From Prorocentrum cordatum (taxonomy: Eukaryota > Sar > Dinophyceae > Prorocentrales > Prorocentraceae): a stretch of DNA of 64,000 nucleotides. The translations under genes and the position numbers were made by a program. The notes under the pieces are model-generated. The model did no database searches, was not told the origin of the DNA, and worked only from the letters and a program-made list of their open reading frames with translations. The stretch covers positions 1,492,690-1,556,689 of the forward strand of contig CAUYUJ010017837.1 of assembly GCA_963575745.1 (NCBI GenBank), read 5' to 3'. Shown here one piece after another: positions 1 through 64,000 of this stretch; position 1 is the stretch's first letter; every line of letters starts with the position of its first letter.

Positions 1-1
1 G

Positions 2-502
2 GCCCTGCACAATGCAATTTTCATTGCTGAGCAGCCAGCAACCACGCTGCTTCATTTGCACACGAGGTGGAAGTCTTTGCTTGAGGGCAAGCCACCTGGT
101 CTGCTGCACCAGATTTCCATGTGGATGCAACCTTTCGGGGGGACATCGCCTAAGCGAACTTGGCTAGTCAGTAATTGTGAGCTCCTCGGTAAGTTGTGCA
201 GGCCCCGGGACCGGAGCGCGGGTAGCAGCGTGCACACGACGCGCACCGTCACCCGCGCAGACGGCACTACATACGTGGAGGGTACCGCCGATTTAAAACC
301 CACCCAGGCTTACCCAGTTGCTTTTGGGAAGGCCGTTGCGGCCACATACGCGTCAGCTTTGTTTTCAGGCTGGCCAGATGGCCAGACGACGCCAGACGAG
401 ATCGCAACAATTCCCTGTTCCGATGAGATTTGGGAAGAAGCGAACTTAGATTGCGTCTTGCACGATTTGCGGGGTGTCCAGCAGTTGGGCGGTGCTGCGT
501 AG
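2..502 (+). CDS. 3' end of a dinoflagellate multicopy protein, methylase-like family (partial)
   Basis: The frame is open from base 2 to a TAG at 500-502 and has no start, so it is the C-terminal part of a gene cut by the window edge. It shows an AEQPATTLL motif near the beginning, then MQPFGGTSPKRTWLVSN, then YVEGTADLKPTQAYPVAFGK. The same order (E-Q-P, G-x-F-G/G-G-T plus K-P/K-R, then Y-P...C/G-K-A) occurs in the decayed minus-strand copy at 19511-21153, so the two belong to one family. From general knowledge, such proteins are abundant in dinoflagellate genomes; the EQP motif with an upstream FSG-like motif recalls cytosine-C5 methylases, but that is inference. No transmembrane segment or signal is visible. 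The function is unknown; a retroelement-associated protein is an alternative. Confidence 0.5.
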   Translation, partial: ALHNAIFIAEQPATTLLHLHTRWKSLLEGKPPGLLHQISMWMQPFGGTSPKRTWLVSNCELLGKLCRPRDRSAGSSVHTTRTVTRADGTTYVEGTADLKPTQAYPVAFGKAVAATYASALFSGWPDGQTTPDEIATIPCSDEIWEEANLDCVLHDLRGVQQLGGAA

Positions 503-910
503 GTCGAGCGAGACAGAAACGCACCCTCCACCCCTCCGCCTCCACCTCCTCCGCCTCCCCCTCCATGGGGGGGGGCAGTGAGCGGGGGTTCGGCGCGGCC
601 GCGCCGCCGCTGTCACCTACCTAGCGCAGGCCATCGGGAGCCGCAGCTGGGGGGGCGATGATGGCGCACCGCCCCCTCACGTCGCACCACCGCTCCTCGT
701 CGCACCACCGCTCCTCGTCGCACCGCCCCCTCGTCGCACCACCGCTCCTCGTCGCACCACCGCCCTCGTCGCACCACCGCTCCTCGTCGCACCACCGCCC
801 TAGGGAGAGGATGAGGAGGATGAGGAGGAGGAGGAGGAGGAGGAGGAGACGGAGGAAGATGAGGAGGAGGGGGAGGAACGCCTAGGAACGGGGCGGGGGA
901 AGGAGAGGAA
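503..910. repeat. GC-rich spacer with a CGTCGCACCACCGCTCCT minisatellite and a GAGGAG tract
   Basis: The stretch after the first gene is Pro/Ser/His-rich in every frame. At 676-800 an imperfect unit of about 12-18 bases (CGTCGCACCACCGCTCCT) recurs about eight times, followed by a GAG/GAGGA tract at 805-880. No coding signal was found. Confidence 0.8.
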
Positions 911-1223
911 AAGGAAGAGCAGGATGAGGGGCAGCAGCCGCAACAACATCAACGGCGGGCTAGTGTTTCTCCGCCGCCCCCTCGGATCCGAATCGAAAAC
1001 GCTGGGGGGGGGTATATTCGCGTCTACCGTTGTCGACATTGCCAAACTAGCTGGCCGCTGCGCGCGCGTGCATGCGCGGGCTAGCGCGGCCGCAACGATG
1101 CACCAGCCAACACCAAGCACTCATCGTATAATCGCCTCCGCATGGGTTTTTCGAACCAAGTTGCGGGTGGGTGGTTGGGGTGCTTGCAAGAGCATGGGGC
1201 GTGTCAGCCCGTTTGTAAAAAAA
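911..1223. other. Unassigned unique sequence before the first TIR element
   Basis: A plus-strand frame is open at 924-1262 and runs into the TIR element. It could be an exon or chance in GC-rich DNA; there is no recognisable domain. Nothing else was seen. Confidence 0.4.
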
Positions 1224-1754
1224 TATCCCAGTGCGACCCTACCTAGGAGTTGGAACCCCTAGGAAAGCAGCATTAGTAGTAACATTAACGCTAAGCTAAA
1301 GCTTAGCTAAAGCTAAGCTAAAGCTAAACTAAAGCTAAGCCACAGCTAAGCTAAAGCTAAGCTAAAGCTGAGCAGCAGCTAAGCTAAAGCTAAGCTACAG
1401 CTAAGCTAAAGCTAAGCTAAAGCTGAGCAACAGCTAAGCTAAAGCTAAGCTACAGCTAAGCTAAAGCTAAACTAAAGCTAAGCCACAGCGCTCTAAGCTA
1501 AAGCTAAGCTAAACGCTAAGCGAAACGCTAAGCGAAACGTTAAGCGAAACGCTAAGCTAAAGCTAAGCTACAACTAAGCTAACGCTAAGCTACAGCTAAG
1601 CTACAGCTAAAGCTAAAGCTAAAGCCAAAGCTCCCAGGGGACTGGGGGGAACCGCTCCCAGGGGACTGGGGGAACCGCCTGGGGCGTGTTCCACTGCCCA
1701 GCCCATATAAGCTAAGAGAGTAAGAACCCTTCTAGGCAGAGCCTAGGTAGGGAA
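1224..1754. mobile_element. TIR element with internal GCTAAGCTAAA satellite, copy 1
   Basis: The left end begins TATCCCAGTGCGA followed by CCCTACCTAGG (1237-1247). The right end has the exact inverse, CCTAGGTAGGG (1742-1752). Between them lies about 330 bases of a degenerate 11-12-base satellite, GCTAAGCTAAA, with variants GCTAAGCGAAAC and GCTAAGCCACA. A unique right arm follows, CCCAGGGGACTGGGGGA and TAAGAACCCTTCTAGGCA. Copy 2 at 6789-7389 shares both ends and the internal order. There is no ORF, so the element is non-autonomous. No target-site duplication is clear. It resembles a MITE or an introner-type element. Confidence 0.75.
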
Positions 1755-2430
1755 AACACAATTGCACCGCGTGGATCGCACCGCAAACATTGAGCAACAT
1801 ACGGTGAACAATACATAATATACATATATATAGATATATTCTATGTTCTTACACAGTATTAAGATCCCCCCCATCCCCCCCGCGGGGCCCAAAACTAATG
1901 CGTCCTTTGTTCCATGTTGCAACTTACATTTGATTCTGCCCCATCGCCCATCCTAGGTACGATCGAACTCAGACCGCCCCAGCCAGGCCAGCATCGCCCC
2001 CCTCAGCCTGAGCAGTAAATATTATGTGCGTGCTCGTTTATCACACCATTGGTCTTTGATAACCCCTTGTAAGCAATAACAAAACACGAAGTGCACGCGC
2101 GCGCGTCGTCGCGAGCGCATGCCGAGATCTTTCAAAAACCTTAGGTTCCGTAAGACCAAACGGGGAGCAGGGCCGCCCCGCGAGGGCGGGGAGGGCCGCC
2201 CCCGATTCATGTTTCAGCGTGTTTCACCATGGTAACCTCTGGGTTGCTGTGTTCCCGCCTTGTTAAAGGCGAAGCCCTCGTCCCAGGAGGCGGACATGGC
2301 GCTGTTGCTGTGCGATCGTGCGGCCGTACTCATACACTCGATATGTTGCAGTCTAGGCCTCGGAAGGCCATCGGAAACAAAAAGGCGAGAAGCCAACCAT
2401 CATCAATTTCCTTTCTAGGTTGTTGAATGA
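1755..2430. other. Intergenic sequence, no gene recognised
   Basis: AT-richer sequence (1790-1860, TATA-type runs) passes into ordinary GC-rich DNA. Only short open frames of about 60 codons occur. Nothing could be assigned. Confidence 0.6.
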
Positions 2431-2880
2431 TTTTGGCATCTTGGAGGCATCCTTGGGGGCTATCTGGCCTCTTGGAGCCGTCTTGGGGCGGTTTGGAGCC
2501 TCTTGGAACATCTTCGGAGCCATCTTGGGGCACCTATAGGCTATCTTGAGCCATCTTGGAGCTCATCTTGGGCTCTCCGAGGCGCTCTTGGAGCCCCCAA
2601 TAGTGCACATGCAGGCCATATATGGACAATGCCAGGGCCCCATGGAGCATGCATGGGGCGGTCCGAGGCACAATCCCACAGCACCCCGCCACCCACGGCA
2701 ATCTCACGGTAATCCCACGGCAATAGCACGGTAATTCCACGGCACCAACCCAAAATCACGGCAATCGGCCCCGCGACGACGACCCCCGACACCCGTGAGA
2801 TTGCGTGAGATAGCACCCCAAATCCGTGAGATAGCACCCAAATCCGTGAGATAGCGTGAGTTTGGATTTCACGCACTTTT
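2431..2880. repeat. Short-unit minisatellites: CCATCTTGG, CACGGCAAT and GTGAGATAGC types
   Basis: At 2440-2620 a GCCATCTTGG-like unit recurs; it is the reverse complement of the CCCAAGAGG family seen at 37.9, 59.8, 61-62 and 63.4 kb. At 2690-2760 a CACGGCAAT/CACGGTAAT unit recurs, and at 2795-2865 a GTGAGATAGCACCCAAATCC unit. Confidence 0.8.
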
Positions 2881-3019
2881 CAGCGCCCCCAGCCCCCCCC
2901 GCTGGCGCAGCCGGCCGGCTGGCGAGGGCGCGGTGGCCCCGCGAGACCCCCGAGAGCCGCCCGATGGTTCTCGGCGTCGCGGGCGGCCTTGAGGACCTCC
3001 CTTGTTGCTTCAGAAACTG
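2881..3019. other. GC-rich unique segment
   Basis: Short non-repetitive segment between repeats. Frames are open on both strands; no family was recognised. Confidence 0.4.
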
Positions 3020-3282
3020 AGTCATGCATGATAGTGATGATGCTGATGATGCTGATGATGCTGCTGCTGCTGATGATGATGATGATGACGATGATGGTGA
3101 TGATGATGATGATGATGATGATGCTGATGATGATGATGATGAGGATGAGGATGATGATGATGATGATGATGATGCTGATGCTGGTGATGATGATGGTGAT
3201 GATGATAATGATGGTGCTGATGATGAAGCTGATGATGATGCTGATGCGACGCTGCTGCTGCTGATGATGATGATGGTGATGG

Positions 3283-3328
<46 letters not shown>

Positions 3329-3430
3329 GGTATGATGATGATGAAGCGAATGCTGATGCTGATGATGATGATGATGCAGCTGCTGCTGATGATGATACTG
3401 ATGACGGTGATGATAATGATGATCACTTAG
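3020..3430. repeat. GAT/ATG trinucleotide array
   Basis: About 400 bases of GAT repeats interrupted by GCT, GGT and GAG triplets. Every frame is open (poly-Asp, poly-Met or poly-His), which reflects the repeat and not coding. Confidence 0.95.
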
Positions 3431-3830
3431 CAGCTTTCGCATTTTGAAATGTCATGGCGCCGTGCACTTCCACACTGGATCGGCAGTATCAATACACAGG
3501 TTTGTCAGGCATCTCTGTTTGACTGTCCTGCTGGGGGTTGTAATACCCAAGTTTCTTAGATAATTATGTTTGGCAGTCCTTCTGGGGTTTGCACGAGCTC
3601 CTTCGTTTGTCATTCATGCTCCCGCGTCGGGGGAGGGAAGCAGAGGGAGTAAGGCTGAAGCCCGAGGGGCTGCTCGATGGCGGCCCGCTCGCAGACCTGG
3701 CAGTTTGGTCAGTGATCCTCCTCCTTGTCCTTCTCCTTCTCCTCCTCCTCCTCCTCCTCCTCCCCCTCCTCCTCCTCCTCCTCCTCCTCCTCTCGGTTCG
3801 CGGGGTCCCTCTCTTTCTTTCAGGGCCACG
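3431..3830. repeat. Spacer ending in a CTC tract
   Basis: Unassigned sequence to about 3715, then CTC/CCT repeats at 3716-3795. The upstream plus-strand frame has no recognisable domain. Confidence 0.6.
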
Positions 3831-4250
3831 ACCGAGGCGATGTCCTGCGGGATGTTTTCGGGGCCTGGTTTCAGGGATGTTTTAGGATTTAGAGGCATGT
3901 CTTCATGGATATTTTGGGGGCCTGGCTTCAATGATGTTTTCGGGGCCTGACTGCAGGGCCAGACCCCGCATAGATGTTTTAGGGGCCTGGTTTCAGGGAT
4001 GTTTTAGGAGCCTGGCTGCAATAATGTTTTTGGGGCCTGATATCAGGGCCATACCGTATGTATGTTTCAGGGGGCTGGCGGCAGTGATGTTCCAGGGGCC
4101 TGACTTCAGGGATCTTTTAGGGGCCTTGCTTCAGAGAGGGACCTGGCTTCGGTGATGTTTTATGGGCCTGGCTTCAGGGATGTTTAGAGGCCTGACTTCA
4201 GGGATGTTTTAGGGGCCGTGCTTTAAGGATGTTTTAGGGGCCGTGCTTTC
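3831..4250. repeat. Minisatellite, unit like GATGTTTTAGGGGCCTGG
   Basis: About 14 imperfect units of roughly 25-30 bases, with the core GGATGTTTTAGGGGCCTGGC, precede the gene that starts at 4434. Confidence 0.85.
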
Positions 4251-4433
4251 GGGGTATACGGGCCGTCGCACTTGCTGAGACCAGCTCCAACACGCACCCC
4301 GACCCCGGCGTCCAGAAACACCCCGACCCCGATCTCCTTAGCCGTTTTGGCTTTGTTTATGATTGTGGGCTTCTTGGCACTACCGCCCCTGCGCTGGGCC
4401 GCTCGCACCTCTGGCTCGTGATCCGTCGCTGCC

Positions 4434-4789
4434 ATGTCGACGGGGCCCTTCGTCATCCTCCGTGACCCCGAGGGCAAGGCGATCTGTGATTATCATGGCA
4501 AATTGATCCTCGTCCCTGCTGGGGTCCGCATCAAGGTTGAGGGAGCCGATGTGCCTGGCGAGTCGCCTTCCCCGCGCGCCGTGAAGTCGCCGCCCCCCTT
4601 GCGCCCAAAGGCGCTGACGGCGGGCGGCGACGACGCCGCCGCGGCTGTGCCGGGCGGCGCCCCGCCAGTTTCGAGCTGCCATCCTTCCGCCGCTGCTGAG
4701 GATCGCACTTGCGCTCCTGCTGCTGCTGCTGTTCCTCCTCATCCCCTTCCTTTCTCCCATCCTTTTTCCTTTCCTCTTCTTCTTCCTCG

Positions 4790-4839
<50 letters not shown>

Positions 4840-7800
4840 CTCTTCCTCATCCTCCTCCTCTTGCCCCTGCCCTACATGTTCTAACTTGGTTTGCATAATG
4901 TTTAAGCGGACGAACTGGTTCATGCCAGCGTCGCTCCTCCTATTGCTCCTCCTCCTCCTCCTCCTCCTACTCCTCCTCTTCCTCTCCCTCCTCCTCCTCC
5001 TCCTCCTCCTCCTCCTCCTCCTCCTCCTCCTCCTCCTCCTCTTCCTCCCCCTCCTCCTCCTCCTCCTCCCCGTCCCTCATCCCCCTCCCCCTCAGGAGGA
5101 GTTGCCAGATCGCGACATCGATAAGCAGTCCGAGGTCGGCCCCGAGGCGCACGCCACGATGGTCGAGTCGAGCAACGGCGCCATGGGCGCCTGGGACGAG
5201 GGCAGCGTCTCCGAGGCCGAGACGGTCCCATCCTCCATCCCAACGGAGCCGCCGGTGAAGAAGGCGAAGTCGCTGGCCGTGCCGCCGCGCCAGGCGCAGC
5301 CATCGGGACAGGCGATGCCAGCTGCCATGCCGCCGCCGCCCCCGCCCGTGGCGCCAGCCGCAGGCGCGCTCTTGCAAGACATGGCGCCGCCGCCGAGAGC
5401 GCGTGAGGCGCTGCCGCCCGCGGCGCCAGCCGCAGGCGCGCTCTTGCAAGACATGGCGCCGCCGAGCGCGTGCGAGGCGCTGCCCCCCGCGGCGACGGCG
5501 GGCCCCCCAGCCGCAGTCGCGGCGTCGCCGCCCATGACCCCTCCGAGTGGAGTCGGTGAGCCTTCGATCGCCCCGTCGACGTCGCATGGAGATGAGTCGG
5601 GCTTGGAGGATGCTGAGGCCAAGACCTTTGTAGGCGTGCCACGGCAGGCCGACGGGTCAGTCAGCCCAGAGGACCTCCAGCATGCTCTCGTGGAGGCCAA
5701 CAAGAGCCTGGGTGATGCGCGCAGGGCGGCCCTGTGGGGTCGCATGTCTCGCTTGACGAAGACCAGGTCCTGCCCCCCGCTCATCGCTGAGAAATGGGAG
5801 AACGCTGGCAACAACCGTTCGCTCAAGAACCGAGTGTTCGAACTCTTCCTCGCCTGCGGCGGCGAGGTAGGCAAGATGGAGATGGTTGAGCGCATCGTCA
5901 AGCGGGAGGTCGACGAGTACCACAACCAGAACAGCTGGTTCACCAAGGACGACCTGCTCATCAAGTACCATGATAAAACTAGCGTTGTGGAGCAGCTCAT
6001 TTGCCGGGTCGAGAAGGACAAGAAGCGCGTCCGAGAACATCCTGACTTCCCAGGGGATGCCAACATGAAGCAGTTCTTGTGCCATGATCACACGCACGTG
6101 AGCAGGGCCGAGCAACTCGAACGGACGAGGGGCATGCACTGGACGTCCTTGGTCGAGGGCGAGACGGCCATGAACATGGCGCGCACCATCGAGAAGTACT
6201 TCGATGTGCCCAACATCGAGGGGATCCCTGAGGCGACGGACAAGTCTAACAAGCCTGTCAAGCAGACCAAGGCCAAGGCCAAGGCGAAGAAGGCGTTCAA
6301 CCCGCAGGTGCACGCGCGGGAGTGGGGCCAGAAGGCGCTCGTGTGGTCAGGCTACTTGGCGGAGACGAACGCGAAGTTGATGGAGAAATGCAAGGAGCCT
6401 GCGCCCCTCCCCCTCAGTCTCCTCCTCCTCCTCCTCCTCCTCCTCCTCATCCTCCGCCTCAGTCTCCTCCTCCTCCTCCTCCTCCTCCTCCTCCTCCTCC
6501 TCCTCCTTCCCGCCCTCTTCCCCTCACGCTGCCGATGCCGCTGCCGCTGCTCCTACCCGACCCTCAGGACTGGTCTGGAGACCTCCGCCCGCTGATGACA
6601 GATGCCACTGCGAAGTTCCAACAGATTCAGACGCTCTTCCTGGAGCGGGCCGCCTCCCTGCCGACCGATGTGAAAAAGTCAGAGGATGGCGCGATCGTGG
6701 ACAATTTCGTTTCGAATCTCGCTGACCTGGTCTCCGAGTGCCCTGGGGGAACACTTGCCCTCGGGCGAATCGTTCGGCCCCGGATAGTTATCCCAGTGCG
6801 ACCCTACCTAGGAGTTGGACGCCCTAGGAAAGCAGCATTAGTAGTAACAGTAACGCTAAGCTAGAGCTAAGCTAAAGCTAAGCTAAAGCTAAGCCACAGC
6901 TAAGCTAAAGCTAAGCCACAACTAAGCTAAAGCTAAGCTAAAGCTAAGATAAAGCTAAGCTAAAGCTAATCTAAAGCTAAGCTAAAGCTAAGCTAAAGCT
7001 AAGCTAAATCTAAACTAACGCTAAGCTAAAGCTAAGCTAAAGCTGAGCAGCAGCTAAGCTACAGCTAAGCTACAGCTAAGCTAAAGCTAAGCTAAAGCTA
7101 AGCTAAAGCTAAGCTAAAACTAAGCTAAAGCTAAGCTCAAGCTAAGCTCAAGCTAAGCTAAAGCTAAGCTAAAGCTAAGTTAAAGCTAAGCTAACCGCTA
7201 AGCGAAACGCTAAGCGAAACGCTAAGCTAAAGCTAAGCTACAGCTCAGCTAAAGCTAAAGCTAAAGCTAAGCTAAAGCTAAAGCTAAAGCTCCCAGGGGA
7301 CTGGGGGAACCGCCCGGGGCGCTTTGCACTGCCGGGCCCCTTTAAGCTAAGAGAGTAAGAACCCTTCTAGGCAGAGCCTAGGTAGGGAATAAAGATACGG
7401 GGGGTAAGGAGGATGAGGATGATAGGGGTGATAAGGAACATTAGGTGGATAATGATGATAATCAGGATAAGGACTATAAGGAGGATGCTGACGATAATAC
7501 GGATAATGAGGATAGTGATAATCGCGAGGATACTGGCAAGGGAGGTAAGCACAATGATAACGAAGATAGAAAGGATAGGCCTAGTAGGTAGAACTAGGAA
7601 TATACAGACGATAATGAGGGTAATGATAAGGGTGGTAATGATAGTAATGATAAGGGTAGTGAGGGTTATGATATCGAGTACCATGATCAGGATCGAACGG
7701 TGATGATACTGATGATGTGGATAAGGAAGACAAACAGGATCAGGAGGATAAACCAGATACGTAAGATATGGGATATACTGAGGGCGTGGGAAAGTAGGCT

Positions 7801-8016
7801 GGTTAAGACGATAAGGAGGACGAGTTGCGGAGGCGGGGGTAACTAAGAACGCAACGCGTTTGTGCATCCCCCCCTTCCGCCCCGATGCACCACGCCCTCG
7901 TCGACGCGTCTAAGAAGTGCATGGAGGGGGCCAACAGCATGCTGGGCATGAAGAAGATGAAAAACATCCCAGACCCGGCTGTCGCGGCTGAGTGGGCCAT
8001 GCCAGTGGCCCCTTGA
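4434..8016 (+). CDS. Four-exon gene of unknown function, about 643 residues
   Basis: Proposed exons are 4434-4700, 5096-6394, 6568-6764 and 7848-8016 (TGA at 8014-8016). They join in phase 0, 0 and 2. The donors are AG|GA, AG|GA and GG|GC and all acceptors end in AG. Exon 1 starts at ATG and encodes MSTGPFVILRDPEGKAICDY. The middle is a Pro/Ala-rich linker with a duplicated APAAGALLQDMAPP segment. After that comes a globular region (ALWGRMSRLTKTRSCPPLI, WENAGNNRSLKNRVFELFLA, VKREVDEYHNQNSWFTKDDL) and a Lys-rich QTKAKAKAKKAF segment. The C-terminus is MKNIPDPAVAAEWAMPVAP. The layout resembles the minus-strand gene at 26.1-28.9 kb (linker, charged globular part, late helical exon), and both may belong to a dinoflagellate expansion family. 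Introns 1 and 2 are CTC repeats; intron 3 holds TIR element copy 2. No catalytic motif was recognised. Confidence 0.65.
4701..5095 (+). repeat. Intron 1 (GA-AG), CTC/CCT repeat
   Basis: The intron runs from GATCGC after GAG to CCCCCTCAG. Most of it is CTC/TCC triplets, which gives long meaningless Leu, Ser or Pro frames. Confidence 0.65.
6395..6567 (+). repeat. Intron 2 (GA-AG), CTC repeat
   Basis: The intron begins GAGCCTGCG after TGCAAG and ends GACCCTCAG before GACTGG. The core is CTC repeats. Confidence 0.6.
6789..7389. mobile_element. TIR element with internal GCTAAGCTAAA satellite, copy 2 (intronic)
   Basis: It has the same ends as copy 1: CCCTACCTAGG at 6802-6812 and CCTAGGTAGGG at 7377-7387. 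The satellite is longer here, about 430 bases. The right arm with CCCAGGGGACTGGGGGA and AAGAACCCTTCTAGGCA is conserved. It lies wholly within proposed intron 3 of the 4434-8016 gene, starting 24 bases after the GC donor. Confidence 0.75.
7390..7847. repeat. GATAAGGA-type purine-rich tract in intron 3
   Basis: Degenerate GATGATAAGGAGGAT sequence follows the TIR element directly and fills the rest of the intron up to the AG at 7846-7847. Confidence 0.7.
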
Positions 8017-8235
8017 GTCCGAGGTTGAACGGCTCCGAACGGTTCCAAATTTCAGGCCATCCCTGGGGCGATCACGTGTTGAAAAACTGTGAGTCGACCC
8101 AACCTCGGACGCGGGCGTGGGAACTTTCTCTGTGGGCTAGAAAGCTCGCTTGGGTGCCTTGTCCGAAGATCGGGTTCGACGCCGCCCCGCTGTCAGAGGG
8201 GCGCAAAAGGAAAGACAACGAGGACGGGGGAGGAT
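8017..8235 (+). other. Possible upstream exon of the next gene
   Basis: A plus-strand frame (open 7992-8237) encodes WARKLAWVPCPKIGFDAAPL followed by a basic GRKRKD segment. It could be the first exon of the transposase-like gene that follows. It has no domain, and it overlaps the end of the preceding gene in another frame. Confidence 0.25.
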
Positions 8236-8490
8236 AGACAACAGTTGAAAGGGTGCCGAGGGAGGGGGAGGAAGGCGAGGAGGAGGAGGAGGAGGAGGAG
8301 AAGGGTGAGGCGAGCCAGAGAAGGGGAGGGGAGAGGAGGATGAGGGAGGAGAGGAGGGGAGGGCGAGGAGCCGGAGGGAGAGGGGGGGGAGGGGGAGGAG
8401 GAGGAGGAGGAGGAGGAGGAGGAGGAGGAGGAGGAGGAGGAGGAGGAGGAAGAGGAGGAGGAGGAGGAGGAGGAGGAGGAGGAGGAGCAC
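8236..8490. repeat. GAG/GGA tract
   Basis: Nearly pure GAG repeats with GGGGGGAG interruptions. They read as poly-Glu just upstream of the first supported coding sequence of the next gene. Confidence 0.9.
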
Positions 8491-8556
8491 GATGATGAAC
8501 GTGGAGCCGACAATGCCAGTGCGAGCCTGCCAGTGCTCGCAGCGTTCTGGCTCGAC

Positions 8557-11075
8557 ATGTCTTGCGCTTTGAGGAAAGCGCTGTTTTTGCAAGAAGCTCG
8601 CGAGAGAGCTGCCAGCGACGGGCCCGGGCCATGTGCCGCCGCCGAGAAGCCTGTCAAGCGCCTGCGAGTGGATTTCTCGCGCGGCCAAGTGTCGGGCAAC
8701 CTGTTCGATAAGGTGACCTCCGGGGGGATCAGCGTTAAGGACGGCGTGCGGTTTGCTAGAGCCTGCGTGGACGACTACGGCGACACCCAACAACAAGTAA
8801 ACAAATGGGCATCCCTCGGTAGCCTGGAGGGCGGGAACACCCACAGGGCTTTCAAACGGTGGGCGAAACGATTTGGATTGAAACTCAGCGTTGCGCACGT
8901 GGATACCCCAGTCCGAAATCTCAGAGACCATGGAGTGGTGTCGTCCATGCATGCAGTCATTTACCCTCACGAGCTGTTCGCCGCGATCTTTGCCTCTGGA
9001 GGCGGCCCTTTCGGCCGCGCCTTTGTCGGGCCCGGGGGCCTGAGCGGTATCCGCGAGTTCTGGGACAAACAACACAGGGCTGACTGGGTAGTCAACCACC
9101 CGGGGTTTCGCGACTACGGCGCCCGACCGAGGTGGTGCTTACCATGGGGGTTCCACGCAGACAAGGGCCAACATACGAAACGGGATAAAATACTTGTGAT
9201 GTCGTGGGGGAGTGTCTTATCGACAGCTGAGACGGCATGGAGCAAGTATCTTTTCAGCATCGTCCCAGACGAGCTCATGGTCCCAGGTGAGACCGACGAG
9301 AGGCTATATTCGGTTTTAGTGTGGTCTGGTTTTTGGTTGGCCAAGGGGATATGGCCGCCCACCGACCACGACGGGAATCCCTGGCCGCCTCGTTCTCACC
9401 GACGTGCAAATGCTGGCAAACCTTTAGCAGGCCTGCAGGGGATATCAAACAAGGGGTCCAGGGGTCGGAGAGGGCGTTAGCGTTCCCCAGCCAGCAACTT
9501 TGCCGCCTGAGGTGGCTTCCGCATGCTATTCTGCGAGTACCGTGGCGATTGGGAGTGGCAAGCGGACACCTTTGGCTGGAGGCCTTGTCGGCGTCTCAAA
9601 TACTAGGGGCAGGACAAAGGGAGGGGGAGACTTGGGAGTAGGAGGAGTGGGGGAGGCATGGGTGAATGGGGCAATTTACATTGTGCGCCCAAGAGGTGCT
9701 ACCGCCACAACTTCTGTTGCCACAGAGACTTTGCTTCCAGGACTAACGAAATCTTTACCTTCGCCGACTGGTCACCGCACGCTCGGTGGCGTCGGACCCA
9801 GGTCACTCACAGCGACTTCGAGCGGAACCCGAGCTCGACGTCAGTATTGACGGCCATGCCTGGCTGGAGGCTTGAACGGACGAGGGCTGACGACATGCAC
9901 TGCACGAAATTGGGGGTCGGGCACCTTGTGATCGGAAATTGTTTAGTCCTGTTCGCGCAGCTTCGGTGCTATCGCTGGCTCGGGCCGGCCGTTGTAAACG
10001 AGTTGCCTCCTACCGCGCCTTTTGCAGAAGTCCTCGACGATTTGAAGTTGAGGTTCGATGAATGGTGCAGGGACCATGGCCTACAATGTTCGGTCAAACG
10101 GTTCACGCCGGGCAGGGTGCACCGAGAGAACTCGACCCAATCGGGGGGGCCGAGCAAGGGTAAGATTTTGTCCGCCCTCCGCCCGGGACCGCGATGATGG
10201 TCACGACGAGGATGAGGCCGACGACGACGAGGAAGGCGAGAATGAGGAATGGGGGAGGAAGATTGTTGATGATGACGACGGCGACGACGACGATGATGAT
10301 GATGATGATGAGGAGGAGGAGGAGGAGGAGGAGGAGGAGGAGGAGGAGGAGACACGAGGAGGAGGATGAGGAGGAGGAGGAGGAGGGGAGGGAGGCAGAG
10401 GGGAGGAAAATGGAGGGAGGATGGAGGTAGAGGATGGATGAGAAGGGAAAGCGAGGAGGAGGGAGGAGGAGGGGAGGACGAAGGGAGGAGGAGGAGGAGG
10501 AGGAGGGCCCACTTTGGGGCTGCCTGGGAACATGCGGGCGGGCAATGTTTCTTTCCCTTGGTCGCCCCGCCCCGCCAACCCCTCAGTTTCAATGCAAGGC
10601 GGCGCAATGCGTTCCGCTAGTTGCGTGGCTGGCCGAGCTGTCGATTCTGTGGCTCGAGGTGTGCCCTCCGGGGAAGAGGCACGAGGCGCGCCTTGTAGCG
10701 TCCATGCTCCATGGACTGGCTCGGTACTTCCATGTGTGCAAAGCTGCAGGCCGCTTCTTCACAGATCCTGAGAAGGACGCCATTTTCGAGAGTGGCCATG
10801 AGTTCCTGTATATGTACTCCGAGCTGCGGCGGGAGTCACTGCAGAGTGGCAGTAACATGTTTCACCTGGTGCCGAAATTCCACCAGTTTCACCACATCAT
10901 CTTAGATGCGTCGGAGGACGGCTACAATCCTCGTTTTTTTCATTGTTTCAGCGACGAAGACCAAGTGGGGAAGCTTCTCAACGTCGCTGCAGCTTCTCAT
11001 CCTTCCACAATTGTGTCGAACACTCTGGACATGTACTTAGTTGGCTTGTCCAAGCGTGTCGCAACTTTCGAGTAG
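8557..11075 (+). CDS. Transposase-like dinoflagellate multicopy gene, four exons
   Basis: Proposed exons are 8557-9430, 9512-9581, about 9642-10158 and 10587-11075 (TAG). The first two junctions use AG|GC donors and keep the frame: LAG|GFRMLFCEYRGDWEWQ, then DTFGWR|RSGGG. The third donor is unresolved. The start shown is the first in-frame ATG; the true start may be in an upstream exon. Visible motifs in order: YPHELFAAIF, FWDKQH, NHPGF, LPWGFHADKG, KILVMSWGSVL, YRGDWEWQADTFGW, the Cys-rich CAPKRCYRHNFCCHRDF, RADDMHCTKLGVGHLV, KAAQCVPLVAWL, LVPKFHQFHHI, and NPRFFHCFSDEDQVGKLL. The decayed minus-strand gene at 21.1-24.0 kb has the same order (NHP/DHP, DMH/SLH...LG, PKF/PKH...H, then F-x-DE). 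The D-x-H, P-K-H and D-E series recalls KDZ- or CACTA-type transposases; that is inference. The exons lack internal stops, so it may be functional. Confidence 0.6.
10159..10586 (+). repeat. Intron with GAC/GAT/GAG repeats
   Basis: It starts near GGTAAGATTTTG, contains GATGATGACGACG, GAGGAG and GGAGGA arrays, and ends with CCAACCCCTCAG before TTTCAATGC. The donor is unresolved because the GT at 10160 gives the wrong phase. Confidence 0.6.
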
Positions 11076-11800
11076 CGTGCAGGGTTGCACGGAGTGTTGA
11101 CCGGGTGGGATGCGTCTGTGCGCAAGCAGTGCATGATGAGGATTGTCGAGGAGAGATAAGTGAGGAATGAGGGGCGGGGAGGAGGGGAGAAGAGGACCAC
11201 GAGAAAAGGTTGCGAGGACGCATTGCCACAGGGCACGCGTCGGCTCGGCTGCTGCGCCATCGCAGCGTAACTTTTCAGCATCTGTGCCAGAGAGTACAGA
11301 AACGAACCGCTCGCTATGTGGCCCCCGTTTTCACTCTGCCTGTCCCTAGCTCTCCCCACGTACAATACCATGCCACGGCAAAGCATCGCACAAAGGGTGC
11401 ATTGCAGCATCGACGTGCACTGCAACATCAGTGAGAGGTGTATTGCAGCATCAGTGCCCACCCCGGGCTCCCGATTGCATCAGTGCCCATCACGCATCAG
11501 TGAGAGGTGTATTGCAGCATGAGCGGCGGCGTGGCGTGCATTGCATCATCCGATTTTAACTGTTATACTGCTCCCGAGCTGGTGTTAGACGCAGCTTGCG
11601 TGGATCGGCCTGTGTTGCCTCGTCCCCTGTCTTCGAGTCTTGCGGGGGGGAGTCGGCGCATCGTGGGCGAGATCATCCGCTGTTCGCGAGTTCCTCCTTT
11701 TTTCAGGTGTGCTGCGGTTGTGGGAGCTTCTCTGGATCTTACTTGGGCCCGCTCTTCTGGATCTTCGCGGGGCCCTGGCGTGGCGGGCACGGCCTAGCGG
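11076..11800. other. Intergenic spacer with partial copies of the tandem unit
   Basis: At 11395-11545 fragments of the downstream 116-bp unit appear (GCATTGCAGCATCAG and CAGTGAGAGGTGTATT). The remainder is GC-rich without a recognised gene. Confidence 0.6.
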
Positions 11801-12498
11801 CCACTGCTCCAGAGCCACGCGGGGGCTCAACTAAAAAGGGTGCATTGCAGCATGAGCGACAGGGCGCCTTGCAGCATCAGTGAGAGGTGTATTTCAGCAT
11901 CAGTGCCCACCCCACTCCACTGCTCCAGAGCCACGCGGGGGCTCAACAAAACACGGTACATTGCAGCATGACTGACGGGCCGCATTGCAGCATCAGTGAG
12001 AGGTGTATTTCAGCATCAGTGCCCACCCCACTCCACTGCTCCAGAGCCACGCGGGGGCTCAACAAAAAAGGGTACATTGCAGCATGACTGACAGGCCGCA
12101 TTGCAGCATCAGTGAGAGGTGTATTTCAGCATCAGTGCCCACCCCACTCCACTGCTCCAGAGCCACGCGGGGGCTCAACTTAAAAAGGGTGCATTGCAGC
12201 ATGCGCGACAGGGCGCATTGCAGCATCAGTGATAGGTGTCTTTCAGCATCAGTGCCCACTCCACTCCACTGCTCCAGAGCCACGCGGGGGCTCAACTAAA
12301 AAGGGTGCATTGCAGCATGAGCAACAGGGCGCATTGCAGCATCAGTGAGAGGTGTATTTCAGCACCAGTGCCCACCCCACTCCACTGCTCCAGAGCCACG
12401 CGGGGGCTAAACTAAAAAGGGTGCATTGCAGCATGAGCGATTGGGCGCATTGCAGCATCAGTGAGAGGTGTATTTCAGCATCAGTGCCCACTCCACTC
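11801..12498. repeat. 116-bp tandem repeat, six copies
   Basis: The landmark CCAGAGCCACGCGGGG recurs at 11809, 11925, 12041, 12157, 12274 and 12390, a spacing of 116 or 117 bases. Each unit also contains GTGCATTGCAGCATGAGCGA and CAGTGAGAGGTGTATTTCAG. Copies are more than 90% alike by eye, suggesting recent expansion. Open frames on both strands merely follow the repeat. Confidence 0.95.
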
Positions 12499-13131
12499 CG
12501 CGGATAGCCCGGGTGGCCCTGTCCGCCCAAGGCCCGGCCGCCGCAGGACCAACTGATCGACGTCGAGGTTGAAGGCCTCCTCCCCCACCACTTCCTCATC
12601 CTCCTCCACCTCGTTCCCCGTTCCTCGTCTTCCCCCTCTTCGGTTTCTCTTCCGACTCCTCCTGCCCCGCCTCCTCCCTCCTTCATCTTCCTCGTATCGC
12701 CCGCCCTCCGAGCATCGGAGTGCGGCACCCACGTCCGTTAGCGGTGCTGACGGCCACGTGCCCGGCTCGGTGGCCCAGAACTCCCTGGAGGTACAACGTT
12801 GAAAAAAAAACACGCACGAAACATGCAATATATGAAACGACATGTTCGTTTGAACCCGAACGGAAACCTGCTCCTCGAGCTGCCGTTGAACTTCGGGAGT
12901 GACGGGTGCGAATATGCGAAAAGAAAGAGAGATAGAGAAAAAAGAGAGAGAGGGATATATATATATATATATATATATAACTCCTGGTCGCACGGGATTC
13001 GGCCCCCGAGGAGCAGGCGACGTGCACAATCCAGCGGCCTCTGGCAAGGCCGCTGGGAATTCCGCCACCGCGCCACGGTCCCAGGGGCTCGAGTTGGGAG
13101 GGGGTCGCGGGGGGCCCTTGAAAGATAACAA
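12499..13131 (-). CDS. Possible minus-strand gene fragment (hypothetical)
   Basis: A minus-strand frame stays open across this stretch. It carries protein-like segments TPEVQRQLEEQVSVRVQTN, FWATEPGTWPSAPLTDVGAA and EEAFNLDVDQLVLRRPG, separated by Arg/Gly/Glu low complexity and by an AT run (12955-12980) that reads as Tyr-Ile. The better parts may be exons and the rest introns. No family was recognised, and no start or splice sites are certain. Confidence 0.3.
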
Positions 13132-13470
13132 GCAACAGAAAAATGTACCACAACCATTCTAAGGCGCCACTGCCGCGCTTAAGCTCGGCGGCGGATCAAG
13201 CGGGGTGGGCGCCCCGCGGCCTCCTCCCCCCGGCTTCGCGGCGGTGACTCAGGGCCCGCGTGGCTCGCGACGCGCGGGTGGCCTCCCTCTTCATTTTCCC
13301 CCTTTTTCTTTCCCTCCTCTCCGCCATCCTCCTCCGCCATCCTCCTCCTCCTCCTCCTCCTCCTCCTCCTCCTTCCCCCCCTCCCTCTCCTCCTCCTCCT
13401 CCTCCTCCTCCTCCTCCTCCTCCTCCTTCTCCTTACTGCGGCTCAAACCAGTGGCATTATCCTAGAGATC
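13132..13470. repeat. GC-rich spacer with CTC tract
   Basis: Unassigned sequence to about 13310, then CTC repeats at 13330-13432. Confidence 0.7.
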
Positions 13471-13976
13471 GATGACCGTGCGCTCTGCAGGCCCTGCGCT
13501 CGGTATGCGGCGACCCTACGGCTACGCAGTGTGCGATTGCGTGTGGCATGCGACACGCAGTCTGCTGAATGTGAAGCTTGTTGCCTGCCTCCTCCTCCTC
13601 CTCCTCCTCCTCCTCCTTTTCCTCCTTCCTCCTCCCTCCGCCCTCCTCTCGCCGCGGTTCAAGCCTATAACGACCGTGCAGAAATGCAGTGGCCCACAGC
13701 GCGTCAGCGCGGCCCCCCCTTCCAATGGGGGGGTGCGGGCGTGGCAACGTTGCCGCGCCCGCAGACCGAATGCGCGCTCCCACTTTGAGACGTCGTCCGA
13801 CATATTTGCACGCAGGCCTGGGCGCGATGGCCCACGCGCGCGCTGTTGCGGGGTGGGGGGCGCCGGCGACCGTGCGGAAATGCGATGGAGTTCGTGCATA
13901 TCGCTAAAGGATGTTCGCGCTGCGTGTTTTTATGCGGCCTTATCGGGCGCTTTTCTGATTTCCTCGCCCTTTTTGA
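13471..13976. other. Region upstream of the RT element, with short direct repeats
   Basis: The phrase GACCGTGCAGAAATGCAGTGG at about 13673 recurs as GACCGTGCGGAAATGCGATGG at about 13869, and GACCGTGCG appears again near 13473. A CTC tract lies at 13587-13630. This could be the 5' untranslated region of the retrotransposon. No ORF was recognised. Confidence 0.4.
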
Positions 13977-14003
13977 GCGAGCCGCTTCGCGAAAAAGCCG
14001 ACA

Positions 14004-14294
14004 ATGTGGGCTGCTACCCGGAAGAAAGTGTTAACATTCTACGAAGGTCTAGCCCTTAACACTTGGTGGACGTTTCGGATCCTCTGGGTGCCGCACCGCC
14101 GCTCCTGCGCGTGCCAGGCCAGCGCCTGCCGCAGACCTTTCTCCAAAGGCGACCTGCGGGTGTACCGCGCGTCCCGCAGCTTGGCCCACAGGAATTACTT
14201 CTGCCCGAGTTGCGTGGAGGGCGGACTCGGCCCCTTTGACATGGTCCAGGGTAGCGCCTCCCTCTCGCCAGAGGCCCAGGCGGAGCTGCACTAG
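14004..14294 (+). CDS. N-terminal zinc-finger part of the RT element, ended by an in-frame TAG
   Basis: The frame opens after a TGA at 13974; ATG is at 14004. It encodes a Cys motif CACQASACRRPFSKGDLRV followed 14-18 residues later by YFCPSCVEG, a compact zinc-binding arrangement with the K-G-x-L-R-V strand seen in PARP-like fingers. TAG at 14292-14294 ends it. The large RT frame continues in exactly the same reading frame and has no ATG before about position 14931, so this is best read as the natural start of the retroelement protein interrupted by one stop codon. Confidence 0.5.
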   Translation: MWAATRKKVLTFYEGLALNTWWTFRILWVPHRRSCACQASACRRPFSKGDLRVYRASRSLAHRNYFCPSCVEGGLGPFDMVQGSASLSPEAQAELH

Positions 14295-17200
14295 TCCTGC
14301 GACCAACCTGGACGTCCCACACGGGCGGAGCACCTCGCCGATTCGCGCGCTGGACGCCTGCGCCGCCGCACAGCCGACCAGGCGCACACGCCGGGCCGCA
14401 GGGCCCCGCGTGACGACGACGACGCCGACGACGACGCTCGGCCGCCCGGCCTCGACGCCGACGGGGCCCCAGCGCAGACGCTCCTCAATCTTGACTGGTG
14501 GGACGGGGTGTCGTGCAACGACTTGGGGGTGGACGTCCGCGCCGTTGGGTCGGTCCCGGAGCCCCTCGCGCACTCCCTCGCCGTGCTCCGGGGGGCTGCC
14601 GCGACCGCCTTCCTCGACGCACAGCGGGCCGGAGACGCCGCTGCAGCTAGCAGGGCGGGCAAACTGCTGACTTTCTTCGACAGGGTCATCCTCTTCGCAC
14701 CGACCCGGGTCCGCGGAGGACGGAGCGCTAAGAACAGCGGCGGGCTCTCCAAAATCCTCGCGCGACGGATCCGCATAGCTTGGCGCGGCGACTGGGGGGC
14801 TCTGTGGCGCGAGGCGGCCGCCGCCGCCGCTGCTGGGGCTGGCGCAGCCGGTCGACGGCGCACTGGCCGACCGCAGGACACCGCGAAGAGCGTGGAGACC
14901 TTCCTGTCTGAGGGATTGGTATCCAAGGCCATGTCGTTGGTGACTCGCTCGGCCGCGGTGGTCACTGACGCCAGTGCTCACGGCGAGCTTCAGAACCTCT
15001 TCCCGCAGGGCGCGGGCGCCACCCCAACCGCAGCGCAGCTTCCCGACGACGAGACCACAGAAAAGCTCCTGCACGCGGTGCGCCAGGCCATCGAGCAAGC
15101 CCCGCGGAGGTCTGGCCCAGGCCCCAACGGCTCCCGTTTCGAGCACTGGAAGACTCCCCTTGCCGACTCCGCCGCGCTCGAGGCGAACTGCCGGGTGGCC
15201 GTGGCCTTCCTCCTCGGCGTCCCCCCCCCCGATTTCACGACGGCCAACTTGGGGGCCCGGCTAGTGGCGCTGCGGAAGAAAAACGGGAAATTGCGGCCGG
15301 TGGCATGCGGGGGCGTCCTCCGCAGGCTGGCGGCGAAGGCGGCTTGCGAGGTCTTCAAGGAGGAGCTGAAAGACGCCTGCGGCCCCCTCCAGTTCGCGGT
15401 CGGCACGAGGGCGGGCTGCGAGCGGGTCCACACAAGCGTCACCGCTCTGGCCGAAGCGATGCCGGGGGCCGCCGTCCTGGCTTTTGATGCTACTAATGCC
15501 TTCAATGCCCTGCCCCGGCAAACGGTGCTTGACGCAGTGGCCCGCCGGGCGCCGAGCCTCCTCCCGGTCGCCAACGCTTGGCTGACGAGGCCGACGACGC
15601 ACCTTTTCTGGGACGACCTCGGCACCCCCATGCCCGTGTCGGCCCAGACAGGCGTCGACCAGGGCTGCCCGCTCAGTCCCGCGTTCTTCGCCATTGGGAT
15701 CGCCGACGCCCTTGCCCGCGCCCGCGAGCGCCTGCAACTGCTGAGCCCCGTCTCCCGCCTTTTCTCCTACCTCGACGACGTGCTTATGGTCGCGCCAGCG
15801 GAGGCCGCCGCCCAGGCACACGACGTCGTGCGAGAAGAGATGGCCCGGGCCGGCTTGGAGCTCAACGCGGACAAGACCAAGGTATGGACCGCCAGCCCGG
15901 CCACTGCGATCCCTCCACAGCTCGCGCCGCTCCGGGCCGCCAACTTGACCGTCCTGGGGAACCCGGTCACGCGGTGCGACCGCGACGAGGACGACGACGA
16001 CGCCAGGCTGCCCCTTCTGGCCAGCTCCGACGGCCGAGAGGTCCTGGACAAAACGCGGCACTTCCTGGCCCACTGGAGAACGCTGCGCCAGAACGGGCTC
16101 TCGGCGGAAGGGGCGCACACGCTGCTCCGCACCTACGCCCAGGGCTACTGCACCCACCTGCTGCGCGCGAACTACGAGACCGCCCGGGTGGGGGAGCTCG
16201 ACGACTTGCTATTCGGGGCCTACGCCGAGCTAGCTGGGCCCTTGAGCAACGAGCAGAAGGAGTGGCTCACCCTCCGCCTCAAGGACGGCGGCAACGGCTT
16301 CCCCTCGGCCCGGGAGACCGCCGCCCGCGCCTACCTCGGAAGCTGGGCCTTCTGCTTTCGGGGCGTGGCAGGCTGCCTCGGAGCCACCTCGGCGGAGGCC
16401 GCCCGGGCGCGCTGCCCTCAGACGGCAGACGCTTGGCGCCGCGCCGAAGCGGAGCTCGACCGGCAGGAGGCGAAGGCCGAACCCTTGGATTGGGCAGCTC
16501 TCCTGGCTGAGCCCAAGGCCAAACAGCAGGGGTACTGGGGGAAGAGGACTTCCTTCGCCAAAAGAGCGCGGCTGCTCCGGACGCTAAACGAGGACGGCCA
16601 ACTCGCTCTGCGCGGCGCCGGAGGCCCAGGGGCGGGGGCCCGGTTCTTGCCTCGCGAGGAGGGCGACGCGCCCCTCCCAGACAACCACTTCCTGGCCAAC
16701 TTGCGCATGCGTCTTTCCTGCGACGCGTGTGCCCCGGGCTCGCGCTGCCAACGCCGGAAGCAGGACGGCTCGCTTTGCGGGGAAGCGCTGGATGCCAAGG
16801 GCTGGCACGCCCGGAAGTGCGGGTGCGGGGGCAGCAGGGACTACAGGCACAACTCCCTGCGCGACTGGAGCGGGCCTTGGCACTGCGCTCAGACGGGCCA
16901 CAGGGCCACGACCGAGCAGCGAGTCCCTGCTTGGGACCGCCAGCACCCTGACACCGGAGCTTGGGAGGAGGCTCTTCTCGACGTGGCCACGCGCGACCCC
17001 GCTACCAACGCCCCAATCTTTGTGGACTGGTCTGTCGCCTGCGAACACAGCAACAACAACGCTCGCAGGCAGGCCAGGGCTCGCACGGACGGGGTGGCGG
17101 CGGCTCAGGCAGTCGACAGAAAGCGGGCGCGCTACCCCCCGGCTGGAGGGGAACTCATCCCGGCCGTCTTGGAGACTGGGGGCCGGCCGGCGGACGAGCT

Positions 17201-17333
17201 GGTCGCCTTCGTGCGCCCCTACGGCCGGGACCTGCCGGATGCCGACCGTTCCGCTGTGATCTCTGCCACGTGGAGAAAAATTCAGCGGCGCCTCGCGTTC
17301 GGCAACGCTGAGATGCTGCTCAGTGCGACGTGA
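14295..17333 (+). CDS. Non-LTR retrotransposon protein: reverse transcriptase plus restriction-like endonuclease
   Basis: About 1,010 codons are open from the TAG at 14292 to TGA at 17331-17333. Counting from a GTG at 14508, RT motif A is FDATNAFN (Asp near residue 327), motif B is QTGVDQGCPLSPAFF, motif C is FSYLDDVLMVA (Asp 423-424) and motif D is AGLELNADKTKVW, so all catalytic residues are present. Downstream, a C...C...H-x4-C knuckle with a following RHNSLRDW is visible near residues 750-790. Then comes LLDVATRDPATNAPIFVDWS, with Asp near 825 and Asp near 840. The knuckle plus PD-(D/E)xK layout is that of R2/CRE-type elements carrying a restriction-like endonuclease (established for those clades; assignment here is inference). 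The upstream finger (14004-14294) completes the protein. Only the TAG at 14292 disrupts it, so the element may be young. Confidence 0.8.
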   Translation, partial: SCDQPGRPTRAEHLADSRAGRLRRRTADQAHTPGRRAPRDDDDADDDARPPGLDADGAPAQTLLNLDWWDGVSCNDLGVDVRAVGSVPEPLAHSLAVLRGAAATAFLDAQRAGDAAAASRAGKLLTFFDRVILFAPTRVRGGRSAKNSGGLSKILARRIRIAWRGDWGALWREAAAAAAAGAGAAGRRRTGRPQDTAKSVETFLSEGLVSKAMSLVTRSAAVVTDASAHGELQNLFPQGAGATPTAAQLPDDETTEKLLHAVRQAIEQAPRRSGPGPNGSRFEHWKTPLADSAALEANCRVAVAFLLGVPPPDFTTANLGARLVALRKKNGKLRPVACGGVLRRLAAKAACEVFKEELKDACGPLQFAVGTRAGCERVHTSVTALAEAMPGAAVLAFDATNAFNALPRQTVLDAVARRAPSLLPVANAWLTRPTTHLFWDDLGTPMPVSAQTGVDQGCPLSPAFFAIGIADALARARERLQLLSPVSRLFSYLDDVLMVAPAEAAAQAHDVVREEMARAGLELNADKTKVWTASPATAIPPQLAPLRAANLTVLGNPVTRCDRDEDDDDARLPLLASSDGREVLDKTRHFLAHWRTLRQNGLSAEGAHTLLRTYAQGYCTHLLRANYETARVGELDDLLFGAYAELAGPLSNEQKEWLTLRLKDGGNGFPSARETAARAYLGSWAFCFRGVAGCLGATSAEAARARCPQTADAWRRAEAELDRQEAKAEPLDWAALLAEPKAKQQGYWGKRTSFAKRARLLRTLNEDGQLALRGAGGPGAGARFLPREEGDAPLPDNHFLANLRMRLSCDACAPGSRCQRRKQDGSLCGEALDAKGWHARKCGCGGSRDYRHNSLRDWSGPWHCAQTGHRATTEQRVPAWDRQHPDTGAWEEALLDVATRDPATNAPIFVDWSVACEHSNNNARRQARARTDGVAAAQAVDRKRARYPPAGGELIPAVLETGGRPADELVAFVRPYGRDLPDADRSAVISATWRKIQRRLAFGNAEMLLSAT

Positions 17334-17760
17334 GCAACCCACCGGCTCCGACTCGACCACAGCCACCACCGCGGCGACCATTAGCACGCCCGCCTCACGC
17401 CCACTACGACCACCACGACGATTACCACGACCGCTGCCCTGCGACCACTGCGACAACCACGCCCACCACCACCACTACGCTCGCCCACCGCCACGACCAC
17501 TGCGGCGACCACTGCGGACGGCCACGGCGACGACGGCCACCATCACGACCACTACGACCACCACGACCACTTCGGCCACCACCGCGGCTGCCGCCCCCAC
17601 CCACTACGACCCCCGCGGCCCCCGCAACGACCGCCACCTTCCGACCGCCCCCGTCCCTTGCCCCTCCCTCCCCTCTCCTCCTCCTCCTCCTCCTCCTCCT
17701 CCTCCTCCTCCTCCTCCTGTTCAGTTTGCGCCCGCTTCGCTTTGCCCGCGCTGATTTTCG
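17334..17760. repeat. CCACGAC/CCACCG degenerate repeat and CTC tract after the RT ORF
   Basis: Starting at the stop codon, 17340-17650 is a degenerate ACCACNACGACC repeat (Thr/Pro/Arg frames), followed by CTC repeats at 17675-17718. It may be the 3' untranslated or tail region of the retrotransposon. Confidence 0.7.
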
Positions 17761-17879
17761 CTCAAGGCGACTGTCGGCGCAGGTGGCCTGCCCGAGGTGG
17801 TTTTGCACCTGCCCCCGCCGCCTGCTCCGGGGTCGCCCGGCAGGTTGGGGCAGGGCGCTGGGGACCTCGCCTCCCCCTC

Positions 17880-17881
17880 CC

Positions 17882-17931
<50 letters not shown>
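17880..17931. repeat. GA dinucleotide repeat
   Basis: About 25 consecutive GA units directly after CCCCCAGA. Confidence 0.98.
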
Positions 17932-17933
<2 letters not shown>

Positions 17934-17983
17934 CGCGCGGGGGCGAGGGGGAGATGGGCAGGTGAGGTGGGCAATGCAGAGGC

Positions 17984-18212
17984 TTAGCAGGGCGGACTTA
18001 GAATTCGCGCGAGCGCACGCACCGCCTCCGCATCTTCGACCAGGCTCGCGCCGAAAGCGAACATCTCTGGGAGAACAATCTGACGCGCAGGGCCCCGGGT
18101 GCGAGATGTAGCCGATGGCGGCGGTGGGCCGAAAAAACGAGTTGCAACATTCCGATGTGCCGACCTGCGTGCGTTGAACGTCGTCGTCGTCGTCGCGGTC
18201 GTCGTCGTCGCG

Positions 18213-18253
<41 letters not shown>

Positions 18254-19226
18254 GGTCGTCGTCGTCGTCGTCGTCTGTCGTCCGTCGTCCGTCGCCCGTC
18301 GCCCGTCGTCGTCGTCGTCGGCGTCGTCGTCGTGGCCGCTTTCTGTCTTCAGGAGGGGGGTGACAATGAGCGGTGGGGGACGTCCGAGGTTTGCGGGCGA
18401 TCGATGGAGAGGGAGGATGCACGACGATAAATACAAGGATGAGAATGACAATGATGAGGAGGATGAGGAGGAGGAGGTGGATGATGAGGGATATGATGAG
18501 GAGGAGGAGGAGGAGGAGGAGGTCGGACCCAACGGGGTTGCCACCGACGAACGGGCGAGTGTACATCGCCGCCAATGCGTCGGATCGTGCCGCCTGGCGC
18601 AACTGCTCGAGCACGTCGGTGCTCGTGTGTTGACGTTGCTCGGTCGTCGCAAGTGCATCGGCTCGTTCGAAATCTGATAATGATGCGTTGTGCCGAAACG
18701 ACTGTCGAACGGGTTCGGGGCGCCGGGGCAGGGCAACAACACCCCCTTCCCCCCAATTGCGCGGAAGGGCTTCGCTGCGGACCGGCCGCCCGCGGCGCTG
18801 CAGCACGGGAGGCGGACATCTTGTGCGGGGGTAGCCGTTGCGCTCGCCCTGCGTGAATGGGAATGGCGAGCGCAAACGCGATCCCCGCGCCAAATGTCTG
18901 CGCCCCGCGGACCGCACCCCCCAATGATTCACCGATGTCGAGGCGGCCCCCCCTTCTGGGAGAGGAGAACAAGGAGGGATGAGCGGGCAGCAACCAGTCG
19001 TGTCGGATCTGCGTTCGACGAGGGCGTCGACGCGTCGAAGACGCGTCGAAACCAGCAATGGCAGAATCTGCCACATCGACAGCATGCGTTGGGAGTGAGA
19101 GGGCCGAGACAGCAACGAGCAAGATAGACTTGAGAGCGAGCGGGCAGGGAAGGCGTGGGAGGATCTGGAGAGCCTGAAGAAAGGACATGTAGATCTGCAA
19201 ATGCCGTCATACGTAACATATTTCAC
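17984..19226 (-). CDS. Possible minus-strand gene fragments (hypothetical)
   Basis: Protein-like minus-strand pieces occur at about 19200-19045 (LPTHAVDVADSAIAG preceded by a hydrophobic stretch), 18660-18525 (LSDFERADALATTEQRQHTS, LEQLRQAARSDALAAMYTRP) and 18085-17984 (FAFGASLVEDAEAVRALARI, stop TAA-type end). They are separated by GTC and GAGGAG repeats that could be introns. No family is recognised and the splice sites are not fixed. Chance open frames in GC-rich DNA remain possible. Confidence 0.25.
18180..18345. repeat. GTC trinucleotide array
   Basis: GTCGTCGTC with GCG and CCGTC interruptions, lying between two candidate minus-strand exons. Confidence 0.95.
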
Positions 19227-19510
19227 ACGAGCGCTAGCGCACCTTCAGACCGCGCGTGTTTGAACGCCCGCGGCTTGCTGCACATGCACATCAGTAACAC
19301 CTAGGATGCAATTGTTGCTCTGGATCACGGGCCCGCGTTATCACGTGCATCGTTGCGTATGATTTCATGTGTGATGCTACGCACCAGTGCGTACTGATGC
19401 ACATGTGCAACACGTGAGCCCGAAGCGTAGTTATGCCCCGCGACCCCGAAACAAACAGACCCCGAGATCCGAGCGCCCCTGAGGACTCCATAGCACATGC
19501 ACGACCACTA
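19227..19510. other. Intergenic, lower GC
   Basis: Contains short ATGCACATGTGCA-like palindromic words. No gene was seen. Confidence 0.5.
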
Positions 19511-20040
19511 CTAACTGGCTATGCTCGACGCTGCCCTGGCAGTCTCAGTCATGCGGTGCTCGATTGCAAGAGCCACCGCACGACATAATTCTAAAGGGTA
19601 TGATTGGCTAGCCTTCTGCTGCTTATGGTCCCCGCCAACGCACCTATCAGGTCTCCAACCCTTCGTGGATGTGGGGCCGTTGTCTTGGCGGGGGGTGCAG
19701 CGGCGCTGATCTTCTGTAAGTCTCACTTTCGCACGCTTCACAGCTGCCGACTTGGGGCGACATATGGCGCCCTCAAGCAGGTGCGAACCATTGCCCCAGA
19801 CCTCGAGAGGTTTCACTGAGTCTGCCCCGAATGCGCCGAGATATGCATGCACCCGTCTGGCCCCAAAGAGATTCGCGCAGTCCTTGAACTGCGAGGCGAG
19901 AAAAACATCGAATTAAAAGGTTGCTCGACCGTGGTGTATACCGTCAACGCGGCCGCGGGGGTCACCATGCAGCACCTCCCCGCGGGTGAGCGGGCGAGGC
20001 TGTCAGCGGAGGGCAGATTGAGGGGCGAGCGTGGATCCAT

Positions 20041-20130
20041 GACTGTGTGTTGTGTGTGTGTGTGCGTGCGTGCGTGTGCGTGTGTGCGCGTGTATGGTGT
20101 GTGCGCGCGCGCGTGTGTGCGTGTGTGTGT

Positions 20131-20178
<48 letters not shown>

Positions 20179-20225
20179 ATCGTCGTCGTCATCGTATTCG
20201 TCGTCATCGTCGTAGCCGACGTCGT
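20041..20225. repeat. TG-rich and GTC repeats
   Basis: TGTGTGTGTGCGTG at 20045-20135, then GTC/GTCGTCAT triplets to 20220, inside the decayed gene. Confidence 0.95.
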
Positions 20226-20546
20226 GTATATGTATATGCATGTGTGCATATATACAAGTATGCGTGTAAGCCGCACGTGCAAGCATATGGTGCAAAGCAT
20301 GGCGGCGCGATCAAATCGGAACTGTACATGCGAGAACATAGAACCCGCCAGGCACAGCATTCGACGCCGAAATCGACGCGTCGAAGATGCATCGAATACG
20401 CGGGCTGCTAGCGAGCACGCTGCATCGGCGATGCGGGCCAACGTCTGTGCGATTATCTACACGGCTTCGCCGCAATCCCGAACATCAACGCTCGCCCCTG
20501 CAAATCTCGCACATTCGCTACACCCGTCCAATCATGCATGCTGTGC

Positions 20547-20561
20547 CCCCCCCCCCCGCCG

Positions 20562-20599
<38 letters not shown>
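20547..20599. repeat. Poly-C tract, longest run 38 bases
   Basis: The C run at 20562-20599 is interrupted upstream only by CGCCG. Base count is likely to be unreliable in any read technology. Confidence 0.95.
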
Positions 20600-21119
20600 A
20601 CGCGAGTAGCAATGTCCAGTTCGCTTCGGCAACGTCGAGCCTGGAGTCGTCGCCGAGCAGGTTGCCACGTGGGCCCCGTCTCGCCTGCGCCCGACACCCG
20701 CTCCACCACGCGGAGCATTGGGGCGCGAGATGGCGCGACCCCGTGATAGGGATACTCAATAAGCAATATAAGCAGTCAATCATCCCTGTCGCCGTGCATG
20801 CGTCTTGAAACTCTGCGCTGGCACGCCTGTCGAATGTTGAAACCCTGTGCCCCTATAGACACCACTTGTGCAGATATGCCAGCGTCGCCAGAATACCTTT
20901 CTAGAAAAGCTAAATCTCTGAGCGGGCCCAGCGACATTATTCGGTCAACCTCACGCACGATCAAGCCCATGCGAGCAGCGACTGGTAAACTCAGAACACG
21001 AACTAGATCGGGTGATCTCTCGATGGGGCACGCTCGGGCATCCCAATGCACCTGGCCGAACTGAACAGCACCAGCTGCGGGCACAATTAGCCGCGCGATG
21101 AGAAGTGCAAGCCGTCGCG

Positions 21120-24016
21120 TCATATCCCTGAAACCACAGACGCACTCGCGCAAGTCACTGCCGTGCGCTTGTTTACATCCAAACGGCCCTGAAGCTCGAG
21201 CAGCGCAAACGATCGTCGGTTGTAGGTTAGGCGATGGGAATAGATAGCGATGTCCCTGAGCAACGTCCCAAGAGTCTCATCCAAAAAGTTGTTGTAATTG
21301 AGGGCACTGCGATGCAGCCCAAAATCTGAGCGAGTGTCACTGGAAAACGCCAGCCGGTGTTTGTGGTTCCCGCGCGAGGTCGGGATGCGGACCAGCATAA
21401 CTCCCCAATTGAGCAAGGATGCAAGGTTGCGCGGCGGCCCTCCAACTGTAAATATTGCCCCCGCCGGTTCCAAATGGCCCTCCATCCCCATCGGCGTCAA
21501 ACCCCATCCACCTCTTCATCCTTATCATCCTCATAATACTCAATCGTCATCCGCATCAGCATGCGGCTCGTGCTTCTATGCGTTCGACATCGCCGTTACG
21601 CCGACCATATGGCTTCATCCCACATCCGCTCCATCATCCTCCTCCTTCATCCGCATCATCCGTGTTCTCCTCGTCATCGTGCGCATCCCCCTCATCGTCT
21701 TACTCCTCCGCCTCCGCCTCCGCCTCAACGTCCTTCTCGCCAGTCTCCTCGCCCTCTCCTCCTCATCGTGTCTGACTATCCGTTTCCACGTTGCCCGATT
21801 GGGGAATGCACCGTCGATGCGTCGGCTATCACATCGCAATCGATGCATCGTCGATGCGTCGATCTCGCATCGAACGGCCCGAGCAAGACCAGACGCGCCT
21901 GGTCGCATCCAGACGCAGTCGCCTCGCCTGCCCCCATCTGTCGCTGGTTCGACTCCCCCCGCAGGCGGGCGCTGGCGCCCCCCGCGGCCGGCGGCGCGGC
22001 CGCCGCCCAGCTCGCCGCTGCGGTGGGCAGGCCACTTGGAGCGGGCGCGGAGAGGGGGCAGGGGTCCCCAGCGTCAAGTGGGCGAAGAGGCGGTGTTTGG
22101 GGATGAACCATATGCCGCTGAGCTTGCGCGAGGCGAGGTGGAGGTGCACGCACTGAACCATCTCTTTAAACTGCACTGGGGTAGGGATCACGCCGATGGC
22201 ACGCATGAGCTCCATATATCTAAGCAGCGCGTTGCCTGCGTTAAGCAGGGGGAACCAGAATTTCGCCACGCCTCCGTATTTTACCAACGTGTCCACCGAG
22301 AACTTCACAAACATTCCAGATTCCCTCCAGGATGGCGTGGAAACGTGACGCTGTATCCCCTCCGATCTCCAATCATGTTTGATCTGATGCGATTAATAGT
22401 ACACGACGCATAATATGGGTTATCTTTTTTCCTTTCCAATCTTTGAGTTCGTTCGTCCGATGGTTCACCCCTGTATTCGCGATGTCATCGACGGTCCCCC
22501 GAGTATCCCACGGGCTGTACATAATTATCCTCCACAACGATGCGCTGGAAAAGCGCATCGCTGGCCCCAGGTATAAGCAATGTAGACTATATATTGCAAG
22601 AGTGCGCGTCGGCGATGTCCGGAGAACTTCAGCATCGAATAATGGGCACCTATCCAATATTGCCCCCACGGATGCGCCGTCATCTGCGCCGACGACGACG
22701 ACGACGACGATGGCGACGACGACATCGCGCGCATCCAAAGAAGCAAAATCGGATCCTGTGCACAACTGCATCGAGCGGCAAAGACGATGGCCCGCACCGT
22801 GGCCTCCACAAGGTTACAGTCGCAGGGAGACTGATCGTATCCAGCAGAGCATTGTCCACCAGACGCGGGGCGGGGTCTAATCGGTCTCCAGGACGAAGTT
22901 GGACATCGCCCACCATTACTGTATCAATGACTGTTCGACCACGATTATTCCCCCCCCCCCCCCCCCCCTTTTAGCCAGTCCATCGGTCGCATCAACCGTT
23001 GACGAGTACCCTCAGTCTCTACGGTCACATCGATCTCACATGCCTTGCAGTGTGCCTCGTCGAAAAAATCGCGCAGCTCGTCTGCATTGCAGTGGCAAAA
23101 TCCGCAAGGGTTGTGATGGGTTCCGCACGACGCAAGGCCGAGGCTCTTAGCGTGCTCCATTAGGTCCCCTTTGATCCGTACCAGCACCGACCGTGTTGCT
23201 AATTCCCGCTGCACTGAATACTCTGACCCCTCACCCCAGTCGGATCCGTCATGGCGGGCGAGTGGCGTCTTCTTATATGCCATCGCGCGTAACATCCATT
23301 GTAAACATAACAATAGAGGATACAGAGTGTCCCAACCTCTACACCCGCACAGGCATGCGTCTGAATTACGCAACGATGTTGAGGTGGCGCTTGCCACTGA
23401 CGAGGATGATCAACCATAAACCTAATGCTGAATCCCAACGTCCCGCCGCCTGGCTGATATGCCGGAGCCCATGTAGATACATTCCGATAGGTAATGGCAA
23501 TATTTCCCCCTCAGCTAGGGCGTTGATCACGATGGGATGGTCTCTCTATGCAGGCGCATCTAGAATGCATATGTTCCTGTCAGCAGGGTCTCTCAAGAGG
23601 GTCTCGAGTATTGCTGGGTTGCTTAGGAACTCCGCATCTATTGCTTGCCGCGCATATTTCATGGGTGTCTTTGCAGTCGTCCGAATCGGGAAATAGTGCA
23701 CAATTGCAGGGGTATCGACGTCATATACTGGCCTGGTGTCGGGGGGGGGCAAATCCAAACGTTTTTGGTAAGATCCATATGGTTTCCCAGGAGGCGACCG
23801 ATATAGATCCCAAGCTGCCCCCTTCATACCCGCCAGCTTGCAAAAGTGGCACGCGGCACAGAACTGCTGAGCTGATATCTTGCATGAGGCGCACCATGCT
23901 AGAAGTAGCCTCATCAGCTCGGCACCAGCTTCACGCTGCTGTGGATTCGCGGTTGGAGCCCATCGCCTCGGGCCGCGCGGCGCCCGATTGGCGCCTCCCC
24001 CGCCGCCGCGAGGCAT
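21120..24016 (-). pseudogene. Decayed transposase-like family gene
   Basis: Minus strand. 24016-23549 encodes AELMRLLLAWCASCKISAQQ, FCAACHFCKLAGMKG, RLDLPPPDTRPVYDV and ends LDAPA. An in-frame TAG (23548-23546) follows, after which the same frame continues RDHPIVINALAEGEILPLPI and HISQAAGRWDSALGLW to a TAA at 23368. The next segment (to 22945) is in another frame: CLCGCRGWDTLYPLLLCLQW, SVLVRIKGDLMEHAKSLGL, NPCGFCHC. It stops at a 19-C run (22950-22968). Further pieces are LVDNALLDTISLPATV (about 22850), LAIYSLHCLYLGPAMRF (about 22580), SGIWFIPKHRLFAHLT (about 22090), and YNNFLDETLGTLLRD with RRSFALLELQGRL (about 21290-21170). The order matches the plus-strand gene at 8557-11075. At least one stop and two frameshifts support a pseudogene. 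Confidence 0.6.
22950..22968. repeat. Poly-C run of 19
   Basis: Uninterrupted C19 in the decayed transposase-like gene, at a frame break. Confidence 0.95.
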
Positions 24017-24029
24017 AGCTAGCTCAGAT

Positions 24030-24413
24030 TTAGCCCCTGAGCAAGAACGGCTGCACGAATGGTTTTGATGGCACCCCCGATGGCCCCCGAGACGCGGAGA
24101 TCCGAGGCGATGCGTTCCAACCGCGAATCACCCCGATATCTACGAGCGCCACGCACTCGAACACCCCGAGTGAGTCTGCCCTCGCTCTGAACCCAGCGCC
24201 GAATGCCAGGCGATGCGAGGGCGCTGAGAAGTTCGCGCCGTGAACCACCACGGACGATTGAGAGGGCCGCGCCCTGCTGGCGGCCCCTCTCGCGGGCACT
24301 AACCCATCTGGCCGTCGAATTTTCTGTCGGCGAGCATCAGAGCGCGCACTGACTGGGATATCGAAGAGTGGGACGAGTGAGAGATGACGTGGATGTGGAG
24401 GCCAGCCCTTCAC
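24030..24413 (-). other. Possible 5' exon upstream of the transposase-like copy
   Basis: A minus-strand frame of 127 codons encodes HRLAFGAGFRARADSLGVFE and CVALVDIGVIRGWNASPRIS. The composition is protein-like. It could be the 5' part of the decayed gene downstream, or unrelated. Confidence 0.3.
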
Positions 24414-24414
24414 A

Positions 24415-25060
24415 CTCCCCCCCCCCCCTCCTCCGCCCCCCCCCCCTCCTTTTCCCCATCCTTTCTTCCGAGGAGCTTGCCCTCATCCCCCATCATCCTC
24501 GCCCCGCTCCACCTCATCCTGCTCGCCCTCAACTTTATCGCCCTCATCTTCGCCATCATCGCCATCGCCATTAGCGCGGCCACCATCATCAACATCACCG
24601 CCACCAACACCACCATCAGAATGATCACCATCGCCATCGGCATCGGCATTGGCATCATCTTCATCAACGTCGTCATCATCGGTATCGTCATTGTCATCAT
24701 CAAAATCACCATCATCATCGTCTTCGCTATAACCGTAGTACTACGCATACTCATCAACACCAGCATCATCATCACCACCACCGTCATCATCAGCATCATC
24801 GGTATCCTCTCACTTCTCATCATGGCCCCACCACCTCCACCAACTTGATCATGAGCACCACCATCGTCGTCGTCGTCGTCGTTGTCGCCGTCGTCATCGT
24901 CACCACCAATCATCACTATCAAGATCATCATCGTCATCCTCGTCACCGTCATCATCGTCCTCGTCGTCGTCATCATCGCACTCGCAATCATGTGTTGCCA
25001 TCGTCGACGTCATCATCAGTTCCACCATCAACATCATCATCCTCATCTACATCCTTCTCC
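24415..25060. repeat. C runs and degenerate ATC/CATCACCATC array
   Basis: C-rich start (24418-24460), then about 580 bases of ATC-based triplets with many substitutions, giving Ile/Val or Met frames. No gene. Confidence 0.85.
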
Positions 25061-25600
25061 ACACCACACCTACGCAGAGACTCGTGGAGTAGAGGCGAGA
25101 TCGTGCATCGGCCTGGCAGCACAAAGCGCTGCTGGATTGCCCGTCAGGGCCGGTAAAACACCGGCGGATCGGCAAAATCGCACATTTCCTGGGTCGGTCG
25201 TTTTCGACGGTACATTCGATGCATCATAGATGCATCGAAACCGCTGTTTCGACGGTGTTTCGACGGAAGGTTATGTGTCCGGAGAAGCCCATAGGGCATG
25301 TTTCAACGGTGCTTCAAGGGTACTTCGACGATAGGTTTCGACGGTAGCTTCGACGCGTCATAGATGCGTCGAAAATGGGTTTTCCCAGCAGCGAAACCAT
25401 AAAAACACATACAAGCTCAGGATTATATGTTTCCGTTTCAATTCGCGGCCGATCCGAGCCGGAGCGCGACGTGAAATCACATCGAGCTCAGCGCCTTATC
25501 GCGCGCCCCCTTGGCGCCGAGAAGCATCCGCGTGGACGACTGCGCGCCCTCGCGAGGGAGGTGGCGGTCGCAGCGAGGACGCCATGACATAGAGAGATAG
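25061..25600. other. Spacer with TTCGATGC palindromes; possible short minus exon
   Basis: Minus-strand RFVLPGRCTISPLLHESLRR (about 25130-25070) reads like coding sequence but is isolated. Two palindromes, at 25210-25234 and 25350-25374, lie here, and TTTCGACGGT recurs several times between them. Confidence 0.4.
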
Positions 25601-26090
25601 ATTGCGAGACAGAGCGAGAGAGCGAGAAACAGAGATAGAGAGATGGAGAGGAAGTGAACGATATAGGGGGTCGGAGGGCCGGATGGGCGGAGGGGGTGAT
25701 ATGGCGAGAGGGCGAAGGTAATGGGGGAGAGATTGACAGTACGTGATAAGATACATCGAGCGAGGGGAGGTTTGATAAGGGAGAGAGAGAGAGAGAGAGA
25801 GAGATATGGAAGGGTAAAATGGATGGAGTGAGAGAGTGAGATACAAATAATGAGCGAGCTCGAAGGGAGAGATGAAGAGAGGGAGAGAGGGAGCGGGGGG
25901 GGGGCGAGGAGGAGAACGAGGGGGATGAGTACGACAAGGAGGGCGAGGGGGAGGAGGAGGGGGAGGGGGGCGACGAGGAGGGGGGGAGGGAGATGATGAT
26001 GATGATGAGGATGAGGATGGTGATGATGACGATGAGGATGATGACGAGGGCGAGGCGGGCGAGGAGGAGGAGAAGGAGGAGGAAACTATA
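25601..26090. repeat. GAGA and GAGGAG purine tract
   Basis: GAGAGAGA and AGAGCGAGA words at 25590-25890, then GAGGAGGG, GATGATGAT and GAGGAG to 26080. It lies 3' of the last supported exon of the minus-strand gene and may be its next intron. Confidence 0.85.
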
Positions 26091-26093
26091 GTC

Positions 26094-28109
26094 CTTCAGC
26101 GGCATGGTGAGGCCCTTCAGAGCCTGCGTGCAGGCGTGGAACTCCTCAGTCTTGAGTTCCCTCTTCAGCTTCATGATGTCGCGGTGCAGGATCATCTGCA
26201 GCGACGGCTCGCGGGCAACCCTGTTCGCGATGATGTCCATCGCCTGGCAGACATGCGCGTAACTATCGTATCGCCCCTCCTCGTGGTGTCGTTACTTCCC
26301 TCACTAGTCCACCGCCATCTTCCTCGTGCGATATTTGGTTCCCTCACTCCTCGTACTACGTCTGATCCTCCGCCTCTCCCTCCCTGTCCTCCCCCCCTCA
26401 TCATCATCATAATCTTCATCGTCCCCCCTAGTCTTTCTCCTCCTCCGCCTCCCCCCCCTCATTCCCTTTGTCTGTCTCACCTCCTCCTCCCCCTCCTCAC
26501 CCCCCAGCGCTCATCCTCGCACCCCCCCCCCCCCCCCCCCCCCCCTCATCTTTCTCATCGTGCCCCCTCCCCTCGCCGTCATTTACCTCCCCGAGTCACC
26601 GCGTTGAGCTTGGCCGGGCCCTTGCTGCCCCTCGCGAACTCCCAGCCGCTGTCCTCGCCGACGGTGTTGAGCAGGGTCTGGCCCGCTGCCATGGCCGATG
26701 AATACAACGCAAGCTGGCTCTTGGAGTCCTTGATCACGGACTTCTCCTCCTCAGTGGGGCCCGCCCTTGCCTTTGCGGCTGGCGGCTGATCGCCATCCCC
26801 CGCTGCGGCTGCGCGCTTCTTCTCCTTCGTCGCCGCGGGCGCATCGCCTCCACCGCCAGCAGCGCCGCCCCCTGCCTCGGGCCCCGCGGGCGCGGCCGCC
26901 GCCGCCTGCTCGGGCGCGCGCGCGGCCGCCTGCGCCTCGGCTGCGGGCGCGGCGGGCGCGCCCGTTGGGGGCGCCCGCGGCGCCGCCTCCACCTTCGCCA
27001 AGTGCTGCTTCAGCGCCCCTGGCGTGTCCGGCGCAGCACTGGGGCCCCCGCCGACGCCGCCCTCCGTAGAGCTCGGGGCCGACGCCTCCTGCTGTAGGCC
27101 CTTCAGAACGAACGAGGCCGCGTAGTCCGCCGAGATCTGCGCCACCGCCAGCTTCTGCTGCGCGTCGTCGGCCTGCGCCTCCGCCGTCATCACCTCCTTG
27201 TTGTGCCACTTCTCGTGGGTCTCCCAGGCCTCCTCGAACTCCTCCTCGATGCTCTCCTCTCCGTAGAGACAGCGGATGGTCTCCGTCATCCCGCGACGCT
27301 TCACCCACGGGTGGCCCGTCCTGAGGCATTTCTGAAAATACCTGGTCGCGCTGGCCCATCCTGAAGGCCCGCCCCCCTCCTTCCACGCAACTCTGGCGAT
27401 GGGCATGTACTTCGCTTTGTTGAGGAGCCTCTTCACGAAGGTCTGCCGCTTCACTTTGACCTTCGAGAACTTGGCGTGCTCGTCGATGGCCCACTGCTTC
27501 CTGAACGCCTCCTTTTGCTTGGGGCCGTCGCACTTGTCGTAGTCGATCTTGAGCTGCACTGGATTTCCATCTTTGCCGGTTGCATTCACCACCCTGCGCC
27601 AGCACCCGCCAATTGGGCTTCCTTTTGTTGCTGCCGTCTTCACCGCGAAACCCGTCTTGGCAATCTCGTCCCAGAACTTTTTCTCGTTCAGCATGAAGTC
27701 CGATGGCGGCGCCACCTCCTCGTCATCTTCGTCGTCGGGCTCGGGGTGGCCCATGCCCGCGGCCTTCTGCATCTCCCTGAGGTCCTGCATGGCGCCGCCG
27801 TTGTTCAGCTCGACGAGCAGGCCCTCGACTGTCAGCCCCGACGGTTCCTTCCCCATGCTGCTCAGCTCCTTGAGGATCTTCCGCTGCAACGTCGGCAAGG
27901 AAGCCGCTGCCCTGTAGGACACATCGATATAAGAATGAGGAGGGGGGGGGGAGGTGGAGGAAGATGCGACGACGACGACGACGACGACGGCGCCGACGAG
28001 GAGCTGAGGCAGGAGGATCGTGGGGATCATCACGGCTTTGTGTCTCAATAGTCATGTGAAACCCGAGGAGGTGGAGGAGGAGGAGGAGGGTGGGAATGGG
28101 GGGCGCGAA

Positions 28110-28146
<37 letters not shown>

Positions 28147-28147
28147 A

Positions 28148-28217
<70 letters not shown>

Positions 28218-28931
28218 TTCGGGCGAGCCGGAGCCTCTGGGCACCCTTGGGAGGCGTCTCGAACGGCTTCGAGCCCCCGCGCGGCAGGCCGAGCGAGAAG
28301 GAGTCGGCTGGCGGGGACCAGGGGCCGTCGCTGGAGGCCGCGACGCCCGGCGGGGGGGGCAGCGCGGCGCGGGGGCAGTACAGGAGGGTGTCTTGGGTGC
28401 TCATCTCGATGATCTTGGCCTGCTGGTCCATGATGCGTCGGTTCTGAAAAAGGGCCATCGATTCAGACTTCGACGCGTCGTCGATGCATCGCCGATTCAG
28501 ACTTCGATGCATCGTCGACGCATCGAATGCCCGTCGATATTTCAATGGATGATGAGGAGAACGAGGCGGAAGATGAAGCGGGGGATGGATGATGACGGGG
28601 GATGGGGATGAGGAGCATGAGCAGGAGAAGGAGGAGGAGGAAGAGGAGGAGGGGGAGGGGGGAGGGGGGTGGAGGAGGAGGGCGACGACGACGAGCACGA
28701 GCGGGCGGATCGCGGGGGATTATTGGTAGGATGAGGAGGATGAGGAAGATGAGGAGGAGGAAAGGAGGAGGAAGAGGAGGGGGACGGAGGATAATACGAA
28801 TATTGATTTACACTGGTCTCCCCCATCTCCTTGTCGCGCCACTTCTGGCTGAGCGCCATCGCCTCCCGCAGCTCGGCGTCGCCCGCGTCGCCGAAGTCCT
28901 CGTCGGGCGGGCGCCGCCGTCGTCCACCCCC
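26094..28931 (-). CDS. Minus-strand multi-exon gene of unknown function (partial at both ends)
   Basis: Proposed exons, 5' to 3': 28931-28830 (DEDFGDAGDAELREAMALSQ, KWRDK), 28443-28235 (NRRIMDQQAKIIEMSTQDTL, PKGAQR), 27911-about 26587 and 26279-26094. The junctions AAG|GAGATG to CAG|AAC (phase 0) and CAGAG|GCTCC to CAG|G (phase 2) give continuous sense and use GA and GC donors. The long exon encodes SLPTLQRKILKELSSMGKEP, FWDEIAKTGFAVKTAATKGS, DYDKCDGPKQKEAFRKQWAI, a W-K-E-G-G-G-P-S-G-W segment, then an Ala/Pro linker and a basic KEKKRAAAA segment. The last exon is helical: ANRVAREPSLQMILHRDIMK, LKRELKTEEFHACTQALKGL. The exon 3 donor is uncertain: GAG|GTAAAT at 26586 looks good but its phase does not fit. 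The layout resembles the plus-strand gene at 4434-8016. No enzymatic motif was seen. Confidence 0.6.
26380..26570. repeat. Intronic CTC/CCCCTC tract with C22 run
   Basis: CTCCTCCGCCTCCCCC and ATCATCATC words, ending in a long C run near 26521-26545, between two exons of the minus-strand gene. Confidence 0.8.
28075..28225. repeat. Intronic GAC array
   Basis: GACGACGAC repeats (GTC on the sense strand) between exons 2 and 3 of the minus-strand gene. Confidence 0.9.
28450..28829. repeat. Intron 1 of the minus gene: palindromes plus GAGGAG tract
   Basis: TTCGACGCGTC/TTCGATGCATCG palindromic words at 28467-28530, then GAGGAG at 28620-28790. Confidence 0.8.
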
Positions 28932-29351
28932 CTACGGGCCATCATGCAAATCTACGCCCGGTCGGTCCAACCGCGCACACGCACTCACGATGTACACGCA
29001 TGCGTATCTGCATGCATAAACATACACATGTGTGGTGCAAACATCCATGTATCCGCCCTCCTCCTCCCCCTCATCCCCCCCATCTTCCCCCCCTCCTCTT
29101 CCTCGCCCCCCCGCCCCCCCGTCTCGTCTTCAATGGTAGGATTACTCTCCAGAGTTCAGCCCTCCTCAACCTCGTCCTCATCCGTGTTCCGAGCGCGTCG
29201 TCACCGCTGATGCATCGCCAACCCATCTACGACGCGCAATCGACGCATCGACGTCGCATCGATGTCTCACCCCGCGCCACCGCATGGTGCGACTGGAACA
29301 CCCCCATGCTGAACTGACTGAGCGGGTTCTTACTGCTGCCATATGGCGGTG

Positions 29352-29397
<46 letters not shown>

Positions 29398-29511
29398 GAC
29401 GAGCCGCTACTCTCGTCGATACCCTATGTTGTTTCAAACCGTCTCACCACGGCACCTCCACTAGTTCACAGCCGCATTCGGCTGCCCGCAATAGTTTGAA
29501 CTACTCTCTCT
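28932..29511. other. Spacer with TA repeat and CGATGCATCG words
   Basis: TA repeat at 29356-29394, C-rich tract at 29055-29130, and palindromic GATGCATCG/GCATCGATG words at 29208-29265. No gene was recognised. Confidence 0.6.
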
Positions 29512-30083
29512 CTAACCAGCCCACGGGGAATTTGACGGTTCCCAGGATGCGTCCTTATCGGCGTCGCCGTCGTCCAAGATCTCGACCGAAACCGAGGGGC
29601 CCTTCTGCTCGGCGGGCGCCACCTCCTCCTCGCCCCCCGCGAACTCGCGCCGCGCGCACGTGCCCCGCGAGCCTGTCGAGAGAGGTGGATGATCATCCCT
29701 CTGCGGCTGCGCCGCGTCGAGCTGCAGCGGCGCCATGTCGCCAGGCGGCGCCGCGGGCGCGGGCATCTCCTCGCGGGCGGGCGCCGCGACCTCGGCGGGC
29801 GCGGAGGCGGGCCCAGCGCCGCCGATAGCCCCCCCCCCCCGCGGCGGGCCCCACGCCGTCGGCGGGCTGCGCCGCTTCGGCGGCGGCGTGCTCGCCCGAC
29901 GCCGCGGGCTCCGAGCTGGCGACGGCGGCCTTGGGCGAGCTGTCGACCGTCACCGGCATCGGCTCGAGGTCAAAGTCTCTGCGAGATCTGCGACGCCTCC
30001 TCGCGGGCCGTCTGCGACGCCCCATCGCAGACCGTCTGCGTCGCAACGTCGTCGGCGTCAGGCGTCTCGCGCTGGGTGGCCAT
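29512..30083 (-). CDS. Small acidic/Ala-rich protein, frame-broken (hypothetical)
   Basis: ATG at 30083 begins MATQRETPDADDVATQTVCD and runs to a TGA near 29970. A second frame continues DFDLEPMPVTVDSSPKAAVA and EPAASGEHAAAEAAQPADGV. After the G/C run at about 29830-29840 a third frame continues EVAAPAREEMPAPAAPPGDM and VSVEILDDGDADKDASWEPS to a TAG at 29512. If the two breaks are indels (one at a homopolymer), this is one ORF of about 190 residues. It may be the last exon of a longer minus-strand gene. No domain. Confidence 0.4.
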
Positions 30084-30922
30084 GGCTGCAGCAGACACCC
30101 TAAAGAAGGCCACGCCGAGTGGCGTTGCCCACGGGCGCTTGGGCAAGCAGGTCTCCGCTGGCCACTCAACTCTACTTGGCATGTCACGGCTGCTCCGATG
30201 TTAGAGTGGCGATTGTTACTCTAGCAACGATTCCGCTCGAGACATCCTACGGCGAGCGCGTCGCCATCAGGTATGCTGTCATTGCTTCCTCCGCTCTTCC
30301 TCCGTCCGCCGTCATTCCGCCGTCGTCGCGCGAGGCCTCGTGGGGCCGCTGTCCGAGCGGCCGCTGCCCGAGCAGATGGTGGCCGCTGGTGGGCGGGGGC
30401 GAGGGGGTGCCACTGCGCCCAGAGGAACTGCGAGGCGACGAGGCCGGGCATGACAGAGGCGGGAAGACTAGCGAGGCGAGGAGGAGCGCCATTGGGCACG
30501 CAGGGAAAGAGATGAGGAGGAGGAGGAGGAGGACGAGGAAGAGGAAGATGAGGACGAGGACGAAGGAGGAGGAGGATGGGGGGATGATGAGGAGGAGGAT
30601 GAGGAGAAGGAATACCCGATGGGGAGTAGAATGGCGAGCAGGGGACGCATGTTGGAAAACGCGTCCGGACATGATAATGCCGCGTCGTTGTTGTGGCGAT
30701 GCACGGCGAACGCGTCCATCACACGTCGAAGATGCATCGGCTCTGGCCCCGAGTGTCCCCAGAACGTGACCACCCCCCCGTAATCGTCGGCGTCGGCGTC
30801 GTCGTCGTCGTTGTCGTCCTCCTCGCCCTCGTCCTCGGCCTTCGTCCTCGTCGCCGTCGTCGGTCGTCGTCGTCGTCGTTGTCGCCGTCGTCGTCCGACG
30901 CCGCCGCCGCCGCCGCCGCCGT

Positions 30923-30956
<34 letters not shown>

Positions 30957-31109
30957 GTCGTCGTCGTCGTCTTCGTCGTCATCTTGCCGTCTTGCCCGTT
31001 CTCTGCTCTCATTTCCCAATTCCCCCTCCCGCTCCCGCCTTCATTGTTCTGTGTGCCCCTCTCTCCTCCCTCCCCCACCTCCTCGTTTCCCCCCCCTCCT
31101 CCTCCTCCT
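30084..31109. repeat. Spacer with GAGGAG (30510-30610) and GTC (30785-30985) arrays
   Basis: At 30119-30270 a plus-strand frame (TQLYLACHGCSDVRVAIVTL) looks protein-like and is followed by ATCAG|GTATGC, a plausible plus-strand donor. This is isolated against the minus-strand trend and is not called as a gene. The rest is triplet repeats. Confidence 0.5.
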
Positions 31110-31251
31110 CCTCGGACGACGAGGTACCGGGAGCAGCTGCCTCGCGCGCCAGTGGAAGGTCATCAGACGCAGCTTCATCCAGCTGGGTCTGCACGCGTTC
31201 AACCAGCGTGTCTGCGCCAGCAGGGCCATCCAGAAGTTGCGCTTGCCAGGC
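31110..31251 (-). CDS. Candidate internal exon (minus strand)
   Basis: After the acceptor CTCCTCCAG the frame reads AWQAQLLDGPAGADTLVERV then QTQLDEAASDDLPLAREAAA and ends in a Ser/Glu run. The amphipathic composition and clean acceptor support an exon. The downstream boundary is lost in GAG/CTC repeats. It is probably part of the same transcript as the exon at 31824-31960, but this is not proven. Confidence 0.45.
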
Positions 31252-31309
31252 CTGGAGGAGACGCGCGAATCAGTTCAGGGATTCAGCGCGGGTGCGAAAC
31301 TAAAAACAA

Positions 31310-31545
31310 CGAGGAGCTGGCAGGACAGGAGGAGGAGGAGGGGGAGGGAGAGGAGGGGGGGAAAGAGGGGGGGGAAGGGGGAAGGAGGAGGAGGGGGAGG
31401 GGGAGGAGGAGGAGGGGGAGTACCAGAGAGGAGGAGGGCGGAGGAGGAGGAGAAGAAGGAGGGAACGGAGGGGGCAGGAGGAGGAGGAGGCGGGGGAGGA
31501 GGATGAGGAGGAGAAGCAAGAGGAGCAGGATGGGGGAGGGTTAGC
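31310..31545. repeat. GAGGAG/GGGGAGG tract
   Basis: Purine tract between two candidate minus-strand exons, so CCTCC on the sense strand. Confidence 0.9.
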
Positions 31546-31823
31546 CCGCAGTCCTGGTGACCATCTGGGGCAGAAGCTGGAGCCGCCGCGTCCGCTGGTG
31601 CAGCCTAGCGAGCGGGCGGACCCTCCTCGCTAGTGCATCCATCCTCTCTCCCCTCATTCACTGCGATCCTTCGCCTCCCTCCTCCTGGTCCTCCTGATCC
31701 CCTTGCTCCTCATCCTCGTCCTCATCCGCATCCTCATCCCCCCCCTCCTCCTCCTCCTCGTCTGTCCCCCACCCCCGTCCTCCATCCATGATCCTCTGTC
31801 CTCCATCCATGACCCTTCCTTAC
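31546..31823. other. Candidate intron sequence with CTC/CATCC words
   Basis: The region between the GT donor at 31823 and the purine tract. It contains the direct repeat CCTCCATCCATGA (twice, near 31780 and 31800). No coding signal. Confidence 0.4.
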
Positions 31824-31960
31824 CTCAGTCCCCTCATAATCTTCCTTCTCCTCGTCAGTGGCTCCGCCGCTGGTCACTGCCGAGATCTCGTCGACCGAGT
31901 CGACGCTGACCTGGACCTCGACGACCGAGCCGATGGGGGCGTCCTGGCGCCAGCGCAAGG
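31824..31960 (-). CDS. Candidate internal exon (minus strand) with canonical GT donor
   Basis: The frame reads RWRQDAPIGSVVEVQVSVDS, VDEISAVTSGGATDEEKEDY, EGTE and then GAG|GTAAGG, the clearest canonical donor in the window. The upstream boundary is obscured by a G9/C9 run at about 31963-31971. It probably belongs to the gene upstream (32.3-34.3 kb), but the join is not established. Confidence 0.45.
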
Positions 31961-32350
31961 GCGGGGGGGGGCACGGGGCGCGGGTTCAGCACAGCCTCTA
32001 GAGGATCGGTAACCAGATAGAGGCAGAGGCACCAGCCAAAATCACGAAGAGGCCTCGGGGACTGCGAGAGTAGCCGAAGGCCCAGGAGAGGAGCAGGACA
32101 TTGCACTTCATGGAAGGAAGATGGCTCCGATCAGTGACGCATTGCACGGCAGGTGGAAGGAGATGAGAGCGCACGATGGGGCGAGGAAAGAGCGAACGCG
32201 AGAAAGAGGGAGGGAGGGAGATAGAGAGAAGAGTGTGAGGGGGGGGAAGGAAGGAGGGTGATTATTTCAGGAGGCGGTGGGCGATCGAGGGAGATCCCCC
32301 CCCCCTCTCCCCCTCCTCGTCCGTTTCCTCATCTTCGTCCTCTCCTGCCT
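31961..32350. other. Spacer or intron, no gene assigned
   Basis: Contains a 37-codon minus ORF at 32111-31998 with a hydrophobic core (GLFVILAGASASIW) that could be chance, a GA-rich tract (32180-32260) and a C-rich tract. Nothing firm. Confidence 0.4.
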
Positions 32351-34310
32351 TTCAGGGCGAGGGCTCCGAATCCATTGCGCTGTATGGCGGAGGCTCGATG
32401 TTCCTAGACGGCACAGGCGGCTGCCGCGCCGTCTGCTCCTGCTGCTCCTCGGCGCCCCTCGGCCTCTGGGGCGTCGGAGTCCTCGGAGGTCCTCGACGTT
32501 CGTCTTGTCGATGGCGGTGACCTTGGGAACCGAGGCCGCTGGCGCCGAACTTGATGCTGGCGTTGACGGCGCTGCAGCAGCTGGGCGAGCTCTCTTCATC
32601 ACCTTACCTGCTGGCCTCTTCATCACGGTCACATCGTTCTCCACGGGTTTCTTCAGGCCACAGTGTGCCCCCTGCAGCGCCGCCTCCTTGTCCATCTGGC
32701 TGTCCGTATCATGATATGCGCGTGGATGTGACGCGATCTCTTTCGCCGCCATCGCCTCCAGCTTCTCGATGCGCGCCCTCTCCAGCTCGTAGAAGTTGTT
32801 CCACTCTGGATCCACAAGGCGTTGCTCTGTCAGGTGCATGTTGGCCTTCTCGTACGTATCCTGCAATATCTGGGCCTTGGCTTTGTTCATGTTGCCACGC
32901 TTGACCACCTTGGCGATGTCGTTGACGAACGTGATGGCGTCTTGAATCGTGTTGTAGAAGATGCAGTCGACCTGGATCATCTGCGGGTCGTCACCCACTT
33001 TCAAGCATACTAGCCTCTGGTGGCGTCCTTTCCGCGGCCTGTTCCACTTGAGAAACACCTTGATCTCCTCGCCGTTAGGCGCGTCGCCAGTGAAGAAATC
33101 ATACTCATCTGGTCGCGTAGCGCCCGGAGCCTTCACCTTCACCTTCTCCGTCGTCTTCTCCTTCTCCTTCTCCTTCTCCTTCTCCTGCGGCTTCCCCTTC
33201 GCCTTCCCCTTGGCCTTGGGCTTCGTGTCCAACTCGTAGAAGCGCTTCGCGGTGATCTGCGGCGCGCGTCTCACGGTGCCGCTCCGCCACTTCGCCATCA
33301 TCTGGTCGGAGTCTCTGGCGCCCTTCTCCTTGAACATCTCCGCCGCGAACTTCTCATCGCTGTTCGGCTTGTTCTTCTGCGCCCTGTAGGCGCGCGCCAT
33401 CTCCTGCGGGGGCCGAAACATCTGAAAGAGGATGGAGGGGGCGATTGTGTATATCAGGAAGGGCCAGGACGGAGAGGAGCCCAGCGTACCTGGCCAGGAA
33501 GGACAGGAGGAAAACCCGGAGGAGAAAGGACGAGGGCGATGAGGAGGGTGGAGACGGATGAGGGAGGGGGCCTTTACCATGGGCCCTTTGAAACCGGCCT
33601 TTTAGACGGGGGCGGGAACTTGCCCCAAAAAACTCTGGGCCCCAACGAGCCCCCTGAAACGCGTGGGAGGTATTTGACGGTCGCGCTCCTTGTCGTAGCC
33701 GTGGGACCACTTGTCGTCCGCAGGCGCGTCGCTCGCACTGGATGCTGGCGCCTTGGCAGCAGCTGGAGCAACACCTGCGGGCTCGCCACCTGTCCTCGCG
33801 ATCGCCCTCCATGTCGCTGGGCGGCACTCGCTCCTCCTCCTCGCCACCTTCGTGCTCATCTGCGGGTTCCTCCTCCTCCTCCCCCCCGTCTCCGTCGCCC
33901 TGGTCATCTGCGTCCTCGGCCGTGGCGCCGACCAACTGCAGAGCCCATCCGACATGTTTTCGCAACGACTGGTTCAGGTTGTGGCACATCGTCCTGATCC
34001 GCTTGGCGTACTCCTCCGAGAAGGCGTTGATCTCGCTCTTCTTGAGCTTCAACCGCTTTGGACCATCAGGTTGGCCATCAGCTAGGGTCAACTTCGCCAG
34101 CTGCGCCGTCAGCATGGACTGCTTGAGCAGCAGGGGCCTGTGCACCTCATACAACGCCTGCAGCAGCTCCTAGTGGCGCTTCAGCGCTGGCTCGTCCATC
34201 TGAGATTTCTGCGTGCCCGAGCCGTACTTCACATCGTCTGTGCTAGTGATGTGCTCCTTGAGCGCACGCAATGCTCCTGCAGGATCGTCGCATCGCGTCT
34301 TGGGAGGCAT
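32351..34310 (-). CDS. Charged, Lys-rich protein of unknown function, two exons, with in-frame TAG
   Basis: ATG at 34310 begins MPPKTRCDDPAGALRALKEH and reaches a TAG at 34172-34170. The same frame then continues ELLQALYEVHRPLLLKQSML, KRLKLKKSEINAFSEEYAKR and LNQSLRKHVGWALQLVGATA, followed by acidic runs. A frame change near 33810 leads to GEPAGVAPAAAKAPASSASD and DDKWSHGYDK. The exon ends AAG|GAGCGC (33688) and joins GCAG|GAGATG (33403), a GA-AG intron. Exon 2 encodes EMARAYRAQKNKPNSDEKFA, a KEK/KGK-rich stretch, EEIKVFLKWNRPRKGRHQRL, VDCIFYNTIQDAITFVNDIA and MKRPAGKVMKRA. KRPA motifs are common in dinoflagellate nuclear proteins. The end near 32350 is unclear. The TAG and frameshift suggest a pseudogene or recoding; otherwise the protein looks intact. 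Confidence 0.55.
33404..33687 (-). other. GA-AG intron
   Basis: On the minus strand it starts GAGCGCGACC after GGCTACGACAAG and ends CGGCCCCCGCAG. An alternative acceptor TCCTCTTTCAG lies 18 bases upstream. It is one of few introns here without a triplet array. Confidence 0.5.
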
Positions 34311-34802
34311 CGTGCGCCGTTCAGCGCGAATAATCAAACCTCATGGAGCCCAAACTGGCTATGGCACGGATCAACGCGATGACGAGGTCGGAGGCGGAGC
34401 AAGAGACTTGATCAGGAGGAGGAGCGGGGGCCAGGAAGAGGAGTGGGGCAATTCTGATGAGGCAGACCAGGAAGAGGAGGAGGAGGAGGAGGAGGAGGAT
34501 GAGGGGAAGGCCGAGAAGAGGAGGAGGAGGAAGAGGAGGAGGAGGAGGGGGAGTGGGGGAAGTTGGGAATGTTAGGAAGAGGAGCGGGGGGACGAGGACG
34601 ACCAGGAAGAGAAGTGGGGGGACGAGGGTTACCAGGAAGGGGAGTGCGTGGAGGAGGCGGGTTTGCGTCAGGAGGAATGCCGACGCCGCTGTCGTTGCTG
34701 CTGCGACTGTCGCTGGCACGTCTCGCCATCGTCATTGTCATCGTCGTCGTGGTCACCGTCGTGTTTCCGCTTCTCCTGAGACCCTTCATCCTACTGTTCC
34801 TC
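34311..34802. repeat. Spacer with GAGGAG tract and GGGGGACGAGG units
   Basis: GAGGAG at 34465-34555, then GGGGACGAGGACGACCAGGA repeats at 34585-34645 (three units of about 30 bases). No gene. Confidence 0.7.
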
Positions 34803-34850
34803 GAGGTCGTCGCAAATCCATCAAACGTTTGATGGATTTACGACGACCTC
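34803..34850. repeat. 48-bp near-perfect palindrome
   Basis: Arms read GAGGTCGTCG, one mismatched base, AAATCCATCAAAC, and then the exact inverse. Both strands therefore encode the same KSIKRLMDLRRP-like peptide. There is no spacer at the centre (34826/34827). Confidence 0.9.
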
Positions 34851-35492
34851 CTCCTTCCTGCTTCGAGCCTCCTTCCTCCTCCCCCCCCCCCCTCGGCTGG
34901 GCGGTCGGCCCCGGCGCTCGCGGATGTCGCCGCGGATGTCCGTGTCGTCGGCCACGGCCGTCCTCGGATGGCAAGGACTCTGCGGCTGCTCTTCCTGCTG
35001 CTGCTCCTCTCCTAATCCTTATCCTCGTCGTGTCTTCCTCTTCCCCCTCCTCCTTCTTCCCCTCCGCCTCCCTCTCCTCCTCCTCCTGCTCCTCCTGCTC
35101 CTGCTTTTCCTCCTCCTCCTGTTTCTCCTCCTCCTCCTCCTCCTAGCCTTCACCTCCTGCTCCTTCTCCTCCTGCTCCTCCTCCTCCTCCTTTTGTTACT
35201 GTTCCTCCTCTCCTCCTCCTCCTCCTCCCGAGTGTCCTGGCGGCCCCCGGTGGCGCCATCGCGCGCCGCCCGCTGAGGCGGAGGCGCAAAGCCTGTCACC
35301 CTCGAGCCAATCGGTGGCGGGTCGCGGGCGGCCGCGCGTCATCGGTCTTCCACTGCCCCTTTTTCCCCCCTCTCCTTTTTCCTCATCATTCACGCGGCTC
35401 CCGCACGAATCATCCTCACAATTCTACGTTTAACGTCATGCTATCATAATATCATATATTTTAGCATTACCCATAAATTAAAGGCTGGGCGT
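34851..35492. repeat. Spacer with CTC tract, then AT-rich segment
   Basis: CTC/TCCTGC repeats at 35030-35232. After a GC-rich unique part, 35400-35492 is AT-rich and lies just 3' of the minus-strand Ala-rich ORF, as a 3' untranslated region would. Confidence 0.65.
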
Positions 35493-35936
35493 TTAATTTA
35501 ATGGAGATTGCACCTCTGGGCTCTCGAGCCCAGGTTCGGCCGCCGCTGCGGCGGCGGCAGCGCCGACGGCGGAGGCAGCGGCGGCGGCGGCACCGGCGCG
35601 CGCGGCCGTGGGCCCCAGCGCGGCAGCCCCAGCCACGGCGGCCGCGGCGCCAGCCGCGCAGACGGCGGCAGCGGCGGAGGCAGCGCCTGCGGCGGCCGCG
35701 GCAGCCGCCGCGCTGGCGGGCACGCCGGGAGGCGCCGCGGCGGCGCCGGCGGCGCCAACGGCCCACGCGGCGCCAGCAGCGTCGCCGGCGGCAGCCGCAG
35801 CGCGGGCGGCGCCAGCGGCGCCAGCACTGGCGGCGCTGGCCACGCCAGGAGCGGCCGCGGGGCGGGCGGCGCCCGCGACGCGAGCCGCCCAGGCGGCCGC
35901 CCGCTCCCGCGGGCGTCGCGCCGCGGCAGACTCCAT
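35493..35936 (-). CDS. Alanine-rich intronless ORF behind a relic spliced leader
   Basis: ATG at 35936 to TAA at 35495-35493 gives 147 residues beginning MESAAARRPRERAAAWAARV. Most of the protein is Ala with Gly, Pro and Val, and it ends LESPEVQSPLN. Starting about 80 bases upstream is a double relic spliced leader (36051-36016), so the locus has the hallmarks of a gene copied back from a mature mRNA. The plus strand is also open here because of GCC/GGC content, so coding status rests mainly on the spliced leader and the following AT-rich segment. No domain; no function assigned. Confidence 0.45.
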   Translation of the reverse strand: MESAAARRPRERAAAWAARVAGAARPAAAPGVASAASAGAAGAARAAAAAGDAAGAAWAVGAAGAAAAPPGVPASAAAAAAAAGAASAAAAVCAAGAAAAVAGAAALGPTAARAGAAAAAASAVGAAAAAAAAEPGLESPEVQSPLN

Positions 35937-36015
35937 CGGCGCCGGGCGGGCCCGCACCTGGCCAGGGGCGTGCTCGACCGTTGCCCCTGGAGGGAGGAAC
36001 ACCCTCGGGAAACGG

Positions 36016-36051
36016 CTTGAGTCAAAGGGGCTTGAGCCAAAAGGCTACGGA
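36016..36051 (-). promoter_or_regulatory. Double relic dinoflagellate spliced-leader sequence
   Basis: Minus-strand 36050-36031 reads CCGTAGCCTTTTGGCTCAAG. The canonical dinoflagellate leader has one additional A after CCGTAGCC and is otherwise identical. It is followed at once by CCCCTTTGACTCAAG (36030-36016), a diverged second copy of the leader's 3' part. Tandem relic leaders are the known signature of trans-spliced mRNAs that were reverse-transcribed and reinserted. Confidence 0.85.
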
Positions 36052-36300
36052 GGCTGGAGGGGATACGCGAAGCGTCAAGAGTTTCCTAGGTCGTGGGCTC
36101 TGCCGCTCCAGACGCCCCCAGCTTGGCCTCCAAGACGGCTGAGATATGCCTGTTGCGCGACTTCTGGATGTCGATGCCGCGAGGCGGGGCAGCAACGCGC
36201 GGCTGGCCGCGAGAAGGGGGGTGGTCCGTGCAGTCGACCGCCAGGTCGCCAGGGTGCCTCGGCCAGCCGCTAAAAGTGGTTCGGCGCGGCACGGCGGGGC
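36052..36300. other. Unassigned GC-rich segment
   Basis: Frames are open on both strands: plus ARLLDVDAARRGSNARLAAR, minus RNRHISAVLEAKLGASGAAE. The two cannot be separated by eye. Confidence 0.35.
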
Positions 36301-36735
36301 TCCCCTCCTCCTTTTCCTCCTCCTCCTCCTCCTCCTCCTCCTCCTCCTCCTCTTCCTCCTTTTCCTCCTCTTCCTCCTGCTCCTCCTCCTGCTCCTCCTC
36401 CTCCTTTTCCTCCTCCTCCTCTTCTTCTTATTCTTCTTCTTATTATTATTATTCTTATTCTTTTTATCATTATTAATATGATGATGATGATTAGTATTGT
36501 TACTATTCTTATGATTAGTATTATTATTCGTGCTCCTCCTCCTCCTCCTCCTCCTCCTCCTCTTCCCTCCTCCTCCTCCTCCTGCTCCTCCTGCTCTTGC
36601 TCCTGCTCCTCCTCCTCCTCCTCCTCCTCCTCTTCCTCCTCTTCCTCACCTTCCCCCTCCTCTTCTCCTCCTCCTCCTCCTCTCCGCCTCTTACTATTAT
36701 TATATACCTCCTCCTCCTCCTCCCCATACCACCGC
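36301..36735. repeat. CTC arrays flanking an AT-rich triplet segment
   Basis: CTC at 36305-36420, TTA/TTC triplets at 36421-36530, CTC again at 36531-36725. The AT-rich part looks like mutated versions of the same triplets. Confidence 0.9.
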
Positions 36736-36797
<62 letters not shown>

Positions 36798-37460
36798 TCA
36801 TCATCATCATCATCATCAGCATCATCATCAGCATCAGCATCATCAGCAGCATCAACAGCAGCGTCATCACTATCATCATCATCATCATCACCCCCATCAG
36901 CAACATCATCGTCACCAACAGCAGCATGATCAGCATCATCCGCATCATCATCACCATCACCATCACCACCAGCATCATCATCAGCAGCAACATCACCATC
37001 GTCAGCATCATCTGCATCAGCATCATCAGCATCACCATCATCATTAGTATCATCACCACCACCATCATCAGCATCAGCATCGTCATCATCACCACCATCA
37101 TCATCATCATCAAATTCATCATCATCACCACCAGCATCATAATCATCACCAGCATCAGCATCATCATAACCATGACCATCATCATCATCAACATCATCAA
37201 CATCAGCATCATCGTCGTCGTCAGCATCGTCATCATCGTCATCATCGTCATCATCATCATCATCGTCATCATCATCATCATCATCATCATCGCCATCACC
37301 ATTACCATCACCATCACCATCACCATCACCATCATCATCATCATCACCACCATCACCACCATCGGCACCATCACCATCACGACCACCTCCATCTGTCACC
37401 ATCACCCACCAATCCACCAATCTGTCATCCATTCCCACCCCCATCGTCACCGTCATTGTC
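36736..37460. repeat. ATC array, about 700 bases
   Basis: ATCATC with AGC, ACC and GTC substitutions, giving Ile, Ser, His or, on the other strand, Asp and Met runs. Confidence 0.95.
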
Positions 37461-37900
37461 ATCGTCATCCTCATGCCAGCAGCAGCAGCCGCATCATTGG
37501 CAACATCATCACCATCATCGGCCACATCGCCACCACCGTCGTTGTCAGACCACCATCGTCATCATCAGAAGCAGCAGCAGCAGCAGCAACAGCGTCATCA
37601 TCACAGGCAGCATTGTCACCATTCTCAAAGCATCACCATCATCAAGCGTCGCGCCGCACGCCGTCTTCATAATCCCCCACTGTGCCGCGCGGCGCCGAGT
37701 GGAGCCTCGGGCCTCTTATCAGTCCATCAGCACTTTGCATTGCACACTCTTCACAAGGCAAAGGGGCTCGAGGGACTGGGCGTCCCACATGACTGCCGGG
37801 GCGCCCTGAGTGACTTGTCCCAAGAGAAATGACCAGAAGATATATTACAATGGTTTCGGCCCCGATGGAAGGTGTCCGAGCTGGCTGTGGGAGCCCTCTG
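37461..37900. other. Spacer with AGC and ATC remnants, no gene
   Basis: AGCAGC tracts to about 37590, then GC-rich unique sequence. No recognised coding signal. Confidence 0.5.
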
Positions 37901-38125
37901 GTGCCAGAGTGGCCCTCCCCCGCCGCCAAAACGCCCCAAAGACGCCTCCAGAGGCGTTCGAGAAGCCCCAAAAGGCCTGCAAGAGGCGCCCAAGAGGCGC
38001 AGAAGAGACTCCCAAGAGAAGCCCAACGGGCGACCAACAGGCGCCCAAGGCCAAAGGGCGCCCAAAGGCCCCCCAAAGAGGCAAACCGAGAGGCGAGAGG
38101 CCCAAAGGTATCCAGCAGGACTCTG
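37901..38125. repeat. CCCAAGAGGCGC-type minisatellite
   Basis: Degenerate 10-15-base units CCCAAGAGGCGC and CCAAAGGGCG. Same family as 59.8-60.2, 61.1-62.3 and 63.4-63.9 kb. Confidence 0.85.
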
Positions 38126-38375
38126 ATGCACAATCCAAGGGCACGATGCCGAGATGGGCTCAGGGCAACTAGAAGCTAGATAATGGTACGCAATACCTCG
38201 CGATTGCGGGTGCGAGCGGGGGGGGCCGGCGCTGGGTGGGTCGCAGGTGGGTCGAGGGTGGGTGGGTCGCGGGTGGGTCACGGGTGGGTTGCGGGGTGGG
38301 TCGCCGAGTAGGTCGCGGGTGGGTCGCGTGCGGGGCGCTAGCGAGGACGACAACAAGGACAACACCAACAGCACC
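38126..38375. repeat. GGTCGCGGGTGG minisatellite
   Basis: Units of about 11-13 bases, GGTGGGTCGCGG, from 38228 to 38335, preceded by unique sequence. Confidence 0.85.
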
Positions 38376-38490
38376 AATCATTCTAAGACTGTTCGCTCTT
38401 ACTTGCCCGCGTGTCGTTCAAAACGAGTTCCCCACACCCTCGATACCCGCCCTGTTTGTCTTCGATCACACCCCCTTTGTGGGGATTGTT
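38376..38490. repeat. Module M, copy 1
   Basis: Landmarks in order: AATCATTCTAAGACTGTTCG, CCTCGATACCCGCC, GTCTTCGATC, and a hairpin CCCC-CTTTGT-GGGG at 38471-38484. See copies at 39.62, 40.46 and 41.86 kb. Confidence 0.85.
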
Positions 38491-38939
38491 TCTTTTTGCG
38501 GGGGGCGGCGGGCTTAGACAGGCGGGCAAACCTGCACGGGCGGCCAATCCTCCGTGGGCATACATGCGCCCGCCATTGGAATTGGTGTGGGCCCTGCAGA
38601 AAGAGGAGGAGGATAACGAGGGGAGCGGGAGGAAAGGAGGGGGAGGGACGAAGGAAGAGGGAAAACGACGGGAGATAAGGAGCGAAGAGGGGGGCGGTTG
38701 ATTAGAGGCAGAGAGAAAGAGAGAGACAGATAATGACAGATAAGAGGGGTAGAGAAAGAGAGAGGGGGAGAGAGAGAGAGAGAGGGGAGAAAGAGAGAGA
38801 AAGAGGGAGGGAGGAGGCAGGAGAGGGGAGGGAGAAGGGAGGACGAGGAGGGAGAGGGGATAGGGCAGAGAGGCATAAGGATGAGGGAAGAGAGGAGGGA
38901 GAGAGAAGGGAGGAGAGGAGGGAGAAGGGAGGAGGGAGG
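38491..38939. repeat. GC-rich spacer and GA-rich tract
   Basis: Unique to about 38595, then GAGGAG, GAGAGAGA and GGAGGGAG words to 38939. Confidence 0.8.
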
Positions 38940-39216
38940 AGGAGCAGGAAGGTAAGAGCGTGAACGTTCGAGGAAGTCCTAGGCGAAAGCGCCGTTCCAC
39001 AAGGAAGCCTCGGGCGGCAGCCCACGACGGGCGGGCGATTCCCTGACGGGCGGGTCGGGCGGGTGGGACATTCAAGCGGGATGCCTGAGTATGGCGAGAG
39101 CGCGATTACTATGTAAATTGTAGCGGCGTCCTTGGCGCAGCGTGTTTCCTGAGCGTCGAAAGCGCGATTTCTGAATACATTGCATGGGAGTCACAGGCGA
39201 GAGCACAATTCCTGAA
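38940..39216. repeat. Duplicated segment D, copy 1
   Basis: From GGAGCAGG through GAACGTTCGA, GCGGCAGCCCACGACGGGCG and GGGACATTCAAGCGGGATGC to GCACAATTCCTGAA. It matches 42834-43109 in the same orientation across the whole length. Confidence 0.85.
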
Positions 39217-39466
39217 TAACATGTGAAGGGTTCTCTGGCGGGAGCGGGGGTCTTGATGAAATTGCGAGGGAGTCTTGATTCAATTGCGAGGAAGTCTCAA
39301 GCGGGAGAGCCGTTCCTGAGTAAATTGTGAGGAAGTCTCAGATGGGAGCGGGGGTCCTGACAAAATTGTGAAGATGTCACAGGCGGGAGCACCGATCCTG
39401 AGTAAATTGTGAAGAAGTCTCAAGAGCGGGGGTCCTGAGTAAATCTGGAGGAAGTCTCAGGCGGGA
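39217..39466. repeat. Minisatellite, unit like AAATTGTGAGGAAGTCTCA
   Basis: Imperfect units of about 40 bases, with AAATTGTGAGGAAGTCTCA followed by GCGGGAGCGCCGTTCCTGAG. Confidence 0.85.
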
Positions 39467-39610
39467 GCCGTTGTTGTTGTAATCCGGAGGGGCCAGGGGT
39501 TCAGTTTGAGCACCAAGACTTTCCCTGTCAAAAAACAGGGTGCGGGCGTCGAGGGGCACACTTTGACTGAGAAAAAGCAGCATGCACCGGTGAGGGGGGA
39601 TCAACAATAA
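39467..39610. repeat. Module N, copy 1
   Basis: GCCGTTGTTGTTGTA, then hairpin 1 CCCTGT-CAAAAA-ACAGGG (39523-39540), then GTGC...GCAC (39540-39559), then CTTTGACTGAGAAA and TGCACCGGTGAGGGGGGATC. It directly precedes module M copy 2. Confidence 0.85.
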
Positions 39611-39620
39611 GTGAGCATTC

Positions 39621-39740
39621 AATCATTTGAAGACTGTTCGCTCTCACTGGCACGCATGTTTGCACTCTGCAGACCCCACCCCTCGATACCCGCCCATTTC
39701 GTCTTCGATCGCACCCCCTGTCGGGGGGAATATCTTCCTG
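39621..39740. repeat. Module M, copy 2
   Basis: AATCATTTGAAGACTGTTCG, CCTCGATACCCGCC, GTCTTCGATCG and hairpin CCCCC-TGTC-GGGGG (39714-39727). Confidence 0.85.
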
Positions 39741-40455
39741 GTCGGCCACTGACCGCAGCGCGAAGAACTCTCGAACGAGTTCGACGTTCCTGAAATCGGG
39801 GGCCTCTCTGGCCAGGAGAGGGGCTCTCGGAATACATATTGAGAAATATCGAACGGGAACCTTTGTCGCCGTGTCTGGGCCTCCGCCAACTTGCCTGAAT
39901 TACGAGAAAGGCTTGAGCGAGAGGAGAGCGCCACTCTTGAGTTCGGGGGCCTCTCTGGCAAAGGCCTCTGCGAATACATCTCGAGGAAATATCGAACGGG
40001 AGCCCTTGTCGTAGTGTGTCGGCCTCCACCAAGTTGACTGAATCATGAGAACGTCTCGAGCGACAGCGCCGTTCCTGAATTCGGGGGCCTTCCTGGACAG
40101 GGGCTCTCGGAGTAAATCGTGAGGAAGTATGGAGCAGGAGCCCTTGTCGTCGTGGCAGGGCCCCCCCGATTTGACTGAATTGCAAGGAAGTCTCGAGCGA
40201 GAGCACCTTTCCTGAGTTCGGGGACCTCTCTGGCAAGGGTGTCTCGGGGTAAATTGTGAGGAAATATCGAGCGGGAGCCGTTGTCGTCGTAGCTGGGCCT
40301 CCAAGGGCCCACATTTACGCTCAAGCCAACGCTCGAGCGAGAGCCTCGTTTTCAGAGAAGATGTAGCCGGCGTCGAAGCGAGAGCGCCTGGAATCGTTTC
40401 CGGATGCCCACAATAATTATTGCCTCGCGTGAATATTCAACAACAGCAACAAACA
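39741..40455. repeat. Minisatellite block, unit ending GAATTCGGGGGCCTCTCTGG
   Basis: Longer units of about 130 bases containing GTTCCTGAATTCGGGGGCCT, a GGGGCTCTCGGAATAAAT-like phrase and GGGAGCCCTTGTCGTCGTGG, at least four degenerate copies between 39790 and 40320. Confidence 0.75.
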
Positions 40456-40458
40456 AAC

Positions 40459-40580
40459 AATCATTTTAAGACTGTTCGCTCCAATCTGCCCACGTGCTAA
40501 TCAATACGTGTATCCCAAACCCTCGATACCCGCCTTCGTCGTCTTCGATCGTGCCCCCTTGGGGGTATATCTTCCTTACC
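40459..40580. repeat. Module M, copy 3
   Basis: AATCATTTTAAGACTGTTCG, CCTCGATACCCGCC, GTCTTCGATCG and hairpin CCCCC-TT-GGGGG (40554-40565). Confidence 0.85.
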
Positions 40581-41681
40581 TGCCACGTGTATTCAATGCA
40601 GCCCCTAAAACAATGGAAGAGGGGACGGGTGGAAGGGGAGGAAGAATAATGGAGCACGACAGAAATTAGCAGGAGGGGGGCAAGGAGCAGAAAACAAGTG
40701 GCATTACCAGACGGGCAAATCGGGTGGACAGACCCATAGCGGGCAGGTCGGGAAGGCGGGCTCAAGCGACGAGGTCGAGCAGGCGGGTTGCTGAAGCGTG
40801 GGTCCTGCGTGAATCGCGAGAAAATCTCGAGCGATAGCGCGATTCCTAAGTAAATCGTGAGAAAAGCCAGCGTGGGCCACGAAAGGCAGAAAGTCCGAGG
40901 CCACCGAGGGCAGCGACGGGGCCGTTGAGGGCAGCACCGGGGCCACGAAACGCAGCGAGGGGGCCACAAAGGGCGACAGCGGGGCCACCAAGGGAATGCA
41001 TATGGGGCCACGACGGGCGCGAGCGAGCGGGGGCCACGAAGGGCATTCGTACACGGGGCCACAAAGGGCGACAGCGGGGCCACTGAGGGCAGCAAAGGGG
41101 CCACGAAGGGCAGCGCGGGGGCCACGAAGGGCGACAGCGGGGCGACGAAGGGCATGCGTATGGGGCCACGACGGGCGAGTGCGAGCGGGGGCAACGAAGG
41201 GCATATAATGCGGGGCCACAAAACGACATCGACGGAGCCACTGAAGGCAGCAACGGGGCCACGAAGGGCAGCGAACGAAGGCGGCCCCGGAACCAGTACG
41301 GGCAGCGAGGGGCATCAAAGGCGGGCGAAGGGCAGCGAGCAGCGACTGCAATCATTAATGGGCTGGTCGGGCGGGCAGGCCCCGACGGGCGGGTCGAGCG
41401 GGCGGGTCGTTGAAGCGTGAGTCCTGCTTGAACCACCAGGCAATATGTAGCGGGAGCGCAACTCCTGAATGTCGAGGACCGGCATCTGAATAAATTGTGA
41501 AGAAATATCAAGCTAAGCGGTTCGGTGGTAACTTGCGAGGAAATCCCAAACGAGAACGCGATTCTGCAATACATTGTCAAGAAAGATCAAGCGGGAGCCG
41601 CGATTCGGTGGTAACTTGGCAGGAGGTCCCAAGCGAGAGCACGATTCTTGAATAAATTGTGAGGAAGTATCAGACGGGAAC
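40581..41681. repeat. GGGCCACGAAGGGC minisatellite and related units
   Basis: At 40875-41340 a GGGGCCACGAAGGGCAGCG unit of about 18-30 bases repeats some 20 times. At 41410-41680 AAATTGTGAGGAA-type units return. Confidence 0.85.
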
Positions 41682-41819
41682 TGCGGTTGTTGTACACCAG
41701 GGGCAAACCACATAGTTTAAGCCTCCAGATTTTTTCTGATATAACACACGGTGCAAGCCCGGGGAGGGGCACTTCAATCGAACAAATACAATGTGCACCG
41801 GGCGGGGGGATCAACAATG
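41682..41819. repeat. Module N, copy 2 (diverged)
   Basis: GCGGTTGTTGTACACCAGGG, a decayed hairpin 1, an intact GTGC...GCAC stem at 41751-41772, and GTGCACCGGGCGGGGGGATC. It precedes module M copy 4 by about 40 bases. Confidence 0.8.
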
Positions 41820-41860
41820 ATCATCCTTCATAAATGAACTGATTCAACAACAGCAACAAC

Positions 41861-41980
41861 AATCATTCCAAGACTGTTCGCTCCTACCGACCCGCGTGTC
41901 ATTCACTACGCATATCCCAAAGCCTGGATACCCGCCCTCTTTGTCTTCGATCGTACCCCAATTTGGGGGGTTATATTCCT
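41861..41980. repeat. Module M, copy 4
   Basis: AATCATTCCAAGACTGTTCG, CTGGATACCCGCC, GTCTTCGATCG and the perfect hairpin CCCCAATTTGGGG (41956-41968). Confidence 0.85.
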
Positions 41981-42188
41981 TCCTGGCCACGTGTAATTGG
42001 AGAAGCCCCTAAACAGGGTAACGAAAGGGACAGGACAAAAAGGACGAAGGGATCGGAGTGAGGGAAGGATTAGAGGGGAGGGCCGATGATCTGGGGCCTG
42101 AGTGGGCGCGTTCGGGGCCTCTGTGGGCTGCGGCAGGGGCCTCTGTGGGCAGCGTGGCGGGGCCACGCTGGGCGCGTCTGAGGCGATA
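41981..42188. repeat. Spacer and start of the GGGGCCTCTGTGGGC minisatellite
   Basis: GGGGCCTCTGTGGGCAGCG units begin at about 42090. Confidence 0.75.
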
Positions 42189-42296
42189 GCCGTTGTTGTT
42201 GTAGCCGCGGGCCCAGGGGCACAGTTTGGCCCGGATGACTCTCCCTGTCAAATAATCAGGGTGCGAGCGTCGAGGGGCGCACTTTGACTGAGAAAC
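42189..42296. repeat. Module N, copy 3
   Basis: GCCGTTGTTGTTGTAGCC, hairpin 1 CCCTG-TCAAATAAT-CAGGG (42243-42261), hairpin 2 GTGCG...CGCAC (42261-42282), then TTTGACTGAGAAAC. Confidence 0.85.
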
Positions 42297-42600
42297 GGGC
42301 AGCGTGGTGGGGCCTCTGTGGGCGCGTTCGGGGCCTCTGTGGGCTGCGTCTGGGGCCTCAGTGGGCAGCGTGGTGGGGCCTCTGTGGGCGCGTTCGGGGC
42401 CTCTGTGGGCTGCGCCGAGGGCCTCAGTGGGCAGCGTGGCGGGGCCTCCGTGGGCGCGTTCGGGGCCCCTGTGGGTTGGTTTCGGGGCCTGAGTGGGCAA
42501 TTTGGCGACACCTCTGTAGGCGTTCGGGGCCTCTGTGGGCTGCGGCAGGGGCCTCTGTGGGCAGCGTGGCGGGGCCTCACTGGGCGCGTCTGAGGCGGGA
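42297..42600. repeat. GGGGCCTCTGTGGGCGCGTT minisatellite
   Basis: About eight units of roughly 37 bases alternating GGGGCCTCTGTGGGCGCGTT and CAGTGGGCAGCGTGGCGG. Confidence 0.9.
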
Positions 42601-42740
42601 GCCGTTGTTGTTGTAGCCGGGGGCCCAGCGGCACAGTTTGGCCCAGATGACTTTCCCTATCCAAATAAACAGGGTGCGAGCGTCGATGGGCGCACTTTGA
42701 CTGAGAACAAACAATGCGCACCGGTGGGGGGGACCAACAG
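42601..42740. repeat. Module N, copy 4
   Basis: GCCGTTGTTGTTGTAGCC, weakened hairpin 1 (CCCTAT...ACAGGG), intact hairpin 2 GTGCG...CGCAC, then TTTGACTGAGAAC and GCGCACCGGTGGGGGGGACC. Confidence 0.85.
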
Positions 42741-42833
42741 AAATCATTCTTCAGGACTGGAAGTTCAACATCAGCTGACGTGCGAGGGAGAGGGAATCGG
42801 AAGGAGGGGGGAGGCGGCCCAGGAGGAGGGAGG

Positions 42834-43109
42834 AGCAGGTCGGTAAGAGTGCGAACGTTCGAAGAAGTCCTAGACAAAAACGCCATTCCACAAAGAAGTC
42901 TCGGGCGGCAGCCCACGACGGGCGGGCGATCTTCTGACGGGCGGGTCGGGCGGGTGGGACATTCAAGCGGGATGCCTGAGTAGGGCGAAAGCGCGATTCC
43001 TAAGTATAGTGTGACGGCGTCCTTGGCGCGAGCGTGGTGCCTGAGCGTAGATAGCACGATTTTTGAAGAGATTGCGAACAAGTCACAGGCGAGAGAGCAA
43101 TTCCTGAAA
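42834..43109. repeat. Duplicated segment D, copy 2
   Basis: Same-orientation copy of 38940-39216, with scattered substitutions and small indels. Confidence 0.85.
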
Positions 43110-43470
43110 AGGGGATGTCTGGAAGGAGCGGGGGTCCAGACTAAAGCGCACGGAAATCTTAAGCGGGAGCGCCGTTCTTGAGCAAGTACGAGGAAGCCTC
43201 CGACGGAAGGGGGGATATAACTAAATCGCGAGGAAACACAAACCGGAGCGCCGATCCTGAGACAATTGGGAAGGAATATCAGGCGGGAGTGGGGGTCCTG
43301 AGTAAAGTTGGAGGAGCTTTAAGGCGGGAGCTGTTGTTGTTGAGCTCCGGCGGACCCTGACTAAATTGTGAGGGCGTCTCAAGCGGGAGCGCCGTTCCTG
43401 AGTAAATTGGGAGGAAGTCTCAGACGGGAAGGGGGGTCCTGAGTAAATTTGGAGGAGGTCTTAAGCGGGA
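43110..43470. repeat. Minisatellite, AAATTGTGAGG/GCGGGAGCGCCGTTCCTGAG type
   Basis: Same unit type as 39217-39466, about nine degenerate copies. Confidence 0.8.
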
Positions 43471-43613
43471 GCCGTTGTTGCTGCAGTCCGGGGGGCCAGG
43501 GGCACAGTTTCACCAAGGAAACCTTGCCCTGTCAAAAAACAAGGTGCGAGCGTCGATGGGGCACACTTTGGTTAAGAGAAACAAAATGCACTGGCAAGGG
43601 GGTATCAGTAATG
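43471..43613. repeat. Module N, copy 5
   Basis: GCCGTTGTTGCTGCAGTCC, a shifted hairpin 1 using CCTTG (43522-43526) and CAAGG (43540-43544), GTGCGAGCGTCGATGGGGCA, then ACTTTGGTTAAGAGAAAC. Confidence 0.8.
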
Positions 43614-43870
43614 ATAATTCGTCAGCGATGAACGCTCAACAATCATATTGCCCTCATGCTCGATGTTTCCACACGAAGCATGCGACCATCATGATAACCA
43701 TCCCCATCACGGGGAAATATTGTTCGATAGCGGGGTCCGTTACTCCTATTCCCACATATCCCGCCCAACGAGGTGTTGCAAACACCTCCTCCGAGGAGTT
43801 TCCGTATGTCCCGCCACGAGAACGCATGCCCGCGCTTTGCTGCGCCGATGCGATACCGCCAATGGAGCCA
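43614..43870. repeat. Module M-like, copy 5 (diverged)
   Basis: It follows module N as M does elsewhere. It has the hairpin CCCC-ATCA-CGGGG near 43709, CATATCCCGCCCAACGAGG and CACCTCCTCCGAGGAG. It aligns with 44796-44960 along its length. Confidence 0.65.
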
Positions 43871-44600
43871 GCCAAGGGTAAATCACAAGGAAGTATCGAG
43901 CGACTAGATTGCCTTGGTGGGGATGGGGCTGTCGGCGGCGAGGCAAGGACCTGGCCCTGAATAGAAAGGAAGTCTCGAGCAGGGCCGCTGTTGTTGCTGG
44001 GGGCGGCGCCAATGCTGAAGAGGGTAGGGCGCTAGTCCAGCGGGAAGCAAAACAAAGTCTCGAGCGGGAGCGCTGGTTTTGTTGGGACGGCAGTTGTCGG
44101 CAGCGAAGATGAACACCGCCTTGAACGAAAAGGGGGAAATCTCGAGCGGGAGCCGTGATTTTGTCGGGACGGGGGCTGTCGGCGGCGAGGAACAGCACCG
44201 CCCTGAGGAAAAAAAGGAAGAAGCCTCGAGCGGGAACGCCATTCTTGCTGGGAGCGGCACCAACTCAAAAAAACATCCACCGTAAATGGGAAAAAGTCTC
44301 GCGCGGGAGCGCTGGTTTTGTCGGGACGGCGGCTGTCGGCGGCGAGGAGGGGCACCGCCTTGAGTAAAACAGGGAAAGACTCGAGCGGGAGCGTTTTTGT
44401 TGCTTGGGGCGGCGCCGATGAAAGAAAAATTAGCGCGCCAGTCCGAGACAAAACGGGGAGAAGTCTCGAGCGGTAGCGTTGGTTTTGTTGGGACGGCGGC
44501 TTTCGGCGGCGAGCAAGAACGCCGGCCCTGAGCAAAAAAGGAGGACATTTCGAGCAGGAGCGTCGTTGCTGTTGGGGGGTCAGTTTTGGCGCCCCCCCCC
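43871..44600. repeat. Minisatellite, GTCTCGAGCGGGAGCG / GTCGGGACGGCGGC type
   Basis: Units of about 60-65 bases with AAGTCTCGAGCGGGAGCG, GGTTTTGTCGGGACGGCGGC and TGTCGGCGGCGAGGA, about nine degenerate copies. Confidence 0.85.
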
Positions 44601-45000
44601 CCAAACGCCCGAGCGAGCGCCTCATTTTTGATGAGAACGTACGAGCCGAAAGCGTCAAAGCGCCTAGGGGGTCCAAACACAAAAAAAGGTCTAGTAATAA
44701 ACATTCAACAGCAGCGACGACGACGACAACATGCAACAGCATCAACAACAACAGTAACAACAACACCAATAATAATAACAACAACCCTTTGTTTCCATCG
44801 TGCGCCATGCTTCCGCATGTCACATGCATCCTTCTGGATACCACCACGCCCCATCATGGGGAAAGTGTCGGGCATGCGGGGCCCGATGCTCCCTCACCCC
44901 AAACTCCCGCCCAAAGAGGTATTGCCACCACCTCTCCCGAGGAACTTCGACATCCACAACTCGGACGGCACATCGCCATCGCAATCGCCTTGCGCACGCC
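44601..45000. repeat. AAC-rich tract and module M-like copy 6
   Basis: ACGACGACAAC and AACAACA words at 44710-44785, then 44796-44960 aligns with 43640-43810, including CCCC-ATCAT-GGGG and ACTCCCGCCCAAAGAGG. Confidence 0.65.
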
Positions 45001-45344
45001 CCGCATCTCGGAGGGGGAGGAAGACGACGAGGAGGGGGAACGAGAGGAGGATGAGGAGGATGGGGGAGGAGGGGGAGGAGGAGGAGGAGGAGGAGGAGGA
45101 GGAGGAGGAGGAGGAGGGGGAGGAAGGACAAGCTAGGTGCGCTCGCGTCACATCTGACATCCTACCCCTCCCTCCCATCATTTACCATGGCGCAGATCCC
45201 CTCTCTACTCGCACAGTTGGATGTCGAACACGGCAATGATCCCCAAAGGGTACGCGATGCATTGTAGAGCACGGCGTGGCATGGCGTAGAAAAAGCACCG
45301 CAAAGCGTAGCATCAACCTAGCATTGCACCGCACGCCGTGGCAT
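45001..45344. repeat. GAGGAG tract and spacer with GGCATGGC words
   Basis: GAGGAG/GGGGGAGG at 45010-45125, then unique sequence containing GTGGCATGGC twice. Confidence 0.75.
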
Positions 45345-45560
45345 GGCACGGGAAATGACGCCAGCGCTGCAGCGGGAGCACGAGTCGAAACGAGCGGAAG
45401 CGCGGAAATGAGGCCAACGCTGCAGCGGGAGCACGATTCGGAACGAGCGGAAGCACGGAAATGTGGCCAGCGCTGCAGCGGGAGCACGATTCGGAACGAG
45501 CGGGGCCCGAAAATGAGGCTGGCGCCTCAGCGAGCGCAGCATTTTGACAAAAAAATCCAA
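45345..45560. repeat. 54-bp tandem repeat, about 3.5 copies
   Basis: Units share GCTGCAGCGGGAGCACGATT and CGGAACGAGCGGAAGC, with a spacing of about 53-54 bases. Confidence 0.9.
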
Positions 45561-45681
45561 GCGAAAACCCAACTCCGGGGAAACCGGCGTGTAAAAAAAC
45601 AATACGCGGGGGGGGGATCGAACACTTTCAAGCCGTCATCGGGTGACAAGGGAGAATAGTATTCATATTGAGTAATCGTTG
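45561..45681. other. Short unique segment
   Basis: No gene or repeat recognised. Confidence 0.5.
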
Positions 45682-46897
<1,216 letters not shown>

Positions 46898-47115
46898 GAA
46901 ACCAATTGCCCTAGCCAGCTCAACCTGCCAACCCGTCCAACCAGCCAGCCAGCCCACCCAGCCACCCCGCCACCTAGCCAACCCGTCAGCCAACCAGCCC
47001 AGCCGCCCACCCCGTCATCCCGCCAACCAGCCGATCCCCTCCGCCTGCTCTCCGTGCCCAACCAGCCACCCTGCCAACCCGCTCTCCCCCGCCGCCTGCC
47101 CTCCGTCACCGCCGA
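46898..47115. repeat. CCAGCCAGCC / CCACCC repeat
   Basis: CCAGCCAGCCCACCCAGCC-like words, Pro/Ala/Gln-rich frames. Confidence 0.85.
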
Positions 47116-47369
47116 GAGGGGGGGGAAGTGTTTCTTACCAGCGAAAACCAGAAAACTAGCCCTCCCGGGGACCGGCGGGACAGCGGGGAGGGGGCAAATC
47201 GCACCGTACTATGCAGGACCGGGAATGGCGGGGGGGGGCGCCGGCACGGTTTTGGGCCTCAAGTGTGTAACTGTCGTCATTTTTCAACGTCCACCGCGCC
47301 CTCTTTCTCAATGGGAAGGCTCCCATCCTTGAAACTGTCGCCAATTTTGAGGCCCCGCGCGTGGCTTCT
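47116..47369. other. Unassigned segment
   Basis: A minus-strand frame of 62 codons (WTLKNDDSYTLEAQNRAG) is open at 47344-47156. A weak spliced-leader-like string lies at 47239-47262. Neither is firm. Confidence 0.3.
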
Positions 47370-47665
47370 TAGAGAGCCGCCAAGAGGCCCCAGGAGGTCT
47401 CAGGAGGCATCAGGAAGCTCCAGGAGGCTTCAGGACGTCCCCGGAGGCCGTGGGAATCCTAAGGAGGCTCCAGGACGCTCCAGGAGGTCCCAGGATGCCC
47501 CGCGAGGTCCCACAAGGCCCCAGGAGGTCCCATCACGCTCCGGGCGTATCCTGAACGACCCAAAAGTTCCAGAACGCTGCGGACGCCCCTGGAGGGCTGA
47601 GGATACCCTAGGAGAGCCCAGGAGGTTTCAAGAGGCCGCAGGAAGTCCCCAAGGTTGCTATCCCA
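47370..47665. repeat. CCAGGAGGC-type minisatellite
   Basis: CCAGGAGGCTCCAGGACG and AGGAGGTCCCAGGA words, a relative of the CCCAAGAGG family. Confidence 0.8.
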
Positions 47666-49153
<1,488 letters not shown>

Positions 49154-49625
49154 ATAACAACAGTAGTAACAGCAGAAGCACCAGCAGTAACAGCAGAAGA
49201 AAAGAAAGGGGGAGGAGGGAGGAGGAGGAGGAGGAGGAAGAGGCGGAGGAGGAAAAAGAGGAGGAGGACGAAGAGGAGGGAGGACGAGGACGAGGAGGAG
49301 GATATGGAGGAGAAGGGGAGAGGGAGGATGAGGGAGGAAAGAGGGGCGGAGGATGGAGGAGGGAGGAGGGAGAGGAGGAGGGGGCGGAGGAAGGAACAGG
49401 GAGGAAGAGGAGGGAGGAGGAGATAATATAACCGAATAGAATACGCAATGGAGCTCCAGGTCGTGACAGGGAAACGATTGCGAGCTTTGCGCGCTGCTCC
49501 GGCAACTGGGTGGCCAGTTGAGTGCGCGGACGGCCTGTCGAGCGCCGCCCGCGCTGCCCCATACTCGGCGGGCCTCCCCGCGTGGCGCGTAACCGAGAGG
49601 AGGGTGCCGACCTTCGGGGGCCAGC
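49154..49625. repeat. GAGGAG tract and short spacer at the 3' side of the LINE
   Basis: GAGGAGG/AGGACGAGG at 49205-49430, then unique sequence up to the LINE stop codon. Confidence 0.8.
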
Positions 49626-52600
49626 TTAAACCCCCGCACCTTCTCGAACGAACCTGATCGGGCGAGCATCGGCCTCATCCGCCTGACGCTCGACATTCGC
49701 GGAGGGGGAAGACTCGAAAGCGGAGGAACTCCGATCAGGTCTGTCCGAAGGCGGCATTTCATTCGAAGGCTTCCTTCCACGACCACTCCCCGCCCCACGA
49801 CCACGACGACCACGACCCCTCCCCTTCCCCTTGGTCGGCCCCGCACGGGGGTGCATCATTGCAGGGACCCGCGGCAAGACGGGATCTAAATAAGTCGAAA
49901 ACTCAAACGTCCGCTGGGGGGCATCCCTGGGAGCGCGGCCCTGTCTGATGAGACTCTGGAGACGCCCTGAATTTGCTAGCGTCGAGGCAGGGGGCGAAAT
50001 TAAACGGCGTGGGGCGACAGCCCCAGTGGATACAGCAGTCGCAGTGCAACAGGTTGGCGCCCTCAGTCCCTCGCTCGTATCAGCTGTGCACTGAAGGCTC
50101 TCCGCAACTACGGTAGAATCCCCCGAAACATGCGATGCCTCACTCCGCCCCTGATTTGCGACGACACCCACTGCTCCGTCCGTCCCCGTGGCGCGGGGCC
50201 AGGAATCTGCTCCGTCTTCTCCTCGTCCCGAATATACTCTTGCAGTATCGGCCAGAGTGTCCTGGCTGCGGGTAGGCATTGTGCGTTCAGGTTGATCGTG
50301 AGCACCCCCTTGCGGTCCGCTTTGATGTCCTCGCCACCCCCCCCCCCCCCCTCCAGCGCCATCGCCATCTTGCGTTTGCAGTTGAGCACTGGCAAGCCAA
50401 GCATCCGACGCGTCTGCTTCTCCACCACCTCCGCCCAGAACGACGGGAGCCGCGTGGCCCTGCTTGTTTGGGTGGCCGCCGTCCTGCGCGACCTTGCCTA
50501 TCGCGCGCCTGATGATGCGCGCGAAGAGAGCGACGCGCGGGGCCCCCCGCGTCTTCCAGTCTATCTTGGCCCCTCCCTTGCGACGTGATTTCATCGCCTT
50601 GCTGGCGTTGTCGTAGTTCCCGTTGGCGTCGACGCGCGCGTCGCCGAGGGCGCCCTTGCCCTCCGCCGCGCAAAAGCTGCGATAGACATTCGACCCCGAC
50701 ATCGTCATGCGCTTCTCCTCTCTCGCCGCGAGTCGAGCCAAGGCCTGATTCATCTGCTCCGCGTCGTCCTTATCGGTGAGCTTCCGCTTTGGCTGATCGA
50801 CCCTTGGGCGCCACGCTTCGCCCCCGCCATCCACCCTGGCGGCGCCGGCGCCGACGTGACATTTAAGGTCGGGTGGGGGCCGAGCCGCGCGAGCTCGAAA
50901 AGGCTTGACCAATGATGGCAAATTCAACTGAAGGTGGAACCGCACACCCTCATAATTGGGCCCATGGAATTCGCGCGCAGGGCATTTCGCACAGGCAGGT
51001 TCCACAAAAGACACGTTCGAGACCGCACCCTGTGGATCACGTTGGCCTCTAAGAAGAGCGCTCTGAAGATGTCTGCTTGCCGCGGCCTGAGGCGCGTGCG
51101 TCTTATTACGCGCAATGCAGGCGTTGGACGGTGTAAGTACGTGCGCAGCTTTTTGTACTCGGCGCCTGTGCCGAAGACGCGAAGCAAGTGCCCCCCCCCC
51201 CCCCCCCCCTCGTTTCGAACGTCGCCCCGCGCTCCACTCCTTCCGCGATGAACGCGCATTTAAAGGGCCCCTCGTTCAGCGCACCCCCCCACCCCCCTCC
51301 AACTCGACCTCCCCCTCGAATCCTGGCGGGGCGATCTGGCAGGCGTAGTGCGACGCTCGATATTCCGCGAAATCCAAGGCGAAGTACTCTCTCATCACCC
51401 CCTCCTCCTCCTCCGCGTCCAGCAATTTCCAGGGGGGGGTGGGCCGCGGCAAGCAGCGCATCCTGACGGTCCAGCATGGAGGCAGCAGCAACGCAAATAT
51501 CCGACCGCATCTGGAGCACCCATGGGGAGGCCTGTGGGGTCAGTCCACACTCGGGCGAACAGGGTTCACGATCCTCCGATTCAAAATTCATGAGCGAGAA
51601 CAGCACAACCCAGATCTGCTTGCCGCCAGGCCAGACGGCGCGCGCGAAGCTCGACTGCACGCGGATCCACACGCCAAGAAGCAAGGACTTGCAAATGTTC
51701 ACATCCTCCGCTGGCGCCGCTCGCCCATCCAGGACGATTGTCTGCGCGACGCAATGCGGCCCAAAGGGGCGATGTGTCCATCCATTCGTGCATATTGGTA
51801 CGGGCTTATACAAAAGCACCCCAGTGCTGAGAGCATCGTGTTCTGCGCAAGAGAGAAACAGCGCGCGCTTCCATCGCCTCGGCATTCGCGGCAGCCACGC
51901 GCCACCCAATCCGTAGAGAGCCCAGAACGTTGCAGAAATTCGCCTGTCCAGTTCATGACTCTTCGGCTGCATCGGCGGCGCCGCTGGCCAAGTATCTGGC
52001 AACGTCCGAGACGAACCCAGCAACTCGCCCTGGACTCCCAAGCCACTGCTTGCGCGCTGACGCCTCAGCGCCACTAAAGAAACAACTCGCGACCTGCTTA
52101 TCACGATACTGTCTCATCGCCTCAACCGCCAGGGCTGCGTCCAACGCATCATCTGCCTTCTGCAACTAGGCCTGCACCTCAAACATGCCGCATCCGACTG
52201 CAAAGAGCAACGCGCGGTGCGGGTCAGATCTTCATCAGGGGGTGCACCTCTAAGTGAAGACGTCCCCGATCGCATCTGCATCACCGCCGACCGGCGCTGC
52301 GCTTGCCCTTGAAAGGAACCCAGGATGGCGTCGACGATGAACGGATCGCCTACCATGCCCCCTTCATTCGGCAACATGTAGAATGCGCCCTCGCCACCTC
52401 GCATCTCGATGACCCCGTCGCGGCAGTGGCTCTTGCACAACTCCCAGTCCTCATGCTTGGCGCAGTTTTCGACGGCCATGTCAAAGGCCGCCCAGGAGAC
52501 GCCGCCGAAAGCATTTGAGAGGTCCTTCACCTCGTCGGCAAAGCTGACTCTGGAGCCGCAGCCGCCAAGAAATGGCTTGGGTGACAAGGATAGCGCCCTC

Positions 52601-54497
52601 CCGTCTCCTGTGCCTCGCGAATCCGCGCGCGTGCGGCGGCGCTCTGACATCGAATCTTTTTGCGGAGAAGCCCTTGCCCACCGAGGGCAAAGTGTGCATG
52701 GCCCTCCTGCCCGGCGCCCCCCTGTTTGGAGATGCCTTCAGCGAGGCCTTGGTCCGTGCCCCGAGACCACTATAGGGGGCCATGTCCGCGCGCCGGACGT
52801 TGGCCAGCCACCATAGCATCATTACTTTGAATAGGTCCATCTGAATCTCGCCAGCCTCGCAACCAAGTCCTCGGCGCTCGGCTCGCGTGGCTTTGTCCGA
52901 TGAGAAGCACGAGCCCCGCAACTCTGCGGGAGTCGTGCCCACTGGCACCGCCGTTCTCTTAGTCGTCTTGCGGAAGTGCGGGATCAGCTCAGCGCAGTCT
53001 TCGGCGGCCTCGCGCGCGCGCTCGCTCACCGCCCGCGCAGGGAGGGCAGGGTCATCCCGCTGTCGTCGCCATTCCTCCCACTGAAAGCCTTGCACCCGCA
53101 TTTCGCCACGGCCTCTTGCACGTTGCCGCGCCGCGAGCCAGTCAGCCTTGCCGAGCGCGGCGTCCCCGAGCCCGCGGCCATCGCGATGGCGAGCCCCGAA
53201 ACGGCTGTTCCAGAAGAAGTTCACGCGTGGCCATCGCGGACCTCTTCCTCAACCTCTGCAGCTGGTTGCTAAGATCCTTCAACTGCGCGTCTATCTCCTC
53301 CAGGCTGGCATCCGCCACCTCGCCTCGCCCTCGTGCCCGTCGTAGTTCAGCCCGTTGTTCAAGCAGCTTGCGTCGTCCAGCACCAGTCTTCTTTACGTGG
53401 AGCCTGTGGTGGTTGTGAAAAAAGCCCCGGTAGTTGTCAATATCTTCTCCATGTCCTCCCAGGAATCGCCAGGGGAGTCGTGGTTTGGCCAGGGCGCGGA
53501 GTTGCTCCTCATTCCCCGCCAACTGCGCCATGGCCGCCCTCAGGAAGTCGTGCTTCTTCTCATCTAAGAACGGCTGCCGTCATCGCATCAGCATTGAGGC
53601 GTGGCGGAGGGGCTGGAGGGAGCGCGCCCGCGTCTTTAACGTAATCCAGTTCCAGCAGCACTGGAATGTGATCCCGGGGTGGAATGCCTCGGACTGGCTG
53701 AAGTACACCTCCCAGCTCCCGAACTATGTGGGCTCCGCGCAGCCTCTCCAGCCATCCCACTGGCAAGAAACAGTAGCCGATCATGCTACCACGCGCAAAA
53801 GCCGTGGATGGTCAGTATGTGTGGGCGTGCGTGCTGTGCGAAGTCGCCGATGTGAACCTCTGCTCCTCCAAGAGACGTCTGACCGACCCCCCTGCTCCCA
53901 GTCTTCGCCGTTCACGCGAACGGGTCGGCCCTAGCGTAGTGCAGTCAATATTGTGCCACTGTCCCGCTTTGACTCGTGCCCCCAGCCCATCGTTCAGATC
54001 AGAGTAGAACAAAGACAAAGTGCGACACGGTAGCGCTTGAAGGACTGATTTCCGCCATGTACTCAGGGCCTTTACCGTCCCGTGATAGACCCCATTATCC
54101 TGATGTGTCCGCGGTTGCGGTGGATAGTGGAGCGCCCCATATGTGATGTCGATGGCCCTGTCTGTACTCGAACCGCGAGTCCTCGCCCTGCTGAGTGTGG
54201 TGGAGGGGCCCAGGTCTGTCGAATATGTTTGCCCGCGTCTCCCGTCCTAAGAATCACTGCGCATCCAGTGGCCTTCGTGGTGAGGGACCCCGTCTGGCGT
54301 ATAGCATCCAAAGTGGTACGGCCTGCCACCCGACTCCGAAACACACCTTCCGCCTTGCGACAAACTGCCTGTGTGCCGCACGGCACCACCGCGTCGTAGG
54401 TCTTCGTGTGATGAAGAATCTCTTGCAAGCGGAAACCGCTCGCCCACATTGGGTTATACCCGATCGCTCGAAGTGCAGAGCCCGCAGCTGGCGCCAT
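49626..54497 (-). pseudogene. Decayed LINE-type non-LTR retrotransposon (endonuclease plus RT)
   Basis: Minus strand, 5' end at 54497. Segments 54497-54072, 54018-53812 and 53784-53560 carry an apurinic-endonuclease-like domain: GYNPMWASGF, TYDAVVPCGTQAV, TKATGCAVILRT, FYSDLNDGLG, and the C-terminal GIPPRDHIPVLLELDY. A coiled-coil-like linker follows (about 53531-53200, LEEIDAQLKDLSNQLQRLRK), then RT pieces: LWWLANVRRADMAPYSGLGA (about 52800), motif A DEVKDLSNAFGGVSW (about 52530), motif B YMLPNEGGMVGDPFIVD (about 52360) and a broken motif C (APPDEDLTRT, about 52235, no Y-x-D-D). After these come ALDAALAVEAMRQYRDKQVA and DRRISATFWALYGLGGAWLP. The C-terminal part (51040-49626) has FVEPACAKCP, APRVALFARIIRRAIGKVAQ and MLGLPVLNCKRKM. 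At least seven frame changes occur, several at C/G runs, and there is no convincing intron. The catalytic YxDD is lost, so it is inactive. Confidence 0.7.
50337..50352. repeat. Poly-C run in the LINE
   Basis: C16 run. Another (C20-type) lies at 51189-51208. Confidence 0.9.
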
Positions 54498-54599
54498 CCG
54501 CTGCGAGTGGCATGTGCGCCGAGGCCCTCGCGAAAAGCAGCGGGCTGTGCGGCGCGGCGGCGTGGAGAGAACCCCCCCCTCCTGACAATCTCTCGATCA

Positions 54600-54710
54600 C
54601 GGGGGGCTGGAGGGAGGAGGAGGAGGAGGAGGAGGAGGAGGAACAACCGCCACAGCGCTCACGCTCAGGTCGATCCAACGAGGAAGAGGACTACGAAGAG
54701 GTGGTGTGTG
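54600..54710. repeat. GAGGAG tract
   Basis: GGAGGAGGAGG at 54612-54645, then GAAGAGG words, 5' of the LINE. Confidence 0.8.
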
Positions 54711-54739
54711 TTGTTGTTGTTGTTGTTGTTGTTGTTGTG

Positions 54740-54805
<66 letters not shown>

Positions 54806-54807
54806 GA
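54711..54807. repeat. TTG/GTT trinucleotide array
   Basis: About 32 GTT units, one interruption (GTGATT near 54737). It reads as Gln on the minus strand. Confidence 0.98.
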
Positions 54808-55980
54808 ATGTGAACTACCAAGTATTATTGCTGGAACCCTTTCAGGCGCCCTGGCGCTCTCGCCGAGGCGCCGGCTGCATGTTCATTGAAAATGAAGCTC
54901 ACTCGCAAGCGGTTTGGGGTACCGCCAAAACCGGCCTCCAAAACTCGGAGGAGTGACAGAGGAGGAAGGGAGGAAGGGCGAGAGGGAGAGAAGGAGGACG
55001 AGATGGAGCGAGGCGGCATTTTCGGGGGCGCTTCCAACCCCTCCTTGTGCCTTTGGGAAGCCCGCTGGCCTCCTGGGACCTCCAAAGACCTCCGAGCCTT
55101 GGGAGACCACCGGTGACTTCCCGAGACACAAACGAAAGGAGGAGGGAGAGTGTTTACTTGTGTGTATCACCGCGCGGCCGACATCACAGTGAGAGGCAGG
55201 GCGTCATGCAAAAGAGAGCTTGAGAGCCACAGGAGTCGGCCTGCCATGGCGTGCGTAAGATCCTCTTGGACGTTGCCGGCGCTGCCCGCACGGGGAGGAG
55301 GGGACGGGAAGACCCAGGTGGCGCAACGTGGCGTCGACCTCTGTATCTTATGATCACCCTGTTTCAGCGTGCTGCCAATACCGATTCCGAGTCCAGGAAT
55401 GCGGCTCATCTGTTCGACAATGTCTGAGTGCCCAATTAAGTCATCACAAGCTCAAAAGTCAAGGTCGGCTGAGCTCTTGCTGTGCTCATACTCTGTAGCC
55501 TGCGATGGTGAGCCAGGTTGCTGCTCTTCTTGTCCAGCCATGTTGCAGCACCACGTATCACAGCAAAGCCGTCAGCCAACCAACCAGGAACATAGTGTCA
55601 CTATGTTTCTGAGCCAACGGCTGCGAAGGAAGGATACGTCATGAGACATAGCAAATATGAGAAGGATGCAATACTGGGGTTAAGAACAGGAGCAGGAGCA
55701 GAGCGGATCAGAAGCAGGGGGTAGGGTCCATTGGGCTTGGCTCTGCTATTCGAAAGAAGCCCGCACAACCCTACTGGAATGAGTTCTTCTACGTACGTAA
55801 TCTCGGGGTTGGACATAAACTCCTTTTAGCCAGACGCCCTTGAATGAAAACGACCTGGGATCGGAACATGCGTGTGGCGCCCGCCAAATTGCGGCCGCAG
55901 CGCTCTCTCGAGAACCGAACAGGGGCGAATCGCCAATCGACTTTGCATCATGGGGCCTCTGTCAACCCCCACTAATGTCC
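54808..55980. other. Intergenic sequence of lower GC, no gene assigned
   Basis: GAAGGGAGG tract at 54955-55005. Open frames on both strands of 70-90 codons (plus 55369-55644, minus 55816-55601, the latter beginning MSNPEITYVEELIPVGLCGL) have no recognised family. Confidence 0.4.
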
Positions 55981-56060
55981 CCCTCCTCCTCCTCCTCCTC
56001 CTCCTCCTCCTCCTCTTTCCCTCTCCTCCTCCTCCCTCCTTCTCCTCCTCATCATTCCCC
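55981..56060. repeat. CTC tract
   Basis: CTCCTCCTC with CCCTCCTT interruptions. Confidence 0.95.
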
Positions 56061-56520
56061 CTGTTTACTCGTCCTCGTCCCACCTCTGCCCTGGACGGCA
56101 AACGAGGCGCAAGCGCAGGGTGCGAGGTCGAGCGCACGCAGGAAAAGGAAAGACGAGACGAACACTTAGGTGTAGCTTGAGATGGAAAAATATCAGATCT
56201 GCAGGCAAGTTGTAACCATTTTTGGCAGGCAAGGGCCCACGAGGTCGAGAGAGATGGCTGGCAACGAAAGAGAGAGGAGTGACGACCTCAAAAACAGGCG
56301 AGTACCTCAAGAAACAAAGGCAAGACGAATGGGCTTGAGACAGGCTGGCTCTCAGGAGAAAGCAAGCCCTCGACCCCAAGGCTTCCCTGGGAGCCGGCAT
56401 TTCAGCCCGAATTGGGCTTTTGACGGCCCAGGCCAGGAAGGGGGCCCCAGGAGAGCGGCAGCAGTGAAACACCTCTGGAAACCTCTTCGGCTGGGACCCC
56501 TTTTCTTCATCAGAGCAACA
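56061..56520. other. Unassigned segment
   Basis: A minus frame of about 170 codons is open (56574-56065) but has no domain and ends in the CTC tract. A weak spliced-leader-like string lies at 56209-56232. Confidence 0.35.
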
Positions 56521-56655
56521 TAACTTTGGGAGGTCCGCATGGAGTTCTTGGGTCGGCGCTGGATCCCCTGCCAAGCGCGCGGAGCGCGTCCTGGTCGGCG
56601 CCAGCAGAAAATCCCAGCCACGAATTCAAGAAATCCCCGTGGAACTCCGAAAACG
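56521..56655. mobile_element. MITE-like inverted repeat, diverged copy
   Basis: Starts TAACTTTGGGAGGTCCGCAT, GGAGTTCTTGGGTCGGCGC and ends TTCAAGAAATCCCCGTGGAA, CTCCGAAAACG. It corresponds to both ends and to the GCGCGGAGCGCG centre of the copy at 58327-58477. Confidence 0.6.
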
Positions 56656-56929
56656 TATGCGTATGCGGTTTTCTTCTTCGAAGAGAGCCCTTCCGTCAGG
56701 ATCCCTTCTCTTCATGGCGAGACGCTGCGGATGGCGGCAATGCAGCGCGGCACTGTCGGCGGCAGGGCGTCCCTTTACAGCTCGGCATCTCCCATCTGCA
56801 GTGTCTCATGAGCGGGGGGCTGCGACAGGGACGATGAGCTCAAGGGGGAGGCTCCGCTTGTATAGCAGCCCGAAGATGTTCGCTCGAAGGTGAGGTCAGT
56901 TGATGGCCCTACTCCTGGTCTCCTCTCCC
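56656..56929. other. Unassigned segment
   Basis: No repeat; open frames on both strands without recognised family. Confidence 0.35.
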
Positions 56930-57094
56930 ACCTCCTCCTCCTCATCCTCCTCCTCCTCATCATCATCCTCATCCTCATCCTCATCCTCATCTCATCCTCA
57001 TCCTCATCCTCATCCTCAGCATCATCAGTATCATCAGCATCATCAGCAGCATCAGCATCAGCATCATCATCAGTACCATAATCATCAGTACCAT

Positions 57095-57158
<64 letters not shown>

Positions 57159-57440
57159 GTCATCATCATCATCATCATCGTCATCATCATCATCATTATC
57201 TTGATCATCATCATCATCATCATCATCATCATAATCATCATCTTCATCATCAATATCATCATCATCATCAGCAGCATCATCATCATCACCATCATCATCG
57301 TAATCATCATCAGGACAATCCTCACTATCACTAATTCATCATCACACTCTCCCTCATAATTACTACTCTGATCATCCGCATCAGCATCACTCATCACAAT
57401 CACCATCATCGCCATCATCGTCATCTTCGCGGTCGTTCTC
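56930..57440. repeat. CTC then ATC array
   Basis: CTCCTC at 56930-56965, ATCCTC to 57020, then ATC repeats with CAG and CGT substitutions to about 57435. Confidence 0.95.
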
Positions 57441-57499
57441 GTCGCCTGACCTCCATCACCGTCAATCGCCCCCGCCGCAGCCCTCCGGGACGCTTACCA

Positions 57500-57729
57500 C
57501 CCTCCAGCCGCGCCCGCTTCTCAAGGCGGCGCTCCACGCGGCCCTCCAGGCAACGCCGCATCTCTGCCCCGACCGCCTCCGCGGTCTGCTTGGCCAATAG
57601 CGCCACGCGCGGGTGAAGCCCGCCGGGTGCTCGCCGAGTCCCCGCAACCCTCTCTGGACCTCTCCCAAGGTGCGCCCTGACCACACCTCCGAGGCGGCGA
57701 GAGCGAGAGAGGGGCATCGGCACCGGCAT
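57500..57729 (-). CDS. Candidate exon (minus strand) with GTAAGC donor
   Basis: A minus frame reads GGLHPRVALLAKQTAEAVGA, EMRRCLEGRVERRLEKRARL and then GGTG|GTAAGCGTCC, a canonical-looking donor near 57499. The helical, charged composition suggests coding sequence. The upstream boundary is unknown. Confidence 0.35.
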
Positions 57730-58326
57730 GTCTCACGAGCGACGGGCGTACCCATGTCCATACCCACGCAGCCCAGATGCCCAGGCGAAATCACACAGCT
57801 ACGCCTCGCGCGGGGCATCCGCGCAGGGCCGCCCTGCACCCATGGCGCGGCCGACAAATCCGGCCCGCGCTGCCGTGGATGTGGATATGGATGCCGTGGA
57901 CATGGATGCCTTCTCAGACGTCGCATTTGCTTCGTAACGTTGGCCTCCAGGGATCCCCATCTCTTCCCCAAGGTCCTGCTTATCATCCCGAGCAATTTTT
58001 GGACGCCCCCGGGATCAGGAACCGGCCCCCGGAGGCCGAACATGCCGTTGAAACGGCCGCCACAATGTCGTTTCGTCGCCCGCATCTGAGAGAATGTCTG
58101 CCCAAATCTCCGACGCCTTGACTTTCTCACGCCGTGGACCCCCAGAGGTCTGGAGCCGTCCCCCACGAACGGCTGTTCATCCTGAGTCGTCTTGGTCACT
58201 GTCCCAGGGCCCCAAGGAGGGCCCTACCGAGGCCGAGAACAGCCCATCCCCTCCCTGGCCGTGATTTTTCCACGGTGAGGGAAGGTCCAGCATGTATCCT
58301 CTCAGATGGGAAAACTGCAGAAGACT
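57730..58326. other. Unassigned GC-rich segment
   Basis: At 57728-57937 a plus frame ends DVDMDAVDMDAFSDVAFAS with a stop, which looks exon-like. On the minus strand a frame is open throughout. The strand could not be decided. Confidence 0.3.
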
Positions 58327-58477
58327 AACTTTCGGAGCTCCGAACAGAGCTCTTGGATCAGCGCTGGCACCCCACCCCTTGCGCGCGGAGCGCGCCGAGG
58401 GTGGCGCCAGGGGCGCCACCAGGCCCTAGGCGGAGCCAGGGCAGATCCAAGAACTCCGCGCGGAGCTCCCAAAGTTT
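58327..58477. mobile_element. MITE-like inverted-repeat element, 151 bp
   Basis: The left end AACTTTCGGAGCTCCGAACA, GAGCTCTTGGATC is matched by the inverse of the right end GATCCAAGAACTCCGCGCGG, AGCTCCCAAAGTT. The terminal inverted repeats are about 35 bases. The centre is GCGCGCGGAGCGCGCC. TAA and TTA flank the ends. There is no ORF. Confidence 0.75.
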
Positions 58478-59384
58478 ACGTTTAGAGTCGAAAGTGGGCC
58501 CGAAAGAACAGCTGTCAAGAACACGAGCGCCCAAACACGAAGAACAGAACAGCACGCCCTCTGAGACCAGGGTTGTTCTCAACCCTCGTGCCAGCGGTAT
58601 GCCGTGCTTCCTCCTTCGACCTCTGAGGACTGGCGAGCGCCGCGGTGGTCCTCCCGATGCGCTCGAGGGGGGCCTCCTGAGCAGGCCCCGCGCTGTGGAG
58701 CAGGCAAACGCCGCCCCGCGAGACGCACAGCCCGAGGTGCAGCACCGCGCTGCCCACCGGCAGCGAGCGCTCCTCCTCAGGGCGGTGTCAACGATGCGCC
58801 AACACCAACCTTTGCGGGGCCAGTCCGCCTGGCACCGGGATGCACAATGGCATGCCAGTGCTATGCGCCCCTCTCGGAGGCGCACGTCCGAACCGAGCCC
58901 GTGACACAAGCATCTCCTGGTATACCGTTACACCCAGCGGTGCGGCCAGAGAGCGTCCGCCACCAGGCACGCACTGTAAACATTCTCAGAGCGCGCGCGT
59001 CGCCCCTGGGGGGCCCACGCACGCACAGTGTCGTATGCGCGGGTGTTGCCGATGTACGTTCGCCACCTGGGGAGCCCCCGACCCCATCGGGCCAGCTGCT
59101 GTTGGCCATTTTCGGCATGGGGGCCTTCTGCCTGGCCTCAGGACCCTCAAAAAGCAGCTCGGGATGAAACGCTAGTCCTGGAAAAGGAGTCGATGGTTCA
59201 GGGTCGAAAGCACCTCTGTGGGTCCACGTCTTTGAAAATCAGCTAAACGACGGATGCCTGGGACCAGCCGATGGCCCAGGGCCCCAGGAAGCAGTGGATA
59301 TGGACATTCTCTGACCTCGCGAGGGTCCGACGATATCTATGCACACTGCCTCCTGCTTGGACATCGGCTCTCCAAGCGCGGGGT
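58478..59384. other. Unassigned segment with open frames on both strands
   Basis: A plus frame is open at 58604-59167 (187 codons) and minus frames overlap it. The composition is Ala/Arg/Pro-rich and no family is recognised. I do not call a gene. Confidence 0.35.
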
Positions 59385-59612
59385 AGATGTGTGCACGCAC
59401 GCACATACATATTTGTATGTATATATATATATGTACACACATGTGTAACGTGTGCATGTATACACATGTATACACATGTGTGTATGTATGTGTATATACA
59501 CATACATACACATGTATATATATACATATATATATATATATACATGTATATATACATACATATGTACATATACGCATGTATGTATACATATACATATATA
59601 TATATACCCGCC
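59385..59612. repeat. TATA/CATA/TGTA tract
   Basis: ATACATATATGTACACACAT-type alternating purine-pyrimidine sequence. Confidence 0.95.
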
Positions 59613-59815
59613 ACTGTGCCCTTGAACCACGAATTGGATTCTCCTCGGGTCCAGTGTTCGATCCCGTGGAGCCTCAGTCCTCGACCCTGAGGTGCCCTCT
59701 GAGGGGCCCTCTGAGGAAGAGGGCCTCGAGAAGCAAAAAACAGTTACTTCCCTGACGTGTTTCAATGTTTTTCGGTTTCTCCACCGTTCGAGCTTCCGAC
59801 GCCGCAAGACGCATC
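59613..59815. other. Short unique segment
   Basis: GAGGGGCCCTCTGAGG words. No gene. Confidence 0.5.
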
Positions 59816-60165
59816 AAGAGATCCAAAAGACCATCCAAAGACAGCCTCCGAGGCCGCAAAGAGGGCTCCAAGACGGCCCAAGAGCGCTCCAAGACAGCCA
59901 AAGGAAACGCCTCAGACAGCCTAAAAAGGCCGCAAGGCAGCCCCAAGAGGGGCGTAAGAGGGGGAACTCGAACCAAAAATCCGAGCCTTCCACCCCAAGA
60001 AGCTCCCAAGAGGCTCCCAGGAGACCCCAAGAGGCCCACCAGAGGCCTCAAGAGGCCCAAAAGAGGCTGAAAAAGAGGGCCCCAGAGGCCCCAAACCTGT
60101 CCCCATGAGGCCCCCGAGGGCGCTCCGACGAGACCCCAAGAAGCATCCCTGAGGACTCTGACCCA
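59816..60165. repeat. CCCAAGAGGC minisatellite block
   Basis: CCAAGAGG, CCAAGACGGCC and CCCCAAGAGGGG words; same family as at 61-62 kb. Confidence 0.85.
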
Positions 60166-60203
60166 CAATTCAGGCACGGTGGCGTCATGCGCCGAAGGCC
60201 ATC

Positions 60204-60204
<1 letters not shown>

Positions 60205-60243
<39 letters not shown>
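60205..60243. repeat. TA dinucleotide repeat
   Basis: About 17 TA units. Confidence 0.98.
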
Positions 60244-60879
60244 ACACACGCATTTCTTTATAATATCTAAACTGTTCCATCTTCGGAATCCTGGGCCCAA
60301 GATCGGTGTACGGTTGGCTCACGTGATGGCACTGTGCACGGTGGTTTCTGTCAACCCGTGGATCGTTCAATATCCAGCGATCGCGACTTTCCAATTGACC
60401 AAAACGTCCGATGTCGGCGCTTTCCGGGCCACTCACAGTGTTGAACATTGAGGTCCCGCGCAGGGCTCGCCTTCCGTCTCAGCACGCAGCGCGAAGGGAT
60501 TTTGTTTGCGTTCGCCTTCCTGGCCAAACCAGAACGGCGTACAGACCGATCCTGGGCCCAGCCTGGGCCCGTGCCGACGGTGCGTTGCTGACGTCGTCAA
60601 GATCCTGGCCCTCGCAGTCCAGCAGCGCGGTCTGCGCCCCCGCCTCGCCGCTACCGCCGCCTGCGGCGTGTGAAAAATATGGACAACAGGGTTTGGTAAG
60701 TTCCGGCCTCGGATGGGGGCTTCACCAAACCCCAGGAGAATCGAAAAACGGCACAAGGTGACAAGCTGGCCTAGGGGAGGTGATGGACACCTCGGGGCTA
60801 CGGTCGAACCACAAGGGGTCCTCAAGGCGTGGCGAGAGAGAAAAAGACGGAGATACTGGGCGAGAGAGAGAGAGAGAAC
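60244..60879. other. Intergenic sequence, no gene
   Basis: Short open frames only. GAGAGAGA begins at 60850. Confidence 0.5.
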
Positions 60880-60938
60880 GAGAGAGCCAGAAAAACATAT
60901 ATATATACACACAATTATATATACATAGACAACTTGAC

Positions 60939-60970
<32 letters not shown>

Positions 60971-60985
60971 TATATATATATACAC
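60880..60985. repeat. TA-rich tract
   Basis: ATATATATATACAC and a long TA run at 60938-60981. Confidence 0.95.
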
Positions 60986-61079
60986 ATATAACGGCGCACC
61001 GGGTCCGGGGGCCCGGGGCCGGGACCTCGACCACAAATGTGGGCTCCGGGGGGCCCGGAGGCTCGTCGGGGCTTGCCGG

Positions 61080-62320
61080 AGGCCTCCCCGGTCAGACAAG
61101 ACGGCCCCAGGAGCGCCCAAGACGGCCCAAGAAACTTCCAAGAGGCCTCCAAGAGGGCTCCGAGATGCTGAAGATGGCCTCCAGACGTCCAAGGACGCCC
61201 CCAAGAGGCCCCAAGAAGCCTCCAACATGCGTCCCAAGAGGGCCCCTAGACGCAAAAATTTGCCCATTCCCTTCGTAAAACGTACATTTTCAACAAAGTT
61301 GTCTTTTGGGCTTTCCGACGTTACAGGACGGCCCAAGAGGCGCCCAAGACCGCCCCAAGACGGCCCAAGAAGCTTCCAAGAGGGCCCCAGGACAGCCCAA
61401 GAGGGCCCCAAGACGGCCCAAGAGGCGCCCAAGATGGCCCAAGAGGGCCCCAAGACGGGCCCAAGAGGGGGCCCAGAGGGGGACCACGAACCGCAAGCTC
61501 GAGCCTTCCGCCCCAAGAGGCCGCCAGGAGGCCCCCAGGAGGCCCCTCAAGAGGCCCCAGGAGACCCCAGACGTCCAAGGACGCCCCCAAGACGCCCCAA
61601 GAAGCCTCCAACATGCGTCCCAAGAGGGCCCCTAGACGCAAAATTGGCCCATTCCTTCGTAAAACGTACATGTTCAACAAAGTCGTCTTTTGGGCTTTCC
61701 GACGTTACAGGACGGCCCAAGAGGCGCCCAAGACCGCCCCAAGACGGCCCAAGAAGCTTCCAAGAGGGCCCCAGGACAGCCCAAGAGGGCCCCAAGACGG
61801 CCCAAGAGGCGCCCAAGATGGCCCAAGAGGGCCCCAAGACGGGCCCAAGAGGGGGCCCAGAGGGGGACCACGAACCGCAAGCTCGAGCCTTCCGCCCCAA
61901 GAGGCCGCCAGGAGGCCCCCAGGAGGCCCCTCAAGAGGCCCCAGGAGACCCCAGACGTCCAAGGACGCCCCCAAGAGGCCCCAAGAAGCCTCCAACATGC
62001 GTCCCAAGAGGGCCCCTAGACGCAAAAATTGGCCCATTCCCTTCGTAAAACGTACATGTTCAACAAAGTTGTCTTTTGGGCTTTCCGACGTTACAGGACG
62101 GCCCAAGAGGCGCCCAAGACCGCCCCAAGACAGCCCAAGAGGGCCCCAAGACGGCCCAAGAGGCGCCCAAGATGGCCCAAGAGGGCCCCAAGACGGGCCC
62201 AAGAGGGGGCCCAGAGGGGGACCACAAACCGCCAGCTCGAGCCTTCCGCCCCAAGAGGCCGCCAGGAGGCCCCCAGGAGGCCCCTCAAGAGGCCCCAGAC
62301 GTCCAAGGACGCCCCCACGA
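61080..62320. repeat. 385-bp tandem repeat, three copies, within CCCAAGAGG minisatellite
   Basis: The landmark CATGCGTCCCAAGAGG occurs at 61226, 61612 and 61996, a spacing of 386 and 384 bases. Each unit has a unique part (CGTAAAACGTACATGTTCAA, CAAAGTTGTCTTTTGGGC, TTTCCGACGTTACAGGACGG) followed by degenerate CCCAAGAGG units. Copy 3 lacks an internal AAGAAGCTTCC segment and is cut short. Copies 1 and 2 are nearly identical. The plus frame stays open through all copies. Confidence 0.95.
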
Positions 62321-62372
62321 CGCTTCGCGCCACCAATTTCTTCTCACAACGATTCCTGGGTCTGTGACTCAA

Positions 62373-62411
62373 TAGAACCTAAGCGCGCGCGAAGCGCGCG
62401 CGTGGTTCTAG
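62373..62411. repeat. GC-rich hairpin with outer TAGAACC stem
   Basis: TAGAACC, TAA, GCGCGCGCG, AA, GCGCGCGCG, T, GGTTCTA: a nested perfect inverted repeat of 39 bases. Confidence 0.85.
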
Positions 62412-62904
62412 TATATATGTATGGGTATACACGTATATGCATAAATACACAAGCGGCACGTGCGTGCACAGGCTCATACAAAATCAACTGCAGCACGTGC
62501 ACATCATAGCCAATTGACAAGACGAGGAATCTGAAGTCAGATCCGAAGAGAAGGAAGATCGAGGTGGAGAAGCAGAGGGAAACGGAGAGGAGGAGGACAA
62601 TGAGGATTACCAGGAGGAAGTTGGGAAGAAGGCACAACAGCGAGATCGCACTCGAACGCAGGTGGGGTTGCCACACCTTGCGATGTGTGTTTGTGGCACA
62701 GGAGGGCGTTCCACACCTTGCGATTGCGGTTGGCAAGTCACAAAGAACTACATTGTAAGACCGTGACGTCGCGATCTCTGCGAGGGGTGGGCCCGATGTT
62801 CAGAATATTGAAGAACTCCCGAACGGAACGGCCAAACACATCGCAGATGGGACGGATTCAAATCATCGCCTCTGAACTCTACTCTCTCAAACTATACCTG
62901 CGCA
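62412..62904. other. Intergenic sequence with a CCACACCTTGCGAT duplication
   Basis: CCACACCTTGCGAT occurs at 62670 and 62711. No gene. Confidence 0.5.
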
Positions 62905-63275
62905 CGCCTACAGAAAGAGAGAGAGAGAGATAGAGAGAGAGAGAACAACATGACAGTGATATAGACGCACATATATGGGATTGGGAGAGACGGGGGGGGA
63001 GAGAGAGAGAGAGAGAGAGGTATATACATATACATATACATACATACATGCATACATACATATACACATACAACATAAGTACAAACAGGGGGGATAGAGA
63101 GGGGGACTAAGAGGGAAACCTATATATACATCTATATGTCTACATCAATATATATATATACATACATACAAAAAGGAGAGAGATAGAGAGAGAGAGAGAT
63201 AGAAAAACATAACAAGCAAACAAAATCAAGAGAGAGAGAGAGAGAGAGACACAGAGAGACAGAGAGAGAGAGAGC
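62905..63275. repeat. GA and TACATA tracts
   Basis: GAGAGAGA at 62917-62943, 63000-63020, 63175-63200 and 63228-63274, alternating with ATACATA sequence. Confidence 0.95.
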
Positions 63276-64000
63276 GAAGTATACGCCACCGTGTCCTCAG
63301 GTCCTTGACCTAATCCCGTAAGCCTCAGTCCTCAAACTGGGGACTCGTTAAGGGGCCAAGGCACCGAATCTCAAATCTTCTTGGGTGGGCTCACCCGAAA
63401 TTTCCCGAATGTCTTTTGCGGGGCCAGAAATGCCCCAAGTCGTGCCAAGAGAGCCCCCAAAGGCCGCCCAGACGGTCTAAAGGTGTCCCGGATCGCCGCA
63501 CGACCTGTCCAACACGCGCAAGATGACCCAAAGACAACCCCAGAATCCTTCGAGACGCCCCAACAGCCTTCCAAAGAGGGCCCCGAGGTTCGTCAGTGGG
63601 CTTTGACGTTCCAAAACGCCCCAAGGTCCCAAAAGGCCCCCAAAACCGCCCCAAGAGGGCCCCAGAGGCCCCCAAGAGGGCCCCAAGACGGTCCAAGAGA
63701 CGCCCAAGACGGCGGACGAGGGCCCCAAGCTGGTTTCAAAAGGGGTCCAAAAGGGGGAACGCGAACCGAACATCCAAGCCTTTCGCCCCAAGAGGCCCCC
63801 ACGAGGCCCCCGCGATGCCCCAAGAGGCATCCACGAGGCCCCAAATGCCTCAACGAAAGCCCAAAAAGATCCAAAACAGCCCCCCGGAGGTTTCAAAACT
63901 ACCTCGAGGAACCCCCCGCGAGGCCTCGACTAGATCTCAACGAACTTCCCAATATGCTTCAGACCCACAGCCCAAGCGCGGTGGCGGGGCGGGTCGAGGG
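63276..64000. repeat. CCCAAGAGGGCCCC minisatellite block
   Basis: CCCCAAGAGGGCCCC, CCAAGACGG and CCACGAGGCCCC units from about 63420 to 63930. The flanks are unique. No gene. Confidence 0.8.

Follow-up and report, generated by a model that had tools for sequence, protein, structure and literature searches.

How did a decayed spliced leader come to stand in front of an alanine-rich open frame in the genome of Prorocentrum cordatum, and what does it say about the way in which this sequence reached its present position? The preliminary description of the locus read it as the reinserted mRNA of a gene. We analysed the locus within the window, by which we mean the whole stretch of 64,000 nucleotides, and searched the assembly from which it comes (4,128,499,153 bases in 21,875 contigs). 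The features on which the argument turns are the following.

36054..36076, minus strand: GACGCTTCGCGTATCCCCTCCAG, the left block of the host repeat, differing from the 23-mer at one position
36054..36066, minus strand: 13-nt insertion target, here GTATCCCCTCCAG; a second copy occurs in relatives, and none in the window
36051..36053, minus strand: spacer CCT from target to leader, its T fitting the D position of the leader
36031..36050, minus strand: outer relic leader, 20 of the 21 nt of DinoSL, one A deleted
36016..36030, minus strand: tail of the inner relic leader, precisely 15 nt long and 3 mismatches away from CCATTTTGGCTCAAG
35937..36015, minus strand: 79-nt stretch from leader to ATG, common to the family copies
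35493..35936, minus strand: ATG-started open frame, 147 aa, 81 of them Ala, ending in flanking DNA at 35493-35536
35537..35936, minus strand: part of the Ala-rich frame homologous to family copies, its ATG aligned in 11 of the 12 compared

Read along the minus strand, the locus runs GACGCTTCGCGTATCCCCTCCAG, CCT, CCGTAGCCTTTTGGCTCAAG, CCCCTTTGACTCAAG, CCGTTTCCC. The outer unit at 36050-36031, CCGTAGCCTTTTGGCTCAAG, differs from DinoSL, CCGTAGCCATTTTGGCTCAAG, by a single deletion, and the T at 36051 before it occupies the leader's D position. The inner unit at 36030-36016, CCCCTTTGACTCAAG, abuts the outer one with a gap of 0 nt and is identical to the known relic CCATTTTGGCTCAAG at 12 of 15 positions. 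As described in the accessible text of PMC12014239 and PMC3229502, this 15-mer is a published relic, produced when the AG of an old leader accepts a new one and the first seven nucleotides of the old leader are lost. The window copy thus carries what marks a DinoSL-tagged retrocopy, namely a DinoSL relic heading the copied sequence at its 5' end and, at 36016-36030, an abutting inner relic of 15 nt cut after nucleotide 7. The initial claims of a leader short of one A and of a second, diverged leader tail following at once are both borne out, and the leader together with a relic truncated at AG supports the proposed origin by trans-splicing, that is, from RNA.

Leader-like sequences at the frequency expected by chance, which would have undermined the preliminary description, were looked for and not seen. 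The next-best leader match in the window lies at edit distance 5. Simulated windows (450 in all, 150 for each of Markov order 1, 3 and 5) never came closer than distance 3, nor did any of 500 letter-permuted leaders when placed against the real window. On both strands, 7 of 127,972 positions are no more than three mismatches away from the 15-mer, and the two relics are among the seven. The exact DinoSL 21-mer occurs 14,218 times genome-wide, against 0 for its reversed control. These simulations, permutations and counts reject a chance origin. We also rejected an SL RNA gene, since each of the two units is followed by CC and the GT splice donor of such a gene is absent after either.

Behind the other leaders of four sampled relatives comes an innermost unit, either CCGCTCTGGCTCGAG-like or CCGCTTTGGCTCGAG, so that a third, much decayed relic within 35937..36015 of the window is possible. 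A 35-nt imperfect palindrome, its overlapping arms 77% complementary, spans the ATG and the stretch before it (35931-35992). A search of viral contigs for the window's exact leader pair (24-mer) and for an exact double relic gave no match. As a separate observation, a viral contig of 7,157 bases with a family-41 glycosyltransferase ORF (L001, IMGVR_UViG_3300045993_001077) bears two exact DinoSLs on the minus strand of its region 1936-2913, at 2746-2766 and 2893-2913. The first lies 46 nt before a 254-aa ORF whose only homologue is itself (1 match of 126 candidates); this contig may represent a host trans-spliced mRNA captured by a dinoflagellate virus.

The Ala-rich sequence is not alone in the genome. 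Queried with window positions 35400-36310, the assembly yielded at least 69 matches including the window itself (40 scored of 514 candidates), with homology among the copies starting up to about 30 nt before the leader and shared insert ends reading ...GACCAAAA. Judged by this homology, the window insert is a member of a large retroposed family and not a private copy of a single gene. Family homology to the window ends by 35537 among the matches listed. In longer relatives it runs on for kilobases, and this continuation was not found beside the window copy, which indicates that the window copy is broken at 35537 and, in turn, that the end of its open frame and the AT-rich segment behind it are flanking DNA. 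The AT-rich 3' segment, initially assigned to the insert, therefore falls outside the repeated unit. The window copy has lost its 3' part and shows no A-tail, second target copy or remaining host repeat; owing to the break, no target duplication is evident around its own leader.

What lies upstream of the leader is itself informative. The window leader stands behind GTATCCCC[A/T]CCAG, inside an abundant repeat whose 23-mer GACGCTTCGCGTATCCCCACCAG occurs, with at most one mismatch, at 16,521 sites genome-wide (reversed control, 0). We sampled 20 regions from the head of this list, containing 24 motif sites. At 22 of the 24 the motif continues as uninterrupted repeat without a leader (21 as CCC[A/G]TC..., one as CACATCC...); at L064 and L069 something other than uninterrupted repeat follows. 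Read at the level of sequence, the uninterrupted repeat appears as the empty state, and the leader-headed inserts as sitting after CCAG. Some host repeats end in GGGCTGGTGGG-ATT. One locus (L066, G000:C370:350098-351900) is a head-to-tail array of host repeats with units of roughly 460-570 bases, one ATT being shared between right and left ends. Elsewhere in the window, a different dispersed repeat lies on the plus strand at 38340-42010, with AAGACTGTTCGCTC and CCTCGATACCCGCC at about 38.36, 39.6, 40.44 and 41.85 kb.

Relatives of the window copy display the corresponding filled state. Among ten long loci fetched, five (L040, L042, L043, L046 and L047) have the complete pattern of an A-rich tail, a second copy of the 13-mer and then CCCATCC..., the rest of the repeat, and the right end of the repeat was reached behind the insert in L040, L046 and L047. 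In L048, A-tails with second target copies lie at 7102 and 9719, with other sequence after them, and no A-tailed second target copy was present in the stretch fetched for L041, L044, L045 and L049. Left and right target copies share their variants (CATCAG in L043, GAA- in L047, -TACCC- in L048). Over the six loci with both copies visible, L048 being entered by its copy at 7102, left and right differ at 9 of 78 positions, a mismatch count that 3 of 720 permutations reach. Some other inserts have the A-tail of another insert in front of them instead of the repeat (examples are L013, L015, L028, L042, L081, L088, L106-L108, L110 and L114), indicative of insertion in series. We considered whether the upstream block is a terminal inverted repeat and rejected it, the inverted pairs L054/L055 and L057/L058 sharing no flanking duplication by eye.

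We then characterized the junction between target and leader. The pattern GTATCCCCACCAG-N(0-4)-CCGTAGCC occurs at 302 sites (control, 0). The 100 of these that were listed show 25 kinds of spacer (T 22, CGT 17, TT 12, GT 9, CCT 7, others fewer), of which 86 end in T, the usual first leader base here; some listed sites may be mutual duplicates, as L089 and L112 are one insert on two contigs. With an exact leader, CCCCACCAG-N(0-4) gives 15 sites with 11 spacers (control, 0). Such variable spacers suggest independent joinings of full-length trans-spliced RNA, whereas copies multiplied as DNA would tend toward one spacer. Independent insertions at one target sequence, as made by site-specific retrotransposons, are thus found at the 302 sites and the 15 with an exact leader. 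Placement at the target is nonetheless a minority route, only 15 of the 14,218 exact leaders standing there.

Several further observations concern leaders at and away from the target. Exact leaders stand directly behind TCCTCCTCCT in 1,682 of 14,218 cases, and TCC-rich tracts precede six of the first eight exact-leader loci (L002-L009); TCCTCCTCCT and TCC tracts could be a second preferred landing sequence or a splice-acceptor pyrimidine tract under selection. L005 is a young two-leader copy, with an exact CCATTTTGGCTCAAG immediately behind an exact leader; it stands behind a TCC-rich tract and off the 13-nt target. At the target (L079-L098), leaders mostly differ in mid-leader, where ATTTT has often become CCTCT, TTT or shorter, while CCGTAG and TGGCTCAAG are kept and the outer leader is exact in 2 of 20. 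Leader variants, copying errors at hairpins or modified bases, and decay are candidate causes of these mid-leader changes.

The bodies behind the leaders are diverse. From the 302 sites we took 20 of the 23 at the head of the list, together with 13 exact-leader sites outside those. By blastn the 20 bodies form 13 groups under a rule that misses distant kinship, and seven (L082, L085, L086, L091, L092, L096 and L098) match the window family beyond the leader. Several Ala-rich frames begin with variants of one Arg-rich motif. Other inserts resemble host genes: L089 encodes a pentatricopeptide-repeat (PPR) protein (PF13041, 7.2e-13), and L097/L100 a 537-aa frame to which a P. cordatum protein is 83% identical over 98% of its length; a related insert has 15 protein matches, 6 of them annotated P. 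cordatum proteins. A third host-like insert, L083/L101, contains a frame open for about 340 aa, with no Pfam family in the part scanned. By these similarities, host-like genes among the inserts number at least two. No A-tailed second target copy lies within about 4 kb behind the three host-like inserts, and their 3' ends are on that account unproven.

One insert carries retrotransposon coding sequence. On contig C82 (L077), a truncated LINE, present as one copy, stands directly behind the same target, with a reverse transcriptase (PF00078, 1e-11) and an RNase-H-like domain (PF13456, 7.4e-5) above the Pfam curated cut-off and an endonuclease-like match (PF14529, 2.1e-4) below it. It was rejected as the family's own coding part, as tblastn found no match at E<=1e-5 in L040-L049. 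No endonuclease or reverse transcriptase of its own, as an autonomous LINE would carry, was found in the window copy, which ends within the Ala-rich frame.

Directly observed, then, are the leaders, the fixed target, the relatives' target duplication and A-tail, junctions that vary, arrays with 1 to 5 leaders, inserts of several kinds with host-like genes among them, and one LINE fragment at the same target. From the A-tail, the target duplication and the LINE copy on C82 we infer a LINE as the machine. Our main reading, to which we assign a probability of roughly 0.77, is that trans-spliced RNAs are written into the genome site-specifically, LINE-style and in repeated cycles, the window holding a 3'-truncated copy at GTATCCCCACCAG. 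In such a cycle, an inserted copy would be transcribed, and DinoSL would be trans-spliced to the RNA either at the AG inside the old leader, which would add a unit, or at the AG ending it, which would replace the old leader. A LINE-type reverse transcriptase with a site-specific endonuclease, possibly the C82 LINE or its kin, would then cut the target and copy the RNA from its A-tail; a few extra bases would be added where the leader end is joined to the target, and the target would be duplicated. Repetition of the cycle would make leader arrays a partial record of it, one inner leader standing for one cycle, and the window copy would formerly have had the same 3' junction as its relatives.

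As regards the count of cycles, the second leader may be the product of DNA slippage, or of double trans-splicing onto one RNA, and not of a second cycle. Over 21 sites (the 20 sampled and the window), a pattern rule gave one leader unit in 11, two in 4, three in 5 and five in 1; by eye, two leaders occur in 5 of 20 copies of the family alignment, for which 9 of 30 loci had been left out beforehand and L031 lacked an anchor. The three identical inner units of L096 are what slippage would produce, and over ten multi-leader sites the inner units are more decayed than the outer in five, less in three and equal in two, with no significant gradient. Against an origin in a single cycle, L088 and L089 both have an exact outer leader and changed inner units, the 0, 1 and 2 changes in L089 being what repeated rounds predict, and in the window the inner unit, of exactly 15 nt, carries 3 mismatches, compared with one deletion in the outer. 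We regard slippage or double trans-splicing as rather unlikely. The two rounds initially proposed for the window are the likelier reading of a full leader followed by a truncated one, which is what two rounds would leave, yet they are not proven, given the three identical units of L096.

A leader might also have joined a transposable unit only once, the unit and its 23-nt block being multiplied as DNA thereafter. Such amplification would fit the start of copy homology about 30 nt before the leader and a host repeat with conserved ends and tandem units, and the identical L089/L112 insert on two contigs may indeed be a DNA duplication. The same block, however, precedes unrelated bodies and uninterrupted repeat alike, the spacers vary, and the second target copies have matching variants, all of which makes DNA-level amplification improbable.

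We next weighed the original proposal, in which the trans-spliced mRNA of one host gene was reverse-transcribed and reinserted as a private intronless retrogene. The leader plus truncated leader fits retrogene relics, as does the distance of 79 nt between the inner relic and the ATG at 35936, which falls in the zone from -50 to -100 that the accessible text of PMC6050394 gives for retrogene relicts. The ATG-started Ala-rich ORF that had been pointed out is present, but its length is what composition leads one to expect: an ATG frame as long arose on one strand in 28.5% of 1000 simulations, so that we rejected the open frame as evidence for a gene. Over its 444 nt, each of the six frames holds at most one stop. 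For the 147-aa frame, the scoring of 7989 candidates gave no protein homologue at E<=0.001, and no Pfam family was found; for ten window ORFs, nine had no Pfam match and one had three matches below the cut-off. Among relatives, 9 of the 11 with an aligned ATG (12 compared) continue M-x-x-A-A-A-R. Differences from the window copy at codon positions 1, 2 and 3 number 173, 195 and 281 over the 12 relatives (chi-square 30.1, P 3e-7, which is optimistic because every comparison uses the same reference and gaps of a length not divisible by three occur in 12 of 12), whereas the two closest relatives give 17, 25 and 23, without third-position excess. The pattern across the family suggests that the Ala-rich frame was probably once under selection, while the window copy, compared with its closest kin, looks neutral. 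With a large multicopy family at one fixed target in an abundant repeat and no protein homologue, the notion of a reinserted mRNA of one gene does not hold up, and a private retrogene is very improbable.

Finally, it is hardly credible that the block in front of the leader is kept by selection as a promoter or trans-splice acceptor: CCCCACCAG does end in a splice-acceptor-like AG directly before the leader, but the 16,521 sites are in our sample mostly without a leader behind them, and the block recurs behind inserts, with an A-tail before it.

DinoSL-tagged retrogenes of dinoflagellates were reportedly described by Slamovits and Keeling in 2008. DinoSL/DinoRL-tagged retrogenes are treated in PMC3229502, PMC12014239, PMC7789003, PMC10666404 and PMC6050394. 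The window copy shares with them the relic truncated at AG after nucleotide 7, the tandem relics and the origin from RNA; unlike them, its family sits at a fixed 13-nt target with duplication, the accessible portions of these papers naming no target for those retrogenes. The inserts here also belong mostly to multicopy families and not to annotated genes. Site-specific non-LTR retrotransposons, such as R1/R2, SLACS/CZAR and NeSL, take rRNA or SL RNA genes as their targets. Such elements are covered in the accessible text of PMC3636483 and PMC4640811. With them the present system shares a fixed target in repeated sequence, target duplication, an A-tail and serial insertions. It differs in that the target is an interspersed repeat, that inserts begin with a trans-spliced leader, and that no reverse transcriptase was seen in the short stretch read of most sampled inserts. 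In mammals, processed genes are mobilised by LINEs, host RNAs being copied in trans. Host RNAs would likewise be copied in trans here, but into a fixed 13-nt target and with a leader able to count rounds, and no 3' duplication was found in about 4 kb behind the host-gene inserts.

On the enzyme, LINE1 is mentioned in the available part of PMC12014239, a 2025 survey that there calls retrotransposons the likely mediators and is no more specific. The available part of PMC6050394 calls the type of element mediating reverse transcription in dinoflagellates unknown and favours LTR elements (Ty1/copia); in view of that preference, the LINE is what we infer for this system. Neither this target nor a leader-headed site-specific element in dinoflagellates turned up in the searched literature, which is thin in subscription papers and was accessible in part. 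What appears new is the placement rule suggested by the sequences, by which trans-spliced RNAs, host-like mRNAs included, enter one 13-nt target, with target-primed marks in relatives.

Leader-tagged retrogenes of dinoflagellates are already well known. A fixed target, a duplication, an A-tail and a co-located reverse-transcriptase element make it testable which enzyme acts, on which RNAs and how often, and at a single target, arrays holding 1 to 5 leaders would amount to a natural cycle counter. In its broadest form, which we consider evenly poised between true and false, the proposal is that the 13-nt site within a repeat of more than 16,000 copies is a dedicated landing pad, at which a site-specific LINE writes both retroposons and host mRNAs and the leaders count the cycles. 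If true, this landing pad would supply an enzyme class and an integration rule for at least part of the gene recycling of dinoflagellates.
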